NCBI GenBank assembly: GCA_030536145.1
Contig: JAUNQN010000006.1
Location: 1 to 64,000 of the forward strand
Direction: 5' to 3'
From: Akkermansia sp.
Lineage (GTDB): Bacteria > Verrucomicrobiota > Verrucomicrobiia > Verrucomicrobiales > Akkermansiaceae
Length of the DNA stretch: 64,000 bases
The position numbers and the translations under genes are program-made. This document shows, in pieces, positions 1-64,000 of the stretch (within the stretch, counting starts at the first letter, position 1; each line of letters opens with the position of its first letter). A model generated the notes under the pieces. It saw only the letters and a program-made list of their open reading frames with translations, made no database searches and was not told where the DNA came from.

Positions 1-124
1 GGCAAGTCAAGGCGGTGGTTGCAAAGTCAAGGCCTTTTGTTCAGCGTTTCCCTAACACTCGTTTTGAGTTGTTTTTACCTGCTTTTGTGTGTAGAATTCA
101 TCGTAAAATTGCGTTCCCAAGGGT

Positions 125-1063
125 ATGAAGACTATTTCTCTCTCATTCTTATGTGCTGCAAACATGGCGTTAGCTGCACCTGATATGCTGCATATTCCCG
201 CTGCTCCTGAGTTTTCCTTTGCTGCAGATGGTGAATCTTCTCCTATTGAACAAGAGTATTTCATTGGCAAATATCCGGTAACGAATGAAGAATATTCGCA
301 ATTTTGCGCTGATACGGGGCATCGGGTTCCCCGCTATTGGAAAAACGGAAAATATCCGTCCGGTAAAGGTAAACACCCCGTGCTTTGGGTCTCATTCGAT
401 GATGCAGAGGCGTACTGTGAATGGCTCACAGAAAAAAATCCGGGAAAAAGTTATCGTTTGCCTACAGAGGCCGAATGGGAGCATGCTGCCTCCGGTCCGC
501 AACAGACCCGCTATCCATGGGGAAATGATGCCGAGATTTCCTTCAAAAACGGACTTATCGTTTCAAACTTCAATTTCAATGGGGTTATTGCATCTATTTT
601 GCTCAAAAAGAACCCCACGCAGAAAGTGACCTTTGTTTCGCCCCGTTCAGAGCGTAAAGGCGAGTCTGTTGCTCTTAATTCTTTACTAATTTTGAACGAA
701 CGAGGGTGTGTAAAAGGCTGGCAAGACCACAAAAACGGTGGTGGCTTTGTACAAACAGATGTATTTCAGAAGCTGAATGAGGAAGGCGGCTATACAACGC
801 CTGTAGATGCTTACCCCAAAGGCGTTAGTGCATACGGTTGCTTTGATATGAGCGGCAACGCATGGGAGTGGACGAGTTCCAAAATAATAGCAACCAATGG
901 AGCTGAGCGAGGGCAAACTGTACAAGCAATTCGTGGAGGCTCTTGGTATGCAACATCCCGTAGTTGTTCTGTTATTTTCCGAGGTGAAGGCCGCCGAGCG
1001 GAAGCAGCGTTCAATACCGTAGGATTTCGTGTTGCCGCTGATAGCGATAAGAAGAGAATATGA
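125..1063 (+). CDS. SUMF1/FGE-sulfatase-domain protein, probably secreted, lacking one catalytic Cys
   Basis: A 312-residue protein with an N-terminal signal-like segment (about residues 1-18, ending ALAA) followed by a formylglycine-generating-enzyme (SUMF1) fold. Visible family motifs are YRLPTEAEWEHAA (110-122), YPWGN (130-134), GCFDMSGNAWEWTSS (238-252), RGGSW (270-274) and GFRVA (300-304). In true FGE two cysteines follow the RGGS motif; here the first is replaced (WYATSRSC), so formylglycine formation is unlikely. Proteins of this kind often serve as binding or C-type-lectin-like modules. Residues about 140-222 form an Asn/Lys-rich insertion unusual for the family. Base composition is clearly more AT-rich than the rest of the window. 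The TGA stop overlaps the left end of the IS3 element, so the native C-terminus may have been altered by a few residues. Confidence 0.8.
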   Translation: MKTISLSFLCAANMALAAPDMLHIPAAPEFSFAADGESSPIEQEYFIGKYPVTNEEYSQFCADTGHRVPRYWKNGKYPSGKGKHPVLWVSFDDAEAYCEWLTEKNPGKSYRLPTEAEWEHAASGPQQTRYPWGNDAEISFKNGLIVSNFNFNGVIASILLKKNPTQKVTFVSPRSERKGESVALNSLLILNERGCVKGWQDHKNGGGFVQTDVFQKLNEEGGYTTPVDAYPKGVSAYGCFDMSGNAWEWTSSKIIATNGAERGQTVQAIRGGSWYATSRSCSVIFRGEGRRAEAAFNTVGFRVAADSDKKRI

Positions 1064-1125
1064 TGGCCCCCTGTTTTTGTCAGTTGGCGGCCATCTTTAA
1101 TCCGCGCTGACAGAGGGTAGGTTCC

Positions 1126-2151
1126 TTATACAACTTGGGAGTATTGTTTGTCAAACCATTTTTTCAGCGATTTTGGAGCGGAGGCACAGCGGCCCGAGCG
1201 TAGCGAGGGCGCGCCGCGATAGCGGCGCGAGCTGTGCCGGAGCGGAAAAATCGCTGAAAAAATCGCCGCCGGGGGGGCTCCCCGGCGTTTCCGGTATTCC
1301 TCAGGCGACATGTTGCCCAAGGTTGCGTGGGGACGGTCGGTGTTGTAGTAGTCCATCCACGCGGCCGTCGCGCTGCGGGCGTCCTCCAGGCCGTCCGGTT
1401 CGCGCAGCAGGAAGAACTCGTGCTTGTAGGTGCGCCAGAAGCGCTCCATGACGATGTTGTCCGCCCACCGTCCCTTTCCGTCTTGGCTGACCGCGATGCC
1501 GTTCTCACTCATTCGCTCCTGCCATTCCCGCGACGTGTACCGGCTGCCCTGGTCTGTGTTGAACACCTTGGGCACGCGCCCGCTCCCGAGCGCCATGTCC
1601 AGCGCACGCATGCACAGCGGCAGCCCCATGTCCGCCCCGAGGGCCCAGCCCGGCACGCACCGGCTCGACCAGTCCATCACGGCGCACAGGTAGTAGTTCC
1701 TGCTGCCGATTTGCAGGTAGGTGATGTCGCTCGTCCAAACCTCGTCCACGCCTATCGCCTCCATTTCCCCCAGGAGGTACGGGCGTTTCCCCTCCCGCCC
1801 GCGCCCTGGAGTGCTGGTCCGGGGGTGGCAGTAGACGGTGCGCAGGCCCATCTCGCGCTTCAGGCGCAAAACCCGCTTCCTCCCGACCTTGATGCCGTAG
1901 CGCCTTTCCAGCACGTCCGGCATGCGCCGCGCCCCCAGGCACGGATCCTTGGCGTAGGTCTCGTTGATGGCCGCCATGGCCGCTGCATCTCCCTCCCGGG
2001 CGCGCGGCTTGTAGTACGTCCCGCTGCGCTGCAGGCCCAACAGCTCGCACTGGCGGCTGCGGGACGGGGCAGTTCCTGAGTCATCCTCCAGGTCCAGGAG
2101 CTGGCGGCGCTGCCCTACAGCCCCAGCTCCCTTGATTTTTTTGTCAGCCAA
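1126..2151 (-). CDS. IS3-family transposase OrfB (DDE integrase domain)
   Basis: Retroviral-type integrase core of an IS3 transposase. The catalytic triad is visible: Asp in WTSDITYLQI, Asp in VFNTDQGSRYTS and Glu in VMERFWRTYKHEFF. An N-terminal HTH_21-like segment (GARRMPDVLERRYGIKVGRKRVLR) precedes it. The frame opens before the end of orfA and is most likely expressed by -1 frameshifting at the A7 run (2136-2142) as an OrfAB fusion; a TTG at 2151 could start OrfB alone. After the normal IS3 end (SPEEYRKRRG), about 50 extra residues rich in Arg/Ser are encoded by a palindromic stretch (1159-1262), so the C-terminus is not typical of the family. Confidence 0.9.
   Translation of the reverse strand: MADKKIKGAGAVGQRRQLLDLEDDSGTAPSRSRQCELLGLQRSGTYYKPRAREGDAAAMAAINETYAKDPCLGARRMPDVLERRYGIKVGRKRVLRLKREMGLRTVYCHPRTSTPGRGREGKRPYLLGEMEAIGVDEVWTSDITYLQIGSRNYYLCAVMDWSSRCVPGWALGADMGLPLCMRALDMALGSGRVPKVFNTDQGSRYTSREWQERMSENGIAVSQDGKGRWADNIVMERFWRTYKHEFFLLREPDGLEDARSATAAWMDYYNTDRPHATLGNMSPEEYRKRRGAPPAAIFSAIFPLRHSSRRYRGAPSLRSGRCASAPKSLKKWFDKQYSQVV
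1159..1262. repeat. long inverted repeat inside the 3' end of orfB
   Basis: Outer arms at 1159-1174 (TTTTTTCAGCGATTTT) and 1246-1262 (AAAAATCGCTGAAAAAA) are complementary. Between them lie further inverted elements, including a GCGCGCCGC/GGCGCGAGC pair around 1209-1232. The stretch codes for the atypical Arg/Ser-rich tail of OrfB. It looks like a hairpin or a small palindromic repeat that has been absorbed into the transposase gene, or the element's transcription terminator. Confidence 0.7.
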
Positions 2152-2417
2152 TCCAACTCGAAATCCCTCTTGCCCAGCAGGCGTTCAAGGCGGGCTATGC
2201 GTGTCTGCAACTCCGCCTCCCTCGTCTTCCTCTTGCGCTTGAAGCCCTCCGCGAGGTGTTCCTTGGCCTGCCGTTTCCAGTCTTGCACCAAATCCGCGCT
2301 TATCCCGTGGTCGGACGCGATTTGCTGAATCGTCTTGGTGCCTTTGAGCGCCTCGAGTGCCACTTCTTGCTTGAATGCCGCGCTGTAGCGGCCTCTCTTG
2401 TGTATGGGGTGTGCCAT
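2115..2417 (-). CDS. IS3-family OrfA (HTH DNA-binding subunit)
   Basis: A 100-residue protein with a helix-turn-helix of the transposase_8/IS911 OrfA type (YSAAFKQEVALEAL, then TIQQIASDHGISADLVQDWK) and a Leu-rich coiled coil near the C-terminus (LQTRIARLERLLGKRDFELDWL) as in IS911 OrfA. The start at 2417 was chosen because the HTH begins right after it and AAGGA stands about 9 bases upstream; an in-frame upstream start at 2468 exists but adds a tail without similarity. OrfA binds the terminal repeats and is the N-terminal part of the frameshifted transposase. Confidence 0.88.
   Translation of the reverse strand: MAHPIHKRGRYSAAFKQEVALEALKGTKTIQQIASDHGISADLVQDWKRQAKEHLAEGFKRKRKTREAELQTRIARLERLLGKRDFELDWLTKKSRELGL
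2136..2142 (-). promoter_or_regulatory. programmed -1 frameshift heptamer (A AAA AAA)
   Basis: The minus strand reads ACA AAA AAA TCA in the orfA frame, giving an A-AAA-AAA heptamer in correct phase for tandem -1 slippage into orfB (GAC AAA AAA ATC). This is the standard arrangement by which IS3/IS911-type elements make the OrfAB transposase. I did not find a decisive downstream stem-loop by eye. Confidence 0.75.
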
Positions 2418-2510
2418 AATGTGTATCCTTTCTTGGTTATTATACACCCTCTTGCCCGATGCGGCCACTTTTCCGGCTTAGCCTACCGTCCTAATTTCTG
2501 GGGCCACCAT

Positions 2511-2877
2511 ATAACCTTGCAATGAACATCAAAATAATACATAATGAGTTATAGATGTGTACAATTCTGCACAAAAACTCTCGATGCTCACCGACTGCTG
2601 CCACCCACCGGGGGGATTGGGCTTTTCCCTCTCGCCTTGACGCAAACAGAAACACCCCTGGTGACGACAGCAGCCCTGCCGGGGTGCGGCAGGGCTGCGG
2701 GGATGGAAAGGGGCACCACCGGTAAAATTGCCTGGATTGGAATTGCCGCCGGTATCTACTGGCCTCCGACCCTAGCGCGCTCCATGTCCCCAGCCTAGTT
2801 GTCTCGCTGGGCAAGTGAGAGCGCGCGTTTTCCAGGTCGGGTAAACGCGCTCCTAGGAGCGAGATGCTGGGGGATAC
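2511..2877. other. gene-poor gap with hairpins
   Basis: No credible coding region on either strand. It holds the first copy of the 39-bp hairpin repeat (2663-2701), a perfect 14-bp palindrome centred on CCTAGG (2848-2861), and a looser inverted pair GCGCGCTC (2775-2782) / GAGCGCGC (2819-2826). The right part may include the transcription end of the Sel1 gene that stops at 2878. I see no tRNA or recognisable RNA gene. Confidence 0.5.
2663..2701. repeat. 39-bp hairpin repeat, copy 1
   Basis: Identical over 39 bases to 3885-3923. The core is a perfect 11-bp stem, GCAGCCCTGCC (2670-2680) and GGCAGGGCTGC (2688-2698), with the loop GGGGTGC. It lies downstream of the Sel1 gene (minus strand). No T-run follows on either strand, so it is not a standard intrinsic terminator. 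Confidence 0.85.
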
Positions 2878-3792
2878 TCAAAGGCCAAGCCTTTGGAGAG
2901 CTTCTTGGGCCTTTGTGTGCCCCTGATTAGCGGCCAAGCGGTACCACATGACCGCCATCTGTATGTTCATGAGCACGCCTTCGCCTTTCTCATAGCATAG
3001 GCCGAGACAGGCCTGGGCTTGGGCGTCTCCCTGTTCTGCAGCCTTGCGGTACCACATGGCGGCCTGCTGCACGTCCTTCTCCACGCCAGTGCCGCAGTAA
3101 TAGCAAAAGCCGAGAAGCCTCTGGGCCTCAGCTAGCCCCTGTTTGGCAGCCCTTCGGTACCACTTTACGGCCTGTTGCAAGTCCTTCTCCACTCCCTTGC
3201 CTGAGTAATAGAGAGTACCGAGAATGAATTGAGATGCGATGTTTCCTTGTTCAGCGGCTTCGCGGTACCATTTGATAGCTTTCTCCATGTCCTTCTCTAC
3301 GCCTCGGCCATAGTAATAGCACATGCCGACTTCGAGCTGGGCCCCAGCGTGTCCTTGTTTAGCAGCTTTGCGGTACCATTTGGCAGCTTTTACCCAGTCC
3401 CTCTCTACGACCGCTTCGCAACCATAGTATTGGCCAAGAAAATACAGGGCATCGATATTTCCCTGTTCTGCAGCCTTGCGCCACCACATGGCGGCCTGCT
3501 GAAAGTTCCTGTCTATTCCCCAGTCTCCTGTGAAATAGAATCCACCGAGAAAAACCTGGGCCTCGGCATACCCCTGTTCAGCGGCCTTGCGGAGCAACTT
3601 GATTGCCTTATTTTGGTTCTTGGTAACACCATCCCCATTGTAATAGGCTTTGGAAAGACTGAACTGAGCTTCCTGGTTTCCCTGTGCTGCCGATTCCTTC
3701 ATCCGCTGGATGTCAGCTGGAGAGTTTGCCGCAAAAACATGCCCGGCAGCCAGTAGGGCCGTAAACGCAATCGATATAATAGTCTTGTTCAT
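2878..3792 (-). CDS. secreted Sel1-repeat protein
   Basis: A 304-residue protein with a signal peptide (MNKTIISIAFTALLAAGHVFA, cleavage near residue 22) followed by seven tandem Sel1-like repeats of about 36 residues, each with the pattern A.W.RKAAEQG...AQ..LG..Y..G.GV.KD. Sel1 repeats are TPR-like alpha-solenoids used for protein binding in the periplasm. No catalytic domain is seen. Base composition is lower in GC than the core genes, and the gene lies between two identical hairpin repeats and next to an IS element, which suggests acquisition or local mobility. A related but leaderless Sel1 protein is encoded at 46710-47642. Confidence 0.85.
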   Translation of the reverse strand: MNKTIISIAFTALLAAGHVFAANSPADIQRMKESAAQGNQEAQFSLSKAYYNGDGVTKNQNKAIKLLRKAAEQGYAEAQVFLGGFYFTGDWGIDRNFQQAAMWWRKAAEQGNIDALYFLGQYYGCEAVVERDWVKAAKWYRKAAKQGHAGAQLEVGMCYYYGRGVEKDMEKAIKWYREAAEQGNIASQFILGTLYYSGKGVEKDLQQAVKWYRRAAKQGLAEAQRLLGFCYYCGTGVEKDVQQAAMWYRKAAEQGDAQAQACLGLCYEKGEGVLMNIQMAVMWYRLAANQGHTKAQEALQRLGL

Positions 3793-3812
3793 GAGAGGTA
3801 AATATAGCTATA

Positions 3813-3840
3813 TTTGTAGCACATTGTGGCAGCTTGTCGA
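3813..3840 (-). promoter_or_regulatory. possible promoter of the Sel1 gene
   Basis: On the minus strand TCGACA, 16 bp, then TACAAA, about 20 bases before the ATG at 3792. The match is weaker than for other promoters in the window. Confidence 0.35.
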
Positions 3841-3884
3841 GAAAAAATGACGTTCTTTCTACTTTTCTGCTTGGGGTGCAGCTA

Positions 3885-3923
3885 GACGACAGCAGCCCTG
3901 CCGGGGTGCGGCAGGGCTGCGGG
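3885..3923. repeat. 39-bp hairpin repeat, copy 2
   Basis: Second identical copy of the hairpin at 2663-2701, in the same orientation (stem 3892-3902 with 3910-3920). It lies about 20 bases beyond the stop of the GH20 gene. Both copies therefore sit downstream of minus-strand genes and together bracket the Sel1 gene. Confidence 0.85.
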
Positions 3924-3946
3924 AATGAACGGCCTTGCGGGGCGGC

Positions 3947-6001
3947 TTACTTGCCGGTCTTGAACATGGGGATGAGGGAGGCGCCCCAAGACTGGAATTC
4001 GCCGATGTAGGGCTGCTCGATGACGATGGTGTTGGCACCCTTCTTGAGCGGGAGCTTGGTGGGGTCCTGCGCCCACCAGATTTCCTCGTCGTCGTAGGGA
4101 ATCTCGTTGGCGGGGCTTGTCCAGGTGTCGCCCTTGTACTGGCGTTCCCCTGCCAGCTTGTAGTGGCGGGGATTCTTGATTTCCTTGCCGTTCACCCAGA
4201 TGCGGGTGCCGCACTGGGACCACTCGCCGTTCTTGGGCACGCCGGAGGCGCGGCGGGAGGAGCGGGCAGGGGCATCGAACCCAATCATGAAGGGCATGTC
4301 CCCGGCCTGGGGGGAGTTGATGGTGGTGACGGCCCAGGCGGTGTTGCCGGGTTTCACCTTGCCCAGCAGGCCCAGGCAGCCGGTGTTCGGCTTGGTGCGC
4401 AGGTACAGGTTGGCACCGGTGGTTTTCTGGGTTTGCAGGGAGCCGTAGTCGCCCTTCAGCACGGAGTCTCGGTTCTTGTCCGCCTCTCCGCTGGCCACGG
4501 GGCCCACCACGGTCCACTCCACGCCCATTTCCGGCCAGTAGGGGAAGGCCTCGTCCTTCAGGATGCTCTTGGCCATCTTGGCCATGCGCTTCTCAAAGCG
4601 GCTGTATGCCTGGCCCTGTGGGGAATCTGCGGCGGGCATGTGGCAGGGCAGGGCATCGCCGTCTGCCTCACCGCCCAGCCAGGCGCGCTCCGCCATGGCC
4701 AGCATACCGGGCCACTGGGCGCTGTGGCGGGCAATGTTGCGCTTGTCCTCCACGCGGGCATCCGGCCAGTTGCAGATCATCACGCCCATTTTCAGGTCGT
4801 CTCCCTTGGCGGAGCCGCAGGGGCGCATAAAGAAGTAGCGGCGCACCAGCAGGCCGGGGTCGAAGAGGTTGGTGTAGCCGATGGTGGAATCAAAGCTGTG
4901 GCACTTGATGGTCTCCGGCTTCAGGGATTTCTCCACCATCTCACCGCCCTCACCCCAGCGCTGGGAGATGGAATCCTCACCCACGGGCAGGTCACGCGGG
5001 CCGCCCCACTGGGCGGGAATGCGGCCGCGGGCGATGAGGTGGTCGCTCATGCGCTTGACGAATTCCTTGGCGTTGGGGATGCGCACCTCGTCTGCGCCGA
5101 TGTGCAGGATGGGGCTCATCTCCTTGGGAATCTCCGCGCAGAATTCGTCCAGCAGCTGCTCCAGGATTTTCATGCCTTCCTCCGTGTGCATCTTGAAACC
5201 GAAGCAGCGCTCAAAGTAGGAGCTGTGGCCGGGCATGTCCAGCTCCGGGATAATCTGGATGTTGCGGTCTGCGGCGTACTGGAACAGCTCGCGTACCTGG
5301 TCGTAGGTGTAGGTGTCGTCCTTGTCGCGCGTGCGGTGCTTGGGATCGTTCAGCACGGGGTAGCACTTGCACTGCACGTGCCAGGCGGGGTGGTCCGTGA
5401 GGTGCCACTGGAAGTAGTTCACCTTGAAGCGTGAGGCAAGCTCCAGCTGCTGCTTGAGGCTCTCGATGGTCTGGAAGTTGCGGCCGCAGTCATGCATGAA
5501 CCCGCGCATGCGGAAGGCGGGGTAGTCCTCAATCTCGCAGAAGGGGATGCCCTTCTTGCTGTCTGCCACCATCTGGCGGAGGGTCTGCAGGCCGTTGAAG
5601 AGACCGGCCTCCTTGGCGGCGGAGATGGTGACGCCCTTGGCGGTCACGCTCATGCGGTAGCCCTCTGCGGCGTGCTCCGGGGCGGTGGCCTTGGCATCCA
5701 GCTTGAGTGCCACGGCTAGGGCGGGTGCGCCATCCTTGCCGGCGGCGGCCACCTCCTTGGTCAGGCCCTTCACGGCGGTCTTGACCATGCGGCCCTTGGT
5801 GTCGCCGGTTACGGATACGGTCTTGCCCAGCTTGATGCTGCCGGATTTCCAATCCACTTTCTGCGGGAAGGGGAGCAGGGTGCAGGGGGCGGCGGTTTCC
5901 GCCTGGGCGGGGATGGGGGAGGTCCATTCTCCGAAGGCGGCCAGGGGGCTGAACAGGCAGCCCAGGGTGAGCAGGGGGATGATGTAGCGGTTGATTCTCA
6001 T
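3947..6001 (-). CDS. beta-N-acetylhexosaminidase, GH20, secreted
   Basis: A 684-residue glycoside hydrolase that releases terminal beta-linked GlcNAc/GalNAc, plausibly from mucin O-glycans or chitobiose. An N-terminal signal peptide (residues 1-24) precedes a GH20b-like N-terminal domain (about 38-158), then the catalytic TIM barrel beginning at YPAFRMRGFMHDCGRNF (160-176). The substrate-assisted catalytic pair is visible as Asp304-Glu305 in HIGADEV, and the barrel motif FQWHLTDHPAWH (197-208) is intact. The C-terminal 200 residues form a beta-rich region typical of accessory domains. The gene follows the SGNH hydrolase by 27 bases and is likely co-transcribed from the promoter at 7489-7517. 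Confidence 0.93.
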   Translation of the reverse strand: MRINRYIIPLLTLGCLFSPLAAFGEWTSPIPAQAETAAPCTLLPFPQKVDWKSGSIKLGKTVSVTGDTKGRMVKTAVKGLTKEVAAAGKDGAPALAVALKLDAKATAPEHAAEGYRMSVTAKGVTISAAKEAGLFNGLQTLRQMVADSKKGIPFCEIEDYPAFRMRGFMHDCGRNFQTIESLKQQLELASRFKVNYFQWHLTDHPAWHVQCKCYPVLNDPKHRTRDKDDTYTYDQVRELFQYAADRNIQIIPELDMPGHSSYFERCFGFKMHTEEGMKILEQLLDEFCAEIPKEMSPILHIGADEVRIPNAKEFVKRMSDHLIARGRIPAQWGGPRDLPVGEDSISQRWGEGGEMVEKSLKPETIKCHSFDSTIGYTNLFDPGLLVRRYFFMRPCGSAKGDDLKMGVMICNWPDARVEDKRNIARHSAQWPGMLAMAERAWLGGEADGDALPCHMPAADSPQGQAYSRFEKRMAKMAKSILKDEAFPYWPEMGVEWTVVGPVASGEADKNRDSVLKGDYGSLQTQKTTGANLYLRTKPNTGCLGLLGKVKPGNTAWAVTTINSPQAGDMPFMIGFDAPARSSRRASGVPKNGEWSQCGTRIWVNGKEIKNPRHYKLAGERQYKGDTWTSPANEIPYDDEEIWWAQDPTKLPLKKGANTIVIEQPYIGEFQSWGASLIPMFKTGK

Positions 6002-6028
6002 GGTACTGTGTGTAGGGGTGGTGAAGGG

Positions 6029-7465
6029 TTACTTGGCGGCGGGGGCCAGGGCTTTGGGGGCTGCGTGCACGGCGCCGGGCTTGCAGCCCTCCTGCCCGCT
6101 GTATGCGGCGGAGATGCCGGGCGTGCCGCTGCCGGTCTCTGCGGCGCAGGCCTCACCGATGAGCTGGTTGCCCAGCCACACGTAGAAGCCCGGGGCCACG
6201 CCGTCTGCGGCCTTGCCGTTCACATAGGCCACGCGCAGGGGCTCCTTGTTGGTGCTCATGTCACGGGAGTACAGGATGAAGTCCTTGCCCCAGGTGATGT
6301 AGGACTCGCAGATGTTCAGGGTGCCGCGGTGCTTGCCCGTGTCTATGGAAAGGGAGAGGCAGTCCTGCGTGTTCCATTTGTTGTCGGTGTAGCCGTTGCC
6401 CACGCGGGGGGCGGCCAGCTCCACGGTCACGGAGCCGTCCCCGGCCGTTTTCAGGGAGCCGCTCCAGGAGGCATCCTCCCCGGCCTTGTGCAGGCAGGAG
6501 AAACCGCCCTTCTTCCCGGCGGCCTTGCGGGGCAGGCCGGCGGTGCGGCCGGGGCAGCCCAGGGCCTTGGCCAGGTTTCCGGCCATAATCAGGTTGGTCT
6601 GCGGGCCGGGGTGAATCCAGTCCACGCGCTGCTGCGGGCTTACCAGCGCGCCGTACGGGTCTGCGGGCGTGGCGGCCACATCCACCGTGCCGGGGCCGGG
6701 TGCCACGTAGCGCACGCCCTTCTGCTGCGCCCAGGTCTCCAGCACCTTGTTGAACTCCACGATGGCGGCGTGGTCTGCCGCGGCAAACTGGGTGCGGCCC
6801 GGGGGAATGAGCCCCATCACGATGACCTGCCGCGTGGCGGCACCCTGCAGCATGGCGTCCACCAGCGTATCCATGGTGCCGCGGCCGCTGAAACTGCCGC
6901 CCTTGTCCCCGGTGCCCAGAATGCCCAGCAGGGCCTGCTGCAGGTTGTCCTGCTTGGAGATGCTGCCGCCCTTGTGGAAGTTCTGGATGATATCGTTTGT
7001 GCCCAGCAGCACCACATAGGTGTTGGCACGGTGGTCTTTCACCAGGCCGCCGATGGTCTGGCCGGCGTATTTCACGCCGGATGCCGTCTTGAACTCCATG
7101 CCGGTGCCGGGCTGGGTGTAGGCGGTGTTCTCCTCCTGGAACAGCTGCCAGATTTGCCCGCCCTCATGGGCGGAGTGGCGGTTCTGGAACGGCACGCCGC
7201 GGTACTTCTCCGCCGCCAGGTTCACGCCGTTTCCCTTGCCGCGCTTGAAATTGTTGCTGTTGTAGCCCGTTTCCTCGTACTTCACGCCGTTGTCCACCAG
7301 AATCTTGTGGAAATCCCAGCGGTAGGAGCCGGTGTTGATGCCGTGGGTAATGGAATCCCCCACAAACATTACCTTGCCGGGGCTTTGCATGGTCTCCCCG
7401 GTGGCTGCGCATGCACACGGCACGGCTGCGGCACACAGGGCGAGTGTCAGGATGCGTTCTTTCAT
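6029..7465 (-). CDS. SGNH/GDSL hydrolase with C-terminal domain, secreted
   Basis: A 478-residue protein with a signal peptide (cleavage near CACA, residue 20). The SGNH blocks are all present: Ser38 in GDSITHG, Asn157 in LLGTNDI, and the Asp282/His285 pair in DWIHPG. Such enzymes are esterases; in this setting a carbohydrate O-acetylesterase (for example removing acetyl groups from sialic acid or other mucin sugars) is the natural guess but the substrate cannot be read from sequence. Residues about 330-440 form a separate beta-rich domain. It is the first gene of a two-gene operon with the GH20 hexosaminidase. Confidence 0.85.
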   Translation of the reverse strand: MKERILTLALCAAAVPCACAATGETMQSPGKVMFVGDSITHGINTGSYRWDFHKILVDNGVKYEETGYNSNNFKRGKGNGVNLAAEKYRGVPFQNRHSAHEGGQIWQLFQEENTAYTQPGTGMEFKTASGVKYAGQTIGGLVKDHRANTYVVLLGTNDIIQNFHKGGSISKQDNLQQALLGILGTGDKGGSFSGRGTMDTLVDAMLQGAATRQVIVMGLIPPGRTQFAAADHAAIVEFNKVLETWAQQKGVRYVAPGPGTVDVAATPADPYGALVSPQQRVDWIHPGPQTNLIMAGNLAKALGCPGRTAGLPRKAAGKKGGFSCLHKAGEDASWSGSLKTAGDGSVTVELAAPRVGNGYTDNKWNTQDCLSLSIDTGKHRGTLNICESYITWGKDFILYSRDMSTNKEPLRVAYVNGKAADGVAPGFYVWLGNQLIGEACAAETGSGTPGISAAYSGQEGCKPGAVHAAPKALAPAAK

Positions 7466-7488
7466 GTCAGGCTTGAATAGGATGCAGC

Positions 7489-7517
7489 CTTATAGCACGC
7501 CGCCCGCCGCATGTCAA
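7489..7517 (-). promoter_or_regulatory. promoter of the SGNH-GH20 operon
   Basis: Minus strand TTGACA, 17 bp, TATAAG, about 23 bases before the ATG at 7465: the best sigma70 match in the window. Confidence 0.8.
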
Positions 7518-7580
7518 CCTATTTCAACCGCACTCCCGCCGTGTTTGCGCGCATTCAGTAAATTATGACAAAACGCGAGC

Positions 7581-7608
7581 TTGCGGAAGGGCGCTTGCGG
7601 TGCATAAT
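7581..7608 (+). promoter_or_regulatory. candidate trp operon promoter
   Basis: TTGCGG, 16 bp, CATAAT; the -10 box ends 7 bases before the leader-peptide ATG at 7616. If right, the transcript would start at or next to that ATG. Confidence 0.5.
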
Positions 7609-7615
7609 AGGGGAA

Positions 7616-7690
7616 ATGATTTCCTTGCAGCACATCAACGGCAGCGTGTTCCGGGCGGAGGCCTGGAGCTGGCGAGGCCTTGCTTGTTGA
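7616..7690 (+). CDS. trpL: trp operon leader peptide with Trp-Ser-Trp
   Basis: A 24-codon open frame starting ATG ATT TCC and ending TGT TGA, just upstream of trpE. Two of its codons are TGG (7664-7666 and 7670-7672), giving Glu-Ala-Trp-Ser-Trp-Arg near the C-terminus, a density far above chance for a rare residue. AGGGGA stands immediately upstream, although the likely transcription start is very close to the ATG. The Trp codons lie in the loop of an AGGCCT/AGGCCT hairpin (7659-7664 with 7675-7680). Downstream come two more hairpins and a terminator before trpE. This is the layout of ribosome-mediated transcription attenuation: scarce charged tRNA-Trp stalls the ribosome at the TGG codons and changes RNA folding. 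Confidence 0.72.
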   Translation: MISLQHINGSVFRAEAWSWRGLAC

Positions 7691-7704
7691 CACAGGGAAG
7701 CAGC

Positions 7705-7740
7705 CCCGTGCGCCGCACGGGAGTGCCGCCGGAAGGCGGC
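7705..7740 (+). promoter_or_regulatory. trp leader hairpins
   Basis: Two perfect adjacent stems lie between the leader peptide and the terminator: CCCGTGC/GCACGGG (7705-7711 with 7715-7721) and GCCGCC/GGCGGC (7725-7730 with 7735-7740). They are candidates for pause or antiterminator elements; the exact alternative pairing needs a folding calculation. Confidence 0.5.
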
Positions 7741-7752
7741 ATGGCAGATACA

Positions 7753-7790
7753 CCGCTACGGCTTCCCGATGGGCCGCAGCGGTTTTTATT
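7753..7790 (+). terminator. trp attenuator (intrinsic terminator upstream of trpE)
   Basis: A stem of ten positions with one mismatch, CCGCTACGGC (7753-7762) with GCCGCAGCGG (7773-7782), is followed directly by TTTTTATTT. It lies inside the transcribed leader, 32 bases before the trpE ATG, so it can only serve as a conditional terminator. Together with the leader peptide it supports attenuation of the trp operon. Confidence 0.75.
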
Positions 7791-7821
7791 TACCGGGAAA
7801 TCTTACAAAGACACTTACACC

Positions 7822-9213
<1,392 letters not shown>

Positions 9214-9238
9214 GAACCCCTAGCCCCTTTCCAAGACC

Positions 9239-9811
9239 ATGTTCCTTTTCATCGACAATTACGATTCCTTCTCCTACAACATCGTGCAGTATTTCATGCA
9301 GACCGGGCGCACGCCCACGGTGCTGACCAACGACAACCCGCGGCTGCTGGAGCTGGCCACGGACCCGGCGCTGGAGTACGTGGTGCTTTCCCCCGGCCCC
9401 AGCAACCCGGAGCATGCCGGGTACTGCCTGGAGTTCCTGGCCCGACTGCCGCACCACATCCCCGTGCTGGGCGTGTGCCTGGGCCACCAGTGCCTGGGCC
9501 ACTTTGCCGGCTGCCCCGTGGTGCGCGGCCCGCGCGTGATGCACGGCAAGACCAGTGAGATTACCCATGACGGCACCGGCCTGTACGCGGGCGTGTGCAA
9601 TCCCATGACCATAGGCCGCTACCACTCCCTGGTGGTGAAGGTGCCGGAGAACCACCCCCTGCTGGAGGTGACCGCCCGGGACGAGGACGGCGAGGTGCAG
9701 AGCATGCGCTACAAGGACCGCCCCTGGGTGGGCGTGCAGTACCACCCGGAGAGCATCCTGACCACGGACGGGCTCAAGCTCATCTCCAATTTCCCGGACA
9801 TGGTCCGCTGA
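9239..9811 (+). CDS. trpG: anthranilate synthase component II (glutamine amidotransferase)
   Basis: A 190-residue class I glutamine amidotransferase that feeds ammonia to TrpE. Motifs: FIDNYDSFSYNIVQYF at the N-terminus, LSPGPSNPEHAG (oxyanion region), the nucleophile Cys in GVCLGHQC, and the His-Glu pair in QYHPESILT. Normal length. It may also serve para-aminobenzoate synthesis, as single TrpG/PabA proteins do in many bacteria; the operon context supports TrpG as the main role. Confidence 0.93.
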   Translation: MFLFIDNYDSFSYNIVQYFMQTGRTPTVLTNDNPRLLELATDPALEYVVLSPGPSNPEHAGYCLEFLARLPHHIPVLGVCLGHQCLGHFAGCPVVRGPRVMHGKTSEITHDGTGLYAGVCNPMTIGRYHSLVVKVPENHPLLEVTARDEDGEVQSMRYKDRPWVGVQYHPESILTTDGLKLISNFPDMVR

Positions 9812-9851
9812 TTCCCCCCCATACTGAACCTACAAACAAGCAACCAAGACA

Positions 9852-10925
9852 ATGAACCAAGTCAACTTTCCCAAGGCAGGTGTAATAGCCGCAGGCGTGG
9901 CCGCCGCAGGCATCATCTTTGCTTTCTGCAATTTCGGCAACCACGCCGTGGACGGCGGCTATGTGGCCTATGTGTATTCCAACCCCATCATGGGCAAGAA
10001 GGAGTTTATCTCCACCATCAACGGTCCCGGCGGCACCGGCTTCTGGTCCTGGAGACTCCAGACGGTGGATATCTCCGTGACTCCCTGGACGATGGAGGAG
10101 ACTTTCGATGATATCCTGGCCAAGGACAAGCTGATGATGAATGCCCAGGCCTCCCTGGTGTTCCGCATAGACCGCACGAAGGTGCGTGAGTTTGTGGAGA
10201 ATTACGGTGCCCTGAAGGAGGTGAACAACGACGACCCGGCATCCATCATCAAGGATGCCTACCTGAGTTTCATCCAGCAGCATTTCCGCTCCGCCATCCG
10301 CTCCGAGGTTTCCAAGTACGACGGCCTGGACGCCAGCTCCAGCATCCCCCAGATTACCCGCGCCGTGGAGACCGACCTGAAGACCAAGTTCGAGGGCACT
10401 CCCTTTATCGTGGAGTCCGTCACCATCGGCAGCACCACACCGCCCAAGAGCGTGACGGACGGCATTACCAAGAAGGTGGAGGTGGCCCAGGCTTATGAGC
10501 GCCAGGCCACGGAGCTGGCCATGGCCCAGCGCAGCGTGGAAATCAAGGAGGCAGAGGGCCGCGCCGCCGCCCGCAAGGCTGAGCAGGAGGCAGAGGGCCA
10601 GCGCCTGGCCGCCAAGCAGAAGGCGGATGCCGAGCTGTACGCCGCCAAGGCCCAGGCGGATGCCAAGCTGTATGCCGCCAAGGCGGAGGCCGAGGCCGTG
10701 GCTGCCGTCGGCGCCGCGGAGGCTGAGGCCATACGCGCCAAGTCCCAGGCCATCGGCAGCGGGTATGTCAACCTCCGCTTCGTGGAGAACCTGGACAAGC
10801 TCAAGCTGCCCACCACCATGGTGGGCGGGGATATCATGAAGCAGGTCACGGACCTCTTCTCATCCGTTCCCGCCGCCAAGCCCGCCGCCGCTACCGGCAC
10901 GGAACCGCAAACCCCTGAAAACTGA
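9852..10925 (+). CDS. SPFH/band-7 (prohibitin-like) membrane protein inside the trp operon
   Basis: A 357-residue protein with one N-terminal membrane segment (about residues 8-26), an SPFH domain (about 32-215) and a long Ala/Glu/Lys-rich coiled coil (about 215-300, with repeats of the AxLYAAKA(Q/E)A type). The C-terminal tail is Ala/Pro/Thr-rich. SPFH proteins assemble into large membrane rings that organise lipids or regulate membrane proteases such as FtsH. It sits between trpG (40 bases) and trpD (8 bases) on the same strand with no promoter or terminator that I can see, so it is probably co-transcribed with tryptophan genes although no metabolic link is known to me. Confidence 0.85.
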   Translation: MNQVNFPKAGVIAAGVAAAGIIFAFCNFGNHAVDGGYVAYVYSNPIMGKKEFISTINGPGGTGFWSWRLQTVDISVTPWTMEETFDDILAKDKLMMNAQASLVFRIDRTKVREFVENYGALKEVNNDDPASIIKDAYLSFIQQHFRSAIRSEVSKYDGLDASSSIPQITRAVETDLKTKFEGTPFIVESVTIGSTTPPKSVTDGITKKVEVAQAYERQATELAMAQRSVEIKEAEGRAAARKAEQEAEGQRLAAKQKADAELYAAKAQADAKLYAAKAEAEAVAAVGAAEAEAIRAKSQAIGSGYVNLRFVENLDKLKLPTTMVGGDIMKQVTDLFSSVPAAKPAAATGTEPQTPEN

Positions 10926-10933
10926 AAAGGCTT

Positions 10934-11938
10934 ATGACTATCTCCCACATACTGGACAAGCTGGCAGACGGGCTGGACCTGGAGCCGAGCGAGGCGCGCT
11001 GCGCCATGACGGAACTGATGGAGGGGCACCTTTCCCCCGCGCAGGCCGGGGCCCTGCTGCTCACCCTGCGCGCCAAGGGTGAGACGGCGCAGGAGCTGGC
11101 CGCCGCCGTGGAGGTGTGCCTGGACCGCGCCGTGCCCGTGGCGGGCATCAGCGGGGAGTACATCGACATCGTGGGTACGGGCGGGGACGGCAAGCACAGT
11201 TTCAACTGCTCCACCTGCGCCGCCCTGGTGGTGGCCGGCCTGGGCTACCAGGTACTCAAGCACGGCAACCGCGCCGTGTCCTCCTCCTCCGGCGCGGCAG
11301 ATGCGCTGGAGTGCCTGGGCTACCCGCTGGACCTGGACCCGGACGGCATCCGGGATTCCGTGCGCAAGAGCGGGTTTGCCTTCTGCCTGGCGCCGCACTA
11401 CCACCCCGGGTTCAAGGAGATTGTACCTATCCGCCGTGAGCTGGCCGTGCGCACGCTCTTCAACCTGCTGGGGCCCATGATCAATCCCTCCCGCCCCACG
11501 CATATCATGATGGGCGTGGCCAAGCCGGACATGGTGCAGAAGATTGCCCGCGTGCTGGCCCTGGGGTCCTACCGCCGCGCCCTGGTCATCCACGGCGCCG
11601 GCGGGTATGACGAGGCAACCGCCTTCGGCCCCGTGACCGCCGCCCTGGTGGAGGACGGCCAGGTGAAGCCCTTCACCTTCAATCCTGCGGACTACGGGTT
11701 CACCCCGCCTGCATCAGAGGATGAGCTGCGCGTGGAGACCCGCGAGGAGGCCGAGAAGGCCGTGCGCGACGTGGTGGCGGGGCAGGGTACCAGGGCCATG
11801 AGCGACATGGTGGCCCTCAACGTGGCCCTGGCGCTCAGCCTGCTGGCCCCGGAGCTGGATATGCAGTCCTGCGTTTCCCGCGCCCGCATGGCCGTGGCCC
11901 AGGGCGTGGCCATGAAGGTGATAGCCGCCTGGCAGTAA
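10934..11938 (+). CDS. trpD: anthranilate phosphoribosyltransferase
   Basis: A 334-residue glycosyltransferase family 3 enzyme that joins anthranilate to PRPP. Motifs: YIDIVGTGGDGKHSFNCST (PRPP/anthranilate binding), KHGNRAVSSSSGAADALE, FNLLGPMINPSRP and VIHGAGGYDEA, all as in known TrpD. Normal length. It starts 8 bases after the SPFH gene and is followed by trpC after 13 bases. Stand-alone, not fused to trpG. Confidence 0.95.
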   Translation: MTISHILDKLADGLDLEPSEARCAMTELMEGHLSPAQAGALLLTLRAKGETAQELAAAVEVCLDRAVPVAGISGEYIDIVGTGGDGKHSFNCSTCAALVVAGLGYQVLKHGNRAVSSSSGAADALECLGYPLDLDPDGIRDSVRKSGFAFCLAPHYHPGFKEIVPIRRELAVRTLFNLLGPMINPSRPTHIMMGVAKPDMVQKIARVLALGSYRRALVIHGAGGYDEATAFGPVTAALVEDGQVKPFTFNPADYGFTPPASEDELRVETREEAEKAVRDVVAGQGTRAMSDMVALNVALALSLLAPELDMQSCVSRARMAVAQGVAMKVIAAWQ

Positions 11939-11951
11939 CGCCGCTTCCGCT

Positions 11952-12719
11952 ATGGACTTGCAACGCTTTATCGATGCCAAGCAGGCGGAGCTGGAAGCCC
12001 TGCGCCGCGCCATGCCCGCCCCGCTGGAGGTGGCGCGGCCGGATTTCCTGCGCGCGCTCACGGCTCCGCCCCCTGCGGGGGAGCCGCTGCGCGTGATAGC
12101 GGAGTTCAAGCGCTCATCCCCCTCCGCCGGGGTTATCAACGACCGCCTGGACCCCGCGGACGTGGCGCGGCAGTATGCCGCCGGCGGTGCCGCCTGCATG
12201 AGCGTGCTTACGGAGGAGCGCTACTTCACCGGGCATGTGCGGGACCTTTCCGCCGCTGCCCCGGCAGGGATTCCCCTGCTGCGCAAGGATTTCATATTCA
12301 GTGAGCTGCAGGTGCGCCAAACCTTTGCCACCCCAGCCAGCGCCATGCTGCTCATTGTGGCGCTCACGCCGGATGCCGCGCAGCTGCGCGGCCTGCGTGA
12401 GCTGGCGGAGACACAGGGCATCCATGCCGTGGTGGAGGTGTTCACGGAGCGGGAGCTGGAGCTGGCGCGCGAGTCCGGCGCGCGTATCATTCAGGTGAAC
12501 GCCCGCAACCTGGAGACTTTCAAGACAGACCGCGTGGAGGGGCTCAAGCTGGCCGCCCACAGGCTGCCGGAGGAATGCTGGATTGCCGCCAGCGCCATGC
12601 AGGAGCACAGCCACCTGCAGGATGCCGCAGCCGCCGGCTACCACGCCGCCCTGGTGGGCACCGCGCTTATGAGCGGCAACTGCCCGCTGGACAACCTGCG
12701 CCGTATCCTGCATCCGTAA
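11952..12719 (+). CDS. trpC: indole-3-glycerol phosphate synthase
   Basis: A 255-residue TIM-barrel enzyme that cyclises CdRP to indole-3-glycerol phosphate. Motifs: VIAEFKRSSPSAGVI (catalytic Lys), CMSVLTEERYFTG, PLLRKDFIFSELQV (second Lys), VEVFTERELELA and IIQVNARNLETF. Stand-alone rather than fused to TrpF as in enterobacteria; TrpF follows immediately as the next gene (9 bases). Confidence 0.95.
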   Translation: MDLQRFIDAKQAELEALRRAMPAPLEVARPDFLRALTAPPPAGEPLRVIAEFKRSSPSAGVINDRLDPADVARQYAAGGAACMSVLTEERYFTGHVRDLSAAAPAGIPLLRKDFIFSELQVRQTFATPASAMLLIVALTPDAAQLRGLRELAETQGIHAVVEVFTERELELARESGARIIQVNARNLETFKTDRVEGLKLAAHRLPEECWIAASAMQEHSHLQDAAAAGYHAALVGTALMSGNCPLDNLRRILHP

Positions 12720-12728
12720 TTCACCGCC

Positions 12729-13874
12729 ATGCCTCCTTTCATCAAGGTTTGTGGACAGTCAGCCCCCGCTGCCGCGGCTTGTGCCGCCGCCCTGGGCGCG
12801 CGCTGGGTGGGCTTTATCTTCCACCAGGGCAGCCCGCGCTGCGTTACCCCGGAGCAGGCAGCCGCCATACCCACCCCCGGTGTGGGGCGCGTGGGCGTGT
12901 TTGTGCGCCAGGGGGCAGGGGAAATCCTGGAGATTGCCCGGCAGGCACGGCTTGATTTCATCCAGCTCCACGGCAGGCAGACCCAGCAGGATGCACAGGC
13001 CATCGGCCCGCAGCGCGTTGTCCGCGTGCTGTGGCCGGAGCACTGCGGCAGCCCGCAGGAGCTCCAGCGCCAGATAGACGAATGGGCCCCGTACTGTGCC
13101 TACTACCTGCTGGATGCCGGCTCATACGGCCAGGCGGGCGGGCAGGGGCGCAGGCTGGATTGCAGCGCCTTTGCCGCCCTGCATTTCCCCCACCCCTGGC
13201 TCCTGGCCGGGGGGCTGCATGCCGGGAACCTGGCAGAGGTGCTTTCCCAATGCAGCCCCGACGGGCTGGACCTGAACAGCGGCGTGGAAAGCGCCCCGGG
13301 TGTAAAGGACCCCGCGCTGCTGCGCGCCGCCTTTGCCGCAGCGGGCATGCCGCAGGTGCAGCCCCAGCTGCTCCCCGTACACCCTGCGGACCTGCCGCAG
13401 ATGAAGGCGGACATGCAGCAGGCATTCCAGCTGGGGTATGAGGCGTCTTACGGACCAAGCGAGACTCTCATCCTGCCGGAGAAGGACATAGACTACTCCC
13501 TGGGCCAGTCGGGGGCCGTGGCGTACAAGGCGGTGGTGAACGGCATCATGGCGGGCTGTGCCATCGTGGCCCTGCAGCCGGAAAAATCCACAGGTCACCT
13601 GGATTTCCTATACGTGAAACATGGCTTGCAGGGGCTGGGTATCGGTCTTGCCCTGTGGCAAATGGTGGAGGCCCGGCATCCGGAAATCCGCCGCTGGGAG
13701 ACTTGCACGCCGTACTTTGACCGCCGCAACATCCACTTCTACGTAAACCTCTGCGGTTTCCGTATCACGGAATTCTTCCACTCCCGCCACCCCATGCCGG
13801 ACGCACCGGATGATTTCACCGCCGATGGAGGGGACGGCATGTTCGCCTTTCTGAAAGAGCTGCCCCAAGGGTGA
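12729..13874 (+). CDS. trpF: phosphoribosylanthranilate isomerase fused to a GNAT acetyltransferase domain
   Basis: A 381-residue protein in two parts. Residues 1-205 are TrpF: KVCGQ with catalytic Cys8, FIQLHG (77-82), catalytic Asp129 in LLDAGSYGQAGGQGRRLD, LAGGLHAGNL (159-168) and LDLNSGVESAPGVKD (180-194). Residues about 214-350 are a GNAT domain: the acetyl-CoA loop is seen as GLQGLGIG (299-306) after the strand HLDFLYVK, followed by TPYFDRRNIHFYVNLCGF. A short proline-containing linker joins them. TrpF isomerises PRA to CdRP; the substrate of the acetyltransferase half is unknown. The frame is continuous with no sign of two genes. Last gene of the trp operon, convergent with pdxA. Confidence 0.9.
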   Translation: MPPFIKVCGQSAPAAAACAAALGARWVGFIFHQGSPRCVTPEQAAAIPTPGVGRVGVFVRQGAGEILEIARQARLDFIQLHGRQTQQDAQAIGPQRVVRVLWPEHCGSPQELQRQIDEWAPYCAYYLLDAGSYGQAGGQGRRLDCSAFAALHFPHPWLLAGGLHAGNLAEVLSQCSPDGLDLNSGVESAPGVKDPALLRAAFAAAGMPQVQPQLLPVHPADLPQMKADMQQAFQLGYEASYGPSETLILPEKDIDYSLGQSGAVAYKAVVNGIMAGCAIVALQPEKSTGHLDFLYVKHGLQGLGIGLALWQMVEARHPEIRRWETCTPYFDRRNIHFYVNLCGFRITEFFHSRHPMPDAPDDFTADGGDGMFAFLKELPQG

Positions 13875-13889
13875 GCGGCGGCGCACCGT

Positions 13890-14756
13890 TCAGCGCACGC
13901 TCTTGAGCGCCAGCTCAAAGGCGCGCACGGTGCTGAATTCCCGCGCCAGGCCTTTTCCGGCTATGCCGAAGGCCGTGCCGTGGTCCGGGCTCACGCGCAG
14001 CCGCGGCAGGCCCAGGGTGGCGTTTACCGCGTTGTCGAAATCCACCAGCTTGAGCGGAATCAGCCCCTGGTCATGGTAGGGGCACAGCACCGCATCGTAC
14101 AGCCCCTCCACCGCATCACGGTACACGCAGTCCGGCACGCAGGGGCCGGATATGCTGCAGCCGGGCAGGGTGCGCTGCAGTTCCTGCACCGCCGGGGTGA
14201 TGATGTCTATCTCCTCCCGCCCGAAAGCGCCGTTCTCCCCGGCATGCGGGTTCAGCGCCGCCACCGCCAGGCGCGGTGCCGCCGTGCCCGTGCGCTGCAG
14301 GAAATCCGCCAGCAGCGTGCCGATACGCACCAGCTCCGCCGTGTCCAGCAGCTGCGGCACGTCATGCAGCGCCACATGGATGGTGCCCAGCCCCACCGTG
14401 AGGTGCCGGCCCGTCAGGCACATGGCAAAGTTTTCCACACCCAGCCGCGCTGCAAAGAACTCCGTCTGCCCCGGGAAGGGGAATCCCACGGCATGCAGTC
14501 CCTCCTTGCACACGGGGGCGGTCACCACGGCGTCAATCGTGCCCTCCTTCAGCGCCTGGGCGGCCAGCTCCAGGTGCTCCAGCGCGGCGTGCGCCGTCTC
14601 CAGGGTGGGTTGGCCGGGCGTGGCCTGCACCGCCCCGCCCATCTGCCGGTACTCTGCGCGGGGGTCCAGCTGCGGCAGGGCCTTGCGGATAATCTCCGGG
14701 CCGATGCCGGCCTGGTCCCCCAGCGTGTAGCCGATGACCGGGCTCTCCAGGCTCAC
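13890..14756 (-). CDS. pdxA: 4-hydroxythreonine-4-phosphate dehydrogenase
   Basis: A 288-residue PdxA-family oxidoreductase of pyridoxal-phosphate synthesis. Motifs: YTLGDQAGIGPEI (N-terminus), DAVVTAPVCKEGLH, FPGQTEFFA, ALNPHAGENGAFGREE, CPYHDQGLIPLKL and RVSPDHGTAFGIAGKG; the metal-binding His residues are all present. It is about 40 residues shorter than the E. coli enzyme. Its start overlaps the preceding small gene by ATGA, so translation is coupled. Confidence 0.92.
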   Translation of the reverse strand: MSLESPVIGYTLGDQAGIGPEIIRKALPQLDPRAEYRQMGGAVQATPGQPTLETAHAALEHLELAAQALKEGTIDAVVTAPVCKEGLHAVGFPFPGQTEFFAARLGVENFAMCLTGRHLTVGLGTIHVALHDVPQLLDTAELVRIGTLLADFLQRTGTAAPRLAVAALNPHAGENGAFGREEIDIITPAVQELQRTLPGCSISGPCVPDCVYRDAVEGLYDAVLCPYHDQGLIPLKLVDFDNAVNATLGLPRLRVSPDHGTAFGIAGKGLAREFSTVRAFELALKSVR

Positions 14757-14986
14757 GGGGCCACCTCCTCCGCCGTGTCGTCATCCTTCAGCACGGGTGC
14801 GGCGGGCTTGCCTGCCGGGTCATGCTTGGGCACGGGGCGGTAGGAGCGCTCCGTGTTGATATACTGCGTGTTGGTGTCCCTTTCCTCGAACTTCAGGGAT
14901 GAATCCACGGAGGCGTGGTACACCGCAGTACCCACCAGGGCCAGGATGGCGGGTATGAGTATCAGGCTGCCCAGACAGGTCTTCAT
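14753..14986 (-). CDS. small single-pass membrane or secreted protein, unknown
   Basis: A 77-residue protein: one hydrophobic N-terminal segment (residues 5-24, LGSLILIPAILALVGTAVYH) and a charged, Pro/Lys/Asp-rich tail. No recognised domain. It is supported by a promoter (TTGCAA, 16 bp, TAGAAT) whose -10 box ends 6 bases before the ATG and by a 4-base ATGA overlap with pdxA. The topology could be a signal anchor with a periplasmic tail. Confidence 0.7.
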   Translation of the reverse strand: MKTCLGSLILIPAILALVGTAVYHASVDSSLKFEERDTNTQYINTERSYRPVPKHDPAGKPAAPVLKDDDTAEEVAP

Positions 14987-14992
14987 GCCCCC

Positions 14993-15020
14993 ATTCTAGC
15001 GCACCGCCCTCAAATTGCAA
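14993..15020 (-). promoter_or_regulatory. promoter of the small gene-pdxA operon
   Basis: Minus strand TTGCAA, 16 bp, TAGAAT; six bases to the ATG at 14986, predicting a leaderless mRNA. Confidence 0.65.
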
Positions 15021-15112
15021 GCCCAATGTACGCCGTGCCTCCACCCCTTCTGCCACATTTCCGTTTGGGGGCAAGTCGATATAAAAGTTGGGGAATTGGC
15101 GGGAATGGCGGC

Positions 15113-15141
15113 TTGACTCCCCTACCGTGCTGTGCTAGCAT
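15113..15141 (+). promoter_or_regulatory. promoter of ppa
   Basis: TTGACT, 17 bp, TAGCAT; nine bases to the ATG at 15151. Confidence 0.7.
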
Positions 15142-15150
15142 ACGCGCACT

Positions 15151-15660
15151 ATGAGAACCATCGAAGCGCGAATCGAGATTCCCATGGGGAGTCGCAACAA
15201 GTATGAGGTGGATACCAAGACCGGGAAAATCCGGCTGGACCGCGTACTCTCTTCCGCCGTGTACTACCCGGCAGAATACGGGTTTGTGGAGGATACCCTG
15301 TACCTGGACGGCGATCCGCTGGACATCCTGGTGTTCACCTCCGCCCCCACCTTTCCGGGCTGCTATGTGGAGTGCCGCGTGATAGGCGGCATGGATATGA
15401 TAGACTGCGGTGACCCGGATGTGAAGATACTGGCCGTGAACGTGGGCGATCCGCGCTATGACCACGTGCATACGCTGGACGACCTGCCGCCGCACTACCT
15501 GCAGGAGATTGAGAACTTTTTCCAGACCTACAAGACCCTGCAGAACAAGGTGACGGAGGTGAACGGCTTTTTCGACACGGAAACGGCCTGGCAAATCATC
15601 GACGAATCCTTTGCGCGCCATGCGCAGCAGGCGGGCAGGGATGGCGCAGCGGCAGATTAG
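15151..15660 (+). CDS. ppa: inorganic pyrophosphatase, family I
   Basis: A 169-residue soluble pyrophosphatase. Active-site residues are visible: EIPMGSRNKYEVD (substrate-binding Lys), YPAEYGFVEDTL, the metal-binding signature DGDPLDILV, and DVKILAV with PRYDHV. It pulls biosynthetic reactions such as nucleotide and aminoacyl-tRNA synthesis. Length is normal for the prokaryotic family. Its own promoter lies so close that the mRNA should have almost no 5' leader. Confidence 0.95.
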   Translation: MRTIEARIEIPMGSRNKYEVDTKTGKIRLDRVLSSAVYYPAEYGFVEDTLYLDGDPLDILVFTSAPTFPGCYVECRVIGGMDMIDCGDPDVKILAVNVGDPRYDHVHTLDDLPPHYLQEIENFFQTYKTLQNKVTEVNGFFDTETAWQIIDESFARHAQQAGRDGAAAD

Positions 15661-15663
15661 GGA

Positions 15664-15692
15664 TTGCCACACCCGCAGCCGCGTGGTACAAT
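15664..15692 (+). promoter_or_regulatory. promoter of the GNAT gene at 15784
   Basis: TTGCCA, 17 bp, TACAAT, beginning just after the ppa stop. The predicted leader of about 85 bases contains an 8-bp stem GACAGCCC/GGGCTGTC (15708-15715 with 15740-15747). Confidence 0.7.
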
Positions 15693-15783
15693 TCCTGCCG
15701 CTGGATTGACAGCCCGGATGCGGATGCATGGCGTGACCGGGGCTGTCTGAACGTGGAAAGAAGCCGACCCAGATACACAGAAT

Positions 15784-16395
15784 ATGGTGATACGGACAGA
15801 ACGGGATGATGAATACAGGCAGGTGGAGGAGCTTGTGCGTGAGAGCTTTTGGGATGTGTACCGCCCCGGTGCCTGGGAGCATTATGTGCTGCATGTCCTG
15901 CGCAGCCACCCGGACTATGTGCCGGAGCTTGCCCTTGTGGCAGAGGAGGACGGCGCCCTCATCGGCCAAGTCGCCTTTATGCGGACCACGCTTGCCGCGG
16001 ATGACGGCCGCCGTATTCCCATCATGACCATGGGGCCCCTTTGCATTGCCCCGGCCTACAAGCGCCGGGGGTACGGCCAGAGGCTGCTGGAGGAAGCCAT
16101 GCGGCGGGCTGCTACCATAGGTTGCGGTGCCCTTTGTTTCGAGGGGAATATCGACTTCTACGGCAAGAGCGGCTTCAGCTTTGCCTCCACCTTCGGGCTC
16201 CGCTACCAGGGGCTGCCGGAGGGTGCAGACAGCTCCTTCTTCCTTTGCAAGGAGCTGATATCCGGTTATCTCCGGGGCATAACGGGTGAGTACGCCACAC
16301 CCGCAGCCTATCTTGTGGCCGAGGCGGATGCAGAAGCATACGACCGCCTGTTCCCGCCGAAGCAAAAACACCGCCTCCCCACCCAGATCTTCTGA
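15784..16395 (+). CDS. GNAT-family N-acetyltransferase
   Basis: A 203-residue acetyl-CoA-dependent N-acetyltransferase of the COG3153 type. The acetyl-CoA signature is KRRGYGQRLLEEAMRRA, preceded by the strand MGPLCIAP and followed by GCGALCFEGNIDFYGKSGF. The substrate cannot be inferred; related proteins are poorly characterised. It has its own promoter with an unusually long leader for this window. Confidence 0.85.
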   Translation: MVIRTERDDEYRQVEELVRESFWDVYRPGAWEHYVLHVLRSHPDYVPELALVAEEDGALIGQVAFMRTTLAADDGRRIPIMTMGPLCIAPAYKRRGYGQRLLEEAMRRAATIGCGALCFEGNIDFYGKSGFSFASTFGLRYQGLPEGADSSFFLCKELISGYLRGITGEYATPAAYLVAEADAEAYDRLFPPKQKHRLPTQIF

Positions 16396-16443
16396 AGCCA
16401 AAGGCCGTTCGTGGTTGCATGCGGGGACCCTGTACATTAGGAG

Positions 16444-16472
16444 TTGCCAAATGCCCTCGCGCGTGATACAAT
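16444..16472 (+). promoter_or_regulatory. promoter of the pyrF-thyA-folA operon
   Basis: TTGCCA, 17 bp, TACAAT; ten bases to the ATG at 16483. This placement excludes upstream starts for pyrF because they would lie within the promoter. Confidence 0.75.
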
Positions 16473-16482
16473 CCCGCGCGCT

Positions 16483-17262
16483 ATGACCTACACCGAGAAG
16501 CTTGCCGCACGAATTGCCGCCACGCGCTCTGCGCTGTGCGTGGGCCTGGACCCCCGCCCGCAGACGGAGAACATGAACGAGCTGGCCGACTGGCTGCGCA
16601 AGGTGGTGGAGGAAACCGCCCCCTATGCCGCTGCCTACAAGCCCAACATCGCCTATTTCGAGGCCATGGGCCTGCCGGGCCTCAAGATGCTGGAGGAGCT
16701 GCTGCCGGACATGCCCAAGGATATCCCCGTTATCCTGGATGCCAAGCGCGGCGACATCGGCGAGACGCAGAAGTATTACGCCCAGGCCTATTTTGACCGC
16801 ATGGACGTGGATGCGGTGACGCTGAACCCTTTCATGGGCTATGATATCCTGGCCCCCTTCCTGGACCGCCCCGGCAAGGCCGTGTACCTGCTGGCGGTGA
16901 CCACCAATCCCGGCTCCGCAGACGTGGAGCAGCAGGTGCTGGCAAACGGCCGCAAGGTGTACCAGCTGGTGGGAGACATGGTGGAGCGCGCCAAGGCTGA
17001 GCATGCCGCCACGGAGGTGGGCATGGTGGTTGGCCTGACGAATGCGAACGGCCAGATACTCACCGAGCTGCCGGATGCCCCGCTGCTCATCCCCGGCCTG
17101 GGCGCCCAGGGCGGTGACCTGGCTGCCCTGACCGGCGGCACCCGCCAGGCTCCCCCCACCATCAATGTTTCCCGCGGTATCCTGTACAAGGAGCCGGAAC
17201 TGAGCTTTGCAGAGAAGGCCGCCAAGTACGCGGAGCAGATCCGCGCGGCCCTGAACCTGTAA
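16483..17262 (+). CDS. pyrF: orotidine 5'-phosphate decarboxylase (long, type 2)
   Basis: A 259-residue OMP decarboxylase producing UMP. The catalytic Asp-Lys-x-x-Asp set is visible in [25 protein letters not shown] near the N-terminus, [10 protein letters not shown] and [13 protein letters not shown] are typical of the type 2 subfamily common in Verrucomicrobiota, Actinobacteria and others. The start at 16483 fits the promoter position. First of four genes pyrF-thyA-folA-EamA with tight spacing (16 bases to thyA), linking UMP, dTMP and folate supply. Confidence 0.95.
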
Positions 17263-17278
17263 TCCCCCGAACACCCCC

Positions 17279-18094
17279 GTGAAGCAATACCTGGAACTGC
17301 TGCGCGATGTGCTGGAGAACGGTGTGGGCCGCCAGGACCGCACCGGCACCGGCACCGTAGGCGTCTTCGGCCGCCAGGCCCGGTTCGACCTCCGCGAGGG
17401 GTTCCCCTGCCTGACCACCAAGAAACTCCACCTGCGCTCCATCATCTATGAGCTGCTGTGGTTCCTGAAAGGCAGCACCAATGTGCGCTACCTGCAGGAG
17501 AACGGCGTGAGCATTTGGGACGAGTGGGCGGACGAGAACGGCGACCTGGGCCCCGTGTACGGCTCCCAGTGGCGCGCCTGGCCGGATGGGCAGGGCGGCA
17601 GCATAGACCAGATTGCCAACCTGATACGCGGGCTGCGGGAGAACCCCTGGAGCCGCCGCCACCTGGTTTCCGCCTGGAACGTGGCAGAGGTGGACGGCAT
17701 GGCCCTGCCGCCCTGCCACTGCCTGTTCCAGTTCTGCGTGGTGCCCGCGCAGCAGGAGGGGCAGCGCCACGGCCTGAGCCTGCAGCTCTACCAGCGCAGC
17801 TGCGACCTGTTCCTGGGCGTGCCGTTCAACATAGCCAGCTATGCGCTGCTGCTCATGATGGTGGCGCAGGTGTGCGGGTATGAGGCACGGGAGTTTGTGC
17901 ACACCTACGGGGACCTGCACCTGTACCGCAACCACCTGGACCAGGCGCGCCTGCAGCTCACCCGTGAGCCGCGCCCGCTGCCTGTCATGCGCATCAATCC
18001 CGCCGTCACGGAGATTGACGGTTTCGACTTCAGCGATTTCACGCTGGAGAACTACGACCCCCACCCCCATATCAAGGCAGCCGTTTCCGTATGA
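17279..18094 (+). CDS. thyA: thymidylate synthase
   Basis: A 271-residue ThyA that methylates dUMP with methylenetetrahydrofolate. Motifs: [27 protein letters not shown], the nucleophile Cys in [29 protein letters not shown] and GDLHLYRNH. It begins with GTG. The stop overlaps the folA start by 4 bases (ATGA), so the two partner enzymes of the thymidylate cycle are translationally coupled. Confidence 0.96.
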
Positions 18095-18558
18095 CACCGC
18101 ATTTCACAGGCGTGGTGGCCATGACCGCAGACCGCGCCATCGGCATCCGCCAGTCCATTCCCTGGCGCTTGAGCGAGGATATGAAGCTCTTCAAGCGCAT
18201 TACCATGGGCCACCCCATCCTGATGGGGCGCAAGACCTGGGAGAGCCTGGGCCGCCCGCTCCCCGGTCGCCAGAATATCGTCCTGACCCGGGACAGCGCC
18301 TTCACGGCGGAAGGGGCGGTGGTCATCCATGACCTGGCGGAGCTGGATTCCCTGGAGCTGCAGGATGCGGAGGTGATGGTTATCGGCGGTGCGCAGGTGT
18401 ACGCCGCCCTGCTGGGGCGCATGGGGAAGCTCCACGTTTCCGAGGTGCAGGGGGAGTACGAGGCCGATACGTATTTCCCGGAGTTTGCCCATTTGTTCCC
18501 CCGCCGTACCGTGCAGGAGCAGTACGCGGGATTCACCCATGTCCTCTACACGCGGTAA
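18091..18558 (+). CDS. folA: dihydrofolate reductase
   Basis: A 155-residue DHFR regenerating tetrahydrofolate after ThyA. Motifs: [24 protein letters not shown] (folate site, Trp and Glu/Asp), [23 protein letters not shown] (NADPH site), [12 protein letters not shown] and the C-terminal strand. Starts inside the thyA stop. Confidence 0.95.
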
Positions 18559-19465
18559 GCACCTGCCGTACCGGCATACCCCGGCGCACCTGGCTGCCCT
18601 GGGCGCAGCCCTGTGTTTCGGGCTGATGAGCCCCATGTGCAAGGTGGGCATGGAGGGCGGCGTGATAGACGGCCTGTCCCTCTCCATGATGCGCCTGGGC
18701 GGTGCGGCGGTGCTGTTCTGGCTTGTCTCCCTCTTCACCCCCCGGGAGCGCGTGGACTGGCGGAAGGATTTGCCGATGCTGCTGGGCATGTCACTGTGCG
18801 GCATGGGGGTGAACCAGGTGTTCTATGTGTGCGGCCTGGGGTACACCTCCCCCACCAATGCTTGCGTGATAGCCACCACCACCCCGGTGTTCACGCTGCT
18901 CATGTCCATATTGGTGCTGCACCTGGCCGTGACGGCGCGCATGGTGGCGGGGCTGGCACTGGCCGCCGCGGGCGCGCTGGTGCTCTGCTCCGGCTCACAG
19001 GGCGGTGCCAGCGGCAACCTGCTGGGGGATGCCATGTGCGTGGTTTCCCAGTTTTCCGCCGCGTGCTACTTTGTGTTCTTCGGCCGCGTGGTGAAACGGT
19101 ACAGCCCGGTCACGCTCATGAAGTGGCTGTTCACCATTTCCGCCGTGGTCATGCTCCCGTTCATCCTGCCCGGCATGTGTGCCGCGCCCTGGCAGGAGCT
19201 GACCTTGCGCAGCGCCCTGGGCGCCGGCTATGTGGTGGCGGGCGGCTCCTTCCTGAGCTACCTGCTGCTCATCTATGCACAGCGCCATCTCAAGCCGCCC
19301 ACCGTGGCCACGTACAATTACGTGCAGCCTGCGGTGGCCGCCACCGTGGGTGTGGTCCTGGGGCTGGATATCCTTACCTGGCAGAAAATCCTGGCGGTGG
19401 CGCTGATTGCCGTGGGCGTGTACTTTGTGACCCACCTGCGCAGCGGGAAGGGCGCAAAACCCTGA
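18539..19465 (+). CDS. EamA/DMT-family transporter
   Basis: A 308-residue inner-membrane protein with about ten hydrophobic segments arranged as two EamA repeats (first LAALGAALCFGLMSPMCKVG, second beginning near NLLGDAMCVVSQFSAACYFVFFG). The family exports small metabolites such as amino acids; the substrate is unknown. The start at 18539 overlaps the end of folA by 20 bases and gives a short cytosolic N-terminus before the first membrane helix. Convergent with the GH89 gene. Confidence 0.85.
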   Translation: MSSTRGKHLPYRHTPAHLAALGAALCFGLMSPMCKVGMEGGVIDGLSLSMMRLGGAAVLFWLVSLFTPRERVDWRKDLPMLLGMSLCGMGVNQVFYVCGLGYTSPTNACVIATTTPVFTLLMSILVLHLAVTARMVAGLALAAAGALVLCSGSQGGASGNLLGDAMCVVSQFSAACYFVFFGRVVKRYSPVTLMKWLFTISAVVMLPFILPGMCAAPWQELTLRSALGAGYVVAGGSFLSYLLLIYAQRHLKPPTVATYNYVQPAVAATVGVVLGLDILTWQKILAVALIAVGVYFVTHLRSGKGAKP

Positions 19466-19486
19466 CCCGGCTGCGCACGGGAGCCG

Positions 19487-21739
19487 TTATTTGCCGAGGA
19501 TACGCCCGGCAATGTCCAGGATATTGCCTTGCGGGGCGGTGAGGAGCGGGATTTCCGCCGTGGGGAAGGCATCCTGGATGCGGTCGATATCCGGGTCTGT
19601 CTCAATGGTGCGGGAGATGTCCTCGCCGTTGTTGGAGACGGACTCCAATTCCGTTTCCACGTCCTGGGCGGTGCCGGTGCGCAGCTCCTGCAGGCGCTTG
19701 TCCAGGAAGACGGACCAGCGGGGCAGGTAGTAGCAGCGCATCATTTCAGAGAAATGGCGGTGCGCGTAGTCGTTCAGGGAGGTGTTGCCCTTTGCCCAGG
19801 TGGAAAGCATGCGGCGCAGGGTGCGGCGCATCTCGGCACGGGCTTCCGGGTTGGTGCCGCCCTTGTTGGCGGCTCCCTGCTCATAGCAGCCCAGCAGGTA
19901 GTGCTCCGTGGTGGCCAGGGCATCCGCGCTCTGCTCCAGCAGCTGCTTGAACCCGGCGGCGTGGCGGGAGAAGGATTCCGTGTCCCGCTGCCGGTAATCC
20001 TGCTCCAGGCATGGCAGCAGGGCGCGGGCGCGGTCCCCCAGCACCTGCTGGAGCACGGAGGCCAGGTCATAGCGGAAGGTGGGGCTTTCCGCCAGGGCCG
20101 GGCGGGCACGCCCCGCCTGCAGCATGAGCTGCGCTGCGCGCTCCACGGTGGCGGGGTTGTAGTACTGCCGGGAATCTGACCAAGTGGTGACGCTCTCCGC
20201 CGTCAGCGACGGGCGGGCGCAGAGCAGGTTCTCCAGGCTGCCCTCGCGCATGCCTGTGGGGGCGTACACGGAGGAAGCCAGCAGGGAGAGGGCCTGTACC
20301 AGGCGTGAGTCCTCCACGCCGTACCGCTGTGCGGCATATCGGCCCAGGAAGGCGGGGCGGTCGATGCGGTTGCGTATCTGGTTGACGCGCCGGGTGAGCA
20401 GGGCATAGTAGAGCGGATTGGTCTCCACGCCCTCCGACAGCAGGCCGATACCCACGCAGTCCTCCGCCATCTTGCCGATGTGGCCGCCGGATTCCGGGCA
20501 GAAGTTCTCCAGCAGGGGCAGGCTGCCGTACAGGCCCTGCTTGCCGCCAAAGTTGGACAGCTCGCACCAGATGAGCGGGAACCCGTCCACCTGCGGGCGT
20601 TTCAGGCTCTTGTGGGTGCGGTAGTAGGGGTCGTGCTCCGGGGTGGGGTCCTTGTCCAGCAGCAGGATGAGCGTGTGGTCCTTGTCCAGCCCGGCCAGGA
20701 GCTTTTTCAGGGGATTCTGCGCCCAGGCCTGGAGCATCCAGTAGGAACCGGGGGAAGCCTTTTGCATGGCCTTCTGCACGGCGCGGCCGCAGGCCTCCAG
20801 GTCTGCCTTGCCGGGCTTGCCACCCTCGTGGAAGAGGTCGCCGCCGAATGCCTTGGCGCGGTAGCCGTAGTGCTTCTCCAGCAGCTCATACCAGCGGGCG
20901 GCCAGCTTGGGGAAATCCGGGGAGGAGGGGTCCAGCACGGCGGGGCGCCGGTAGCCCGCCACCCACTCTCCCTGGGGCAGCAGCTGCCCGTCCACGGCAG
21001 CGGGGTCCATGTCATGCGGCAGGAATCCCACATAGCCTTGCAGCACGGGCTCCATGCCCAGCTCCAGCATGCGCTGCACGATGAAGCGGCCCAGCTCCGC
21101 CTCTTGGCGGATGATGTCGGGATGCACGGGGCCGCCCTCGCCCTCCAGATTGCCCATGAGCCACCAGGCGGAGTAGGCGGGGTTGGCGATAAAGGCCTGC
21201 ACCTGTTCCTGCGGGCAGCCCAGGCCGGTCAGGAACTCCTGCCACACGGCCTCCAACCCGGAGAAAACGGGCATGTACTTGTACCCGGCCAGGGCCAGCC
21301 TGTCCAGCTCCTGCGCCCAGCGCTCCCTGTCCCAGTGGGTGCCGCTGTAGCAGAGCGTGCAGTAGTTGAACGCCAGGTTGAACGCGCGCGTGCGCGGCAC
21401 CTCCACCGGTTTCTCCGGCAGCACCAGGCGTGCATGCTCTGCGTTGTCCCCGTTCCAGGAGAGGTGAACCCCCGCCAGCTCGCGCAGGTAGTAGCCGTAG
21501 GCACGCATGCATTCGCTGCGCGTGGCGGCGCTCACCACCAGTTTGCCGCACTCCGCGGAAAGGCGCGGGGCAGGCAGCTCCGCCAGGCGGAACTCCACTC
21601 GCCCGGCAAACTGCGGGGTCACGCGCTCCACGGCGGCTGAAAGCGCGGCAAGCTCCCCATCCCGGGGAGCTTGCGCATACAGTGCAGGGGGGAATGCCAG
21701 GGCTGCCAGCAGCAGCCCGGTGGCTTGGGCCGTATTCAC
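19487..21739 (-). CDS. alpha-N-acetylglucosaminidase, GH89, secreted
   Basis: A 750-residue NAGLU-like enzyme removing terminal alpha-GlcNAc, a cap of gastric-type mucin O-glycans. A signal peptide (residues 1-23) is followed by the NAGLU N-terminal domain, the TIM barrel starting at FNLAFNYCTLCYSGTHWDRERW (120-141) and an all-helical C-terminal domain. Probable catalytic acids are Glu305 (FGGDLFHEGG) and Glu436 (GLLSEGVETNPLYY), and the family motif WCELSNFGGKQGLYG (391-405) is intact. Its start overlaps the GspG pseudopilin gene by 4 bases, so it is the terminal, translationally coupled gene of the secretion cluster. Confidence 0.9.
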   Translation of the reverse strand: MNTAQATGLLLAALAFPPALYAQAPRDGELAALSAAVERVTPQFAGRVEFRLAELPAPRLSAECGKLVVSAATRSECMRAYGYYLRELAGVHLSWNGDNAEHARLVLPEKPVEVPRTRAFNLAFNYCTLCYSGTHWDRERWAQELDRLALAGYKYMPVFSGLEAVWQEFLTGLGCPQEQVQAFIANPAYSAWWLMGNLEGEGGPVHPDIIRQEAELGRFIVQRMLELGMEPVLQGYVGFLPHDMDPAAVDGQLLPQGEWVAGYRRPAVLDPSSPDFPKLAARWYELLEKHYGYRAKAFGGDLFHEGGKPGKADLEACGRAVQKAMQKASPGSYWMLQAWAQNPLKKLLAGLDKDHTLILLLDKDPTPEHDPYYRTHKSLKRPQVDGFPLIWCELSNFGGKQGLYGSLPLLENFCPESGGHIGKMAEDCVGIGLLSEGVETNPLYYALLTRRVNQIRNRIDRPAFLGRYAAQRYGVEDSRLVQALSLLASSVYAPTGMREGSLENLLCARPSLTAESVTTWSDSRQYYNPATVERAAQLMLQAGRARPALAESPTFRYDLASVLQQVLGDRARALLPCLEQDYRQRDTESFSRHAAGFKQLLEQSADALATTEHYLLGCYEQGAANKGGTNPEARAEMRRTLRRMLSTWAKGNTSLNDYAHRHFSEMMRCYYLPRWSVFLDKRLQELRTGTAQDVETELESVSNNGEDISRTIETDPDIDRIQDAFPTAEIPLLTAPQGNILDIAGRILGK

Positions 21740-22359
21740 TTGTAGGAACGTATGTTGGTTACGTTGTCGGCGTTGTCGCCGTCCTTGGACTTGCCGTCGC
21801 CCAGGGCATCGCCGCCCAGGGAGAAGATGTCGAAGTCCGGGTTGAAGCCCTTGCCGGCCTTGCCCTTGGAGTCCTCCTGCTCAAAGCCGAGGCGGTAGCG
21901 GTAGGGATTGCCCCAGGGGTCCAGGATGACAAAGCGCTTCTTGCGGCCGTCCTTGGTGCGGATCTGCTTCTTGATGACGGGAATGCCATCCAGAATCTCC
22001 TTGGACTTGGTGTCCTTGATGATGGAGAAGGTGGTGCAGTAGGGCGGCAGCTCCACGCCATCCTCCTTGTCCGGCTGGCCGTCGTTGTCGGCATCGCGGT
22101 ACAGGGCGGTGTACATCACGTTGGAGCTGGCCTCGTCTCCCGTGCCGTCCGGCAGGATGCCGCTGTTGTCGGCACGGTAGGCGTTCATGCAGCTTTCCAG
22201 CTGGGCCACCTGGTTCTGGGCGGTGCTGCTCAGCTTCTTGTTGGTGATATAGCTGCGCACGCCCAGCAGCACCACGGAGAGCATGGCCAGGATGGCAATG
22301 CAGATGAGAATCTCAATCAGCGTGAAGCCGCTGCGCTTGGAGACGAGGTTCAGTTTCAT
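21736..22359 (-). CDS. gspG: type II secretion major pseudopilin-like protein
   Basis: A 207-residue prepilin with class III signal RSGFTLIEILICIAILAML: cleavage after Gly, Phe +1, Glu +5. The C-terminus has the GspG pattern DPWGNPYRY, then DFDIFSLGGDALGDG with Asp-rich Ca-binding character. A further Asp-rich loop (DADNDGQPDKED) resembles an EF-hand-like calcium site. Longer than classical GspG (about 140). It lies 6 bases after gspF and overlaps the GH89 gene by ATGA. Confidence 0.88.
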   Translation of the reverse strand: MKLNLVSKRSGFTLIEILICIAILAMLSVVLLGVRSYITNKKLSSTAQNQVAQLESCMNAYRADNSGILPDGTGDEASSNVMYTALYRDADNDGQPDKEDGVELPPYCTTFSIIKDTKSKEILDGIPVIKKQIRTKDGRKKRFVILDPWGNPYRYRLGFEQEDSKGKAGKGFNPDFDIFSLGGDALGDGKSKDGDNADNVTNIRSYK

Positions 22360-22365
22360 GGCGCG

Positions 22366-23658
22366 TTAGACGGTTTCGATGATCTTCATCATCGGCATGA
22401 ACATGGCGAGCACGATGGAACCCACCACCACGGCCAGGAACACAATCATGAGCGGCTCCAGCATGGCGGTCATGGCGGTCACGTTGTTGTCCACCTCTTC
22501 ATCGTACACGTCGGCCACCTTCATGAGCATGTCCGGCAGCTGGCCGGTCTCCTCACCCACGTCTACCATGGAAATCATCATGGGCGGGAACACGGGGGAG
22601 GCGCTCATCGGCGTCACGATGGGCTCGCCTTCGCGCACGGCATCGTGAATCTTCGTCACGGCATCGGACACCACCACGTTGCCGGCGGTGTCACGGGTGA
22701 TGAGCAGGGCCTGCAGGATGGGCACGCCGGAGGAGACCAGGGTGCCGAAGGTGCGGGAGAAGCGGGCCACGGAGCTCACCTTGATGAGCTGGCCCAGCTT
22801 GGGCATCTTGAGCATGAAAGTGTCGATGGCACGGCCGCCGGCGGGGGTGCGCTTCCAAGCCAGCAGGCCGAGGATGGCGGCCACCACCACGATGATGGCG
22901 AGCACGGCGTTCGGAATCACGGGAATGACATCACAGGCCATGCAATTGTCGGAGAAGTTGAACACGAACTCCGACAGGGCGGGCAGCTCCATGTTCTGGC
23001 TCTCGAACATGCCCTTGAACTTGGGCACGATGACGAGCATGAGGAAGACGAGGATACCCACGGCAATGGTGAGGATGATGCAGGGGTAGACCATGGCGGA
23101 GGTAATCTTGCCGCGCAGCTTGTTGGCCTTTTCCTGGTACTCTGCAAGGCGGTTGAGCACCACCTCCAGCACGCCGCCCAGCTCACCGGCCTTCACCATG
23201 TTCACAAAGAGCTTGTTGAAGAGCTTGGGGTAGGCGGCCAGGGCCTCGGAGAAGGTGGCGCCGCCCTGTACGGCCTCGCCCAGCGCCTTGATGGTGGCGC
23301 GCAGGTTGGCGTTCGGCTCCTGCTTGGCCAGCACGTTCAAGCTCTGGAGCAGGGGCAGGCCTGCATCGATAAGCGTGGCCAGCTGGCGGGTGAAGATCAT
23401 CAGCTCGCGCTGTTTCACGCCGGCACCGGCCTTGCCGCCCTCCTTGTTCTTCTTGACGGGACCGCCGGCCTTGGCCTCCTTCTTTTTCTGGGCCTTGGCG
23501 GCAGCTGCTGCGTTCTTGGCGTCCGTCTCCTCGCACTCGCGGACCAGCAGGCCCTTGGAGCGAATTTCTTCCATGGCTGCAATCTTGCTGTCAGCCGTGA
23601 TGAAGCCTGTGGATTCTGCGCCGTTCTGGTCCAGCGCTGTATACTTGAAATTAGGCAT
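22366..23658 (-). CDS. gspF: type II secretion/type IV pilus inner-membrane platform protein
   Basis: A 430-residue GspF/PilC protein with two T2SSF domains and three membrane helices (near residues 190-215, 245-270 and the C-terminal VVVGSIVLAMFMPM). An Ala/Lys-rich linker (about residues 48-75) follows an N-terminal Y-T-A-LDQNG segment typical of the family. It transmits ATPase motion to the pseudopilus. It has its own promoter in the 69-base gap after gspE. Confidence 0.92.
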   Translation of the reverse strand: MPNFKYTALDQNGAESTGFITADSKIAAMEEIRSKGLLVRECEETDAKNAAAAAKAQKKKEAKAGGPVKKNKEGGKAGAGVKQRELMIFTRQLATLIDAGLPLLQSLNVLAKQEPNANLRATIKALGEAVQGGATFSEALAAYPKLFNKLFVNMVKAGELGGVLEVVLNRLAEYQEKANKLRGKITSAMVYPCIILTIAVGILVFLMLVIVPKFKGMFESQNMELPALSEFVFNFSDNCMACDVIPVIPNAVLAIIVVVAAILGLLAWKRTPAGGRAIDTFMLKMPKLGQLIKVSSVARFSRTFGTLVSSGVPILQALLITRDTAGNVVVSDAVTKIHDAVREGEPIVTPMSASPVFPPMMISMVDVGEETGQLPDMLMKVADVYDEEVDNNVTAMTAMLEPLMIVFLAVVVGSIVLAMFMPMMKIIETV

Positions 23659-23694
23659 GTCTTGTTAGGTGTGTTTGGAAAATCCGTTATGAGA

Positions 23695-23723
23695 AAGATA
23701 GCAAATCCCCCTTGCGGAGTCAA
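23695..23723 (-). promoter_or_regulatory. internal promoter before gspF
   Basis: Minus strand TTGACT, 17 bp, TATCTT, about 36 bases before the gspF ATG. It would let gspF, gspG and the GH89 gene be made separately from the two ATPases. Confidence 0.6.
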
Positions 23724-23727
23724 GCCA

Positions 23728-25395
23728 TTAAGTGTATTTAAGTACTTCTTCGATGGTGGTATTGCCTTCAAAGATGTTCTGGATGCCGTCTTCTCGCAGG
23801 GTGCGCATGCCCAGCTCAATGGCTTTCTGCTTGAGCACCAGGGAGGGAACGTTGTCCGTGATGAGCTCCTTGATGGGGTCTGTGACGTTCAGCAGCTCAT
23901 GGATGCCCTTGCGGCCCTTGTAGCCGGTGTTGGCGCACTTGTCGCACCTGCCGCCGGTGAAGAACTGCTGGGAGCCGATGAGGCTTGGGCTGATGCCCAG
24001 CTGCATGAGCAGGGCGTTGGAGGGCTGGTAGGGCGTCTTGCAGTACGGGCAGATGGTACGCACCAGGCGCTGGCCCAGCACGCCAAGCAGCGTGGCTGCC
24101 AGCAGGAAGGACTGCACGCCCATGTCGATGAAGCGCGTCACGGCGCCGGCGGCATCGTTGGTATGCAGGGTGGAGAGGACCAGGTGGCCCGTCAGTGCTG
24201 CCTGGATGGCAATCTGCGCGGTGTCCTGGTCACGGATTTCGCCCACCAGGATGCGGTCCGGGTCCTGGCGGAGGAAGGCACGCAGCACGCGCGGGAAGGT
24301 CACGCCGATCTGCTCGTTGATGGGCACCTGCACAATGCCGTCGATGTCGTATTCCACGGGATCCTCAGCGGTGAGGAGCTTGGAATCGATGGTGTTCACC
24401 TCTCTCAGGGCGGCGTACAGGGTGGTGGTCTTACCGGAACCGGTGGGGCCTGTCACCACGAAAATGCCGTTCGGCTTGGCCACGGTGTCCAGAATGTACT
24501 CATGGATGTAGGGGGCCAGGTTGAGCTTGTTGAGGTCCAGCACGATGTTGTTGCGGTCCAGCACGCGGAGCACCACGGATTCACCGTACTGGGTGGGCAG
24601 GGAGTTCACACGCATATCCACGCGGTTCTCACCCACTTTCATCACGATACGGCCATCCTGCGGCACGCGGCGCTCTGCAATGTTCATGCCGGCCATCACC
24701 TTCACGCGGGAAATCACCGGGTTGGCCAGGTGCACGGGCGGTGGCGCCATTTCATACAGGGCGCCGTCCACGCGGTAGCGGATCTTGAATTCCTTCTCGA
24801 AGGGCTCCAGGTGGATATCGGATGCCTTCTCCTTGATGGCCTGGGTAATCACCAGGTTCACAAACTTGATGACGGGGGCGGCGTTGGCCTCCTCGGCGCC
24901 GTCCTGGCTGGTCAGGCTCATGGAGCCCATTTCCTCCAGCAGGTCGGTCATGGCCGCATCGTTGCCGCCGTAGCACTCTGCAATGCGGGCGCGTACCTCG
25001 TAATCCGGGGCCACGTGCAGGTACACGTCCTTGCCGGTGGCAATGCGCAGGTCATCGATGGTCTGCGGGTTCAGCGGGTCCTCCAGGCAGACGTAGAGGC
25101 CCTCGCCCTCGCGGTACTCGATGGGCAGCGCGCCGTGCAGGCGCGCCTGGTGTGCGGGCAGCATGGCCAGCACATCCGCAGGCGGGGTGAAGTTCTCCAG
25201 GGAAACGTACTGGGCGCCCACCTCGTTGGCAATGATGCTCCAGAAATCCTCCGGCGCACCGATGATACCGAAATCGATGAGGGTTTCCCACAGCTCCTTG
25301 GCACTGGTGGCCTGCTCCTCCATCACCTCCTTGGCGACGGATTTGTCCAGCATGCCGTTGTTGACGAAAACATCAAGTGCAGTCTCAATATTCAT
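23728..25395 (-). CDS. gspE: GspE/PilB-type secretion ATPase 1
   Basis: A 555-residue assembly ATPase. Order of domains: MshEN-type N-terminal domain (1-145), N2 domain with ASDIHLEP (191-198), Walker A GPTGSGKTTT (316-325), Asp box TAEDPVEY, Walker B RILVGEIRDQDTA, His box TLHTNDA, and a four-Cys zinc module (CPYCKTPY with CDKCANTGYKGRKGI). It energises pseudopilus or pilus extension. It follows the second ATPase by 28 bases. Confidence 0.93.
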   Translation of the reverse strand: MNIETALDVFVNNGMLDKSVAKEVMEEQATSAKELWETLIDFGIIGAPEDFWSIIANEVGAQYVSLENFTPPADVLAMLPAHQARLHGALPIEYREGEGLYVCLEDPLNPQTIDDLRIATGKDVYLHVAPDYEVRARIAECYGGNDAAMTDLLEEMGSMSLTSQDGAEEANAAPVIKFVNLVITQAIKEKASDIHLEPFEKEFKIRYRVDGALYEMAPPPVHLANPVISRVKVMAGMNIAERRVPQDGRIVMKVGENRVDMRVNSLPTQYGESVVLRVLDRNNIVLDLNKLNLAPYIHEYILDTVAKPNGIFVVTGPTGSGKTTTLYAALREVNTIDSKLLTAEDPVEYDIDGIVQVPINEQIGVTFPRVLRAFLRQDPDRILVGEIRDQDTAQIAIQAALTGHLVLSTLHTNDAAGAVTRFIDMGVQSFLLAATLLGVLGQRLVRTICPYCKTPYQPSNALLMQLGISPSLIGSQQFFTGGRCDKCANTGYKGRKGIHELLNVTDPIKELITDNVPSLVLKQKAIELGMRTLREDGIQNIFEGNTTIEEVLKYT

Positions 25396-25423
25396 GATTG
25401 GGGGAAGGGGGGTAAGGGGTGGT

Positions 25424-27046
25424 TCAGCTGGCGTCGCCGGTGGTTACGCGGATGACCTCGTCCGGCGCAAGCAGGCCGGCCAGCACCTTGCGGATGCCGT
25501 CCTCACGCAGGGTGCGCATGCCCAGCTCACGGGCACGCTTGCGCAGCTGCGCGGAGGTCATGTCGGAGTTGATCAGGCCGCGCACGTCATCCGTGACCTG
25601 GAAAATCTCAAAGATGCCCATACGGCCCTTCATGCCCTTGCCGCGGCAGCGCTCACAGCCGCCGGGGCGCGGCAGCTTGATGCCGTGGGTAATGTCGATA
25701 CCCAGCGTGCGGGATTCCTTCTCCGTGAGCTGGCCGTCAATCTTGCAGTCGCACAGGCGGCGGCAGAGGCGCTGGGCCATGATGGCGCGCACGGCGGAGG
25801 CGATGAGGAAGCGGTCCACGCCCATATCCGCAAGACGTGCCACGGAGGACGGGGCGTCATTGGTGTGCAGGGTGGAGAGCACCAGGTGGCCGGTCATGGC
25901 GGCCTGGATGGCGATACCTGCGGTCTCGCCGTCTCGAATCTCACCCACCATGATGATGTTGGGGGCCTGGCGGAGCATGGCTCGCAGGGCGGCGGCGAAG
26001 GTCATGCCAATCTCGGAGCGGATCATAACCTGGTTGATGCCGCTCATCTCGTATTCCACGGGGTCCTCAGCGGTGATAATCTTCTTGTCCGGGCGGTTCA
26101 GGCGGTTCAGGCAGGCGTACAGCGTCGTCGTCTTACCGGAACCGGTGGGGCCGGTCACCAGAATCACGCCGTCCGGCAGGGCCACCAGGCGGTCGAACAC
26201 GGCCTCGTCATCGGAAAGGAAGCCCAGCTGCTGCAGCCCCAGGGAAAGCGCGGACTTGTCCAGGATACGCATAACCACGGATTCGCCGTGGCTGGAGGGC
26301 ACGGTGCTGACACGGAGGTCGATATGCACGCCGTCCCGCAGGTCAAGCTCGATACGGCCGTCCTGCGGCACGCGCTTCTCTGCAATGCTCATGGTGGAGC
26401 TCATCACCTTCAGGCGCGCCACGATGGGCCCCAGGAGTTTCTTGGGGTGGTTGGCCACCTCCACCAAGCGTCCGTCCACGCGGTAGCGCACACGCACGCG
26501 GTCCAGCATGGGCTCGATGTGGATATCGGATGCGCGCATGTTGTGGGCCTCGTTGAACATGTTGTCTACCAGTTCGATGATAGGGGCCTCCATGTCGCCC
26601 TTCTTGAATTCCACCTTCTCCGGGTAGTACTTCTTGATGGCGTCGTCCAGCATGCGGGGCGTGGTCACAAAGTAGCTCAGCTCACGGCCCACGAACTGCT
26701 GGATGTTGTCCATGCGCATCATGTCGAACGGGTCGTCGATAGCCACCTGCAGGGAATAGCCGTCATCCCCCAGCGGGATAAAGCGCAGGCGGCGTGCCAG
26801 CTCCTCGTCCACCTGGGCAAGCATGCCCGGGTCCACCTGTATGGTGGAGATGTCCACGTACTCCAGGCCGGAGTTCACGGCTGCCACCTGGGCAATATAG
26901 TCTGCCGGCAGGTAGCCGTTGTTGGTGATGTATTCAATGACGCTGTCCGTCGGGGGAACCTGCTGGCGTATGGCATCCAGAGTCTCCTGGGCCATGCCCC
27001 CGGATTCTACCAGGAGCTGAAGGAGGAAGTTTTCGTTGGAGTACAC
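25424..27046 (-). CDS. GspE/PilB-type secretion ATPase 2
   Basis: A 540-residue paralogue of the neighbouring ATPase: MshEN-like N-terminus, ASDIHIEP, Walker A GPTGSGKTTTLYA, TAEDPVEYEM, Walker B IIMVGEIRDGETAG, TLHTNDAPS and a zinc module (LCDCKIDG with CERCRGKGMKGRMGI). It is not a retraction ATPase of the PilT kind, which lacks the zinc module and MshEN domain. The start is GTG at 27046. First gene of the cluster, with a promoter at 27106-27134 and a leader of about 50 bases. Confidence 0.92.
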   Translation of the reverse strand: MYSNENFLLQLLVESGGMAQETLDAIRQQVPPTDSVIEYITNNGYLPADYIAQVAAVNSGLEYVDISTIQVDPGMLAQVDEELARRLRFIPLGDDGYSLQVAIDDPFDMMRMDNIQQFVGRELSYFVTTPRMLDDAIKKYYPEKVEFKKGDMEAPIIELVDNMFNEAHNMRASDIHIEPMLDRVRVRYRVDGRLVEVANHPKKLLGPIVARLKVMSSTMSIAEKRVPQDGRIELDLRDGVHIDLRVSTVPSSHGESVVMRILDKSALSLGLQQLGFLSDDEAVFDRLVALPDGVILVTGPTGSGKTTTLYACLNRLNRPDKKIITAEDPVEYEMSGINQVMIRSEIGMTFAAALRAMLRQAPNIIMVGEIRDGETAGIAIQAAMTGHLVLSTLHTNDAPSSVARLADMGVDRFLIASAVRAIMAQRLCRRLCDCKIDGQLTEKESRTLGIDITHGIKLPRPGGCERCRGKGMKGRMGIFEIFQVTDDVRGLINSDMTSAQLRKRARELGMRTLREDGIRKVLAGLLAPDEVIRVTTGDAS

Positions 27047-27105
27047 GGCTGTTAATGGTTGTGTGAAATTCGGTCAGGCTGCGGATTGCCGCCCTATAAT
27101 GTGTC

Positions 27106-27134
27106 ATTCTACACAAAAGCCGCCGTGGCGTCAA
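27106..27134 (-). promoter_or_regulatory. promoter of the secretion cluster
   Basis: Minus strand TTGACG, 17 bp, TAGAAT, about 60 bases before the GTG start at 27046. Confidence 0.65.
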
Positions 27135-27176
27135 CCACACTTTTCAAACTTTCCTTAAAAAAACGCGCGCCGGGGG

Positions 27177-28649
27177 TCAGGCAGTCTTCTCCGCAGGGGC
27201 GCAGTACAGGCGTATGTGGGGGGCCTTGTCCGGGCTGTCCGGCAGTACGCCCACTGCATGAAGGGTGAGTTTCAGGTCCTCTATGCAGAGGGTATCCCCC
27301 GGTTCCGGGCAAATGCGGTACACCAGCAGGTTATGGCGTATGGTGAAAGCCAGTTGCTCCAGCATGGCCCGGGTGGCTTCGCCTGTCCCGGGGGCGGCCA
27401 GTTCCACATCACACAGGCCCAGGTGGCGGGCGCGGATGTATTCCACGCTGATGTCATGCCCCTGCACGGTGGCGCTGAAGCCCGGGGTGGCCAGGATGAA
27501 CCAGGCTCCCTGGCTGCCCATGCGGATGATGCGGGGCGGGATGGGCGTATCCTGGCAGATGATGCCTGCCACGCTGGGGTAGACGGTGTTCACGGCACCG
27601 CACACGGAGCGGCACCAGGGCTTGGCGTAGGCCAGCGGGTCCCCGGTTGCCCTGCCGCGGATTTCAAGGTAGGCCACGTGGTCCTGCAGGGTGCGGCGGG
27701 CGCTTTCATCCCCCACTTGCTCCATTCTTACGCGGGAGAGGTCTGCCGGCTGCTCATGGTATTCCTGGGTAAGTGTCTCGCACGCCACGTAGCGGCGGCT
27801 CTCTGCCTCCAGCGCCTGTAGTGCGCCGGGCGTGAGCTTCTCGTTCAGCAGGATAAGGGCGTGGAATTCCGGCTGCGGCACCAGGATGGCAGAGCCGCGC
27901 ATGCCGCCGTGCCTGCGCAGGAGCACGGCCGCATCCTCCGCCATGGCGGCCACCGCCAGGTCCAGCGCGCTGTGCCCAAAGGCGGTTACAGCGTTCACGT
28001 CATGCCCCTGGGCCAGCAGCCTTTCCAGACCTTCGGCATCGGTGTTCTTCCCGGCATGCTGAATGGCGCGGTGCAGGGGCGTGCCGCCCAGGTAGTCGAC
28101 CAAGTCTGCATTTGCCCCGTGGGCCAGCAGCAGCTCCTCGCAGTCCCGTTTGCCGTTTTCCCGTGCCGCCTCCAGCGGCAGGCTCCGTCGGAAACGCTCC
28201 GGCATGTCGGGATTGACCCCGTGCTCCAGCAGGAAGGCAGCCAGGACCGTATCTCCCTCTGTGCAGCAGTCCACCAGCAGTTCCGCCGCTGTTTCTGCAG
28301 AGAACATGGGCAAGGCGAATGCCGCCAACTGCGGGTCCAGCTTAAACAGGCGGAGAATGCCTTCCGGGACATCGAAAGCCTGCGGTTGTTCCTCCCGGAA
28401 GCTCTCCAGCATGGCCCGGCGGTCCCGCTTCTGCCAGCGGCTCAGGAAGTAGATGGCCTTCTCCCACGCAGACCTTTCATGGCAAAGGCACCATAAGCCG
28501 TAGGCTGAGACAGCCGCCAGGCAGGGGACATACAACAGCAACTGGATATCCACCGCCCCGGTATGGCAATACTTGCCTACCAGGCTGAATAGGCCCGCAA
28601 GCGCCATCAGGGCGTTGCCTCCAAACAGGATGAACAGGAAGATACGCAT
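27177..28649 (-). CDS. ankyrin-repeat inner-membrane protein, unknown
   Basis: A 490-residue protein. Two N-terminal hydrophobic segments (about residues 2-22 and 35-58) are followed by a soluble part with ankyrin repeats at about 125-240 (EGDTVLAAFLLEHGVNPDM, CEELLLAHGANADLVDYLGGTPLHRAI, GLERLLAQGHDVNAVTAFGHSALDLAVAAM). The C-terminal 240 residues contain no domain I recognise. It follows the CDF transporter by 9 bases, so the two are probably one transcript. A cytosolic or periplasmic protein-binding role is the most that can be said. Confidence 0.75.
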   Translation of the reverse strand: MRIFLFILFGGNALMALAGLFSLVGKYCHTGAVDIQLLLYVPCLAAVSAYGLWCLCHERSAWEKAIYFLSRWQKRDRRAMLESFREEQPQAFDVPEGILRLFKLDPQLAAFALPMFSAETAAELLVDCCTEGDTVLAAFLLEHGVNPDMPERFRRSLPLEAARENGKRDCEELLLAHGANADLVDYLGGTPLHRAIQHAGKNTDAEGLERLLAQGHDVNAVTAFGHSALDLAVAAMAEDAAVLLRRHGGMRGSAILVPQPEFHALILLNEKLTPGALQALEAESRRYVACETLTQEYHEQPADLSRVRMEQVGDESARRTLQDHVAYLEIRGRATGDPLAYAKPWCRSVCGAVNTVYPSVAGIICQDTPIPPRIIRMGSQGAWFILATPGFSATVQGHDISVEYIRARHLGLCDVELAAPGTGEATRAMLEQLAFTIRHNLLVYRICPEPGDTLCIEDLKLTLHAVGVLPDSPDKAPHIRLYCAPAEKTA

Positions 28650-28658
28650 GGGCGGGGC

Positions 28659-30071
28659 TTATTCTGCGTAGGCCACGACAATGCGTGCCACGGCGGGAAG
28701 GGTGGTTTTCAGCTTGCGGTTCAGGTTGGAAAGGCGCGTGTGGCTCTCCTCCACGGTGAGCTCCGCCTCCTTGGGAATGAACACCACGCACAGGCGGCGG
28801 TCTCCGCTGGTGTAGGTCTCTATGGCCTGTGGCAGGGGGGCGCCCAGGGAAATCATGGCGCGGCGCACGCTCTCCTGCCATTCCGCGGCCTCCGGCATGG
28901 GGTCCGTGTAGTGCGGCAGCTCGCGCACATCCGGCTCCACGTGCAGGACAACCTTGTCTGCGTGCAGGCGGCGGCGCACATCGTTGCGGAACGCCTCCAC
29001 GGCGGGGCGCCAGTCCCTGAGCGTGGCATGCGGCGGCAGCTCCAGGTCCGTAAAGATGACAAAGCCCTGCTCCGAATGGTGCATGATGAGCCCGTGCACG
29101 CCGAAGCGGTGGGTGAGCGCCATCTGGCGCACCAGCATTTCCGGGCTCATGGCCTCCAGCTCCGCCGGATGCATGTGCACCATGGTGTCCGCTCCGGGAA
29201 TGGTGTCCGCCATCAGCGCCTCTATGGCGTCGGCAATCTCATGGGCGGTGTCCATGTGCAGGTCGCGCGGCACGGCCACATCCATATCCAGGTAGGTGTG
29301 GTTGCCCACCTCGCGCACGCGGAGGTTCTTGAGCGGGTAGTAGGGCATGCGCTCCCGCATGGTGCGGCGCACCAGCTTGTAGGTCTCGCCGTCGCTCTTG
29401 TCCATCAGGTTGTTGATGGCCTTGGTGCCCAGTTCCTTGCACACGGAAAGGATGAAGACGGCCACGATGAGGGAGGCGAACACGTCCGTGCGCATGAACA
29501 CCCACTCCAGCCAGCTGCCGGGTATGGTGTAGCCCACCACGGCGGCCCCGCTGATACCCGCCAGCACGGCGGCGCTGCTCCAGATATCCGTGGCAAAGTG
29601 GGCGGCATCCGCCTCCAGCGCAGGGCTCTTGGTCTTTTTGGCCACGCGGCGCAGCATGGCCGCGCGGTTGATATCCACCAGCATGGAGACAATCACCACG
29701 GCAAAGGCCCACACGGAGGTCTCCACATGCAGCTCCTCCGGGTCGTTGGCCGCCAGGCGGCTCACCGCCTCCCAGATGACCCACAGGGCCGTGACCAGCA
29801 GCAGCAGGGTTTCCCCCAGCGCCGTCAGGTTCTCCACGTTCCCATGGCCGTACGGGTGGTCCTCGTCCGCCGGCTGCGCCGCCAGTTTCACGGCAAAGAG
29901 CGTGGCCCCGGCGGATACCAGGTCCAGCGCGCTGTGCAGCGCCTCTGAGAGGATACCCAGGGAGCCCGTCATGATACCCACCACCAGTTTCATGCCGGTG
30001 AGCAACCCGCTCCAGATAACAGAGGAGAGGGCGGCACCGGCTTTTTCCGTGTCGTGCTGGCTGTGTTCCAT
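28659..30071 (-). CDS. CDF-family metal efflux transporter with extended C-terminus
   Basis: A 470-residue cation diffusion facilitator exporting Zn/Mn/Fe/Co-type ions. The six-helix membrane part (1-220) has the metal-binding pairs ALHSALD (TM2) and AAHFATD (TM5) and the loop DEDHPYGHGNVE. It is about 170 residues longer than usual. After the normal cytosolic domain (VREVGNHTYLDMDVAVP to TMVHMHP) come two more segments with the same strand-helix pattern (GLIMHHSEQGFVIFTDLELP to VVLHVEP, and ETYTSGDRRLCVVFIPKEAE to ARIVVAYAE). First gene of an operon with the ankyrin protein. Confidence 0.87.
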   Translation of the reverse strand: MEHSQHDTEKAGAALSSVIWSGLLTGMKLVVGIMTGSLGILSEALHSALDLVSAGATLFAVKLAAQPADEDHPYGHGNVENLTALGETLLLLVTALWVIWEAVSRLAANDPEELHVETSVWAFAVVIVSMLVDINRAAMLRRVAKKTKSPALEADAAHFATDIWSSAAVLAGISGAAVVGYTIPGSWLEWVFMRTDVFASLIVAVFILSVCKELGTKAINNLMDKSDGETYKLVRRTMRERMPYYPLKNLRVREVGNHTYLDMDVAVPRDLHMDTAHEIADAIEALMADTIPGADTMVHMHPAELEAMSPEMLVRQMALTHRFGVHGLIMHHSEQGFVIFTDLELPPHATLRDWRPAVEAFRNDVRRRLHADKVVLHVEPDVRELPHYTDPMPEAAEWQESVRRAMISLGAPLPQAIETYTSGDRRLCVVFIPKEAELTVEESHTRLSNLNRKLKTTLPAVARIVVAYAE

Positions 30072-30080
30072 GGCGCGCGC

Positions 30081-30109
30081 ATACTAGCTTACGCGGCAGG
30101 AGTTGTCAA
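30081..30109 (-). promoter_or_regulatory. promoter of the CDF gene
   Basis: Minus strand TTGACA, 17 bp, TAGTAT; nine bases to the ATG at 30071. Confidence 0.75.
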
Positions 30110-30133
30110 GGAGAACCGAATGCGTTTTGACAA

Positions 30134-32341
30134 TCAGTTATCTTGCGGGGCGGGGCGGAAGTCCGCAAAGCCGGTGGCGGCATCCACGGCAACGGGGATG
30201 AGACGCATGCGGGAACCGGGGCTGATGCGGCGGCCATCCGTGGAGTTCCAGAAGTGGTTGCCGTAGAACCAGCGGGTATCCTGCGGCAGCTCTGAGCCGG
30301 AGACAAAGCCCTTGGCACGGAGCAGGGGAATATCCACGGCCAGCCCCTGCGCCCAGCAGGCAGTCACCACGGCATCCCAGGCGCGGGGCTGCTCCGCAGA
30401 GCACTGCTGCTGCAGGTAGCGGGTGAGCATGTAGCGGTCTGCCTCTGCCTCCGCCGCGGCGGAGGTGCGCTCCGTTTCCGATATGTGGGCGGATATGTCT
30501 GCCAGCCGCCCGCGCGGGGGCAGGGGGGCGGAGGCCCCGCACAGGCGCAGGAAGGCGCGGTGCACCACCAGGTCCGCATAGCGGCGGATGGGGCTGGTGA
30601 AATGGCAGTAGTCCCCCTTGGCCAGGCCGTAGTGCCCCAGGGCGTCCGGGGAGTAGCGGGCGCGCATCATGCAGCGCAGCAGTGCCAGCTTCAGCGCCTC
30701 CTCGTCCGCATGGCCGTGCAGCAGCTCCATGGTGTCTGCCAGCTGCCGGCGGGTGGCCAGGGTTCCGGCGCTGATGCCGTAGCTGCGCAGCTGCAGGGAG
30801 AATTCATGGAGCTTGGCGGGGTCCGGGGCCTCGTGCACGCGGTAGATGGCGGGCAGGCCCAGTGCGTTCAGGCGTTGGGCCACGGCCTCGTTGGCCGCCA
30901 GCATGCACTCCTCGATGAGGCTGTGGGCCTCGTCCCCCTCCGTGATTTCCACCCCGGTGGGGTTGCCCTGCGCATCGGCGGTCACGCGCACCTCCGGCAT
31001 ATCCAGGTTCAGCGCGCCCTGTGCCATGCGGCGGGCGCGCAGGGTGGCGGCCAGGGCTGCGGCCTCCCGCAGCATGGCATCCACTTCTGCATCCCCGCAG
31101 GAGCCGCCCCGCAGCACCTCCAGTGCCTGGGCGTATGTCATGCGGCGGCGGGAGCAGATGACCGCCTTGCTGAACTGCGCCTTCTCCACGCTGCCGTCTG
31201 CCGCCACCTGCATGCGGCACAGGGCAGTCAGGCGGTCCACCCCCTGGCGCAGGGAGCAGATGCCGTCGCACAGCCTGGGCGGCAGCATGGGCAGCACGCG
31301 GTCCGGCAGGTAGGTGGAGTTGCCGCGCTTCTGCGCCTCTGCATCCAGCGCGGTGCAGGGGCGCACATAGTGGGCTACGTCGGCAATATGCACGGCCAGC
31401 TCCCAGCCGGCGGCGGTGCGGCGCACGGAGATGGCGTCGTCGTAGTCCCGTGCGCTTTCCGGGTCTATGGTGATGGTGCATTCCGCGCGGCAGTCCTCCC
31501 GCCCGGCGCAGTCTGCGGCGGGAACCTCCTGCGGCAGCCGGTCCGCCTCTGCCAGCACGGCGGGCGGAAACTCCTCCCTCAGGCCGAACTTGCGGATAAT
31601 GGCGGTAATCTGCACATTCGCGCGTTCCGTATCGCCCAGCACCTCCACCAGGCGGCCGCGCGCGGCCATGCTGCCGATGGGGTAGGAAACGGGCTCCACC
31701 ACAATGCAGGTACCGCTCTCCAAATCCTCCGGCGGGGCTGTGTCCAGGTACACAATCTCCGGCGCGGTCACGCCGTCCCCGGCCATGATGCCGAAACGCC
31801 CGCCGCGGCGGTAGGTGCCCACCCACTGCTCATGCCCGCGCTCCAGTATCTCCTCCACATACACGGTGACGCGCAAATCCCCTGCCTGCGGCGTGCGCGG
31901 CCCGCGGTGCCCGCGGCGGAAACGCATACTGCCGCCCTGCACCCGCAGGGATACCCGCACGCGGTCCCCGTCCATGGCCCCGCGGCTGCGCCGGCTGTCC
32001 ACCGCCAGCGTGCGCACCTCTGCACCGGGAACCAGGGCCTGCACCTGTGCCTGCCCCGCCTCGTCCGGGCGGAACAGCAGCCTGCCGGATGCCGTGCAAA
32101 TGATATGGCCGAACACCGCACGCTCTCGCGGGTCCTTGCGCAGGGCATAGCAGCCCTTGCGCAGTTTCAGCAGCCGCCCCTGGCGCAGGCCTTTCTCCAA
32201 AAGCGCGCGCAGCTCCGCCCGCCGCCTGGAATCCACGCCCATGCCGCGGGCAATCCCGCCGCTGTCCTGCGGCTCATACCCCGCCTTGCCCAGGTAGGCG
32301 TACAGGTCTGCCTCCAAGTCTGTGTCAGGAAAATCGTCCAT
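30134..32341 (-). CDS. rnr: ribonuclease R
   Basis: A 735-residue 3'-5' exoribonuclease of the RNB family. An N-terminal winged-helix-like region is followed by cold-shock OB folds, the RNB domain with catalytic Asp residues in CTITIDPESARDYDDAISV, and HYGLAKGDYCHFTSPIRRYADLVVHR. The C-terminal S1 domain is short or degenerate compared with E. coli RNase R, so the enzyme could also be called RNase II-like. The ATG at 32341 was chosen over one at 32380 because a promoter covers the longer start. Confidence 0.88.
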   Translation of the reverse strand: MDDFPDTDLEADLYAYLGKAGYEPQDSGGIARGMGVDSRRRAELRALLEKGLRQGRLLKLRKGCYALRKDPRERAVFGHIICTASGRLLFRPDEAGQAQVQALVPGAEVRTLAVDSRRSRGAMDGDRVRVSLRVQGGSMRFRRGHRGPRTPQAGDLRVTVYVEEILERGHEQWVGTYRRGGRFGIMAGDGVTAPEIVYLDTAPPEDLESGTCIVVEPVSYPIGSMAARGRLVEVLGDTERANVQITAIIRKFGLREEFPPAVLAEADRLPQEVPAADCAGREDCRAECTITIDPESARDYDDAISVRRTAAGWELAVHIADVAHYVRPCTALDAEAQKRGNSTYLPDRVLPMLPPRLCDGICSLRQGVDRLTALCRMQVAADGSVEKAQFSKAVICSRRRMTYAQALEVLRGGSCGDAEVDAMLREAAALAATLRARRMAQGALNLDMPEVRVTADAQGNPTGVEITEGDEAHSLIEECMLAANEAVAQRLNALGLPAIYRVHEAPDPAKLHEFSLQLRSYGISAGTLATRRQLADTMELLHGHADEEALKLALLRCMMRARYSPDALGHYGLAKGDYCHFTSPIRRYADLVVHRAFLRLCGASAPLPPRGRLADISAHISETERTSAAAEAEADRYMLTRYLQQQCSAEQPRAWDAVVTACWAQGLAVDIPLLRAKGFVSGSELPQDTRWFYGNHFWNSTDGRRISPGSRMRLIPVAVDAATGFADFRPAPQDN

Positions 32342-32351
32342 TCGTGCCACC

Positions 32352-32380
32352 AGCCTACCACGCAGCCCCCGCTTTTTCAA
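32352..32380 (-). promoter_or_regulatory. promoter of rnr
   Basis: Minus strand TTGAAA, 17 bp, TAGGCT; ten bases to the ATG at 32341. Divergent from the coaD promoter 35 bp away. Confidence 0.65.
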
Positions 32381-32415
32381 TCATAATCCACCCGTGCGGC
32401 ATGCGCCGATTGCTC

Positions 32416-32444
32416 TTGCGCGCGCGGGGCGGGCGTGGTAGACT
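32416..32444 (+). promoter_or_regulatory. promoter of coaD
   Basis: TTGCGC, 17 bp, TAGACT; seven bases to the ATG at 32452, so transcription should begin at the start codon. Confidence 0.65.
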
Positions 32445-32451
32445 GGGCGGC

Positions 32452-32958
32452 ATGAAGAGGACTGGGATTTATGCGGGCAGTTTTGACCCGCCCACCAACG
32501 GGCACCTGTGGATGATAAGCCGCGGGGCGGAGCTGTTTGACGAGCTGGTGGTGGTGCTGGCGTGCAACCCGGAGAAGCGCTGCCTGTTCAGCATGGATGA
32601 GCGCAAGGCCCTGCTGGGAGAGGTGCTGCGGGATATGCCGGGCAATGTGCGCCTGGCCGTGGTGCAGCACGGGTTCCTGGTGGATTTTGCCCGGCGGGAG
32701 GGTGCGCGCTACCTGCTGCGCGGTATCCGAAACACGGTGGATTTCGAGTACGAGAAACCCATGGCGCGCATGAATTCCCGCATGGAGCCGGAGATTCAGA
32801 GCGTGTTCCTGGTGCCGCCCGGTGAGCTGGAGGAGGTGTCATCCTCTTTTGTGCGCGGGTTTGCGTGCATGACAGATTGGGAGCGCTGGGTGCAGGCCTG
32901 CGTGCCGCCCTGCGTGTACGCGGCCATGAAACGCAAGCTGGGGGAGGTGCAGCCATGA
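32452..32958 (+). CDS. coaD: phosphopantetheine adenylyltransferase
   Basis: A 168-residue nucleotidyltransferase of coenzyme A synthesis. Signature GSFDPPTNGHLWMI (the TxGH box), LRGIRNTVDFEYEKPMARMN and SSSFVRG. Slightly longer C-terminus than E. coli CoaD. The start is fixed by the promoter; upstream in-frame starts fall in promoter DNA. Its stop overlaps the cysteine desulfurase start by ATGA. Confidence 0.94.
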   Translation: MKRTGIYAGSFDPPTNGHLWMISRGAELFDELVVVLACNPEKRCLFSMDERKALLGEVLRDMPGNVRLAVVQHGFLVDFARREGARYLLRGIRNTVDFEYEKPMARMNSRMEPEIQSVFLVPPGELEEVSSSFVRGFACMTDWERWVQACVPPCVYAAMKRKLGEVQP

Positions 32959-34076
32959 TCTACTGGGACAACAACGCCACCACCGCTGTGGACCCGGAGG
33001 TGCTGGAGGCCATGCTGCCCTACCTGCGGGAGAGTTATTTCAACCCTTCTGCCTCCTACGGCCCGGCCAAGGCCGTGCGCCGCGCCATGCAGCACGCGCG
33101 GGAGCAGGTGGCCGCGCTGGTGGGTGCCGAGCCGGATGAAATCACCTTTACCTCCGGCGGCACGGAGGCCACCAACACCGCGCTCTCCTGCCTTACCCAT
33201 GTGCTGACGCTGGCCACGGAGCATCCGGCCACCCTGCGTACCGCGCGGGGGGAGGCCGCCGCCGTGCTTTCCAACGGCCAGGCGGATATCCTGGCCTGGA
33301 AGGAGCTTCTGCCGGGGCATGACGGCGCCAGTTTTGCCTGGGCCAACCATGAGACGGGTGTCATTCAGCCCGTGCGCACGCTGGCCCATGCCGCGCACGA
33401 GGCCGGGGCGCGGGTGCATGTGGACCTGGTGCAGGCTGCGGGCAAGGTGCCTGTGGACCTGCATGCGTACGAAATTGAGTTTGCCTCCCTCTCCGCGCAC
33501 AAGCTGCACGGTCCCAAGGGCGTGGGTGCCCTGTACATACGCCGCGGCACGGAGTTTTCCAAGCCCTATATGACCGGTGGCGACCAGGAGGACCTGCGCC
33601 GCGCCGGCACGGAGAACGTGCCGGGTATCATCGGTTTCGGCAAGGCGGCGGAACTGGCGCTGGCCGCGGCGGGGCAGTATGCCGCCCTGGCCGCGCTGCG
33701 GGAGCGTTTTGTGCAGGCCCTGCGTGCCGGCGGGGCTGAGGTGGTGGAGAACGGCGGCACCGCGCCGCGCCTGCCGCATGTGCTGAACATGCGCGTGCCG
33801 GGGGTGAGCGCGGAATCCCTGATGCTGCTGCTGGAACCCGCCGGGCTGATCTGCTCCGGCGGCTCCGCCTGCACCAGCGCCCGCCCGCATGCCAGCCATG
33901 TGCTGCGCGCCATGGGGCTGGGTGACAAGGAGGCGAGGGAATCCCTGCGCTTCTCCCTTTCCCGCCATGCCACGGCGGCAGAGGCGGATGAGGCTGCGGC
34001 GCTGTTCCTGCGTGCGCTGCACAAGGTGCGCTCCGTGCAATCCGCCAGTACAGGGCCCGTGATTGTGTACCGCTGA
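32955..34076 (+). CDS. cysteine desulfurase (NifS/IscS-like)
   Basis: A 373-residue PLP enzyme supplying sulfur for Fe-S clusters or thio-modifications. YWDNNATT at the N-terminus, the PLP Lys in SLSAHKLHGPKGVGALY, GGDQEDLRRAGTENVPGIIGFG and the active Cys in CSGGSACTSARPHASHVL mark it as a NifS/IscS class I enzyme. Translationally coupled to coaD and overlapping the comEC start by one base; no IscU or regulator is adjacent. Confidence 0.92.
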   Translation: MIYWDNNATTAVDPEVLEAMLPYLRESYFNPSASYGPAKAVRRAMQHAREQVAALVGAEPDEITFTSGGTEATNTALSCLTHVLTLATEHPATLRTARGEAAAVLSNGQADILAWKELLPGHDGASFAWANHETGVIQPVRTLAHAAHEAGARVHVDLVQAAGKVPVDLHAYEIEFASLSAHKLHGPKGVGALYIRRGTEFSKPYMTGGDQEDLRRAGTENVPGIIGFGKAAELALAAAGQYAALAALRERFVQALRAGGAEVVENGGTAPRLPHVLNMRVPGVSAESLMLLLEPAGLICSGGSACTSARPHASHVLRAMGLGDKEARESLRFSLSRHATAAEADEAAALFLRALHKVRSVQSASTGPVIVYR

Positions 34077-36085
34077 TGCCCGGGCCGGACGACAGGCTGG
34101 AACGCCATTTCCGCCGGAGCCCGCTGCTGCTGCCGCTGGCGGCGGTGGCAGCCGTGGTGTGTGCCGTTCACGTGCATGCGGATTTCTGGCTGGCAGCGGC
34201 CTTTGCGCTGGGGGTGGCGCTTATCCTGCGCCTGTGGCGGCAGGCGGCGCTGTGCTTTGTACTGGGCGCTGCGGTGCTGATGCACTGCACCCTGCTGCAG
34301 CGCGATGCGGAAACCCTGCTGAAAGCGGTGGAGCCTGCCGGCGTGCTGCATGGGCGCGTGGCCGCGGTTTCCACGGAGTATATCACGGTGGAGCAGGGCA
34401 TTTGCGGCGGCAGGGTGTGGGTGTTCTGCCACGGGAACCTTGCCTGTGAACCCGGTGATACGGTGAGCCTTTCCGTTACCCGTGCGGAGCTGCCCCCGCC
34501 CCCGGTACGCGGTATGGCGGACCCGCAGGCGCAGATGCGCCGTGAGGGCGTGTGCGCCGCTTGTGACCTGGTGGAGGGGTGTGTATGCGGGCAGGATGTC
34601 TTCTCTTGGGCATACCTGCGCCGCCAGGCGCTGCTGCTGCGCAGCCGTGCCCTGGGTGCGCTGGCATGCGGGGAACCCGGCGCGGCGCAGGATATGCTGT
34701 GCGCCCTGCTGGCGGGGGATGGGCGGGCAGAATCCTCCCGCCCCGGCAGCGCGCTGCATCTGGCCGCGGCGGCGGGCTTGCCCGTGGCCTGCCTGTGGTG
34801 CCTGTCCGCGCTGCTGCTGCGTTTACTGCACCTTCCCGTGGTGTGGCGGCGCTGTCTGGTGCCGTTCCCGGCGGCATGCCTGGTGCTGCTTGGCGGGCTG
34901 GGTTGCAGCGCGCTTACCGCTTTCCTGGTGCTGATGGTGATGCACCTGCAAGGGCTGTTCAGCCGCCGCATTTGCCCGGATATAGCCCTGTGCGCCGCTG
35001 CGCTGGCGGTACTGCTGGCAGCCCCGTACCGCCTGTTCCACCCGGATTTCCTGCTGGCCTTTGCGGTGTATGCGGGGGTGTACCTGGCCGTGTGGGTGTG
35101 CGGCGTGCCTGCCGGGTTGCCTTGGCGCTCCCGGTGCCTGTACGGGCTGCGGCTGGTATCCGTAGGAGCCCTGGCCGTGTGGCTGTTCACCCTGCCGGTG
35201 TGCCTGGCCTGCTTCCATTCCCTGCATGCGTATGCCGCCGCCACGTGGGTGCTGCTGCTGCCGCTGCTGCCCGCCATCCTGCTGCTTGGCCTGTCCACGG
35301 TATTGCTGGGCTGGGTGCCGTACCTGGGAGCGGCCTTGCACTGGTGCGCCCTCCAGCCCTGTGCCCTGTACACGGCGGGGGCAGGGGCGCTGGATTCCCT
35401 TCCTGCCGCCTACAAACCCGCCTGCGAGTCCGCCGCGCCGGAGTCATCCCTGATTCTCAACGGGCGCTACGGCTCCACCGTGTGCGTGCTGGGCAACCCG
35501 GGCCTGGTCATCAACTGTGGCACGGCGGAGCAGGCGCAGCGCACTATCTGCCCCGCGCTGTTCCATGCGGGCTACCGCCCTGCCGCCCTGCTGCCCACCG
35601 GGCATACCAAGGCCCGCAGCGGCGGCACGGATGCCATGCTGCAGTACTGGCCGAACCTGAATGTCATCCGCACCGGGGATATACCGCCGCAGGGCTGTTC
35701 CTTTGCCACGGAGGCCGGGGTGTACACCGTTTTCCCAGCCAGCCGGGATATCCGCCACCGCCTGGATGCCAACAAGTCCCCCGTCATCCTGTGGCAGCAC
35801 GGCGGGCGGCGCGTGCTCTACGCGGGGGATGCCTCCGCCGCCACGTTCATGGCCGTGCCGGAGGAGGAGCGGCGGGCGGATACGCTGGTCATAGGCGGCA
35901 ATCCCGTGCAGCCCCTGCTGGATCCGCAGCTCATCCGCTCCACGGGTGCCACGCAAATCATCCTGCTCCCCTCTGCCCAAGACCTGCCGCTGGAGCCGCA
36001 GAACGTGGCCCCGGCCCAAATTATACGCCTGGCTCCCGGTTCCGTGTATGAGCCGGATATATCAGGGATTTCCCCTTCCATGTGA
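34076..36085 (+). CDS. ComEC/Rec2-like membrane protein with degenerate beta-lactamase domain
   Basis: A 669-residue inner-membrane protein matching the ComEC layout: DUF4131-like N-terminal part with two helices and an OB-like segment (1-165), a competence membrane domain with many helices (about 185-440), and a C-terminal metallo-beta-lactamase-like fold (about 455-650). ComEC carries incoming DNA across the membrane. In the C-terminal fold the usual HxHxDH-type metal motif is replaced (LPTGHTKARSGGTDAML), although the later VLYAGDAS strand is kept, so the nuclease activity is probably lost. TGATG overlap with the desulfurase. Confidence 0.85.
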   Translation: MPGPDDRLERHFRRSPLLLPLAAVAAVVCAVHVHADFWLAAAFALGVALILRLWRQAALCFVLGAAVLMHCTLLQRDAETLLKAVEPAGVLHGRVAAVSTEYITVEQGICGGRVWVFCHGNLACEPGDTVSLSVTRAELPPPPVRGMADPQAQMRREGVCAACDLVEGCVCGQDVFSWAYLRRQALLLRSRALGALACGEPGAAQDMLCALLAGDGRAESSRPGSALHLAAAAGLPVACLWCLSALLLRLLHLPVVWRRCLVPFPAACLVLLGGLGCSALTAFLVLMVMHLQGLFSRRICPDIALCAAALAVLLAAPYRLFHPDFLLAFAVYAGVYLAVWVCGVPAGLPWRSRCLYGLRLVSVGALAVWLFTLPVCLACFHSLHAYAAATWVLLLPLLPAILLLGLSTVLLGWVPYLGAALHWCALQPCALYTAGAGALDSLPAAYKPACESAAPESSLILNGRYGSTVCVLGNPGLVINCGTAEQAQRTICPALFHAGYRPAALLPTGHTKARSGGTDAMLQYWPNLNVIRTGDIPPQGCSFATEAGVYTVFPASRDIRHRLDANKSPVILWQHGGRRVLYAGDASAATFMAVPEEERRADTLVIGGNPVQPLLDPQLIRSTGATQIILLPSAQDLPLEPQNVAPAQIIRLAPGSVYEPDISGISPSM

Positions 36086-36094
36086 CACGCCGGG

Positions 36095-36673
36095 TCAATC
36101 CGGCATGGCGGCGGAGAGCAGCATAATCAGCTCCGCATTCTTGGCCGCGGTGGCCAGGTCCAGGGCTGTCATCTCTCCCGACCCGGCCACGGAGACCTTG
36201 GCGGCAGCATTCGCTCCGGCTCCCAGCAGGGCTTTCACGCAGCCCGCATCATTATTGGCCGTGGCCACAAAGAGCGGGGTCACGCCGTTCATGGTAGTCT
36301 TGCCGGAGACGGTCACAGCCTTGGCGTTCACATCCGCCCCGGCGGCAAGAAGCGCTTGCGTGGCGGCCAGGTTGCTGCGGCCCACGGCGACCATGAGCGG
36401 GGTGTAGTCCCGCATCTGCATCTCTGCGTTCTGCCCGCTGGCCTTGGCGTTCACATTGGCACCGGCCTTCACCAGCAGCTTCACCAAATCCGTGTTCCCG
36501 TTCGCCGCTGCGGCCATCAGCGCCGTGCGCCCTTGGTCATCCTTCATCTCCACATCCGTAATCTTGTGGGTGGCCTTGAGTTTCTCCCTGGCCTGGTCCG
36601 GGGTCAGCTTGTCCACAGACTGGCAGGAGCAGAGCATGATGGCGGCAAGGGGAAGGATGCAGGCGTATTTCAT
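36095..36673 (-). CDS. ankyrin-repeat lipoprotein
   Basis: A 192-residue protein with a lipoprotein signal (LCSC, lipidated Cys near residue 17) and three to four ankyrin repeats (GRTALMAAAANGNTDLVKLL, YTPLMVAVGRSNLAATQALL, VTPLFVATANNDAGCVKALL, ALDLATAAKNAELIMLL). It likely binds proteins in the periplasm or at the outer membrane. Convergent with comEC, 9 bases away. Confidence 0.87.
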   Translation of the reverse strand: MKYACILPLAAIMLCSCQSVDKLTPDQAREKLKATHKITDVEMKDDQGRTALMAAAANGNTDLVKLLVKAGANVNAKASGQNAEMQMRDYTPLMVAVGRSNLAATQALLAAGADVNAKAVTVSGKTTMNGVTPLFVATANNDAGCVKALLGAGANAAAKVSVAGSGEMTALDLATAAKNAELIMLLSAAMPD

Positions 36674-36679
36674 GGCCTG

Positions 36680-36708
36680 AATCTAGCGCATACCGGGCGT
36701 GAAATCAA
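36680..36708 (-). promoter_or_regulatory. promoter of the ankyrin lipoprotein
   Basis: Minus strand TTGATT, 17 bp, TAGATT; six bases to the ATG at 36673. Confidence 0.65.
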
Positions 36709-36742
36709 GCGGAAAATGCGCCCTGCGCCCGCAGCCCTGCAC

Positions 36743-36771
36743 AAAAAAGGCCCATCCTGTGCGGATGGGCC
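36743..36771 (-). terminator. intrinsic terminator of the 3D-domain gene
   Basis: Nine-bp perfect stem GGCCCATCC/GGATGGGCC (36749-36757 with 36763-36771) followed on the minus strand by TTTTTT. Confidence 0.9.
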
Positions 36772-36794
36772 GGGGAAAAATGTTGTGGCGGGAA

Positions 36795-37415
36795 TCAGCG
36801 GGTGGCCTTCACCTTGCTGTTCTGCTGCTGGAGGGAGGCGTACATCTTGTTGCAGTGGCCGTAGCGCTTGCGGGCGGCCAGGGTTTCGATGCTCTGGCGG
36901 GAGGAGCCCCACTCGATGACCTCAATCTCCACGATGCGGGTGCCCCACTGGCGCATCAGCCCCTTGTTGGGCTGGTAGATGTCGATGGTGCCGGTGCCCA
37001 CCAGGGCGCTACCGTAGTCGTCCACCACATAGGTGTAAGGCTCGCCCTTGATCTTGAACTTGGTGCCCAGCGGGTACACGGACCAGTCTGCAGCGGCGCT
37101 GCGGGTCTGCTCGTTGTACTGCAGGTAGGTGCCCACGGCGTTCTTGGGACCGTAGGAAAGGTGGTCGCTCTCGGAATGGGTGTAGGCGGTGGTACGCACT
37201 ACGCGCTTGACCTGCTTGGGATGGTAGAAGGGCAGACCGTGCTTGTCACGCCCCAGGTTGGGCAGGCGCTTGTCCGGCATGGCTGCGCGTGTGGGCGCAG
37301 CAGGAGCCACAAAGCCGGTGCTTGTGGCGGCAGTGTTTGCCACGGCAGCATCCGCGCCCGTGCAGAGAAGCATGGCGGCAGCTGCCAGTATGGCTGTCTT
37401 GAATGTGGTATTCAT
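36795..37415 (-). CDS. secreted 3D-domain protein (putative murein-active)
   Basis: A 206-residue protein with a signal peptide (MNTTFKTAILAAAAMLLCTGADA) and a C-terminal 3D domain: RTTAYTHSESDH, YPLGTKFKI and the Asp-rich VVDDYGSALVGTGTIDIY, as in MltA C-terminal and resuscitation-factor-like lytic enzymes. A role in peptidoglycan turnover is likely, but the catalytic partner domain of MltA is missing. The start at 37415 gives the signal peptide directly; an upstream in-frame start at 37454 lies within the leader hairpin region. Confidence 0.82.
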   Translation of the reverse strand: MNTTFKTAILAAAAMLLCTGADAAVANTAATSTGFVAPAAPTRAAMPDKRLPNLGRDKHGLPFYHPKQVKRVVRTTAYTHSESDHLSYGPKNAVGTYLQYNEQTRSAAADWSVYPLGTKFKIKGEPYTYVVDDYGSALVGTGTIDIYQPNKGLMRQWGTRIVEIEVIEWGSSRQSIETLAARKRYGHCNKMYASLQQQNSKVKATR

Positions 37416-37441
37416 GATGTTTTTCTTTGGCTTTTTGGGGC

Positions 37442-37494
37442 CGCATGAAAACATGCGTGTTCCCGCATTATACGCGCCGCCACCCGCTTGGCAA
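37442..37494 (-). promoter_or_regulatory. promoter and leader hairpin of the 3D-domain gene
   Basis: Minus strand TTGCCA (37489-37494), 16 bp, TATAAT (37467-37472). Within the predicted leader of about 45 bases is a perfect hairpin, CGCATG/CATGCG (37442-37447 with 37452-37457) with a TTTT loop. It could stabilise or regulate the message. Confidence 0.65.
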
Positions 37495-37557
37495 GCCTTT
37501 TTTTCGCAATGTACGGTTTTCTTAACTAATTTTCGGCTTGCCTGGTGGCGGGGTCGG

Positions 37558-38442
37558 TTACTTGGCGTAGATGACGGTGGGGTTGATACGGGGGATGACG
37601 TTGATGCTGACTGGCTGCTTGCCGACGGAGCGGGCGTGCTCTATAATCATGGCCAGGCGCTGCATCTGGCCCTTGATATCATAGACCTGCATGAGCACCT
37701 CTGCACCGTTTTCCAGGGTGAGGATGATTTTCCACTCCTTGGGGCGGAAGATTTCACGGATACAGGGAATTTCCGTGGTGTTGTAGGGATTGGATGCGGC
37801 TGCCAGCTCCACGATGGGCTGGTAGGCCTTTTGCTCCACCTGGGCATCTACCCGGAAGGCGGGCACGTCCCCGGGCTGCATGTACCACACGGGCAGGTTG
37901 TTGAACTTGGCGTGGAGCTCCGGCACCACGGGGAACAGGCGGCCGTTCTGGTCCATGTACAGCCGGCTGCGCTCACCGGTTCCCGCAGCGCTTTCCAGCT
38001 CCACAAAGACCACGGGCAGGCGCTCCTCCAGCTCAATGTGCAGGGATTCCGGCAGCTCTGCACGGATATGCGCGGAAGCGATGCAGGGGTGGGCCTCCAG
38101 CTTGCGTTCCCAGTCCCCCGGGTTCAGGCTGGCCAGGTGCACGCTGTCCTTCAGCCCCAGGATATCCAGTGCCTGTTTCAGGTTGATAATGTCGTACCTG
38201 GATTCGTACGAGATGTTGTCGATATTGAGCCTGCGCGCCTGCTCAACAAGATAGCTCACCCCCCACCAGAGCAACAGCAGGCCGATGACAACGTAGAGGG
38301 TGATGCGGGCGTACCTCTTCAACCGCATCCATGCGCGCAGCAGGGCCAGCGCGCTGAAAAAGCGCTGGCGCAGGGACAGGGTTCCCTCCAGCTTGCGGAC
38401 GTTGTCCTTGGCTGATTTGCGGAACCTGTTCTGCTTTTTCAC
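37558..38442 (-). CDS. ftsQ: cell division protein FtsQ/DivIB
   Basis: A 294-residue bitopic membrane protein: basic cytosolic N-terminus, one helix (about 47-66, ITLYVVIGLLLLWWGVSYLV), then a POTRA-like segment (IDNISYESRYDIINLKQALDILGL) and the FtsQ beta domain with RLYMDQNGRLFPV. It links the early and late divisome by binding FtsB/FtsL. Last gene of the murC-murB, ddl, ftsQ operon, the classical dcw order. Confidence 0.88.
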   Translation of the reverse strand: MKKQNRFRKSAKDNVRKLEGTLSLRQRFFSALALLRAWMRLKRYARITLYVVIGLLLLWWGVSYLVEQARRLNIDNISYESRYDIINLKQALDILGLKDSVHLASLNPGDWERKLEAHPCIASAHIRAELPESLHIELEERLPVVFVELESAAGTGERSRLYMDQNGRLFPVVPELHAKFNNLPVWYMQPGDVPAFRVDAQVEQKAYQPIVELAAASNPYNTTEIPCIREIFRPKEWKIILTLENGAEVLMQVYDIKGQMQRLAMIIEHARSVGKQPVSINVIPRINPTVIYAK

Positions 38443-38469
38443 TGCTGCTGCGGGGATGCGCCGTGCGGG

Positions 38470-39390
38470 TTAGCCGCGCGGCTGGTTCAGGGAGATTTCC
38501 GCAATCTGGCGGCAGAGCTGGCCGAAGGAGATGCCCACGGCCTTGGCCGCCTTGGGGAACAGGGAGGCGCTGGTCATGCCGGGAATGGTGTTGATTTCCA
38601 GCACGTAGGGCTTGCCGTCATCCGTAAGCAGCACGTCCACGCGGCCGTACACCTCCACGTTCAGCGCCTTGTAGGCAGCCAGGGCGGCGGCCTGAACGGC
38701 CTTGGTCTCCTCCTCCGTGATGTCGGCGGGGCAGATGTAGTCTGACCCCACGGCGCCGGTCATGGAGGGGTACTTGTTCTTGAAATCGTAGAAGCCCTGG
38801 CGGGGGCAGATGTGGATGACGGGCAGGGGGGTGCCGTTGAAAATGGCCACGGTCAGCTCCTTGCCCTTGATGTATTCCTCCACCATCAGGCGTCCGTACT
38901 TGGCGTTGCGCTCCATGGCGGCGGTCAGTTCCGCCTGCTCATGCACAATCTCCACGCCCACGGAGGAACCCTCGCACGGGGGCTTGATGACGCAGGGGGC
39001 GGGGAAGGAGGGCATCTGGCCCGGCTCCAGGGTCTCACCCGCAGGGGTGGGCACGCCCGCAGCCACAAAGGCCTCCTTGGTCAGCACCTTGTCAAAGCAC
39101 TTGCGGCTGGTTTCTGCACCGGCGCCGGTGTAGGGCAGGCCCAGCTCCTCTAGGTAGGACTGCAGGCCGCCGTCCTCGCCGTAGGTGCCGTGGATGATGT
39201 TGAAGCACAGCTCAGTGCCTTCCGGAATGGCGGGGCGCTCGGCGTCCACCATCACGGGGGTCACGTTGGTAAAGCCTTCTTGGCGCAGTGCTTCCAGCAC
39301 GGCATTGCCGGAGACGATGGAGACCTCCCTCTCAGAGCCGGGGCCACCCATCAGCAGGGCTATCTTGGTGTCGTTTGTCAGGGTTTTCAT
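38470..39390 (-). CDS. ddl: D-alanine--D-alanine ligase
   Basis: A 306-residue ATP-grasp ligase making the D-Ala-D-Ala end of the peptidoglycan stem. Motifs: LMGGPGSEREVSIVSG, IIHGTYGEDGGLQSYLEELGLPYTG, CVIKPPCEGSSVGV, VYGRVDVLLTDDGKPYVLEINTIPGMTSASLFP. Normal length of the short DdlB class. 21 bases after the MurC-MurB gene. Confidence 0.95.
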   Translation of the reverse strand: MKTLTNDTKIALLMGGPGSEREVSIVSGNAVLEALRQEGFTNVTPVMVDAERPAIPEGTELCFNIIHGTYGEDGGLQSYLEELGLPYTGAGAETSRKCFDKVLTKEAFVAAGVPTPAGETLEPGQMPSFPAPCVIKPPCEGSSVGVEIVHEQAELTAAMERNAKYGRLMVEEYIKGKELTVAIFNGTPLPVIHICPRQGFYDFKNKYPSMTGAVGSDYICPADITEEETKAVQAAALAAYKALNVEVYGRVDVLLTDDGKPYVLEINTIPGMTSASLFPKAAKAVGISFGQLCRQIAEISLNQPRG

Positions 39391-39411
39391 GGTGTGGTAA
39401 GGGGGGATGGG

Positions 39412-41712
39412 TTAGAATTCCGTCTCGCGGTCGCCAATGACGCGCACCTCCGTGTGCAGGGTGATGCCGCGCTCCGTCTTGGCCTTCTCACGGATGTAGT
39501 CGATGAGGCGGGTCACATCCGAGGCAGAGGCGTTTCCAGTGTTGACGATGAAGTTGGCGTGCTTGGTGGAAACCTGGGCACCGCCGATGGAATAGCCCTT
39601 CAGGCCCAGCTCGTCGATAAGCTTGCCGGCGGGAATTTCCTCCGGGTTCACAAAGGTGCAGCCGGCGCTGGGCTCCACGGGCTGGGAGGCCTTGCGCTTG
39701 TTGCGGAACTCCTCTGTGGCGGTGGCAATGGCCTGCGGGTCGCCGGGGGTGCCGGCAAAGGTGGCCTGGAGCACAATGTTGGTGTCGAACTCCGGGATGA
39801 GGCGGTACTGCGCGCCCTTCATGTTCTCCTTCTCCAGCTCCACCAGCTCGCCGTCCTCGTCCAGGGCGGTGGCGCTGCGGAACACGCTCCACATGTCTCC
39901 GCCCATGCAGCCGGCGTTCATGCGCAGGCTGCCGCCCACGCAGCCGGGGATGCCGTCCATCCACTCGAACCCGGAGATGCCGTGCTGGGCGGCAAAGGCG
40001 GCCAGTTTCTTGAGTTTCACGCCGGCGCCGGCCACAATGGTGTTGCCGCGCAGCTCCAGCTGCTCAAAGATGCCGGAGGCGGGATGGATGACCGCGCCGC
40101 GGATACCGCCGTTGCGGACGATGATGTTGGAGCCGCGGCCGATGGTGCGGACAGGGATGTGGCGGTCCTTGAAGAAGTTGACGACGGCCTGGATGGCCTG
40201 GAAGCTCTCCGGCTCCACCCAGTACTGGGCCTCGCCGCCCACGCCCATGGTGGTGTGCTTGCTCATGGGCTCGTACAGGCGGAAGTTGATGTCCTCGCCG
40301 CATTCGGTGCGCATTTCCGTCATCAGGCGCAGGTCTGCGGCAATCTTGGTGCCGGTCTCGTGCACGTTGCCCGCGCCCAGGGTGATGAACAGGTCCCCGG
40401 GGCGCAGCTGGTTGCCCACCACGTGGTGCGCCAGGGAAAGGTTCGGCAGGAACTCCGCATCCACCGGGCCGTTCTCATGCACGGCATCCACTATCGTCTG
40501 CCCGGAAATACCCGGTATGGGCAGCTCGCTGGCCGGGTACACGTCCGCCACGTACAGCTTGTCCACGTTCTGCAGCACCTTGCCGAAATCGTCGCGCAGC
40601 AGCTTGGTGCGGGAGTAGCGGTGCGGCTGGAACAGCACCACCAGGCGCTCCGGCTTCAGGCTCTGAGCCGTTTGCAGCGTGGCGGCTATCTCCGTGGGGT
40701 GGTGGCCGTAGTCGTCCACTATCCGGTAGTCCTTGGAAAGGTACTTGGTCTCAAAGCGGCGGCGGGCGCCGGCAAAGGAGGTAAGGCCGCGGGCAATGCT
40801 GGCAAAGTCGCAGCCCATCTCCAGGGCGGCGGCGGTGGCGGCCAGGGAGTTGAGCACATTGTGGCGTCCGGGGATTCCCAGCTCCACGCGGCCCAGGGGC
40901 TCTCCCTTGTAGTTGATGGTGTACAGGGTGCGGCCGCGCTTCACGGTCATCTCCGTGGCGGTGTAGTCGGCATCCTGCCAGCCGTAGGAAACGCTGTTGG
41001 GGTACTGTGAGCACACGTCGTGGGCCCCGGCATCGCTCTTGCAGTAGAAAATCTTGCCGCGGGTCTGCCTGCAGAGGGTGTGGAACACCTCCTTGATGTG
41101 GTCCAGGTCACGGTAGAAATCCAGATGCTCGGCCTCGATGTTCAGGATGATGCTGTGCTCCGGCAGGTAGTTCACCAGGGTGCCGTCGCTCTCGTCGCCC
41201 TCTGCCACCAGGTACTCGCTGTCGGCGTTCCAGTGGGCATTGGCACCCAGCACGGGGATTTCCGCGCCCACATAGTGGCAGGGGCGCAGGCGGCCCTCGC
41301 GCAGCAGGTGGGCGGTGAGGGAGGAGGTGGTGGTCTTGCCGTGCGTGCCGGCTACCACCACACCCTTCTTGTTGTTCAGGATGGCGGCCAGGCATTCTGC
41401 GCGGCGCAGGCACAGGCTGTTGTTGGCACGGGCGGCGGCCAGGGCCACGTTGTCCTCACGGATAGCGCTGGAGTAGATGACGATTTCCGCATCCTGCACG
41501 GCATCCGGGTTGTGCGGGCAGGAGAACGCAAGCCCGGCCTGCTGCAGGCGCTCCGTCTCCGTGCTTGTCACGCGGTCGCACCCGCTGACTTTGTGACCCA
41601 TTTCCAGCAACATGCGTGCCAGGCCGCTCATGCCGGCTCCGGCCACGCCGATAAGGTGGATGCGCACGGGATGCTCCCGGTCCAGTAGCCTCTTGCGTAA
41701 CTGCTCAATCAT
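39412..41712 (-). CDS. murC-murB: fused UDP-N-acetylmuramate--alanine ligase and UDP-MurNAc dehydrogenase
   Basis: A 766-residue bifunctional enzyme. Residues 1-460 are MurC: IGVAGAGMSGLA (21-32), ATP loop GTHGKTTTSSL (122-132), YGHHPTEIAATL near 325. Residues about 475-766 are MurB: RGSNIIVRNGGIRG, GIPGCVGGSLRMNAGCMGG, PSAGCTFVNP with the proton-donor position occupied by Cys, and Glu in LHTEVRVIG. MurB makes UDP-MurNAc from enolpyruvyl-GlcNAc and MurC adds L-Ala to it, so consecutive steps are joined. Promoter immediately upstream; first gene of the operon with ddl and ftsQ. Confidence 0.95.
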   Translation of the reverse strand: MIEQLRKRLLDREHPVRIHLIGVAGAGMSGLARMLLEMGHKVSGCDRVTSTETERLQQAGLAFSCPHNPDAVQDAEIVIYSSAIREDNVALAAARANNSLCLRRAECLAAILNNKKGVVVAGTHGKTTTSSLTAHLLREGRLRPCHYVGAEIPVLGANAHWNADSEYLVAEGDESDGTLVNYLPEHSIILNIEAEHLDFYRDLDHIKEVFHTLCRQTRGKIFYCKSDAGAHDVCSQYPNSVSYGWQDADYTATEMTVKRGRTLYTINYKGEPLGRVELGIPGRHNVLNSLAATAAALEMGCDFASIARGLTSFAGARRRFETKYLSKDYRIVDDYGHHPTEIAATLQTAQSLKPERLVVLFQPHRYSRTKLLRDDFGKVLQNVDKLYVADVYPASELPIPGISGQTIVDAVHENGPVDAEFLPNLSLAHHVVGNQLRPGDLFITLGAGNVHETGTKIAADLRLMTEMRTECGEDINFRLYEPMSKHTTMGVGGEAQYWVEPESFQAIQAVVNFFKDRHIPVRTIGRGSNIIVRNGGIRGAVIHPASGIFEQLELRGNTIVAGAGVKLKKLAAFAAQHGISGFEWMDGIPGCVGGSLRMNAGCMGGDMWSVFRSATALDEDGELVELEKENMKGAQYRLIPEFDTNIVLQATFAGTPGDPQAIATATEEFRNKRKASQPVEPSAGCTFVNPEEIPAGKLIDELGLKGYSIGGAQVSTKHANFIVNTGNASASDVTRLIDYIREKAKTERGITLHTEVRVIGDRETEF

Positions 41713-41723
41713 AGTCGCGCGGA

Positions 41724-41751
41724 ATTATACCCCACCCCGCGCATTTTTCAA
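41724..41751 (-). promoter_or_regulatory. promoter of the murC-murB/ddl/ftsQ operon
   Basis: Minus strand TTGAAA, 16 bp, TATAAT; eleven bases to the ATG at 41712. Confidence 0.7.
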
Positions 41752-41808
41752 GCCGAATATGTGCGACCTGCCACAAATAACACGCGCGCGATACGCATCG
41801 GCGGCCGC

Positions 41809-42177
41809 TCACAGTTCCGGCGGTACAATCCCGGCGAGCTTGGCGCCCAGGTAGATTCCCACGCCTGCCGCCAGGAACAGGGCGCAGAGCAGGGCGGCGG
41901 TGATGCAGCGCGGCCAGCTGAACTTGCGGGTGAAGCGCAGCTCGTTCATGGTGCCCAGCACCAGCACCGCGGCGCAAATGCCGCCCACGACAGTCGCCGG
42001 AATCTCCAGCTGGCTCAGGAAGAACCCCGCGCCGGCCAGCATCATGCACAGCTTGATGGCTGTGGCCCAGGCCTGACCCGCCAGGCGGAACGGGTCCACG
42101 CACCAGCACGCCGCCGCGCAGCTGGCCGCAGGCAGCAGCAGCAGGTACAGGATGACCAGGGTGTATATGTGGACCAT
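41809..42177 (-). CDS. four-helix inner-membrane protein, unknown
   Basis: A 122-residue, strongly hydrophobic protein with four predicted membrane helices (about 3-25, 38-57, 62-78, 93-113). No motif I can assign. It follows GH57 on the same strand, but a strong hairpin (42203-42233) lies between them. Codon use fits the neighbours. Confidence 0.6.
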   Translation of the reverse strand: MVHIYTLVILYLLLLPAASCAAACWCVDPFRLAGQAWATAIKLCMMLAGAGFFLSQLEIPATVVGGICAAVLVLGTMNELRFTRKFSWPRCITAALLCALFLAAGVGIYLGAKLAGIVPPEL

Positions 42178-42202
42178 GCAGGTATGGGGGGGGATGCCGA
42201 GA

Positions 42203-42233
42203 GGGCCCGCGGCACCGGTGGTGCGGCGGGCCC
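42203..42233 (-). terminator. strong hairpin after the GH57 gene
   Basis: Stem GGGCCCGC/GCGGGCCC (42203-42210 with 42226-42233) with an inner GCACC/GGTGC pair. No T-run follows, so it may be an RNA-stabilising or Rho-dependent end rather than an intrinsic terminator. Confidence 0.5.
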
Positions 42234-42255
42234 TGTGGAAGTTTCAGCTGACTCC

Positions 42256-43440
42256 TTAGGCCAGGTTGGTCACACCGGCCTTGTGAATCATGGTGGCCTG
42301 CGTCTTCACGCGCACTTGCAGGTCTGCCAGGGCGTTCATGTAATAGATGTACGCATCATACGCAGAGGGGTAGGGGGTGAAGCCGTTGGTCTTCTCCATG
42401 TAGTGGAAATGGTCTGCGCTCTGCAGCTTGCGCCACACGTGGATCATGTCCATGTCCTCGCTGGCCTTCACGGCGGCCTCCAGGTCGTAGATCTTCTTGA
42501 TGGCCTCCTGCTGCATCACGTTGCCGTTCCACTGCGTGGTGGTGCCGAAGGTGGAGCAGGACACCGGGTTGGGGCAATCCAGCGTGCCGGTGGAGCGGAA
42601 ACGCTTCACGGCCTTGCCGGGGGTGATGAAGGTGTTGCCGTTGAACAGCGTGGCCATAATCATGGTGCGCCAGAACTCGAACACGCCTGTGGAGTCCTGC
42701 TGGCGCTCGCCCAGCGTCTCGTAGTCCATGCTCAGGTTCACCACCTGGCCCTCCTGCCGGGTCAGCCAGTCCGCAAAGGTGTACGGGGAGAGCGGGTACT
42801 CGCTCCAGCTGGGGTCCACGCGGCGGTTGGCCAGGTCGTTGGAAAGGTGGCGGTTGCGGATGAGAGTCTTGGTCTTGGCGATGAGCGGGGCGCACTGCAG
42901 GTCGTTGGTGTGGCGGTTGCTCATCATGCGGCTGTTGCCGTCTGCCATGATGCCCTTGAACCCCATGTCATAGGCCTGGGCTGCAATGGCGTTGGAGTAC
43001 AGCATGCCGGTGTTCCACAGCACGGTGGGGCGCTGGCCGAAAAGCTCCTGGATGAGGTCCATGTGCTCGTTCACCTGCTGGGCAAACTCGTCCGTGGAGT
43101 ACAGGGAGGCCAGGGAGGCGTAATACGGCATGGCCAGGAATTCCACGCAGCCGGTCTCCGCCAGCTCCTGGAAGGAGGTGATGAGGTCCGGGCGGTGGTA
43201 CTTGGCCTGCTCCAGGATTACGCCGGAGATGGCCAGGGAGAACTTGAACTTGCCGTCGGAAAGCTCGATGAGCTGCTTCATCAGGCGGTTGGCGGGCAGG
43301 TAGCAGCGCTCTGCCACGGCAGAGAGCACGCGGCCGTTCAGGTCGTCGTCCTCGTAGAAGGCGTGTTCGCCAATCTTGAAGAAGTCGTAGGGTATCAGTC
43401 GGTTCGGCTGATGGGCATGGAATGTAAGGGATATATTCAT
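42256..43440 (-). CDS. glycoside hydrolase family 57 protein (alpha-amylase/4-alpha-glucanotransferase type)
   Basis: A 394-residue cytosolic GH57 protein; it begins ISLTFHAHQPNRL, the family's first conserved motif with its His pair, and carries VLWNTGMLYSN where the catalytic Glu region lies, FKGIMADG and NLSMDYETLGERQ. The Glu usual in motif 3 (W.pE) appears here as Asn-Thr (LWNTG), so catalysis should be checked. It follows the glycogen-synthase-like gene by 24 bases, pointing to alpha-glucan (glycogen) metabolism. Confidence 0.83.
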   Translation of the reverse strand: MNISLTFHAHQPNRLIPYDFFKIGEHAFYEDDDLNGRVLSAVAERCYLPANRLMKQLIELSDGKFKFSLAISGVILEQAKYHRPDLITSFQELAETGCVEFLAMPYYASLASLYSTDEFAQQVNEHMDLIQELFGQRPTVLWNTGMLYSNAIAAQAYDMGFKGIMADGNSRMMSNRHTNDLQCAPLIAKTKTLIRNRHLSNDLANRRVDPSWSEYPLSPYTFADWLTRQEGQVVNLSMDYETLGERQQDSTGVFEFWRTMIMATLFNGNTFITPGKAVKRFRSTGTLDCPNPVSCSTFGTTTQWNGNVMQQEAIKKIYDLEAAVKASEDMDMIHVWRKLQSADHFHYMEKTNGFTPYPSAYDAYIYYMNALADLQVRVKTQATMIHKAGVTNLA

Positions 43441-43464
43441 GGTTCAGACGAATGGGGGTTAGGG

Positions 43465-44766
43465 TTACCAGCCGAGCACGTGGTGGTATACGCGGATCAT
43501 CTTGTCGGCAGCCGTTTCCCAGCTGGAGTTCATGATGTCCTGCGTGCTTTCCTTGGAGACCTTCTCGTACAGGTCCTCGTCGGTGATGAGGTCGATGATG
43601 TGCTTGGCCATCATGTTCACGTCCCAGAAGTCTGCCTTCAGGGCACCCTTCATCACCTCTGCCACGCCGCTCTGCTTGGAGATGACAGCGGGAATGCCGA
43701 ACTGGGCGGCCTCCAGGGCGGACAGGCCGAAGGGCTCGGAAACGGAGGGCATGCAGTACACGTCCGTCATGGAGAGCAGCTCGTTCACCTTCTGCTTGTT
43801 CAGGAATCCGGTGAAGTGGAACTTGTCTCCCACGCCGTGGAAGGCGCCGGTCTCGATGAGCTGGCGGAGCTTCTCTCCCGTACCGGCCATCACGAAACGC
43901 ACGTTGTCCGTCTGCTCCAGCACCTTGGCGGCAATCTGCAGGAAGAACTCCGGCCCCTTCTGGGCGGTGAGTCGGCCCAGGAACAGCACCAGCTTCTCCG
44001 GGAACTTCTTCTTGCTGTGGAACACGTGCACGGGGTCTGCTCCGTTGTGCACGGGGAAAATCTTGGCGGGGTTGATGCCGTAGTGGCCGGCGGCCACGGT
44101 GCCGGTGTACTTGGAAACGGGAATCACGGCATCTGCCTGCTCCATGCCGTACTTCTCAATGTCGTATATCCAGCCGCGGGCATCTGCGCCGGCGCGGTCA
44201 AACTGGGAGGCATGCAGGTGTACCACCAGCGGCTTGCCGGTGGCCTTCTTCACCTCCACGCCGGCCAGGTAGGTCATCCAGTCGTGCGCATGCACCACGT
44301 CGAAGTCATACTGGCGGGCCATCACGGCGCAAATCTTGGAGAACTCGATTACCTTGCGGGCCAGGTCGCCGGCGTACAGGTCCTCCTTGCCGGTGAACAG
44401 GTCCAGGTCTGCGCGGCTCACGTGGGAGAACAGCAGCTTGCCCTGCTTGGTGAACACCACCGTGCCGGGGGTGCCCTCCACATGGGCGTACGGGTCCAGG
44501 TTCACGGGGGCCTTGCCCACCACGGAGAAGCTGCTGTAGGTGTAGCTCTCCTCCTGGTGTTCCTCCACCTGGGCGTACTGCAGGTTGTTGATACCGGTCA
44601 GGCTGAAGCCGTCGTACACGGCAGAGGGATCAGCCTTGGGAACGATGACGGAAAGGTCTACTTTCTTGGCAAGCGCCTTGGAGATGCCCATGCAGGCCAC
44701 ACCAAGACCACCGTTGATCAGCGGGGGGAACTCCCACCCCAGTTCAAGTACTTTGATTCTCCTCAT
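43465..44766 (-). CDS. glycogen/starch synthase-like glycosyltransferase (GT4/GT5 fold)
   Basis: A 433-residue GT-B glycosyltransferase. N-terminal EFPPLINGGLGVAC is the synthase-type Gly-rich loop (KxGGL in classical GlgA, here NGGLG), then DVVHAHDWMTYLAGV, VLFLGRLTAQKGPEFFLQIA and the nucleotide-sugar motif MPSVSEPFGLSALEAAQFGIPAV. Members act on ADP- or UDP-glucose to extend alpha-glucans. Paired with GH57 in one operon, it probably makes or remodels glycogen. Confidence 0.85.
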   Translation of the reverse strand: MRRIKVLELGWEFPPLINGGLGVACMGISKALAKKVDLSVIVPKADPSAVYDGFSLTGINNLQYAQVEEHQEESYTYSSFSVVGKAPVNLDPYAHVEGTPGTVVFTKQGKLLFSHVSRADLDLFTGKEDLYAGDLARKVIEFSKICAVMARQYDFDVVHAHDWMTYLAGVEVKKATGKPLVVHLHASQFDRAGADARGWIYDIEKYGMEQADAVIPVSKYTGTVAAGHYGINPAKIFPVHNGADPVHVFHSKKKFPEKLVLFLGRLTAQKGPEFFLQIAAKVLEQTDNVRFVMAGTGEKLRQLIETGAFHGVGDKFHFTGFLNKQKVNELLSMTDVYCMPSVSEPFGLSALEAAQFGIPAVISKQSGVAEVMKGALKADFWDVNMMAKHIIDLITDEDLYEKVSKESTQDIMNSSWETAADKMIRVYHHVLGW

Positions 44767-44942
44767 ATTATATGTCTTTCAGGCTATGTGTGTTTTCAAG
44801 TTTTCCGGCCCTTGTGCGCGTACGCTACGGAGTCGCCGCATTCTATGCCCCTTTTCCTGCTCTGTCGAGCAAAATATGTGTCACTATTCCAAAAAAAGCA
44901 CAAAACAGCGGTGAAAGTTATCCTAATAGAAAAACTCTCAGT

Positions 44943-44972
44943 AAAAAAGAGGAGAGCCCCGGAGTCCGGGGC
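44943..44972 (-). terminator. terminator of the PUR-domain gene
   Basis: Stem GCCCCGG/CCGGGGC (44956-44962 with 44966-44972) directly after the stop at 44978, followed on the minus strand by TCTCCTC and then TTTTTT. The remaining gap to 44766 (about 175 bases) is AT-rich and shows no gene. Confidence 0.65.
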
Positions 44973-44977
44973 AGGGG

Positions 44978-45187
44978 TCAGCTGTCCTCCCGGCAGGTGT
45001 CGCGTATCTCCTCCAGGGCGGCGATGAACTCGTCGAGGATTTCGGCGGGCACCATGATGCGGTCCCTGTTGGAGCTGACTTTTTCCGTGATGCGGAGCAC
45101 GCGGCCGCGGGCATTGCTCTTGAGGTCCAGGAAAAAGGTCTTGCGGTCTGCTATGATTTTCTGGGTGCAGATGATATCGTCGTCCAT
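44978..45187 (-). CDS. small PUR-domain nucleic-acid-binding protein
   Basis: A 69-residue protein with one PUR-alpha-like repeat: KTFFLDLKSNARGRVLRITEK, then RIMVPAEILDEFIAALEEI. Single-repeat PUR proteins of Bacteroidota and spirochaetes bind single-stranded DNA or RNA as dimers; the same is inferred here. It has its own promoter, a leader of about 35 bases and its own terminator, so it is a monocistronic gene. Confidence 0.8.
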   Translation of the reverse strand: MDDDIICTQKIIADRKTFFLDLKSNARGRVLRITEKVSSNRDRIMVPAEILDEFIAALEEIRDTCREDS

Positions 45188-45228
45188 AGTCGTGTATACG
45201 GTTGTTGTTGATAACCTGATTAGGCTAT

Positions 45229-45256
45229 ATTATACATACTTCCGGCGGGTGGTCAA
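45229..45256 (-). promoter_or_regulatory. promoter of the PUR-domain gene
   Basis: Minus strand TTGACC, 16 bp, TATAAT. Confidence 0.75.
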
Positions 45257-45296
45257 CAATCAAATGCAGGGAAGGCGCAGATTTTGCGGCTTTTTC

Positions 45297-46589
45297 CTAT
45301 TTGGAGGGCTTGCGCACGGGGGAGTTGAATTCCGGCATCTCTCGCAGGGGCGGTGCGGTATCCTTGCCGGCGGCGGGAGCCTTGGGCTTGGCGGGGGTGG
45401 GGTCTCCCTCCACTATCACCTTGGGTTTGGCGGCCTTCTGCGCGGCCTTCTCCTTGCGGGTAAGCTCGTCTATCTTGGCCTGCAGCTGCATATCCGGGCT
45501 GCCGGAGTACAGGATGCTGCAGTTTTCCCCCAGCAGCATGGCCGTGGGCAGGGAGCTGATGCGGTAGGCAGCGGCGGCGGTACCCTTTTCATCGTCCATG
45601 TAGGTGAACGGAATCCCCGTTTCCTCATGCAGGCGGGTGATGGCATCCGGCGTGCAGAAGTGGGTGACGGGCACCAGAACCACACCGGGGTTGGCCTCTG
45701 CCAGCTTGTCTATCTTGCGTACAATCTCCGTGCCGGTCTCTTCCTCCGGGGACCAGAAGAGGAGCAGATGGGGCTTGCCCTTCACGGGCAGCTTGGCCAC
45801 CTTGCCGTTCATGTCCTTGAGCGTCATCTGCGGGGGAATGCAGCCGGGCATCAGGTAGCGCAGGCGGTAGGCCTGCTCGGATGCCACCTCGGAGAGCCTG
45901 GCGGAGCCGAACATGGTGTCGTCCCGGGTGAGCAGCAGGGACTGCTTGAGGTAGTACACGCGCTTGGCGCGCACCTCCGCCTCCGACCCGCCGATGCTGG
46001 CGATGAGGGGATTGCAGAGCAGCAGGCTCATGCCCATGGCGGCGCAGCCGCGCGCATCCTTGTCCTGGTTGCGGTTGTAGATTTTCTCCAGTATCTCGTA
46101 CTCCTTGGGGGTGGAGCCCTCCGCCAGCTTGGCGCACACGGGGGCTATGCGCGGGTCTGCAAAATGCTTGCGGTGCAGGGCGTCCATCAGCTTCTCCGCA
46201 TAGTAGGAGACAGTCCTGCCCTTGCCCTTCTTGTCTGCCGCCACGCGCGCCAGCGCCTGCGGGTGTTCCACAAACCACACCACCGCCGGCACCGCCCAGG
46301 GCTCCTCGAACTCGTAGGTGGTCACCTCCTCCTGCTTGCCGTCCTTGCCCTCCCTGGTGGTGGTCTTTGCCTTGGATACGGCTTTCCAGAGCGCCTGGGC
46401 CACATCGGCGCCGTCCGGTGCGGTTATCTTGGCACGGGTCTCGGGCGTGGCGGCCATGCGGAGGGCTGCCTGGTACTCGCTGTTCTGCTGCTCCCAGGTG
46501 GCCAGGGCTTTGTTCATGGCCTCCTCTGTGGCTTGGGCGGGGATACAGGCCAGCAGGGCGGCGGCGCAAAGGATGGCGGATTTCTTCAT
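45297..46589 (-). CDS. secreted thioredoxin-fold protein without CxxC
   Basis: A 430-residue protein with a signal peptide (MKKSAILCAAALLACIPAQA). Residues about 30-260 are helical and unassigned. Residues about 260-385 look like a TlpA/AhpC-type thioredoxin fold (PQMTLKDMNGKVAKL, HLLLFWSPEEETGTEIVRKI, ISSLPTAMLLGENCSIL with the cis-Pro), but the redox CxxC is replaced by PEEE. The Pro/Lys-rich tail may be disordered. The start at 46589 is fixed by the promoter whose -10 box ends 7 bases upstream. Confidence 0.75.
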   Translation of the reverse strand: MKKSAILCAAALLACIPAQATEEAMNKALATWEQQNSEYQAALRMAATPETRAKITAPDGADVAQALWKAVSKAKTTTREGKDGKQEEVTTYEFEEPWAVPAVVWFVEHPQALARVAADKKGKGRTVSYYAEKLMDALHRKHFADPRIAPVCAKLAEGSTPKEYEILEKIYNRNQDKDARGCAAMGMSLLLCNPLIASIGGSEAEVRAKRVYYLKQSLLLTRDDTMFGSARLSEVASEQAYRLRYLMPGCIPPQMTLKDMNGKVAKLPVKGKPHLLLFWSPEEETGTEIVRKIDKLAEANPGVVLVPVTHFCTPDAITRLHEETGIPFTYMDDEKGTAAAAYRISSLPTAMLLGENCSILYSGSPDMQLQAKIDELTRKEKAAQKAAKPKVIVEGDPTPAKPKAPAAGKDTAPPLREMPEFNSPVRKPSK

Positions 46590-46596
46590 GCCCTCC

Positions 46597-46625
46597 ATTC
46601 TACCATCTTGCCCGCGCCCCTGCAA
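46597..46625 (-). promoter_or_regulatory. promoter of the thioredoxin-fold gene
   Basis: Minus strand TTGCAG, 17 bp, TAGAAT; seven bases to the ATG at 46589. Confidence 0.7.
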
Positions 46626-46660
46626 GCACGCTTTTTGTACGTATGCTGACGCTTTGGTGC

Positions 46661-46689
46661 TTGACCTCTGCCGTCCCGCGTGTTAGGTT
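46661..46689 (+). promoter_or_regulatory. promoter of the cytosolic Sel1 gene
   Basis: TTGACC, 17 bp, TAGGTT; twenty bases to the ATG at 46710. Confidence 0.65.
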
Positions 46690-46709
46690 AGGAACAACAT
46701 AACCCCTGT

Positions 46710-47642
46710 ATGGATAATATGGAAGACAATGAACAGATGACCCCGGAGCAGCGCCGCCGGGTGGTGGAGGCCGCCGTGGCGGGTGATGCAGAATCCCAAT
46801 ACATGCTGGGCCACCTGCTGATGGCGGAGGCGGAGACGGAGGAATCCGAATCCTATACCGAGGGCCTGGAATGGCTCAACAAGGCTGCCGCGCAGGATTA
46901 TGCCGATGCCGTGAACGACCTGGGCGCCCTGGAGGAAGACCCCGCCAAGGCTGCGGAGTATTTCTCCCGTGCCGCCGATATGGGCATGCCGGATGCCGCC
47001 TGCAACCTGGGCCTGTGCTATGAGAGCGGCCACGGTGTGGAGCCGGATATGGAGAAGGCCGTGGCCCTGTACAGGCAGGCCGTGGAGCAGGGCTGCCCCG
47101 CCGCCATGTACCAGCTGGCCGTGTGCTACGAGTTCGGCTCCGGCGTGGAGCAGGATACGGAGAAGGCATTCAACCTGTATGCGGATGCCGCCGAGCTGGG
47201 CCACGCCGCCGCCCAGAACTGCATCGGTGATATTTACCGCGAGGGCGAGCTGGTGGAGGAGGACCCCATGCAGGCCGCCGCCTGGTATGCCAAGGCCGCC
47301 GAGCAGGACGACCCGGAAGGCATGGTAAACCTGGGCATGTGCCTGGATTCAGCCTACGGCGTGGACGAGGACAAGCAGACCGCCATGGAGCTTTTTGCCG
47401 CCGCTGCGGAGCATGACATGCCGGAGGCTATCTACAACCTGGGCTGCTACTACCGCGACGGTATCGTGGTGGAGAAGGACGCCGAGGTGGCTGCCTCCCA
47501 CTTCTATGCCGCTGCGGAGCTGGGCTACGGCCCCGCCGCCCTGGCCTTGGCAGAGGCCTACGAGAAGGGCGAGGGCGTGGAGAAGGACGAATCCATTGCC
47601 CAAGAACTCCGCGAGATGGCTGCGGAATCCGGCGAGGAATAA
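46710..47642 (+). CDS. cytosolic Sel1-repeat protein
   Basis: A 310-residue acidic protein with seven Sel1-like repeats and no signal peptide (typical unit: KAVALYRQAVEQGCPAAMYQLAVCYEFGSGVEQD). It probably acts as a binding scaffold inside the cell. Compared with the secreted Sel1 protein at 2878-3792 it is GC-rich and Asp/Glu-rich, matching the core genome. A bidirectional terminator follows. Confidence 0.85.
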   Translation: MDNMEDNEQMTPEQRRRVVEAAVAGDAESQYMLGHLLMAEAETEESESYTEGLEWLNKAAAQDYADAVNDLGALEEDPAKAAEYFSRAADMGMPDAACNLGLCYESGHGVEPDMEKAVALYRQAVEQGCPAAMYQLAVCYEFGSGVEQDTEKAFNLYADAAELGHAAAQNCIGDIYREGELVEEDPMQAAAWYAKAAEQDDPEGMVNLGMCLDSAYGVDEDKQTAMELFAAAAEHDMPEAIYNLGCYYRDGIVVEKDAEVAASHFYAAAELGYGPAALALAEAYEKGEGVEKDESIAQELREMAAESGEE

Positions 47643-47673
47643 GTGCCCCCGCAGGTTTCAATTCCACAAAAAG

Positions 47674-47707
47674 GCTGCATTCCCAAGCGGGAATGCAGCC
47701 TTTTTTA
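47674..47707 (+). terminator. intrinsic terminator after the Sel1 gene
   Basis: Twelve-bp perfect stem GGCTGCATTCCC/GGGAATGCAGCC with AAGC loop and TTTTTT. An A-run on the other side lets it also end ilvE transcripts on the minus strand. Confidence 0.93.
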
Positions 47708-47725
47708 CAGGATGGTGCAGGGGGC

Positions 47726-48748
47726 TTACTTCACCTCGCGCACCCAGCCTTCCGGGCCCTCGATGAGACCGTACTGGATGCCGGTGAGGGTGTCGTAGAG
47801 CTTCTGGCAGACGGGACCCATCTTCTCCATGCCGGCGGGCAGCATGATATCCGTGCCGTGGTCATGGATGCGCCCCACGGGGGAGAGCACGGCGGCGGTG
47901 CCGCACAGGCCGCACTCCGCCACGTCGCTGCGCACCTCGTCCAGGGTAATCCGGCGCTCCTCCACCTGCATGCCCAGGTATTTCTCTGCCACCACCATGA
48001 GCGTGCGGCGGGTGACGGAGGGCAGGATGCTGGTGGACTTGGGCGTGACGAGCTTGCCGTCCTTTGTGATGAAGATGAAGTTGGCGCCGCCCGTCTCCTC
48101 GATGTAGGTGTGGGTGGCGGGGTCCCGGTACAGGTTCTCGGAGAAGCCCTGCTTGTGGGCGTCCTCGATGGCGTACAGGCTCATGGCGTAGTTCAGTCCG
48201 GCCTTGATGTGGCCCGTGCCGTTGGGGGCGGCGCGGTCAAAGTCGCTCACGCGGATGGAGATGGGCTTGGCACCGCCCTTGAAGTACGGCCCCACGGGCG
48301 TGCAGAAGATGCGGAACTGGAACTCGTCCGCCGGCTTTACGCCAATCACCGCATTGGTGCCGAAGAGGAAGGGGCGCAGGTACAGGGAGGCCCCGCTGCC
48401 GTACGGCGGCACATAGTCCGCATTGGCGGCCACGGTCTGCATCACCGCATCGATGAAACGCTCCTCCGGGAAGGGCGGCATCACCAGGCGGCGGGCGGAA
48501 TCCGCCATGCGTGTGGCGTTCAGGTCCGGGCGGAAGGTGACGATGCGGCCATCCACCGTGCGGTAGGCTTTCAGGCCCTCGAACACGGTTTGGGCGTACT
48601 GCAGCACGCCGGCGGACTCGTTCAGGCACACCGTGGCATCCCCCGTCAGCCCGCCTTCATCCCATTGGCCGTCCTTGTAGTTGGAAACGTAGCGCTTGTC
48701 GGTCTGGATATACCCAAACCCCAGATTGGACCAGTCTATATCTTTCAT
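47726..48748 (-). CDS. ilvE: branched-chain amino acid aminotransferase
   Basis: A 340-residue class IV PLP aminotransferase of the BCAT group, last step of Leu/Ile/Val synthesis. Motifs: LQYAQTVFEGLKAYR, LYLRPFLFG, GTGHIKAGLNYAMSL with the PLP Lys, IEETGGANFIFI and LCGTAAVLSPV. The start at 48748 (MKDIDWSNLGFGY) was preferred over one 19 codons upstream because family similarity begins here. Confidence 0.93.
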   Translation of the reverse strand: MKDIDWSNLGFGYIQTDKRYVSNYKDGQWDEGGLTGDATVCLNESAGVLQYAQTVFEGLKAYRTVDGRIVTFRPDLNATRMADSARRLVMPPFPEERFIDAVMQTVAANADYVPPYGSGASLYLRPFLFGTNAVIGVKPADEFQFRIFCTPVGPYFKGGAKPISIRVSDFDRAAPNGTGHIKAGLNYAMSLYAIEDAHKQGFSENLYRDPATHTYIEETGGANFIFITKDGKLVTPKSTSILPSVTRRTLMVVAEKYLGMQVEERRITLDEVRSDVAECGLCGTAAVLSPVGRIHDHGTDIMLPAGMEKMGPVCQKLYDTLTGIQYGLIEGPEGWVREVK

Positions 48749-48882
48749 AATATCGGAAAATCGGCAAGGTGCTTGCAACACCCCATGCGCTCCGCATACT
48801 ACCACACGCGGCGCAGGAAGTCAATCAGCAATCTTGTGCGGAAATCATGAGAAACATCGCCCCTCCTGTGAATATGCCCGGC

Positions 48883-50139
48883 TTAGAATCCGTGGCCGTC
48901 GCCGTAGCCGTAGTGCTCTGCCACGTAGTCCACGTCCTTGTCACCGCGCCCGGAGCAGTTGGCCAGGATGGCGCCCGTACCCATTTCCCGTGCGCGGCGC
49001 ATGGCGTATGCCACGGCGTGGGAGCTTTCCAGGGCGGGGATGATACCCTCGTACCGGGAGAGCTTGAAGAAGGCGTCCACGGCCTCCTCGTCCGTCACGG
49101 TATCATACTGCACGCGGCCAATCTCACGCAGGTAGGCGTGCTCCGGGCCCACGCTGGGGTAGTCCAGGCCGCTGGCCACGGAATAGGCGGGGGCGGGTTC
49201 TCCGTGGGCATCCTTCAGCATAATACTGTTGAAACCGTGCAGCACACCCTCCGTACCGTAGGTCATGGAGGCAGCGTGGTCTCCCAGTGCGGAGCCGCGG
49301 CCCAGAGGCTCCACGCCCACTATCTCCACCGGGTCGTTCAGGAAGGCGGGGAACATGCCCATGGCATTGGAGCCGCCGCCCACGCAGGCGCACACCACAT
49401 CCGGCATGATGCCGGTCATCTCCATGAACTGGTCACGCGCCTCATCCCCCACCACGCGCTGGAAATCACGCACCATCATGGGGAAGGGGTGGGGACCCAC
49501 CACGGAACCGATGCAGTAGATGGCGGTCTTGTAGTCCCGCATGTAGGCCTGGAAGGCGGAGTCCACGGCCTCCTTGAGCGTTTTCTGGCCGTGGGTGGCG
49601 GGCACCACGGTGGCGCCCAGCATCTTCATGCGGGTCACGTTCGGCGCCTGCTTGGCGATATCCACCTCACCCATGTGAATCTCACACTCCAGGCCGAAAT
49701 AGGCTGCGGCGGTGGCCAGGGCTACGCCGTGCTGGCCGGCCCCGGTCTCGGCAATAATCTTCTTCTTGCCCAGGTACTTGGCCAGCAGGCCCTCACCCAT
49801 GCAGTGGTTGAGCTTGTGGGCTCCGGTGTGGTTCAGGTCCTCTCTCTTCAGGTAGATCTGGGCGCCGCCGTTCAGGCGGGAAAGGCGCTCACAGTGGTAC
49901 ACGGGGGTGGGGCGGCCCTGGAACTCCCGGCGTATGCGGCGCAGCTCACTGATGAACTGGGCGGAATGGCAGATGCTGTGGTAGGCCTCCGTAATTTCCC
50001 GGAAGGCGGGTTCCAGCTCCGGCGGCAGGTAGGCGCCGCCAAAGCGGCCGAAATAGCCGTTCTTGTCCGGGTGGTTGCGGAAATAGGAGCGGAAATCCGG
50101 CATGGGGGCGCCGGGCGTGCAGTTGTTCTCTGTGCTCAT
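48883..50139 (-). CDS. trpB: tryptophan synthase beta chain
   Basis: A 418-residue PLP enzyme condensing indole and serine. Motifs: [30 protein letters not shown] with the PLP Lys, [31 protein letters not shown] and CSGRGDKD. Normal TrpB1 length. It lies 30 bases after the L,D-transpeptidase gene and apart from the other trp genes; trpA is not adjacent and not in the window. Confidence 0.94.
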
Positions 50140-50169
50140 TGTTGTAATCAGATTAGGTAAAAGGGGGCC

Positions 50170-50913
50170 TTACGGCAGGCGCCACTGGGGGCGCAGGCGG
50201 GTGTATTCCTCCTTGGGCAGCAGGATGTACACCGGGTGGCGGCTCACCTGCAGGCGTGCCACCAGGGTGCGCAGGTTCTGCTCCAGCAGGGTGGTGCAGC
50301 CGGCGGTGGCGGCAGCGCCTTCATTGCGCCAGATGTGGAAGAAGATGGAGGAGCCGCCGTTCACCACGGGGCGGCCGGGGGTGCCGGCGGTGTTGTGGCA
50401 GATGAGCAGTTTGATACTGTGCGGGTAGTCCGTCTGCTTCATCTGCTCCCGCAGCTCCCAGGCGGTGGCGGCGGGGTGGTCCAGGCGCACCCAGCGGTTG
50501 TAGTACTGCGGGGTCTTGGGGTCTGAAACCCACAGGTCGTTCGGCCCCACCTTCACCTCCGGCAGGGCGCGGTCATGCTTCACGGGGGTCTTGGTGGTGG
50601 TCCACAGGCCGCCGATGGCAAAGATGCCGGCGGGGGAGCGCCCGTCGCCCTCCTTCTTGAGCGTGGCCCCGCGGGGATTGGCATGCAGGCCCAGTCCCCA
50701 CACGGTGCCGTTCCTGCCCAGGCGGGCGGGGAAAGGCCCCAGCACGCGCACCCACTGGCCCTTGGCGTTCTTCTCCACCAGGGAAACCTGGGCTTGCGAG
50801 GAGTTCCAGCCCTCCGTGATACCCACCACGGCCTGGGTGCATTCCGCGGGCATCTGTGCCTGGGCCAGGCAGGGCAGGAGAAGGAGGCATACAAGGGAAA
50901 GGAGCCGTTTCAT
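50170..50913 (-). CDS. L,D-transpeptidase (YkuD family), secreted
   Basis: A 247-residue protein with a signal peptide (MKRLLSLVCLLLLPCLAQA). The YkuD-type catalytic stretch is visible: HDRALPEV, the His in SSIFFHIWR and the nucleophile Cys in AGCTTL. Such enzymes cross-link or anchor peptidoglycan stems, or cleave them. The start at 50913 is set by the promoter ten bases upstream, which itself lies inside the 3' end of tatC. Confidence 0.87.
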   Translation of the reverse strand: MKRLLSLVCLLLLPCLAQAQMPAECTQAVVGITEGWNSSQAQVSLVEKNAKGQWVRVLGPFPARLGRNGTVWGLGLHANPRGATLKKEGDGRSPAGIFAIGGLWTTTKTPVKHDRALPEVKVGPNDLWVSDPKTPQYYNRWVRLDHPAATAWELREQMKQTDYPHSIKLLICHNTAGTPGRPVVNGGSSIFFHIWRNEGAAATAGCTTLLEQNLRTLVARLQVSRHPVYILLPKEEYTRLRPQWRLP

Positions 50914-50921
50914 AACGGCGG

Positions 50922-52019
50922 CTATTCTACCACCCTGTCCCCGCTTTGGCAAGGCTGCTGACGCTGATGCTCCGCGCGGCGGGCGAAGAGGATGCAGATT
51001 TCATACAGCAGGTACATGGGCAGGGCCATGATGAGCATGGTGCCGGGGTCCGGGGCGGGGGCCAGCACCAGGGCCACAGAAAGGCAGCCCACCAGCGCGT
51101 ATGCGCGCGTGCGTTTCATAAATCCGTATGTGAGCAGCCCCAGCTTGATAAGGGGTATCACGATGACGGGCAGTTCAAAGATGACGCCGAACACCAGGAT
51201 GAGCTTGGCTGTGAAGGTCAGGTAGTAGCCTATGCGCCAATCGTTGGAGATGCCCATCTCCTGAGAGTAGTTGAAGAAGAACGACAGCACGCGCGGCAGC
51301 ACCAGGAAATACGCAAAGGCGCAGCCCGCCAGGAACAGCAGGAATCCCCAGCACAGGCTCTTGTACACCAGCCGCCGCTCATGCTCCAGCAGCCCCGGCA
51401 CCACAAAGCGCAGCAGGAAATACATCATCACCGGGAAGGAGACGATGAGACCGCAGAAGAAGGACAGGCTCAGGGAGAGCATGAAGGCCTCCCCCGGCTG
51501 GAATGCCCCCATGAGGTCGCTGCTGCCGGGAGCCGGCTCCACCGGGGCGGTGGCGGCCCCGCTGCGGTACAGCTCCTGCACCACGGGTGCGGCATGGCGC
51601 GCTGCCAGGTAGCGCTCCGCCGCCTGCTCCGGCAGGGCACGCGCGGCGGCAAGCAGGGGCACGGCATCCGCCAGTTCACGCTGCCGCAGGGTGAGCGCCG
51701 CATCCAGCGCGGCGCGGTCTGCCGCTGCCAGCATGGGGCGCGCCTGGGCGGCGCGGCGCGCGGTGCGCCAGTCCGCCGCATCCACGCCATCCGGCAGCAG
51801 GGTGGATTCATAGCCCAGCCGCAGGTCTTGCACGGGGCGGGTGAGCACCGCCATGACCTGCGGGGTAAAGCTGAAACACAGCACCATGGCCACCAGCAGG
51901 CAGGCCAGCATGGCCAGCAGCGTGCGGCGGAACTCCTCCAGGTGGTCCAGCAGGGTCATCTCCGCCCCGTCGTGCGCGGTGGGCGGGCGCAGTTTCAGCA
52001 GCTGGCGGAGCAGGAACAT
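50922..52019 (-). CDS. tatC: twin-arginine translocase subunit TatC with a large periplasmic insert
   Basis: A 365-residue six-helix protein that recognises twin-arginine signals. Conserved MTLLDHLEEFRR precedes TM1 (34-53); the later part has GAFQPGEAFMLSLSLSFF, MYFLLRFVVPGLLEHERR and ELPVIVIPLIKLGLL. TatC is usually about 250 residues; here the first periplasmic loop carries an extra Ala/Arg/Leu-rich, probably helical stretch at about 70-158. It directly follows the oligopeptide ATPase gene (5 bases). No tatA/B is seen here. Confidence 0.88.
   Translation of the reverse strand: MFLLRQLLKLRPPTAHDGAEMTLLDHLEEFRRTLLAMLACLLVAMVLCFSFTPQVMAVLTRPVQDLRLGYESTLLPDGVDAADWRTARRAAQARPMLAAADRAALDAALTLRQRELADAVPLLAAARALPEQAAERYLAARHAAPVVQELYRSGAATAPVEPAPGSSDLMGAFQPGEAFMLSLSLSFFCGLIVSFPVMMYFLLRFVVPGLLEHERRLVYKSLCWGFLLFLAGCAFAYFLVLPRVLSFFFNYSQEMGISNDWRIGYYLTFTAKLILVFGVIFELPVIVIPLIKLGLLTYGFMKRTRAYALVGCLSVALVLAPAPDPGTMLIMALPMYLLYEICILFARRAEHQRQQPCQSGDRVVE
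50924..50952 (-). promoter_or_regulatory. promoter of the L,D-transpeptidase (and trpB)
   Basis: Minus strand TTGCCA, 17 bp, TAGAAT, ten bases before the ATG at 50913, within the last codons of tatC. Confidence 0.7.
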
Positions 52020-52024
52020 GCGGA

Positions 52025-53056
52025 TTAGTAGATGTCTATACCCAGCTTGGAGAGGTCCTCCAGCGCCAGCGCACAGGGGTCCGGCGCCACCCAGTGGCCG
52101 GGTTCAATCTCCCGCGGGGTGAAATCCATGCCCAGGGTGGCCTCGTAATACGGGTGGTTCACGCGGCGGCCGAAGGCGCTGCCGGAGGGCGGGTCTATGG
52201 GGGATGGCACGTCCCCGGGCAGGGCGGCGTGGCGGCGGCGGCAGGTGGGGTCTGCCACGGGAATGGCGGAGATGAGGGCGCGGGTGTAAGCGTGGCGGGG
52301 CGCGGTGTAGATGGTGTCTGCATCCGCCATTTCCACTATCTTGCCCAGGTACATCACCGCCACGCGGTCAGAGATGTGGCGCACCACGGAAAGGTCATGG
52401 GAGATGAAGAGGTAGGAGAGCTTGAGGTGCTTCTGCAAATCCAGCAGCAGGTTGAGCACCTGGGACTGCACGGAGACATCCAGCGCGCTTACCGGCTCAT
52501 CCAGTATCAGCAGCTGCGGCCCCAGCACCAGCGCGCGGGCAATGCCGATGCGCTGCCGCTGCCCGCCGGAGAACTCGTGCGGGAACTTGTCTGCCGCGGT
52601 GGAGGGCAGCCCCACCAGGTCCAGCAGGGACTCCACGCGCGCGGCGCGGCTCCTGCGGTTCCCCACTCCCGCCACTATCATGGGCTCCGCTATCAGGTGG
52701 CGCACATCCATGCGCGGGTTCAGGGAATCCGCCGGGTCCTGGAACACCATCTGCACCTGGCGGCGCAGCTTGCGCAGCCGCCACTGGGCCATGTACGTGA
52801 TGTCCTTCCCCAGCAGGCGCAGCTGCCCGCCCGTGGGCTTGTACAGGCGCATGATACAGCGGCCTATGGTGCTCTTGCCGCAGCCGCTCTCGCCCACCAG
52901 GCCCAGGGTCTCGCCGGGGGCAATGGAGAACGACACGCCATCCACGGCTTTCAGCACGCTGGTGCCCTTGGAGAAGAAGCCGCCCTTCCCCACGGGGAAA
53001 TGCATGCGGAGCTTGTTCACCTCCAGGATATTCTGCTGTTTCTCTGCTGTAGCCAT
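52025..53056 (-). CDS. oligopeptide/dipeptide ABC transporter ATP-binding protein (OppF/DppF type)
   Basis: A 343-residue ABC ATPase. Walker A GLVGESGCGKSTIGRC, signature FSGGQRQRIGIARAL, Walker B LLILDEPVSALD, H-loop ISHDLSVVRHISDRVAVMYLGKIVE, and the C-terminal oligo_HPY segment with the Cys-containing TCRRRHAALPGD region. It would energise peptide uptake, but no permease or binding protein is adjacent. The start at 53056 is set by the promoter. Confidence 0.92.
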   Translation of the reverse strand: MATAEKQQNILEVNKLRMHFPVGKGGFFSKGTSVLKAVDGVSFSIAPGETLGLVGESGCGKSTIGRCIMRLYKPTGGQLRLLGKDITYMAQWRLRKLRRQVQMVFQDPADSLNPRMDVRHLIAEPMIVAGVGNRRSRAARVESLLDLVGLPSTAADKFPHEFSGGQRQRIGIARALVLGPQLLILDEPVSALDVSVQSQVLNLLLDLQKHLKLSYLFISHDLSVVRHISDRVAVMYLGKIVEMADADTIYTAPRHAYTRALISAIPVADPTCRRRHAALPGDVPSPIDPPSGSAFGRRVNHPYYEATLGMDFTPREIEPGHWVAPDPCALALEDLSKLGIDIY

Positions 53057-53066
53057 GCGCTGCGGT

Positions 53067-53095
53067 ATTGTACACGTTTTGCCCGGCGGTTGCAA
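53067..53095 (-). promoter_or_regulatory. promoter of the ABC ATPase-tatC operon
   Basis: Minus strand TTGCAA, 17 bp, TACAAT; ten bases to the ATG at 53056. Confidence 0.75.
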
Positions 53096-53103
53096 GCCTG
53101 CGC

Positions 53104-53907
53104 TTACAGGATAAGCGCCATGAGCAGCATGCCGGAGATGACGCCGTAGATGGAAAGGTGGTGGTGGCCCCAGCGCTCCGCCATGGGCAGAAGCTCATCG
53201 AACGCTATGTAGACCATGATGCCCGCCACAATGCAGAACAGCGTGGCCAGCAGCACCGGGGTAAGGAAGGGCAGCAGCACCAGCATGGCCACCAGGGCGC
53301 CCACGGGCTCCGCCACGCCGGAGAGCGTGGCACCCAGGAAGGCGCGCTTGCGGCTGCCCGTGCCGTACAGCAGCGGCAGGGCCACGGCCACGCCCTCCGG
53401 GATGTTGTGGATACCCACGGCCAGGGCCACGGAGAGCGCGGTGCCGGGGGTGTCGAACGCGGAGGCCATGGTGGCTATGCCTTCCGGGAAGTTGTGGATG
53501 GCAATGGCGATGGCGAAGAGGAAGGCGGAGCGGCGCACGCCGGAGCTGGAGAATTCACCCGTGGGGGTGGCCTGGTCCAGGTCGCCAGCGGAGTGGGCCT
53601 CGTGCGGGTTCTCGTCCTCCGGAATCAGGCGGTCGATGATGCCGGCCAGAAGCATGCCGCCGAAGAAGGCTGCGATGGAAATCCACTTGCCGCCGGTGGA
53701 ACCCTGCAGGAAGTGGGAGGCCTGCGGCATGAGCTCCATGAAGGAGATATACACCATCACCCCGGCGCTGGCTCCCAGGGCATAGGTCAGCACCTTGGTA
53801 TCCGTGCGCTTCAGGAACAGGGCCACCGCCGCGCCGATGCCGGTGCTCAAGCCCGCAAAGAGGGAGAGGAGGAGGCCGAGTATCAGGTCCTGTTGGGATG
53901 GTTCCAT
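53104..53907 (-). CDS. ZIP-family metal transporter (ZupT-like)
   Basis: A 267-residue membrane protein with eight predicted helices. The ZIP metal-site motifs HNFPEGIATM (TM4) and HNIPEGVAVALPL (TM5) are present. A His/Glu/Asp-rich cytosolic loop (EDENPHEAHSAGDLD) lies between TM3 and TM4. It imports Zn or other divalent metals, the opposite direction to the CDF protein at 28659-30071. Confidence 0.93.
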   Translation of the reverse strand: MEPSQQDLILGLLLSLFAGLSTGIGAAVALFLKRTDTKVLTYALGASAGVMVYISFMELMPQASHFLQGSTGGKWISIAAFFGGMLLAGIIDRLIPEDENPHEAHSAGDLDQATPTGEFSSSGVRRSAFLFAIAIAIHNFPEGIATMASAFDTPGTALSVALAVGIHNIPEGVAVALPLLYGTGSRKRAFLGATLSGVAEPVGALVAMLVLLPFLTPVLLATLFCIVAGIMVYIAFDELLPMAERWGHHHLSIYGVISGMLLMALIL

Positions 53908-53916
53908 GCGTCACCC

Positions 53917-53945
53917 AGTTTAGGGCGGTGCGCGGTGAAAGTCAA
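53917..53945 (-). promoter_or_regulatory. promoter of the ZIP gene
   Basis: Minus strand TTGACT, 17 bp, TAAACT; nine bases to the ATG at 53907, immediately after the regulator stop. Confidence 0.7.
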
Positions 53946-53946
53946 C

Positions 53947-54846
53947 TCATATTTTGGCGGCGGCGCGCAGCAGCACCTGTGCAGTCTGTGCTACGGGCAG
54001 GTCACGGAATGCCAGGCGGGGCAGGGCGGGAGCCTCCCGCAGCTTGGCGGAGATGTTGTAGCGGATGCGGGAGGTGAGCTTCTCGCTCCAGAAATCCGCA
54101 TACAGCACCACGCGGCGCGGGGCCTGGGCGCAGCACAGCATCATCACCAGCCGCGCCACCATCTCCTCCACCAGCGTGTTGTCGCTGTAGTCCAGCGTGC
54201 GCCAGTCCGCCGGCACGGGCAGCAGCTGCAGCGGCCCGCAGGGCGTGGTGTGCCCGTGGCGGTGCAGCGCCCCCTGCGGCACCCCGTGGCGCGGCAGGTG
54301 CAGCACCAGCGTGTCCTCCCGCGCGTTCTCTATGCCCAGCGCCAGCGCGGGGGAAAGCTCCGCCACGCGGCACCCGTACCGCTCCGCCAGGTGGGCGGCC
54401 AGCCCGCTTTCAGGAATCCCCGCCGGCAGGCACAGCGCCAGCCCGCGCAGCACGGTGCGCCCGCGGCGGGTAAGCGTGTCCAGCCAATCGTCCAGGCTCT
54501 CTGCGTGCAGCATGGCAAAGATGCCCTCCCTGGCGCGTCCTCGCGCGCGCCCGCGCATGTCGATAAGGTGGAGCTGACCACGCAGCAGGTGGTTTTCCCC
54601 GGTATCCGGGTAGGCATGGAACAGCCCCAGCGTGCCGTAATCCGCCGCAGCACGGTAGCGCATCACCGGGCGACCGCCGCCGCTGGGTGCGCTGCCGGCT
54701 TCCTCCGCCTCTCCCGTGCGGCACAGGCGCGCCATGATGCGCCCGGCCATCACCGGGCTGATACCCGCCAGCCGCGCCAGCTCCGGCCGCGTGGCCACCG
54801 CCCCGCCGCGCAGGATGCCCCGTATCTTTTCCTCTGCCGTCTGCAT
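53947..54846 (-). CDS. ROK-like winged-helix transcriptional regulator
   Basis: A 299-residue protein. The N-terminal 70 residues are a winged helix (RPELARLAGISPVMAGRIMARLCRTGEAEE, then GGGRPVMRYR as in the GRP motif of ROK repressors). The rest has the general size of a ROK effector domain but I do not see the ATP motif or the zinc CxCGxxGC motif, so it would be a sugar-binding repressor or a degenerate one. It has its own promoter overlapped by a 25-bp palindrome, suggesting autoregulation. Whether it controls the adjacent ZIP gene is unknown. Confidence 0.68.
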   Translation of the reverse strand: MQTAEEKIRGILRGGAVATRPELARLAGISPVMAGRIMARLCRTGEAEEAGSAPSGGGRPVMRYRAAADYGTLGLFHAYPDTGENHLLRGQLHLIDMRGRARGRAREGIFAMLHAESLDDWLDTLTRRGRTVLRGLALCLPAGIPESGLAAHLAERYGCRVAELSPALALGIENAREDTLVLHLPRHGVPQGALHRHGHTTPCGPLQLLPVPADWRTLDYSDNTLVEEMVARLVMMLCCAQAPRRVVLYADFWSEKLTSRIRYNISAKLREAPALPRLAFRDLPVAQTAQVLLRAAAKI

Positions 54847-54849
54847 GAA

Positions 54850-54874
54850 ACTTTATGAACTGTGTTAACAAAGT
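54850..54874. promoter_or_regulatory. palindromic operator candidate for the ROK-like regulator
   Basis: Imperfect 25-bp inverted repeat: ACTTTATGAAC (54850-54860), spacer TGT, GTTAACAAAGT (54864-54874); 9 of 11 arm positions match. It covers the predicted transcription start and touches the -10 box. Confidence 0.55.
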
Positions 54875-54900
54875 GTAGCACACTCCTGCGGAGCCTGCAA
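54872..54900 (-). promoter_or_regulatory. promoter of the ROK-like regulator
   Basis: Minus strand TTGCAG, 17 bp, TACACT, 25 bases before the ATG at 54846. Confidence 0.65.
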
Positions 54901-54991
54901 GCATATTATGCAAGTCATTCATATCCTGCATGCTGCATGCGCCACACCTGCGCGTGCGCGGGGACTGAGGAAAGATTTTGTGGCGAAATCC

Positions 54992-55020
54992 TTGCCACGC
55001 CCCGCAGAATCTGGTAGTGT
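54992..55020 (+). promoter_or_regulatory. promoter of pyrG
   Basis: TTGCCA, 17 bp, TAGTGT, 26 bases before the ATG at 55047. Confidence 0.65.
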
Positions 55021-55046
55021 GGCGGCAACACCAAAGAGCACCACTT

Positions 55047-56660
55047 ATGAAATACATCTTCGTTACCGGCGGCGTCGTGTCCTCCCTCGGCAAGGGTCTT
55101 GCAGCAGCATCCATCGGCACGCTCCTGGAGCACTGCGGGCTGGATATCACCATGCAGAAGTTCGATCCCTACCTGAACATCGACCCCGGCACCATGAGTC
55201 CCTACCAGCATGGTGAGGTGTACGTGCTGAACGACGGTGCGGAGACGGACCTGGACCTGGGGCACTATGAGCGATTTGTGCACTGCCAGCTCTCCCGCCT
55301 GAACAACCTGACCAGCGGCAAGGTGTTCTCCCACGTGCTGGAGAAGGAGCGCCGCGGCGACTACCTGGGCAAGACCGTGCAGTACATCCCCCACGTGACG
55401 GATGAAATCAAGCAGCGCCTGTATGATGTGACGGAGGCCAACAAGGACTGCGACATCATCATCACGGAAATCGGCGGCACCGTGGGTGATATCGAGGGCT
55501 TCCTCTTCCTGGAGGCGCTGCGCCAGTTCGCCTTCGAGGTGGGCCGCCACAACTGCTGCTTCATCCACGTGACCCTGCTGCCGTACATCCGCGCCGCAGG
55601 CGAGACCAAGACCAAGCCCACCCAGCAGAGCGTGGCCAAGCTGCGTGAAATCGGTATCCAGCCGGATATCATCGTCTGCCGCACGGAGATGGACAACCTG
55701 ACGGAGGAGGAGAAGCGCAAGATCGGCATGTTCTGCAACGTGGCCCCGCGCAACGTGGTGGCCTTCTGCGATGTGAAGCACTCCATCTACGAATGCCCCA
55801 TCGACCTGGGCCGCGACCGCATCGACCGCATTGTGACGGAGGTGCTGGGAATCACCACCCCCAAGCCCAAGATGGACGACTGGCAGCAGTTCGTGGGCCG
55901 CGTCATCCACCCCTCACACAGCGTGCGCATTGCCGTGGTGGGCAAGTACATCTCCCTGCAGGACGCCTACAAGTCCATCTATGAGAGCTTTACGCACGCC
56001 GGTGCGGCGAACGACTGCCGCGTGAACATTGTCCGCGTGGATGCAGAGGCCCTGGAGACGGGCGACTGCGCGGAAATCATGGGCGAGGTGGACGGCATCC
56101 TGGTGCCCGGCGGCTTCGGCGACCGCGGTATCGAGGGCAAGATCAAGGCCGCCCAGTACGCCCGTGAGAAGAACATCCCCTTCCTGGGCATCTGCCTGGG
56201 CATGCAGATTGCTGTCATCGAGTTTGCGCGCAACGTGCTGAAGCTCAAGGACGCCAACTCCACGGAGTTTGCCAAGGAGACCGCCAACCCCGTCATCTGC
56301 CTGCAGGAGGAGCAGAAGCACATCCAGGACATGGGTGCCACCATGCGCCTGGGCGCCTACCCGGCCCACGTGGCCAAGGGCACGCTCTGCAGCAAGCTGT
56401 ACGGCGGCAAGGAGACCATCTCCGAGCGCCACCGCCACCGCTACGAGTTCAACGCCGACTACCGCGAGCAGATGGAGAAGGCCGGACTGGTCATCTCCGC
56501 CACGAACGACGAGCACGGCCTGGTGGAGGTAGTGGAGCTTCCCTCCCATCCCTTCTTCATCGCCTGCCAGTACCACCCGGAGTTCCAGAGCCGCCCGAAC
56601 AGCGCCCATCCGCTCTTCTCCGGCCTGGTGGCCGCCGCGCTGGAAGCCAAGCAGGCCTGA
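55047..56660 (+). CDS. pyrG: CTP synthase
   Basis: A 537-residue enzyme converting UTP to CTP with glutamine. N-terminal synthase domain with [20 protein letters not shown] and [21 protein letters not shown]-terminal class I amidotransferase with Cys in [10 protein letters not shown] and [10 protein letters not shown]. Length is normal. The 5' leader may matter for pyrimidine sensing, but no attenuator is visible. The symporter gene follows after 47 bases. Confidence 0.97.
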
Positions 56661-56707
56661 GCCGCCGCGCCGCCCCGCATGCAGCACCCCATACCCGGTA
56701 AGGAAAG

Positions 56708-58288
56708 ATGCTAGATATCATCGTCATCTTGGCCTATTTCTGCGCCATCTTCGGTATAGGCCTGTATGTGGGGCGCCGGCAGGACAGCCTGGAAAGCTAC
56801 GCGCTGGGCAACCGCAGCATGCCCTGGTGGGCCATCCTGGCCTCTATCATCGCTGCGGAAATCAGCGCCGCCACCTTCCTCGGCACGCCGGGGGAGGGCT
56901 TTGCCCTGCGCAATTTCACCTATGTGCAGCTCGGCATCGGCACGCTGCTGGGCCGCATTGTGGTGGGGCGCCTGTTCCTGAAACCCTATTACGACTACAA
57001 GGTAGTCTCCATCTACGAGTATCTGGAGAAGCGCTTCGGCGTCTCCACGCGGCGCTGGGCCAGCGCCACCTTCCTTGTCAGCCGCGTGCTGGCCAGCGGC
57101 ACGCGCCTGTTCTTTGCGGGCATCCTGCTGGTGCTGGCGTACATGTTCGTGGCCGGGCAGGAATCCGCCACGCAGGGTGAGACCGTGGTCATCTACATAG
57201 CCGCGCTCACGCTCATCACCATAGCCACCGCCGTGTACACCACCCTGGGTGGCCTGAAAGCCGTGGTGTGGACAGACGTGCTCCAGTCCTCCATCCTCTT
57301 CATTGCCGTATTCACCACCATCGGCATCCTGCTGTTCAGCATCAAGGGCGGCGGCACCTGGGCCGGCGCGTGGGATTCCATCTGCTCCACCCTGGGCAAT
57401 ACGGACTACAACCCCTGCAAGGTGGAGCACCTGCAGCCCGGCAAGGTCTTTGACCTGGGGCTCACCGGCCAGGGCCTGGTAGCGGATATCAAGAACATCC
57501 TGGGTTCCGAATACACCCTGTGGACGGCGTTCCTGGGTGCCACCTTCCTGACCATGGCCACCCACGGCACGGACCAGGACATGGTGCAGCGCATGCTGGC
57601 CGCCAAGGACAACAAGACCGGCACCCGCGCCGTCATCCTCTCCGGCATCCTGGATATGCCCATCGTGCTGGTGTTCCTGACCTGCGGCATGCTGCTCTTT
57701 GTGTACTACGCGCAGAACGGCATCCTGCCGCCGGAAAAGCAGATTGAAATCTTCCCCCACTTCATCATCCACCACCTGCCTGCCGGCGTGCGCGGACTGC
57801 TGGTGGCAGCCCTGCTGGCCACGGCCATGGGCTCCCTTTCCACCGCGCTGAATGCCCTGGCCACCACCGCCACGCGCGACTGGTACCGGGATGTATTCCG
57901 CCCGCAGGCCACGGAGGCGCAGATGCTGCGTGCCGTGCGCGTGCTCACCGTGGCCTTTGCCGCCCTGCTCATAGCCGTGGGCGCGGCTGCCGCCTGGTAC
58001 AGCGTCATGGACCCCACCGTGCGCATCCTGCCGATTGCACTGGGCATCTTCGGCTACACATACGGCTCCCTGCTGGGCGTGTTCCTGCTGGGCATGCTCA
58101 CCCGTACCCGCGGAAACGATACGGGCAACATCATCGCCATGCTGGCGGGCTTCATCGTGGTCATCGCCCTGGAACTGGGCGGCCGCCAGGAGCTGCTGCC
58201 CGTTATCGCCTTCCCCTGGCGCGTGACCATCGGCACGCTGGCCACTTTCCTGGTGGGCGCGTGCTTCCCCGGGAAACAGCGGGGGTAA
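56708..58288 (+). CDS. sodium:solute symporter (SSS/SLC5 family)
   Basis: A 526-residue membrane protein with about 13 helices. Family features: YALGNRSMPWWAILASIIAAEISAATFLGTPGEGF, IYEYLEKRFG, TALGGL-type TTLGGLKAVVWTDVLQ, and ATAMGSLSTALNALATTATRDWY. It imports a sugar or other small solute with Na+; sialic acid or sugar uptake would fit the mucin theme but cannot be shown. Preceded by AAGGAAAG 3 bases before the ATG. Confidence 0.9.
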   Translation: MLDIIVILAYFCAIFGIGLYVGRRQDSLESYALGNRSMPWWAILASIIAAEISAATFLGTPGEGFALRNFTYVQLGIGTLLGRIVVGRLFLKPYYDYKVVSIYEYLEKRFGVSTRRWASATFLVSRVLASGTRLFFAGILLVLAYMFVAGQESATQGETVVIYIAALTLITIATAVYTTLGGLKAVVWTDVLQSSILFIAVFTTIGILLFSIKGGGTWAGAWDSICSTLGNTDYNPCKVEHLQPGKVFDLGLTGQGLVADIKNILGSEYTLWTAFLGATFLTMATHGTDQDMVQRMLAAKDNKTGTRAVILSGILDMPIVLVFLTCGMLLFVYYAQNGILPPEKQIEIFPHFIIHHLPAGVRGLLVAALLATAMGSLSTALNALATTATRDWYRDVFRPQATEAQMLRAVRVLTVAFAALLIAVGAAAAWYSVMDPTVRILPIALGIFGYTYGSLLGVFLLGMLTRTRGNDTGNIIAMLAGFIVVIALELGGRQELLPVIAFPWRVTIGTLATFLVGACFPGKQRG

Positions 58289-58300
58289 GATACAAAGACA

Positions 58301-58329
58301 GGCACGGTTTACAGCCGTGCCCGTTTTTT
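58301..58329 (+). terminator. intrinsic terminator after the symporter gene
   Basis: Seven-bp stem GGCACGG/CCGTGCC (58301-58307 with 58315-58321), then CG and TTTTTT. The T-run reaches the convergent tlyA stop. Confidence 0.85.
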
Positions 58330-59056
58330 ACCTGAGCCAGGCCAGGAATTCCTTGTTTCCTTCCATGCCCTTGATGGGGGAATCCGCCACGCCCATCCAC
58401 TCGCGGTGCAAATCGTTCACCACAAAGTCGTGAATCTTGTCCACGGCGCGCTGGTGCAGGGCGGGGTCGCGCACAATGCCGCCGGGGCCTATGTCCTCCG
58501 GCTGCAGCTCAAACTGGGGCTTGATGAGCACCAGGAGGTCGCCGCCCTCCTGCAGGCAGTCGTAGGCGGCGGGAAGTATCTTGGTGAGGGAGATGAAGGA
58601 GACGTCGCTCACGATGAGCTCCACCTTTTCCCCCAGGTCTTCGGGGGTCATGTAGCGGGCGTTGAACTGCTCCTTGACAATCACGCGGGGGTCGTTGCGG
58701 AGCTTCCACACCAGCTGGTTGGTGCCCACATCCACCGCATGCACGCGCAGGGCGCCGTTCTGCAGCAGGCAATCCGTGAATCCCCCGGTGGAGGAGCCTA
58801 TGTCCAGGCATACCTTGCCTTCCGCCTTCACGGGGAAAGCCTGCAGGGCGCCCTCCAGCTTCAGGCCGCCGCGGCTCACGTACTTGGGCTTGTTCTTGAC
58901 CGTGATGGGCAGGGAGTCGTCCACCTTGGTGCCGGGCTTGGTGATGACCTGGTCCTTTACGGAGACCTCACCGGCAATGATGAGACGCTGGGCCTGCTCC
59001 CGGGAATCACAGAGGCCCAGGGAGGCTACGAGTACATCCAGGCGTTGCTTGGGCAT
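58328..59056 (-). CDS. tlyA: TlyA-type 16S/23S rRNA 2'-O-methyltransferase
   Basis: A 242-residue protein of the TlyA/hemolysin A family: N-terminal S4 RNA-binding domain (RLDVLVASLGLCDSREQAQRLIIAGEVSV) and an FtsJ-like methyltransferase with CLDIGSSTGGFTDCLLQNGA (SAM site), VSDVSFISLTKILPA and LIKPQFE. It methylates 2'-hydroxyls of rRNA cytidines in actinobacteria; the same activity is inferred here. Last gene of a four-gene minus-strand run with two lipoproteins and a membrane protein. Confidence 0.9.
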   Translation of the reverse strand: MPKQRLDVLVASLGLCDSREQAQRLIIAGEVSVKDQVITKPGTKVDDSLPITVKNKPKYVSRGGLKLEGALQAFPVKAEGKVCLDIGSSTGGFTDCLLQNGALRVHAVDVGTNQLVWKLRNDPRVIVKEQFNARYMTPEDLGEKVELIVSDVSFISLTKILPAAYDCLQEGGDLLVLIKPQFELQPEDIGPGGIVRDPALHQRAVDKIHDFVVNDLHREWMGVADSPIKGMEGNKEFLAWLR

Positions 59057-59069
59057 AGGCGGTGCGGGG

Positions 59070-59402
59070 TCAGCGGCGGACTTTCAGACCGCGGTTCTGG
59101 CCGGGCATGACAGCATAGTCACGCTTGGGCTCCGCGGACTGCACGGGCAGGATAGGCTTCTCCGGCATGGGAATTTCCACCTTGGCAGGCTGCGGCTTGG
59201 CCACAGGGGCGGGAGCCGGGGCGGGCTGCGGCTTTGCCACGGGAGCAGGGGCCGGGGCGGGTTTCACCACAGGCTTGGGAGCCGGGCGGTAGGTGGAGTA
59301 TATGGTATCACCCAGCACCATGGCATGGCCATCGATGCGGTCCAGGGATTCGCAACCGGCCAGGATTCCTGCGGCTAGGGTCAGGTAGAGTGTCTTTTTC
59401 AT
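59070..59402 (-). CDS. small lipoprotein with Ala/Pro/Lys-rich tail
   Basis: A 110-residue protein with a lipoprotein signal (LAAGILAGC, lipidated Cys near 17) and then CESLDRIDGHAMVLGDTIYSTYRPAPKP followed by PAPAPVAKPQP-type repeats that would span the periplasm. The front part matches the neighbouring lipoprotein (shared DG.A.VLG.TIYS). The start at 59402 gives the signal peptide; longer in-frame starts are not supported. Confidence 0.75.
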   Translation of the reverse strand: MKKTLYLTLAAGILAGCESLDRIDGHAMVLGDTIYSTYRPAPKPVVKPAPAPAPVAKPQPAPAPAPVAKPQPAKVEIPMPEKPILPVQSAEPKRDYAVMPGQNRGLKVRR

Positions 59403-59425
59403 GAGTTTGTAGAATGGTTGTTTTT

Positions 59426-59821
59426 TCAGTTGGTTACATGTCCGGCAGGTACCTGTGCGCCAGCCTGTCCTGCGGGCTGTTCCAGGAGCCAGGCGGGAAT
59501 CTCGGAGTCGGTGTCCTCCCAGTTGGCACCGGGTACGGGTCCGGGAGGCGGCTCCGGGGCTTGCACGTAAATGATTTGCGGCTGCGGAGCCACGCGGCGC
59601 ACCTGGGTGGTGCGGGCGGCTTTCTTGCCCTTGCGGGAGCGGGCAGGGGCTTCCACATACACGTACTGCACCTGGGGCGTGGCCTGTTGGCCGTGTACTG
59701 CGGGCAGGGGACGGGAGTAGATGGTTCCGCCCAGCACCTGGGCGCGGCCGTCCGGGCGGTACATGGCCTCGCAGGAGACCAGGGTGGCGCCCACGGAGAG
59801 AAGAAGGGCTATATATTTCAT
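59426..59821 (-). CDS. small lipoprotein, paralogue of the neighbour
   Basis: A 131-residue protein with lipoprotein signal (VGATLVSC) and the shared segment CEAMYRPDGRAQVLGGTIYSRPLP. The remainder is Pro/Arg-rich with tyrosine-containing YVYVEAP and IIYVQAP repeats. No known family. Both lipoproteins probably arose by duplication. 23 bases separate them; the upstream membrane protein gene ends 6 bases before. Confidence 0.75.
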   Translation of the reverse strand: MKYIALLLSVGATLVSCEAMYRPDGRAQVLGGTIYSRPLPAVHGQQATPQVQYVYVEAPARSRKGKKAARTTQVRRVAPQPQIIYVQAPEPPPGPVPGANWEDTDSEIPAWLLEQPAGQAGAQVPAGHVTN

Positions 59822-59827
59822 AGATGA

Positions 59828-60289
59828 TTAGGAGAGAAAGAGTTGCGATGCCATCGCCGTCCAGCTGTACACCACATACAGCACCAGGATGATGCTCATG
59901 AAGATGAACACGCCGTCGCGCTTGCCCGCCACCTCGTCCTGCGGGCCGGGGAGCAGGGCGCGCATGAGCGTGAACCCGGCGGCCAGCCAAAGCAGGGCGT
60001 AGAAGTTCTGGTAGGCATCACCCTTCAACTGCTCCAGGACCTCCGGCCCGGCGGCGTGCATGGCGTAATACACCATTTGCGGCACCACCGCCAGCACGGA
60101 GAATTCCGGGCGCAGCTTCTGCGTGCCATACAGGCGCAGCCAGGTGGCCCCCCAAAGCACCAGCGCCGCCACAGACGCCAAGCCCAAGGCCGGCGCCGGG
60201 TGCAGCAGCCCGCCGGACACGCCGCCTACAAGCAGGGTGAGCACAAAGGCGGCCGGGATTCCCCAGTAGATGTACGGCAGGCGTTTCAT
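59828..60289 (-). CDS. four-helix membrane protein, unknown
   Basis: A 153-residue protein with four predicted helices (about 8-28, 34-51, 98-113, 129-149). The central part PEFSVLAVVPQMVYYAMHAAGPEVLEQLKGDAYQNFYALLWLAAG is not from a family I recognise. It precedes the two lipoproteins in the same direction and may be co-transcribed with them and tlyA. Confidence 0.65.
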   Translation of the reverse strand: MKRLPYIYWGIPAAFVLTLLVGGVSGGLLHPAPALGLASVAALVLWGATWLRLYGTQKLRPEFSVLAVVPQMVYYAMHAAGPEVLEQLKGDAYQNFYALLWLAAGFTLMRALLPGPQDEVAGKRDGVFIFMSIILVLYVVYSWTAMASQLFLS

Positions 60290-60328
60290 GGGCGTATCGC
60301 TACCTGTCAGGTTGAAGTCCTACGGCGT

Positions 60329-60736
60329 TCAGCCCACCCATTTCCAGGTGATAGGCACCTCGATATCCGGGTGGAAGCTGCGCATGGCGGGGCTGCCGAC
60401 AGCGCACTGCAGCAGGGCCTCCTTGTGCGGGTTGTCCTCCGGCAGCGGCACGGTTATCTCCGTCTCAATGCGGGCAATGCGGCGCGGATTGGCGTTCATC
60501 ACCTTGCCGACCTCAATCGTCATGCCTTTCAGGTCCAGGCCGTGCTCCTCCGCATAGATGCCGATAATGGTGGCCATGCAGCCCGCCATGGCGGAGCACA
60601 TCAAATCCGTGGGGGAGAAAGATTCGCCCTTGCCGTGGTTGTCCACGGGGGCATCCGTTATCACCTTGGCCCCGGAGGGCTCATGCTCAAGCTCGCAGTG
60701 GAGCCCGCCGCAATATGTCATCTTGCACTTTACCAT
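60329..60736 (-). CDS. OsmC-family peroxide-detoxifying protein
   Basis: A 135-residue OsmC/Ohr-fold protein. The peroxidatic region is FSPTDLMCSAMAGCMATI, with two cysteines in the usual positions, and the N-terminal strand plus TDAPVDNHGKGES match the family. Likely a small-thiol-dependent peroxidase or a YhfA-like member. The start at 60736 is fixed by a promoter whose -10 box ends six bases upstream; a longer frame exists but falls in promoter DNA. Confidence 0.87.
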   Translation of the reverse strand: MVKCKMTYCGGLHCELEHEPSGAKVITDAPVDNHGKGESFSPTDLMCSAMAGCMATIIGIYAEEHGLDLKGMTIEVGKVMNANPRRIARIETEITVPLPEDNPHKEALLQCAVGSPAMRSFHPDIEVPITWKWVG

Positions 60737-60742
60737 GCGCCC

Positions 60743-60772
60743 ATCATACGCCCGCAGCGTCGCGCGCGTCAA
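60743..60772 (-). promoter_or_regulatory. promoter of the OsmC gene
   Basis: Minus strand TTGACG, 18 bp, TATGAT; six bases to the ATG at 60736. Confidence 0.65.
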
Positions 60773-60989
60773 GCGTATTCTTCCACGGATGGCTCCTGAA
60801 TTTTCGATTCTCGCGCGTTTTCCTCCGCAGGGCATCCCGCCTTCCAGCTGCGGAAATACAAATTTGCAACTTCGCATAATATGCGTAATGCAAAATTATG
60901 GATGAGGAATCGCCACCAGGCGGGAGCTGGCGCATGAGCCCCCGGCAAGTGAAAATACGCTTGCGGGTGCATGCGTACGTATGTTTAAC

Positions 60990-61018
60990 TTGCAGCGGCG
61001 GCCTGGTTCTGGTAGAAT
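60990..61018 (+). promoter_or_regulatory. promoter of the Gld-like ABC operon
   Basis: TTGCAG, 17 bp, TAGAAT; eleven bases to the ATG at 61030. Confidence 0.7.
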
Positions 61019-61029
61019 CGCGGCGCGAT

Positions 61030-61971
61030 ATGAGTATGGTGACAGCGCAGCACTTGCACAAGAGTTTCGGTCGCTTCGTGGCGGTCCGGGATGCGGACTT
61101 TTCCATCGACAAGGGAGAGATTGTGGGCTTCCTGGGGCCGAACGGCGCGGGAAAAACGACCACGATGAAGATGCTCACGGGCTATCTTCCGCCCACGCGC
61201 GGCACGGCCAGCATAGCGGGCTACGATGTGCTGGACAACCCGCTGGAGGCGCGCCGCCACCTGGGCTACATGCCTGAAAACGTGCCGCTGTACGAGGAAA
61301 TGCGCGTGTACGACTACCTGGAGTACCGCGCGCGGTTGAAAGGCATCTGCGGCTCCTCCGTGCGCCAGCAGGTGGGCTGGGCCATAGACCGCTGCGGCCT
61401 GGAACCCAAGCGCAAGAACATGATCAGCACGCTCTCCAAGGGCTACCGCCAGCGCACCGGCCTGGCGGATGCGCTGCTGGGCAATCCCGATCTGCTGATA
61501 CTGGACGAGCCCACCAACGGCCTGGATCCCAACCAGATACGCCAAATCCGCGAGCTGGTGCGCTCCCTGGCCGCAGACCACACCGTCATCCTTTCCACCC
61601 ACATCTTGAGCGAGGTGGAGATGATATGCAACAAGGTCATTATCATAGACCAAGGCGAAATCAAGGCTGCGGACACCCCCGCCAACCTGACCGCCGGACT
61701 GCGCGCCGCCGGGCGCGTCTCCATAGAGTTCAAGGGAGACCTGGACAGCGTGGTGGCAGAGCTGGAGAGCCTGGAGCACGTGAAGAAAGTGATGGTGGAG
61801 GACCCGCTGCCGGACGGCTGGCACCGCCTGACCCTGCGTGCGGAACCCGGCACGGACACGCGCGAGAAGGCCGCCGCCGCCATCATCTCCCGCGGGTTCG
61901 CCCTGCGCCACGTGTACCGCCACATTCCCAGCCTGGAGGATGTGTTTGTGGAAATGACCCGCCGAGACTAA
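61030..61971 (+). CDS. ABC transporter ATP-binding protein (GldA-like)
   Basis: A 313-residue ABC ATPase: Walker A GFLGPNGAGKTTTMKML, signature LSKGYRQRTGLADAL (degenerate in the LSGGQ motif as in GldA/NatA types), Walker B LLILDEPTNGLDP, H-loop STHIL. The C-terminal extension resembles other ABC-2 exporter ATPases. With the next two genes it forms a unit like GldA-GldF-GldG, which in Bacteroidota is associated with gliding but in other phyla has unknown function. Start fixed by the promoter. Confidence 0.9.
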   Translation: MSMVTAQHLHKSFGRFVAVRDADFSIDKGEIVGFLGPNGAGKTTTMKMLTGYLPPTRGTASIAGYDVLDNPLEARRHLGYMPENVPLYEEMRVYDYLEYRARLKGICGSSVRQQVGWAIDRCGLEPKRKNMISTLSKGYRQRTGLADALLGNPDLLILDEPTNGLDPNQIRQIRELVRSLAADHTVILSTHILSEVEMICNKVIIIDQGEIKAADTPANLTAGLRAAGRVSIEFKGDLDSVVAELESLEHVKKVMVEDPLPDGWHRLTLRAEPGTDTREKAAAAIISRGFALRHVYRHIPSLEDVFVEMTRRD

Positions 61972-61993
61972 CCCCCTGCCCCTTTTTCCCGAT

Positions 61994-62809
61994 ATGGACG
62001 ATACGACAATCAAGCGTTCCCGCAGCCGCATACGCGCGTTCTACACCATTTTCTGCAAGGAGCTGCGCTCCTACCTCTGCACCCCCTTCGGCTGGGTTAT
62101 CCTGGCCTGCACCATGGCCCTGCAGGGCTTTTGGTTGCAGGCGGTGCTGCAAACCATGACCAAGGCCACGGGAGAGAGCGTGATGTTCTACATGCTGGGC
62201 AACGTGAACTTCTGGTTCTACTTCATCTTCATCTTCCCGCTCATCACCATGCGCACCTTTGCGGATGAGGAGCGCCTGGGCACGCTGGAGGGCCTGCTGA
62301 CCGCCCCCGTGACCACCGGGCAGATTGTGCTGGGCAAGTACTGCGCCGCCTACGTATTCTACCTTATCCTGTGGCTGCCCATGATGCTCTACCCCTGGAT
62401 GAGCGACCTGGCCAACATGTACACCAGCATGCGCTACGGCATCACGCCGGAGGGCAGCATCGTCTACACCCTGGCGGACTGGGTGGGCCCGTATGCCATC
62501 CTGGCGCTCAGCGGCACCTTCTTCATCGCCGTGGGCGTGCTCTGCTCCGCGCTCACGCGCAGCCAGATTATCGCGGGCATCGTGGCCACGTGCTTCATGA
62601 TCATGTTCTACTTCATAGGCCGTGTCACGGAGCTGTGGGGAGAATTCCCTGCCGCGCCGGCCTTCCACTACCTCTCCATCACGGAGCAAGTGGGAGCGTT
62701 CTCCCGCGGGCTTGTCGATACGCGCCCGCTGGTGCTGTACTTCTCCCTTGCCGTGTTCACCCTGGCGCTCACCAAGCGCATCGTGGACTACCGCCGCTGG
62801 CGCCGCTGA
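61994..62809 (+). CDS. ABC-2 permease (GldF-like)
   Basis: A 271-residue inner-membrane protein with six predicted helices; ABC-2 features are FYTIFCKELRSYLCTPFGWVIL at the N-terminus, PLITMRTFADEERLGTLEGLLTAPV in the first cytosolic loop, and C-terminal ALTKRIVDYRRWR. It is 22 bases after the ATPase gene and 40 bases before the GldG-like gene. Confidence 0.88.
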   Translation: MDDTTIKRSRSRIRAFYTIFCKELRSYLCTPFGWVILACTMALQGFWLQAVLQTMTKATGESVMFYMLGNVNFWFYFIFIFPLITMRTFADEERLGTLEGLLTAPVTTGQIVLGKYCAAYVFYLILWLPMMLYPWMSDLANMYTSMRYGITPEGSIVYTLADWVGPYAILALSGTFFIAVGVLCSALTRSQIIAGIVATCFMIMFYFIGRVTELWGEFPAAPAFHYLSITEQVGAFSRGLVDTRPLVLYFSLAVFTLALTKRIVDYRRWRR

Positions 62810-62849
62810 CCGCATTTCCGCCCTATCCCCCTTTCCCCTTTTTCCCGCC

Positions 62850-64000
62850 ATGAGTACCAACGAATACAACGGGCACCCGGATGCCCGGAAAGCCAAGGGA
62901 AATCCCCTGGCCTGGATCAACCTCTTCCTGCTGGCTGTCATCGTGATAGCCTGCAATTACATAGGCTGCCACGAGTACGGCCGCAAGGACCTTACAGGCG
63001 AGGAGCAGCGCTTCTCCATCTCTGAGCGCACGCGCAACGTGCTTCAGAGCGACCGCATCCAGAAGCGAGACACCCCCGTGCACATCATCTTTGCCTTCAA
63101 GCGCTCCACCCCCAACTACGCGCGCATGCGCTACCTGCTGGAGGAGTACGAGCGCTACGGCAAGGGCAAGGTGGTGGTGGAATGTTTCGACCCCATGCGC
63201 CAGCCCAACCGCGCCCGTGAGATTTCCCAAATCTACGGCATGGATTTCAACCAGAACCTGTGCGTGGTGGATGCCCGCAAGGACTGCACCCTGCCCATCA
63301 AGACATTCGAGGAGCAGCAGGGAGACCGCCAGCACGTGCGCATACGCCCCGGCACCGCCTTTGTCAAGTATGAGACCCTGCCGGACGAGAGCCGCCGTGC
63401 CGTGGCCCTGATGATGGACGAGGTGGTGTGCGGCGCCCTGACGGAGGCAGTGGAGGGCAACATGCGCCAGATGTACGCCGTGGAGGGCAAGGGCGGCATC
63501 TCCCGTGACGACCAGGCCCTGCTGGAGCTCATCGGCACCATCACGAACAACCTGAACATCCAGCTCTCTTGGGTGAACCTGGGCTCCGTGGACCGCCTGC
63601 CCGCAGATGCGGAAGGCCTCATCATCGTCTCCCCCACCACGGATTTCACGGAGAAGGAAATGGACGTGGTGCGCGAGTACTGGGAGCGGGAGGGGCGCAA
63701 CTCCGTGTTCGTGGCGCTCAACCCCACCTCTGAAAAGCTGCCCTACCTGTACCGCTTCCTGCGTGAGCAGGGCATCCGCCCCAACTCCGACCGCGTGCTG
63801 CTGCGTGACCGCACCCGCGCGTACTATGATATTTCCGCCGTGTTCCCCAAGGGCCTGAACTGCACCAAGTCCTTCTGGAACGGCACCACCCACGTGGAAG
63901 GCCAGTGCATGTCCCTGACCCTGGAGCATGCGGACGAGAACGAGGCGAGCCTGCGCAAGCTCACCGCCTTCCCCCTGATCATGACCACGCCGGAATACTA
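62850..64000 (+). CDS. GldG-like ABC accessory protein (3' end beyond the window)
   Basis: At least 383 residues are visible; the frame is open to the edge. One N-terminal helix (about 20-40) is followed by a periplasmic region: YFSIS-like RFSISERTRNVL, HIIFAFKRSTPNYARMRYLLEEY, VVECFDPMRQP, and EGLIIVSPTTDFTEKEMDVVREYW, the pattern of the GldG/DUF4350-type ABC_transp_aux domain. It is thought to be the extracytoplasmic partner of GldA-GldF. Confidence 0.8.
   Translation, partial: MSTNEYNGHPDARKAKGNPLAWINLFLLAVIVIACNYIGCHEYGRKDLTGEEQRFSISERTRNVLQSDRIQKRDTPVHIIFAFKRSTPNYARMRYLLEEYERYGKGKVVVECFDPMRQPNRAREISQIYGMDFNQNLCVVDARKDCTLPIKTFEEQQGDRQHVRIRPGTAFVKYETLPDESRRAVALMMDEVVCGALTEAVEGNMRQMYAVEGKGGISRDDQALLELIGTITNNLNIQLSWVNLGSVDRLPADAEGLIIVSPTTDFTEKEMDVVREYWEREGRNSVFVALNPTSEKLPYLYRFLREQGIRPNSDRVLLRDRTRAYYDISAVFPKGLNCTKSFWNGTTHVEGQCMSLTLEHADENEASLRKLTAFPLIMTTPEY

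Follow-up and report, generated by a model that had tools for sequence, protein, structure and literature searches.

The window, as we call the whole stretch of 64,000 nt of Akkermansia DNA that was analysed, contains a group of tryptophan biosynthesis genes preceded directly by a short leader region. The genes are arranged as follows:

7822-9213, forward strand: trpE, anthranilate synthase component I, of Desulfovibrionales descent
9239-9811, forward strand: trpG, operon gene
9852-10925, forward strand: Band_7/SPFH gene inserted between trpG and trpD
10934-11938, forward strand: trpD, operon gene
11952-12719, forward strand: trpC, operon gene
12729-13874, forward strand: trpF fused to a GNAT domain (GNAT part 13359-13874)

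Neither the Band_7/SPFH insertion nor the trpF-GNAT fusion was found in any of the relatives whose trp operons we compared, including L003, whose TrpE is 92% identical. A second trpB, about 50% identical, lies outside the trp operon on the reverse strand of the window (48913-50064) and is also found in most Akkermansia genomes that lack trpE. A scan of the 64-kb window for other amino-acid leaders found none. Upstream of trpE, the following elements can be delineated:

7581-7608, forward strand: predicted promoter, TTGCGG (7581-7586), a 16-nt spacer and CATAAT (7603-7608), with the -10 box ending 7 nt before the leader ATG
7616-7690, forward strand: leader ORF encoding MISLQHINGSVFRAEAWSWRGLAC, predicted to be leaderless
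7620-7627, forward strand: segment 1 (protector), TTTCCTTG, predicted, from the folding of this one sequence only, to hold segment 2 as long as the RNA is free of ribosomes
7664-7672, forward strand: control codons TGG AGC TGG (Trp-Ser-Trp), kept in relatives as W-x-W, WW or WWW with variable flanking residues
7695-7701, forward strand: segment 2, GGGAAGC, the 5' side of the antiterminator
7705-7721, forward strand: G+C-rich hairpin in the interval between segments 2 and 3, as folded; variable in relatives
7723-7742, forward strand: second G+C-rich hairpin in the same interval, as folded; variable in relatives
7752-7791, forward strand: intrinsic terminator (stem 7752-7783, T-run 7783-7791)
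7761-7767, forward strand: segment 3, GCTTCCC, located in the terminator's 5' arm and loop; partner of segment 2 in the antiterminator

The preliminary description of this locus had recognized a 24-codon frame with two TGG codons three bases apart, two further hairpins and a terminator with a T-run, all upstream of trpE, and each of these features is indeed present. The frame opens with the ATG at 7616 and closes with the stop codon at 7688-7690, its Trp codons (7664-7666 and 7670-7672) are separated by AGC, and the terminator stem is followed by TTTTTATTT. In one respect the description has to be corrected: the first hairpin (7640-7679) holds the TGG codons in its 3' arm and not in its loop. 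The T-run is separated from trpE by about 30 nt, which is too short for another promoter.

Comparison of the leader across relatives reveals that the Trp codons are conserved. Among 30 trpE-bearing Akkermansia genomes, picked by TrpE similarity alone and blind to the leader, 29 possess a W-x-W, WW or WWW leader about 120-215 nt 5' of trpE, and its recurrence in the same place argues that the leader is not there by chance. Outside the Trp codons the Akkermansia leader peptides vary widely. In the sole trpE-bearing Akkermansia species without the leader (L004/L084), an exception that weighs against the model, the region 5' of trpE holds a tRNA-Ala gene together with a hairpin that resembles a terminator.

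The leader RNA is more stable than its dinucleotide shuffles (z about -3.3), and folding yields two mutually exclusive pairings: an antiterminator, in which GGGAAGC of segment 2 (7695-7701) pairs with GCTTCCC of segment 3 (7761-7767), and the terminator stem 7752-7783, whose upper 5' arm the antiterminator overlaps. That the overlap is limited to this upper part counts against the model. With the RNA masked to 7684, to mimic a ribosome at the Trp codons, and cut off ahead of segment 4, the lowest-energy structure is the antiterminator; masking to 7703, which mimics a ribosome that has reached the stop codon, lets the terminator fold. At equilibrium the complete RNA folds preferentially into the terminator, also when the Trp codons are occupied by the ribosome; control must therefore be kinetic, as is also the case in other attenuators. 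The spacing agrees with the model: segment 2 begins 22 nt after the last Trp codon and 4 nt after the stop codon, so that a ribosome stalled at the former leaves it free and a ribosome at the latter covers it, and the distances in relatives are of the same order.

The pairing of segments 2 and 3 is further supported by its covariation. For 25 leaders from trpE, trpB and Desulfovibrionaceae (L027, L131 and L136 were left out, as their terminators were missed or the wrong hairpin was chosen automatically), the duplex with the leader's own partner has a mean energy of -17.9 kcal/mol compared to -13.3 kcal/mol with swapped partners, and none of 20,000 permutations was as low. In an alignment of 17 leaders, which was stitched by hand in the pairing register and hence leans towards structure, 92% of the cells are paired versus 76% after shuffling and 38-60% in slid registers. 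Seven of the eight pairs between the segments exhibit two-sided changes, e.g. G-C to U-A in L019 and A-U to G-C in L011. The alignment omits one leader with another register (L147) and five with wholly different segments (L005, L008-L010 and L036), in which both segments have been swapped for other complementary sequences.

These data allow us to weigh the view that the terminator is constitutive or leaky and that the short ORF in front of it is fortuitous, with no amino-acid sensing at all. The terminator is strong on its own, and the argument for Trp sensing is drawn from sequence. However, such a view leaves unexplained why the Trp codons are kept throughout the genus and into the Desulfovibrionaceae while the remaining peptide varies, why the antiterminator covaries, and why a second copy of the attenuator precedes trpB (see below); we consider it very improbable. 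Known regulators of other types were likewise sought and rejected. No Rfam family (Trp_leader, T-box or others) scored above its gathering threshold for the leader, and neither TrpR nor TRAP (PF02081) was found in the window's genome and 19 relatives in searches whose E. coli and B. subtilis controls, respectively, were positive. Sensing by RNA or protein instead of the ribosome, be it a T-box, TRAP or an unknown riboswitch, might give a role to the two additional hairpins that separate segment 2 from segment 3, which have none in the simplest model. However, these hairpins are not conserved while the control codons are, and with neither an Rfam match nor a TRAP gene such sensing appears to us even less credible than a merely constitutive terminator.

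We therefore regard the element as a ribosome-mediated transcription attenuator of the trp operon, with a probability of roughly 0.93. This agrees with the preliminary description, and is supported by the conserved Trp codons, the terminator, the covarying and exclusive antiterminator, the spacing, and the trp genes downstream. It is a new member of an established type, and its relatives show horizontal transfer. Searching the literature for trp attenuation in Akkermansia or Verrucomicrobia, for trp leaders of Desulfovibrio and for leaders with Tyr codons gave nothing relevant; the search did not reach most subscription journals, and its outcome is weak evidence of novelty.

The position of the promoter hints at how translation of the leader begins. 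The promoter in the window is weak by consensus, which also counts against the model, and a consensus promoter scan did not detect it at this leader. When the best-scoring promoter within 190 nt 5' of the Trp codons was selected regardless of the position of the ATG, about 30 of 33 Akkermansia leaders (of trpE or trpB) turned out to have a -10 box that ends 7-10 nt upstream of an ATG reading in frame into the Trp codons. This distance leaves no room for a Shine-Dalgarno sequence in the transcript, and thus the Akkermansia trp leader mRNA is probably leaderless. Leaderless transcripts account for 10% of the mapped start sites of A. muciniphila (PMC4782308), and a known case is trpL of Sinorhizobium meliloti, in which transcript and leader ORF start at the same ATG (PMC7298713).

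We propose that RNA polymerase would initiate at the leader ATG or no more than a few bases away, and that a ribosome would begin translating the 24 codons at once. If charged tRNA-Trp were scarce, the ribosome would be expected to stall over 7664-7672, with about 22 nt still to go to segment 2; the free segment 2 could then pair with segment 3 before segment 4 exists, no terminator would form, and trpEG...F would be transcribed. If Trp were plentiful, the ribosome would reach the stop codon and mask segment 2, segments 3 and 4 would pair to form the stem, and transcription would end at the T-run. The anatomy, the conservation, the covarying antiterminator and the geometry are observed; the start site, the stalling of the ribosome and the response to Trp are inferred. 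Translation of a tiny peptide gene probably senses Trp and switches the trp genes on and off, which would provide a probable sequence-level account of how Trp synthesis is controlled in a widely studied gut genus.

In its general design the leader resembles trpL of E. coli (RF00513), which also has a leader peptide with Trp codons, a terminator before trpE, an antiterminator that excludes it, and a segment 2 that the ribosome masks on reaching the stop codon. Unlike trpL, the leader in the window matches no Rfam family, its two Trp codons are split by Ser, it has extra hairpins in the interval between segments 2 and 3, it is predicted to be leaderless, and no TrpR partner was found. Also comparable is trpL/rnTrpL of S. 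meliloti, an attenuator 5' of trpE whose RNA starts at the leader ATG (PMC7298713), as is predicted for the leader in the window; in both genomes the trp genes are split over several loci. However, only trpE(G) is attenuated in S. meliloti, whereas trpB has its own copy in the genome of the window, and the S. meliloti peptide is unlike that of the window. Action in trans has been reported for rnTrpL/peTrpL of S. meliloti. By analogy, the RNA of about 175 nt released by termination in Akkermansia, and the peptide that it encodes, might act in trans as well, besides attenuation. The released RNA would likewise be leaderless with the ORF first (cf. PMC7298713), but the peptide is poorly conserved in Akkermansia outside the Trp codons, which argues against a conserved function of the peptide, and we regard such an additional role as rather unlikely.

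The attenuator appears to have a foreign origin, together with its operon. TrpE proteins within Akkermansia are 57-92% identical to that of the window, those of Desulfovibrionales about 48-59%, and those of other Verrucomicrobiales, including other genera of Akkermansia's own family, about 40%. In a tree of 99 TrpE sequences, the 34 from Akkermansia fall inside the Desulfovibrionales as a sister group of gut Desulfovibrionaceae (L026-L031) with SH-aLRT support of 100, and 20 other Verrucomicrobiales form a separate clade. Forcing the Akkermansia TrpE to group with the other Verrucomicrobiales costs 225 log-likelihood units, and this topology is rejected (p-AU 2e-4). Such a leader is absent from the 20 other Verrucomicrobiales, which represent several families including that of Akkermansia; the few W-x-W matches in them are long or misplaced frames. 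The sister gut Desulfovibrionaceae share the gene order E-G-D-C-F-B and possess a leader with WWW, and it is therefore most likely that operon and attenuator reached the ancestor of Akkermansia together from a relative of gut Desulfovibrionaceae, presumably in a single event.

In this context, the preliminary remark that few such leaders are documented for Verrucomicrobiota, where T-box and TRAP systems are not typical either, needs to be qualified. The leader is not general to the phylum: among the genomes sampled it is confined to Akkermansia, a genus that has its trp operon from Desulfovibrionales. The leaders of the Desulfovibrionaceae (L026-L031), the nearest kin by TrpE, likewise contain Trp codons and a covarying pairing of segments 2 and 3. 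They differ in that the WWW is contiguous, segment 2 lies inside the ORF, and most are not leaderless, but have a Shine-Dalgarno sequence and a 5' UTR of 31-41 nt (in three of four scanned, the -10 box is 31-41 nt from the ATG and a Shine-Dalgarno sequence is present). We suggest that after the transfer the attenuator would have become leaderless and been copied before trpB. If so, a regulatory RNA crossed phyla with its operon, and then the Shine-Dalgarno sequence gave way to leaderless initiation. Many Desulfovibrionales carry upstream of trpE a trp leader peptide of 53-60 residues (L034, L035, L037, L039, L040, L042, L043, L045, L068 and L074), whose N-terminal part is conserved (MLxxDxxLF..NP...AAGGD..) and whose WWW lies close to the end; those peptides that were searched matched no Pfam or NCBIfam family.

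The copy before trpB is found in the same genome at about 34890-35030 of contig C33, within L002 1470-1660 (about 34890-35080), and consists of a leader peptide (MNDFSHSANMTEAWSWRRP), GGGAAGC ... GGCTTCCCGATG and a terminator, followed by trpB. In A. muciniphila and Desulfovibrionaceae trpB follows trpF in the operon, so the second copy fits a split of the operon, at which the attenuator would have been copied. Other species with a split trpB also have a trpB attenuator (L131, L132, L136-L138 and L147), while a rabbit-derived clade has a plain promoter before trpB. A pattern search for further copies found attenuator-like matches only before trpE, trpB and trpF-like genes; the remaining exact matches resemble, at first sight, coding or unrelated sequence.

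The matches before trpF-like genes suggest that the attenuator has changed its specificity. trpE is present in 35 of 76 Akkermansia genomes, and 11 of 37 trpE-less genomes searched contain a lone, divergent trpF-like gene, which is frame-broken in one of them (G307). All 11 of these genes are preceded by a homologous leader (L187, L192, L194, L200, L205, L210, L211, L216, L233, L234 and L235) in which Tyr codons replace Trp, as in MISPASSNADMHSYAAMYYYYAL, MTTPVNRDRMMHGTAAMYYYYAL and MISRGISNSVTKMQDAFCSSFYYYLLN; none contains Trp, the peptides end e.g. in ...MYYYYAL or ...SAYYSYYCY, and the Tyr codons vary synonymously between TAT and TAC. The -10 box lies 8-9 nt before the start in most of them, segment 2 GGGAAGC and the terminator are retained, the first codons ATG ATT TCC are also those of the window's own leader, and the terminator of L216 closely matches that of the trpE leader L014. 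These shared features make descent from the Trp leader likely, and we infer from the codons that these leaders would respond to Tyr.

The controlled enzyme seems to have changed as well. The trpF-like proteins match the Pfam PRAI family weakly and lack a loop and the Gly-Gly motif present in the TrpF of the window; one TrpF reference row in this comparison serves as a lead only. It is probable, in our estimation, that the attenuator was naturally re-coded from Trp to Tyr in conjunction with a change of function of the enzyme that it controls; such a step would allow a direct test, among close relatives, of how the specificity of attenuators evolves. The trpF-like genes are under purifying selection, with dN/dS of about 0.06-0.3, and in the TrpF tree their products fall on one side of a branch (96/92), which is consistent with a single change of specificity.
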